Below the pieces are notes generated by a model. That model was not told the origin of the DNA and did not search any database. It worked only from the letters and a program-made list of their open reading frames with translations. A stretch of 5,857 nt of DNA from Bacteroidales bacterium (GTDB lineage Bacteria > Bacteroidota > Bacteroidia > Bacteroidales > ML635J-15), in the NCBI GenBank assembly GCA_028696755.1, contig JAQVGK010000241.1, forward strand, positions 1-5,857. Direction: 5' to 3'. The position numbers were made by a program, and so were the translations under genes. Positions 1-5,857 of the stretch are shown here, in pieces (position 1 is the stretch's first letter; each line of letters opens with the position of its first letter).

Positions 1-573
1 AGCGGTGTAGTTACAGCAAAATATTTTGAGAATGGTGAACTTTATTCGGGAGCTCCAAATACACAAGTTGGAAAAGCTGCGATCATTGTTATCCAACAAA
101 TAACACCGATTAAAGCAGTTATCTCTGTTTCGGAAAAGTTTTATCCTGTGGTAAAAAAGGGAATGAAGGTTATTGTAAAGTCCGACATTTATTCCGACAA
201 TGTTTTTGAAGGCAAAATAAGCTTGGTTCATCCAACTATTAATACCGCGACAAAAACTTTTAATGTGGAAATAGAGGTGGCAAATAGAGAGCAATTGCTT
301 CGCCCTGGAATGTATGCAAGTGTTAATATGGAGTTCGCCAAAGAAAAGGCAATGGTTGTTCCTGCCGTTGCAGTATTGCAGCAAAGAGGTACCGATAATC
401 GTTACGTGTTTATTTATGAAAATGGGATTGCTCGTCGTGTCAACGTGATCGTAGGAAAACGTTTTGACGATAAGATTGAAATAATCTCGGATCAAATCAA
501 ACTTGGCGATCAGCTTATTACTGCTGGACATAACAATCTGGAGGATGGATCAAAAGTGGAAATTTCGAAGTAG
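1..573 (+). CDS. RND efflux periplasmic adaptor (MFP/HlyD-like), 5'-truncated by window edge
   Basis: Frame 1 is open from the first base to a TAG at 571-573, giving 190 codons of the C-terminal part of a membrane-fusion adaptor. Such proteins are usually about 350-400 residues, so roughly half is missing. The signal peptide or lipobox and the coiled-coil hairpin lie upstream. Visible parts in order are the end of the lipoyl/barrel-sandwich region (about residues 1-30), a beta-barrel domain (about 35-115) containing the family-typical LRPGMYASV stretch near residue 100, and a membrane-proximal domain starting around VVPAVAVL (about 119-190). The protein would sit in the periplasm and link the inner-membrane pump to an outer-membrane channel. 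It ends 22 bp before the pump gene on the same strand, so co-transcription is very likely. An ATG at 148 lies in frame, but coding similarity clearly continues upstream, so it is not the start. The substrate cannot be told from sequence. Confidence 0.93.
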   Translation, partial: SGVVTAKYFENGELYSGAPNTQVGKAAIIVIQQITPIKAVISVSEKFYPVVKKGMKVIVKSDIYSDNVFEGKISLVHPTINTATKTFNVEIEVANREQLLRPGMYASVNMEFAKEKAMVVPAVAVLQQRGTDNRYVFIYENGIARRVNVIVGKRFDDKIEIISDQIKLGDQLITAGHNNLEDGSKVEISK

Positions 574-595
574 AAATTCTTAATAATATTATTTT

Positions 596-3500
596 ATGAG
601 TATTTATAAAAGTGCAGTAAAAAAACCAATCACCACAATGATGATTTTTGTGGCTGTGATTGTGTTTGGCTTGTACTCCTTGTCAAAACTGCCGGTTGAT
701 TTATATCCAGAGATTGAGTTGCCGGCAATTACTGTTATGACAATTTATAGGGGTGCTAATGCCAGTGATATAGAGACAAATGTTACCAAACCCATTGAAA
801 ATTCTCTAAACTCTATTGACAATCTAAAGGAAATTACCTCAATCTCTAGAGATAATATGTCGATTGTAACAATTGAATTTGAGTGGGAGGCAAATCTTGA
901 TGAGGCAGCCAACGATATTCGAAACTCGTTGGAGTTTATTAAAGATAATTTGCCAGATGGTTCGGATAGCCCTGTAATCTATAAATTCAATTCGAGTTTA
1001 ATGCCAATTTTATTTTACGCGGTAACTGCCGAAGAGAGTTACGAGGGCATCGACAAATTACTCGAAGAAAAAGTGGTAAATCCGCTTAATAGAATTGAGG
1101 GTATTGGATCGATTGGTTTGTCGGGTATTCCCGAGCGAGAGATTTATGTTGAGGTTGATCCTGTAAAGCTCGAAGCGATGAATCTTACCGTAGAAATGAT
1201 AGGTGGTATGATTCAGGCCGAAAATATTAATATTCCTGCTGGAAATGTTAAGATGGGGCAGATGGATTATCAGCTTAAAGTTGAAGGTGAATTTACCGAA
1301 AGCAGTCAGATCGAAAACATAATCTTAGGTAGTTTTAACGGTCAAACAATACGAATTAAAGATGTTGCAGTTGTTAAAGACACCATCAGGGATCAAAGTT
1401 TAGATGAACGAGTTAATGGTAAGACCGGTATTCGAATGTTTGTGCAAAAGCAATCGGGAGCAAATACGGTGCAGGTAGCAAACGAAGTGCGCAAGCAGCT
1501 TGCAGAGATTCAGAAAACCTTGCCTCCAGATGTTAAGATTGAGCCTATTTTCGATTCGTCGGATTTTATCAGTAACTCAATTGATAATCTTACCGAGACA
1601 TTGATGTATGCATTTATCTTTGTTGTTCTGGTAGTGCTTTTATTCCTTGGAAGATGGAGGGCAACATTTATTATTGTTCTTACAATTCCTATTTCACTTA
1701 TTGTCGCGTTTATTTTCTTGGGAGTAACAGGAAGTTCGATAAATATCATCTCCTTAACATCGCTTTCGATTGCAATTGGTATGGTGGTGGATGATGCGAT
1801 TGTGGTTCTCGAGAATATTGCAAAACATATCGATCGGGGATCTAGTCCGCGTGAAGCTGCAATTTATGCAACAAACGAGGTGTGGCTTGCTGTAATTGTT
1901 ACAACTTTGGTTGTTGTTGCTGTATTTATGCCATTAACACTTGTTTCAGGTTTTACAGGAGTTTTATTCCGTCAGTTGGGATGGATTGTAACAATTACAG
2001 TTACAACATCAACACTTGCTGCTATTTCTCTTACGCCAATGCTAAGCTCAAGATTATTGAAACTTACAACTCCTAGCACAAAAAGATTTAGTTACGATAA
2101 AACAATCAAAGTCTTTCTCGACAAGTTGGACGACTTTTATGAAAGAATCATCAGGTATGTTTTAAAAAGAAAGAAAATATCTTTATTCCTAGCTTTCGTA
2201 ATTTTTGCTGCTTCGATGGCATTAATTCCACAAATCGGAACTGAGTTTATTCCTGAAGCTGACCAAAGCACAGTAACAACTACAATTGAGTTACAGACTG
2301 GTCTTAGAGTGGAAGAAACACAAAAAGTTGCACGTCAGATTGAAGCAATTATTGCTGAAAAGTATCCAGAGGTAAGGCTTGTGTCAACATCAGCCGGATC
2401 GAATGACGCTGGAGGAGTATCGGCAATTTGGGGAGCATCGGGTTCTCATATTATTAACATGACAATGAAACTGGTGCCAATTAGTGAACGTTCGCGATCT
2501 TGTTGGGATATCGGTAATGATTTGCGCACCGAACTAGATAAAATTCCTGAAATCAACGATTACAAAGTTGCTTACTCTGGCGGTATGCAGATGGGTGGCG
2601 ATAATTCAATCTCGGTAGAAGTTTATGGATATGATTTTGATGCAACAAATAACGTGGCGTATTCTATCGCTGACGAAATCAGAAAATTACCAACAGCAAC
2701 CGACATTCAGATAAGTCGTGACGAAATGAAACCAGAGCTTGAATATGTGCTCGATCGTGAAAGAATGGCCATTTATAATCTTAACACAGCAACAGTGTCG
2801 ATGGCACTTCGAAATAGGGTACTTGGTATGACCGCAACCTATTTCCGTGAAGATGGAGATGAGTATAGTGTTGTTGTTAGATTTGACGAAGAATCTCGTA
2901 ATTCAATTTCCGACATCGAAAGTATTGTTGTCGCAAATCAGCAAGGTGTTAAAGTTCGTTTGGGAGACATAGGCGAAGTTAAAGAAACCTGGCTGCCACC
3001 AAATATTGATCACAAGCGACGCGAGCGTATTATTACTGTAAAAGCGATTCCAAATGGAACATCTTTGGGAGAGCTTGCAAAAGTAATTCAGGAAATTATT
3101 AATAAAACCGATATTCCAAACGGAGTTTTAGTTGATATTGGTGGTGCATATAAAGATCAGCAAGAGTCGTTTATGGACTTGGGATTATTGATGTTGATTT
3201 CGCTGATTCTGGTGTATATTGTGATGGCATCTCAGTTCGAGTCATTTAAAATACCTTTGATTATTATGTTCTCGATCCCATTCTCGTTCTCGGGTGTTGT
3301 TATTGCATTATGGTTAACAGGTACTAATCTTAGCGTTATTGCTGCACTAGGTGCTGTGCTCTTGATTGGTATTGTTGTTAAAAATGCAATTGTGCTGGTG
3401 GATTACATCAATCTTATGCGCGATCGTGGTTACGAACTTATCGAAGCAATTGCAATGAGTGGCAAATCGAGATTGAGACCTGTGTTAATGACTGCATTAA

Positions 3501-3712
3501 CTACTGGATTAGGTATGTTGCCATTGGCGTTGAGCACTGGCGAAGGTTCCGAAATATGGACTCCTATGGGTATTGCAGTAATTGGTGGTCTATTGTTCTC
3601 TACATTCCTCACTCTAATCGTTATTCCGATTGCTTATGCAATTCTCGAGCGTCCGGGGGGAAGAAAGAGAAGAAAACTCGCTCATCAGAAGAATTTTGAA
3701 TTTATGGACTAA
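596..3712 (+). CDS. RND-family inner-membrane efflux transporter (AcrB/HAE1-like)
   Basis: This is a complete 1038-residue proton-driven pump, close to the about 1050 residues of AcrB. The layout is the duplicated RND plan. TM1 is at about residues 12-30 and the first large periplasmic porter/docking loop at about 31-335. TM2-TM6 follow from about 337 to 485, TM7 is at about 528-546, and a second periplasmic loop spans about 547-858. TM8-TM12 run from about 862 to the C-terminus, which ends in a basic cytoplasmic tail. The TM4 motif GMVVDDAIVVLEN carries the acidic pair D399/D400 (AcrB D407/D408). TM10 GIVVKNAIVLVD carries K929 (AcrB K940), and the TM11 region SRLRPVLMT carries R961 (AcrB R971). 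The whole proton relay is therefore present and the pump should be active. The VDDA/VKNA pattern resembles multidrug (HAE1) pumps more than CusA-type metal pumps, but the substrate is inference. The ATG at 596 gives the expected N-terminal YKSAVKKPITT; no Shine-Dalgarno sequence is evident, as is common in Bacteroidota. Confidence 0.96.
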   Translation: MSIYKSAVKKPITTMMIFVAVIVFGLYSLSKLPVDLYPEIELPAITVMTIYRGANASDIETNVTKPIENSLNSIDNLKEITSISRDNMSIVTIEFEWEANLDEAANDIRNSLEFIKDNLPDGSDSPVIYKFNSSLMPILFYAVTAEESYEGIDKLLEEKVVNPLNRIEGIGSIGLSGIPEREIYVEVDPVKLEAMNLTVEMIGGMIQAENINIPAGNVKMGQMDYQLKVEGEFTESSQIENIILGSFNGQTIRIKDVAVVKDTIRDQSLDERVNGKTGIRMFVQKQSGANTVQVANEVRKQLAEIQKTLPPDVKIEPIFDSSDFISNSIDNLTETLMYAFIFVVLVVLLFLGRWRATFIIVLTIPISLIVAFIFLGVTGSSINIISLTSLSIAIGMVVDDAIVVLENIAKHIDRGSSPREAAIYATNEVWLAVIVTTLVVVAVFMPLTLVSGFTGVLFRQLGWIVTITVTTSTLAAISLTPMLSSRLLKLTTPSTKRFSYDKTIKVFLDKLDDFYERIIRYVLKRKKISLFLAFVIFAASMALIPQIGTEFIPEADQSTVTTTIELQTGLRVEETQKVARQIEAIIAEKYPEVRLVSTSAGSNDAGGVSAIWGASGSHIINMTMKLVPISERSRSCWDIGNDLRTELDKIPEINDYKVAYSGGMQMGGDNSISVEVYGYDFDATNNVAYSIADEIRKLPTATDIQISRDEMKPELEYVLDRERMAIYNLNTATVSMALRNRVLGMTATYFREDGDEYSVVVRFDEESRNSISDIESIVVANQQGVKVRLGDIGEVKETWLPPNIDHKRRERIITVKAIPNGTSLGELAKVIQEIINKTDIPNGVLVDIGGAYKDQQESFMDLGLLMLISLILVYIVMASQFESFKIPLIIMFSIPFSFSGVVIALWLTGTNLSVIAALGAVLLIGIVVKNAIVLVDYINLMRDRGYELIEAIAMSGKSRLRPVLMTALTTGLGMLPLALSTGEGSEIWTPMGIAVIGGLLFSTFLTLIVIPIAYAILERPGGRKRRKLAHQKNFEFMD

Positions 3713-3724
3713 AAGATTGAAATT

Positions 3725-4018
3725 ATGAAAGCAATAATGATAATATTTAACCAAGCTCTAACCGAAAAAGTAGAATACATGCTCGATAAGCTTGAAGTGC
3801 GTGGGTTTACTCAGTGGGAAGGTTTGCAGGGAAGAGGAAGCGTTGATGGCGATCCACATTATGGTACACACACTTGGCCCGAAATTAATTCAGCAACTAT
3901 TGCCGTTGTTGAGGATGAAAAGGTCGATGTCCTACTCGAAAAAATTCGCAAGATCGACGAAATCAACAAAGAAGTTGGTATTAGAGCTTTTGTGTGGAAT
4001 ATCGAAAAAGCTGTATAG
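3725..4018 (+). CDS. Small PII-like signalling protein encoded with the RND pump
   Basis: This is a 97-residue soluble protein with the size and alternating beta-alpha-beta / beta-alpha-beta pattern of the PII (GlnB/CutA-like) ferredoxin fold. Strand KAIMIIFN (2-9) is followed by helix LTEKVEYMLDKL (12-23) and strand FTQWEGLQG (28-36). A Gly/His-rich loop comes next (about 37-55, with GDPHYGTH), then strand SATIAVVED (56-64), helix 66-82 and final strand GIRAFVWNIE (85-94). The loop sits where PII proteins have their partner-contacting T-loop, and H45 and H49 could bind metal. It starts 12 bp after the pump stop, so it is translated from the same message. PII-like proteins encoded next to transport genes commonly bind and regulate the transporter, so a sensor/regulator of this pump is the best inference. 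No residue pattern proves nucleotide binding. The last codon and stop lie inside the 96-bp direct repeat that begins at 4013. Family assignment is from fold pattern and context. Confidence 0.8.
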   Translation: MKAIMIIFNQALTEKVEYMLDKLEVRGFTQWEGLQGRGSVDGDPHYGTHTWPEINSATIAVVEDEKVDVLLEKIRKIDEINKEVGIRAFVWNIEKAV

Positions 4019-4052
4019 GGTTTTATTTTTCATATAAAGTTGTATGGTAGTT

Positions 4053-4086
4053 AATCCGGGTAGGCATTGTGCTTGCTCGGATTTTT
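4053..4086 (+). terminator. Rho-independent terminator of the efflux operon (copy A)
   Basis: AATCCGGGTAGGCA (4053-4066) pairs with TGCTTGCTCGGATT (4070-4083), with a TTG loop and a few G-U pairs, giving a 14-bp stem. The stem runs into a T-run (4082-4086). It lies 34 bp past the stop of the PII-like gene and fits termination of plus-strand transcription. On the minus strand the same hairpin is not followed by a T-run, so it looks mainly one-directional. Confidence 0.8.
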
Positions 4087-4108
4087 CACAACCCTAATTC
4101 TGCCCTAA
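4086..4108 (-). pseudogene. Orphan copy of the 3' end of the YjbR-family gene
   Basis: Read on the minus strand this 23-bp piece gives R-A-E-L-G-L-stop. That is identical to the last six codons and stop of the intact YjbR-family gene at 4662-5012. It is carried here only because it is part of the 96-bp duplication. It has no upstream coding sequence in frame and is not expressed as a protein. Its value is as a marker: it shows the gene originally ended here, 67 bp from the PII-like stop, before the 480-bp insert separated them. Confidence 0.85.
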
Positions 4109-4112
4109 TCTT

Positions 4113-4129
4113 TCCCGACTTGTCCCAAT
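4113..4129 (+). repeat. Left terminal inverted repeat of the insert
   Basis: TCCCGACTTGTCCCAAT matches the reverse complement of 4572-4588 at 16 of 17 positions (C/T mismatch at the fourth base). It lies four bases inside the strict end of direct-repeat copy A, or directly against it if the one-base-gap extension of the repeat is accepted. Confidence 0.8.
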
Positions 4130-4276
4130 GAATTTTATTACAATCGCAAGTGTCTGAATATCAGCAACATGCTATTAGTAACAAATGTTTTTACCGCACA
4201 AAGGCAGTTCTTGTGAACTATTTCAAATAAATAATAGCTGGTCAAAAGCTAACAAAATCAGTCTTTTTTTACCCCA

Positions 4277-4317
4277 AACTTTTTTCCTTGATGAAAAAAG
4301 TTACAAAAAAATCAAGG
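4277..4317 (+). other. Pair of mutually exclusive hairpins inside the insert
   Basis: AACTTTTTTC (4277-4286) is perfectly complementary to GAAAAAAGTT (4293-4302), with a 6-base loop. The loop plus one stem base, CCTTGAT (4286-4292), is complementary to ATCAAGG (4311-4317). The two hairpins share bases and cannot both form fully. Both orientations would fold as RNA. No function can be assigned; it may simply be a subterminal palindrome of the element. Confidence 0.55.
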
Positions 4318-4343
4318 CAAAACGAAGCTACCCAACGCACCTC

Positions 4344-4470
4344 GAGACGAAACAAAAGAATTGTATGTCGACCTTGGCCTAAAACAAATGCCAAGCACCT
4401 TTGGCCAGTACTCAAATATTTGTTTTAGAAAACGACATGTCGGCTCGACACAATTCTAATTGTTTCGCTC
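4344..4470. repeat. Three-tier foldback (cruciform-like inverted repeat) in the insert
   Basis: The outer stem joins 4344-4371 to 4445-4470 through paired blocks GAG/CTC, CGAAACA/TGTTTCG, GAATTGT/ACAATTC and GTCGA/TCGAC, about 22 bp with small bulges. The middle stem is 11 bp and perfect: CTAAAACAAAT (4379-4389) with ATTTGTTTTAG (4418-4428). The inner hairpin pairs GCCAAG (4390-4395) with TTTGGC (4400-4405) around CACC. A 10-bp palindrome CGACATGTCG (4433-4442) sits in the 3' side of the outer loop. It could act as DNA (a transposase or cruciform substrate) or as a structured RNA; nothing decides between them. Confidence 0.7.
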
Positions 4471-4571
4471 TCACCGCTTGAGCTGCCCGCCGTTTTGCCC
4501 GGCCCTCCCGCGGAGCAATGAATCCTGTTTTGTCGCTTTGTACTCCTGATTAAAAAAAAAATAACGCACTA

Positions 4572-4588
4572 ATTGGGACAAGTCAGGA
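4572..4588 (-). repeat. Right terminal inverted repeat of the insert
   Basis: The reverse complement, TCCTGACTTGTCCCAAT, matches 4113-4129 at 16 of 17 positions. Its outer end coincides exactly with the start of direct-repeat copy B at 4589. Its outermost bases also pair with an internal TACTCCTGA at 4541-4549, so the right end can form its own hairpin. Confidence 0.8.
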
Positions 4589-4684
4589 GTATAGGGTTTT
4601 ATTTTTCATATAAAGTTGTATGGTAGTTAATCCGGGTAGGCATTGTGCTTGCTCGGATTTTTCACAACCCTAATTCTGCCCTAA
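4589..4684 (+). repeat. 96-bp perfect direct repeat, copy B
   Basis: Identical to 4013-4108. This copy holds the functional 3' end of the minus-strand YjbR-family gene (stop at 4662-4664, codons up to 4684), a second copy of the terminator hairpin, and an orphan copy of the last codon and stop of the PII-like gene at 4589-4594. Absence of any mismatch, including in non-coding bases, points to a recent duplication or to gene conversion keeping the copies equal. Confidence 0.98.
4629..4662 (+). terminator. Duplicated terminator hairpin (copy B)
   Basis: Same 14-bp stem, TTG loop and T-run as at 4053-4086. Read on the plus strand it would stop any transcription leaving the insert before it runs antisense into the YjbR-family gene. 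On the minus strand the hairpin directly follows that gene's stop but lacks a downstream T-run, so it would be a weak intrinsic terminator there, though it could still protect the 3' end of the message. Confidence 0.65.
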
Positions 4685-5012
4685 CTTTTTTTGGCAATTT
4701 TGAAACAACAAGCTCATACGAATGATCAATCAACTCCATAATCATCTCATCAGAAATACTTCCGTCGATTTCGATCTGATTCCACATTGTTTTATTCATG
4801 TGATATGCACCTGTAATTGATGGATAATGCTCGCGTAATTCAATAGCTCGATCGGGATCGCATTTTAAAACTATGTTAGTGTTTTTTTCGAGTGCCGAAA
4901 GTGCAAACATCTTACCAGCAACCTTAAAGACAAGAGTTTCTTCATCAAATGGGAAACATTCGGTAACGGCTTTTTTAGCTAGACAATAATCTCTAATAAT
5001 TTCGATATTCAT
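4662..5012 (-). CDS. MmcQ/YjbR-family protein (DUF419)
   Basis: This is a 116-residue soluble protein of the usual length for the MmcQ/YjbR family. Recognisable family features in order are CFPFDEETLVFKVAGKMFAL (19-38), the NIVLKCDPDRAIELRE block (46-61), HYPSITGAYHMNKTMWN (62-78) and the C-terminal helix with LIDHSYELVVSKLPKK. The family has a CyaY-like fold with proposed DNA binding, but its biochemical role is not established, so none is claimed here. The ATG at 5012 gives the normal family N-terminus. The gene converges on the efflux operon and diverges from era, with 62 bp between the two starts. Its last six codons and stop lie inside direct-repeat copy B, so the insertion event did not damage it. 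No functional link to its neighbours is evident. Confidence 0.92.
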   Translation of the reverse strand: MNIEIIRDYCLAKKAVTECFPFDEETLVFKVAGKMFALSALEKNTNIVLKCDPDRAIELREHYPSITGAYHMNKTMWNQIEIDGSISDEMIMELIDHSYELVVSKLPKKVRAELGL

Positions 5013-5059
5013 AAAATGCAGATATTTTCTTCAAAATTCAATAATAATTCTCATTTTTG

Positions 5060-5067
5060 CAAAAATA
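5060..5067 (-). promoter_or_regulatory. Candidate -7 box for the YjbR-family gene
   Basis: On the minus strand this reads TATTTTTG, an exact match to the Bacteroidota -7 consensus TAnnTTTG, about 47 bp ahead of the ATG at 5012. No clear TTG element is seen at the expected -33 spacing, and the region is very AT-rich, so a chance match is possible. For era the best plus-strand candidate in the same spacer (TATTTTGT next to the start) is imperfect and too close to the ATG to be its promoter. Confidence 0.35.
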
Positions 5068-5074
5068 TTTTGTA

Positions 5075-5857
5075 ATGCATAAATCAGGATTTGTAAATAT
5101 TATCGGCAACCCAAATGTCGGTAAATCAACATTGATGAACGAGCTTGTTGGAGAGAGAATTTCTATTATCACAGCAAAATCTCAAACTACTCGTCATCGT
5201 ATATTTGGAATTGTTAGTGGCGAGGACTTTCAGATTGTATATAGTGATACTCCTGGAATAATTAAGCCTCAATACAAGCTTCAGGAAAAGATGATGGAGT
5301 TTGTCGGTAATTCGTTCGAAGACGCTGACGTATTTTTATATGTGACGGATGTTGTAGAAAGTCCCGATAAAAACATGGAGTATGTCGAGAGATTACAAAA
5401 AGTTGATGTGCCAGTTATTTGCCTAATAAATAAAATCGACCTTTCAAATCCCGAAAAAATTCAAGAATTACAAAACTTCTGGAAGGAAAATTTGCCGAAA
5501 GCCGAGATTTATGCAATTTCTGCATTACAAAAATTTAATATTGCTGGATTATTTGACCGTTTGCTCGAGTTACTTCCCGAAGGAGAGGCTTGGTACCCAA
5601 AAGATCAGCTTACTGATAAAACCGAACGATTTATTGTTTCGGAGATAGTTCGCGAAAAAATTTTACTTTATTACCAAAAAGAGATTCCTTATGCAAGCGA
5701 GGTAGTTGTTGAGGAATTTAAAGAAGAAGCGAAAATTATAAGAATAAAAGTTGCCATTATTGTTGAAAGACAAACACAAAAAGGCATAATCATCGGTCAT
5801 AAAGGTTCTGCACTAAAGAAAACGGCTACCGAAGCAAGGCTTGACATGGAGAAGTTT
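5075..5857 (+). CDS. era: GTPase Era, 3'-truncated by window edge
   Basis: This gives the first 261 codons of Era, a GTPase that binds the 3' end of 16S rRNA and assists assembly of the small ribosomal subunit at the inner face of the membrane. All G motifs are visible: G1 GNPNVGKST (11-19), G2 around TTRHR (38-42), G3 DTPG (58-61), G4 NKID (119-122) and G5 SAL (149-151). The C-terminal KH RNA-binding domain follows, with its GxxG loop GHKG at 241-244. Era is normally about 295-300 residues, so roughly 35 residues are missing beyond the window. The ATG at 5075 starts the usual short N-terminus directly before the first beta strand; no Shine-Dalgarno sequence is apparent. The frame stays open to the last base and no residue key to GTP binding is altered. 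Its neighbour, divergent by 62 bp, is the YjbR-family gene. Confidence 0.97.
   Translation, partial: MHKSGFVNIIGNPNVGKSTLMNELVGERISIITAKSQTTRHRIFGIVSGEDFQIVYSDTPGIIKPQYKLQEKMMEFVGNSFEDADVFLYVTDVVESPDKNMEYVERLQKVDVPVICLINKIDLSNPEKIQELQNFWKENLPKAEIYAISALQKFNIAGLFDRLLELLPEGEAWYPKDQLTDKTERFIVSEIVREKILLYYQKEIPYASEVVVEEFKEEAKIIRIKVAIIVERQTQKGIIIGHKGSALKKTATEARLDMEKF

Follow-up and report, generated by a model that had tools for sequence, protein, structure and literature searches.

What brought a stretch of non-coding DNA, bracketed by two copies of one long direct repeat, into the junction between two convergent genes without breaking either? DDE transposases usually produce target duplications that are short and constant in length, one target being attacked at a fixed stagger, and a repeat of about 100 bp is of another order. 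We address the question for a 5,857-nucleotide contig of a Bacteroidales bacterium (the whole stretch analysed, hereafter the window). A first-pass annotation, made from the letters alone, had described a 96-bp perfect direct repeat around a 480-bp insert, had proposed a small element mobilised with a long target duplication by an IS1634-type transposase, and had suggested looking for an empty site in relatives, for other copies with their flanking repeats, and for a transposase gene with matching ends. The proposal is supported by matching ends, sister copies and empty sites, and we conclude, at a probability of roughly 0.93, that positions 4114-4587 are a non-autonomous transposable element (MITE) of the IS1634 type, presumably mobilised in trans and duplicating its target at length through gap repair.

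The window carries, in order, a partial gene for an HlyD-like fusion protein and genes for an AcrB-type transporter, a PII-like protein (Pfam P-II PF00543, 36.6 bits against a cut-off of 25) and a YjbR-family protein (Pfam YjbR PF04237, 108.9 bits against 30.1), followed by a partial gene for a GTPase with a KH domain, which we take to be Era-like. The features at the junction between the PII-like and YjbR-family genes are as follows.

3725..4018, plus strand: gene of the PII-like protein, left neighbour, 97 aa, intact, its stop codon inside the left repeat copy
4013..4113, no strand: left copy of the target-site duplication, 101 bp, in which 4110-4113 (CTTT) matches 4685-4688
4053..4083, no strand: terminator-like hairpin of the left copy (AATCCGGGTAGGCATTGTGCTTGCTCGGATT), from a fold of 4013-4108, placed by its dot-bracket string
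4114..4587, no strand: MITE-like mobile element, 474 bp, non-coding
4114..4129, plus strand: left terminal inverted repeat CCCGACTTGTCCCAAT
4275..4535, plus strand: structured repeat forming the core of the element
4565..4572, plus strand: subterminal box CGCACTAA of the right end, possibly a transposase site
4572..4587, minus strand: right terminal inverted repeat CCTGACTTGTCCCAAT
4589..4688, no strand: right copy of the target-site duplication, 100 bp, the part from 4662 being the 3' end of yjbR
4662..5012, minus strand: YjbR-family gene, right neighbour, 116 aa, intact

Positions 4013-4108 and 4589-4684 agree in every letter, as first annotated, and 96 identical bases cannot be of chance origin. 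The core of that repeat stands as described and its extent had been drawn slightly short: once a single 1-bp indel (T4109) is allowed, the duplication measures 101/100 bp, and the absence of mismatches claimed for it is true of the 96 bp alone, since the longer repeat contains that indel (copy 1 ends in CCCTAATCTTT, copy 2 in CCCTAACTTT). In this form the repeat extends to the left inverted repeat at 4114, and a single unmatched A (4588) separates copy 2 from the right inverted repeat. Subtracting the insert and one repeat copy from the window leaves 67 bp between the stop codons of the PII-like and YjbR-family genes, the ancestral gap that had been reported. Because the duplication begins within the final codons of the PII-like gene and extends into those of yjbR, both genes keep their 3' end and a copy of the terminator-like hairpin, the second of which lies at 4629-4659 in the right repeat copy.

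The length of 480 bp given for the insert needs correction: the element proper comprises 474 bp, its ends being set by the inverted repeats and by the point where the direct repeat stops. The earlier description lacked the terminal inverted repeats, in which TCCCGACTTGTCCCAAT (4113-4129) and ATTGGGACAAGTCAGGA (4572-4588) are 94% complementary over 17 nt. The longest open reading frame inside the insert is 65 aa (ORF listing, minimum 40 aa), and the same listing holds no IS1634-family DDE transposase frame within 4114-4587; we therefore file the element as a derivative served in trans and not as an insertion sequence (IS). It is short, has no transposase gene, and possesses terminal inverted repeats and a target-site duplication, as MITEs do, and the multiple copies that are expected of a MITE are present in a related genome (G002), in the form of 15 left ends. 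Its assignment to the IS1634 type rests on the agreement of its ends with those of an IS that encodes an IS1634-family transposase, described below. The AT-rich duplication of 5-6 bp that typifies the IS1634 family is absent from the window element, which has 101/100 bp instead; long duplications whose lengths vary between copies, the trait of a subset of the family (IS1634, IS1549), are found in this group of elements. The insert has no Rfam match, either at the gathering score or at E values up to 1, and no match was found for plasmid copies of the element.

Relatives of the locus were represented by 80 loci retained from a single contig scan with the PII-like protein (best 89% identity), whose titles point to Bacteroidales-like or other Bacteroidota assemblies, with a single Chlorobiota title (L031). 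Four of them keep the PII-like and YjbR-family genes in convergent orientation without the insert, which is the empty site that had been called for, with stop-to-stop gaps of 66, 98, 52 and 51 bp (L002, L004, L005 and L009, respectively). Around these four junctions there is no exact direct repeat longer than 9 bp (offset at least 30), and blast found neither the insert nor the 96-bp repeat in these first 80 relative loci. Since the four empty junctions have neither insert nor duplication, the lineage of the window gained both the insert and the additional repeat copy. One of the empty sites, L002, lies within G002, a genome with many copies of the element elsewhere.

A blast search for the insert in nine genomes drawn from the 80 relative loci returned 59 matches in G002 and 25 in G004, partial matches only in G003 (5), G009 (4) and G007 (1), and none in G001, G005, G006 or G008. 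Examination of 60 stretches of G002 and G004 revealed that copies in these related genomes are likewise bordered by long direct repeats, the outcome that the first-pass annotation had anticipated for other copies. The complete copy in G004 (L138) is 473 bp long and 86% identical to the window element (399/462 columns), and a diverged repeat of 99/110 bp (80% identity) touches both of its ends. A G002 copy is 88% identical to the window element (417/473). Many G002 copies are broken at contig ends, and we therefore compared 15 left ends with 15 outer right ends in all 225 pairings; 13 of the 15 left ends each have one right-end partner of their own, linked to it by direct repeats, with scores of 86-324 for these pairs against a best of 57 among the other pairings. 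The 13 repeats measure 167, 163, 149, 128, 122, 247/252, 92/91, 104/118, 73, 91/90, 60, 60 and 43 bp, are 76-100% identical, and stop no more than 3 bp from both inverted repeats. The left ends of L106 and L131 and the right ends of L111 and L137 are unpaired. L102, L103 and L104, the three copies found whole on one G002 contig, have flanks that do not match across the element and match the ends of other contigs instead, a pattern that we attribute to mis-joined contigs or to recombination among copies.

A transposase gene with matching ends, the remaining expectation of the first-pass annotation, was found in G002. The IS1634-family model NF033559 matched proteins in eight of the nine genomes, above its cut-off in five, and the end-motif pattern TCCYGACTTGTCCS (one mismatch allowed) yielded across the nine genomes one exact opposed pair flanking a transposase gene, of IS1634 type, on G002:C491, in a search confined to ends of this pattern as distinct from those of other families. 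This IS (L170/L210) is 1606 bp long, encodes a transposase of 496 aa (306.9 bits to NF033559, cut-off 100), and lies within a 143-bp direct repeat with one mismatch. Of the first 13 bp of the window element, 12 match its left end, the similarity stopping after 13 bp; at the right end, 21 of 23 bp match (the inverted repeat and the next 7 bp), and the subterminal box is common to both. Apart from the ends and this GCACTAA-type box, the interior of the IS is unrelated to that of the MITE. A second IS1634-type element of G002 (L163) has different ends and a 65-bp perfect repeat.

Long duplications also surround a share of IS1634-type insertions in the Bacteroidales. The 47 loci that we assembled represent 42 distinct places and are a sample, as part of them are loci for some of the 41 matches listed, with at most three candidates scored per genome. 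Among the 42 places, 17 have no recognised pair of inverted repeats, 7 have a flank shorter than 120 bp, and 18 could be assessed. Nine of the 18 lie in repeats of 35-390 bp that meet both ends within 2 bp (L163, L210, L231, L242, L243, L245, L248, L252 and L254), and in two a long repeat is present that lies 76 or 24 bp away from one of the ends (L216, L255). The other seven show no long repeat (L215, L227, L228, L232, L237, L246 and L249), the ends of L249 being doubtful, and in the full-locus flanks of the first six no direct repeat touches the ends, while L232 has 6 exact bp, the one case in 18 of an exact 5-6-bp repeat at the ends. These seven include the two closest relatives of the G002 transposase (L227, L228). 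The longest duplication observed surrounds the IS at L231, in a perfect 390-bp repeat with a GC content of 0.52.

Taken as an IS1634-type MITE, the window element would have been mobilised as follows. A transposase of this family in the window's host, supplied in trans, would recognise the element ends (CCYGACTTGTCCC and the nearby GCACTAA box); the two ends would each be joined to an AT-rich site at the PII/YjbR convergent junction, on opposite strands and about 100 bp apart; and gap repair of the region between the two joins would then produce the 101/100-bp direct repeat.

Other explanations account for parts of this evidence. A direct repeat by itself would fit a tandem duplication of the 96-bp junction in which unrelated sequence later filled or replaced the middle, and yet the repeat ends at inverted repeats that are common to an IS, the same layout recurs with other duplicated sequence at 13 G002 sites, one G004 site and the IS copies, and none of the four empty-site relatives carries the duplication, which together make such a history exceedingly improbable. 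We regard as very improbable that the flanking identity stems from ectopic recombination between element copies or from an assembly mis-join: the shuffled flanks of L102, L103 and L104 indicate that such events do occur among these elements, but shuffling removes matching flanks and does not make them, and the window flanks match each other while its neighbours fit the gene order of the four relatives. The chance is equally slight that the element belongs, as a MITE, to some other transposase family and that its ends resemble CCTGACTTGTCCC by coincidence. The matching transposase is indeed known from a related genome rather than from the window's own host, and the likeness of the left end is short; the right end, however, matches over 23 bp including the subterminal box, long variable duplications surround both the IS and the MITE, and the sole exact opposed pair of TCCYGACTTGTCCS ends around a transposase gene in nine genomes belongs to an IS1634-type element.

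The remaining alternative concerns the duplication length, and bears on where the insertions lie. The sites that could be compared for gene context number 17 (the 13 G002 pairs, the window, L170, L163 and L138; ORF-based gene caller, at least 70 aa). Their duplications hold a gene 3' end in 13 cases, a 5' end in two, and neither in two; eight of the 17 are convergent, with both gene ends within 20 bp, and none is wholly inside a gene (by midpoint, six are genic, six tandem, four convergent and one divergent). Random segments of equal length from the same genomes (220,163 bases, 400 draws) hold a 3' end at a mean of 1.5 of 17 sites (maximum 5) and are convergent at a mean of 0.15 (maximum 2); when segments inside a gene are set aside (200 draws) the means are 6.2 (maximum 12) and 0.49 (maximum 3), with 7.0 for 5' ends. 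Predicted coding sequence contains 20 of the 34 duplication edges, at 15 of the 17 sites, and no gene is interrupted at any of the 17, the duplication restoring the gene at each site with a coding edge. All lengths might therefore arise, with those long-duplication insertions surviving that lie at gene 3' ends and break no gene. Selection of this kind would be a sufficient cause of the position bias, and may account for the bias towards gene 3' ends wholly or partly. As the source of the long duplications themselves we consider it rather unlikely, since it accounts for the location of survivors and not for the making of a 35-390-bp duplication, and since an exact 5-6-bp repeat occurs at just one of the 18 IS sites (L232). 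It complements the explanation by IS1634-type transposition more than it opposes it.

The edges of the duplications carry a further regularity. We compared 24 of them (the 13 G002 pairs, the window, L170, L163, L138 and seven further ISs), in a scoring that ignored short repeats, the shortest of the 24 being 35 bp. T stands immediately before the left end in all 24 (flank T frequency 0.32), with the caution that the search pattern for G002 left ends included a leading T (four substitutions allowed), the ISs having been found without that T. TTT precedes the left end in 15 of 24 (background 0.05), and A follows the right end in 20 of 24. By hand count over the 20 sites whose repeat begins directly at the element, the base after the right end is A in 16, G in three and C in one, and the second positions of the edges are complementary as well, with G or A at the start and T or C at the end. 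The duplication edges are thus ARAA...TTYT, one motif read from either end. The six repeat-less ISs that were re-run likewise have T before and A after the element. AT-rich sequence prevails in most duplications (GC content 0.14-0.38 among the first 17, reaching 0.52 among the ISs), a composition that would be compatible with local melting of the target DNA.

One study reportedly found ISs that target REP palindromes. We considered recognition of a hairpin or terminator as the basis of targeting here and dropped it because the strong hairpin of the window is not common to the other 16 duplications, whose best local 50-nt folds range from -2.8 to -13.6 kcal/mol, against -21.6 kcal/mol in the window.

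Tentatively, the two ends in the Bacteroidales branch of IS1634 may pick their target nicks separately, each beside ARAA (read inward), on opposite strands and 35-390 bp apart, with looping or melting of the target setting the length and the reverse arrangement giving rise to deletions. If so, such deletions might explain the insertions that lack a repeat, and long duplications would permit entry into crowded convergent junctions with both genes unbroken. Quite apart from that model, the sites examined here exemplify how a transposon insertion that spans two genes can spare both. The 24 Bacteroidales duplications of 35-390 bp, their symmetric edges and a compact pair of IS and MITE make the question of mechanism accessible to direct test.

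Long variable duplications by IS1634-type elements, which the first-pass annotation invoked, have been reported before: the passages of a 2008 survey that treat them give 8-514 bp for IS1549 and IS1634 together, give 5-6 bp for other members of the family, and state that no mechanistic model had been put forward by that date (PMC2266710). The window element shares long variable direct repeats with IS1634 of Mycoplasma mycoides and IS1549 of Mycobacterium smegmatis. These belong to the same DDE transposase family as the IS with window-matching ends, the window element itself having no transposase, and they differ from the related Bacteroidales ISs, which have other ends (CCTGACTT, CCTGTTTT or CCTGAGTT). 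ISGka5 of Geobacillus, a typical member that bears the same family name, is described in the relevant passages with duplications of 5-6 bp (PMC2266710, PMC8024623), the latter source noting 6 bp for one family member. Among MITEs, Chunjie of Geobacter uraniireducens resembles the window element in being small and non-coding, with inverted ends, direct repeats and many intergenic copies, and differs in its length of 235 bp, against 474 bp here; the comparison follows a review's description and covers these features (PMC10969869). BrickBuilt of Porphyromonas gingivalis, also from the Bacteroidales, is a MITE-like element with another repeat trapped inside, as in the window; according to the portion of its report that describes it, it differs in its IS5-like ends, its duplications of 2-5 bases and its trapped repeat, a 23-nt minisatellite as opposed to a structured core of about 250 nt (PMC4596501). 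By title and the start of the abstract, no paper on a long-duplication MITE of IS1634 type in Bacteroidales was found in a search of the open-access literature, subscription journals lying largely outside it. As far as that literature tells, this kind of long duplication is already known, and what is new is the Bacteroidales-wide sample of 24, the ARAA...TTYT edges, the gene-3'-end bias at 17 sites, and the MITE.

The core of the element (about 4275-4535) is also dispersed in G002 and G004 without the inverted-repeat arms. It is a repeat of about 250 nt with covarying stems (L107, L116, L117, L121, L126, L128, L129, L135, L136 and L139-L160) and falls into two sequence subfamilies. An alignment of 23 copies has 48 consensus pairs, 16 of them with at least one compensatory change on both sides; 68 cells are changed on both sides against five on one side, figures that, given the two subfamilies, represent few independent events. 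The near-absence of G-U intermediates would fit a palindrome at the level of DNA better than an RNA. Beyond G002, at least five of 393 genomes of the order match the element at E <= 1e-10, all through core pieces of 52-60 bp, in a search that scored up to two candidates per genome.

Element copies also vary in structure. Small hairpins of 20-26 bp (for example, TTGGCTTCGCCGAGCTTCGG) are inserted in some of them, and L129-L134 form a second subtype in which the first ~179 bp are common and the sequence then diverges (TATTATATAACTAATTAATTTTCAAG...), the contigs stopping some 80-130 bp later. L102, L103 and L104 contain within the core a module of about 80 bp (ACACCGATTGTAAATTTGTAATAG...ACAAATTTATCATCGGCAC) that is missing from the window and G004 copies. 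At their right end a second, outer end repeat lies 39 bp past the first (GGACAAGTCTGGAG...GGACAAGTCAGGAG), and the duplication begins after this outer end repeat.
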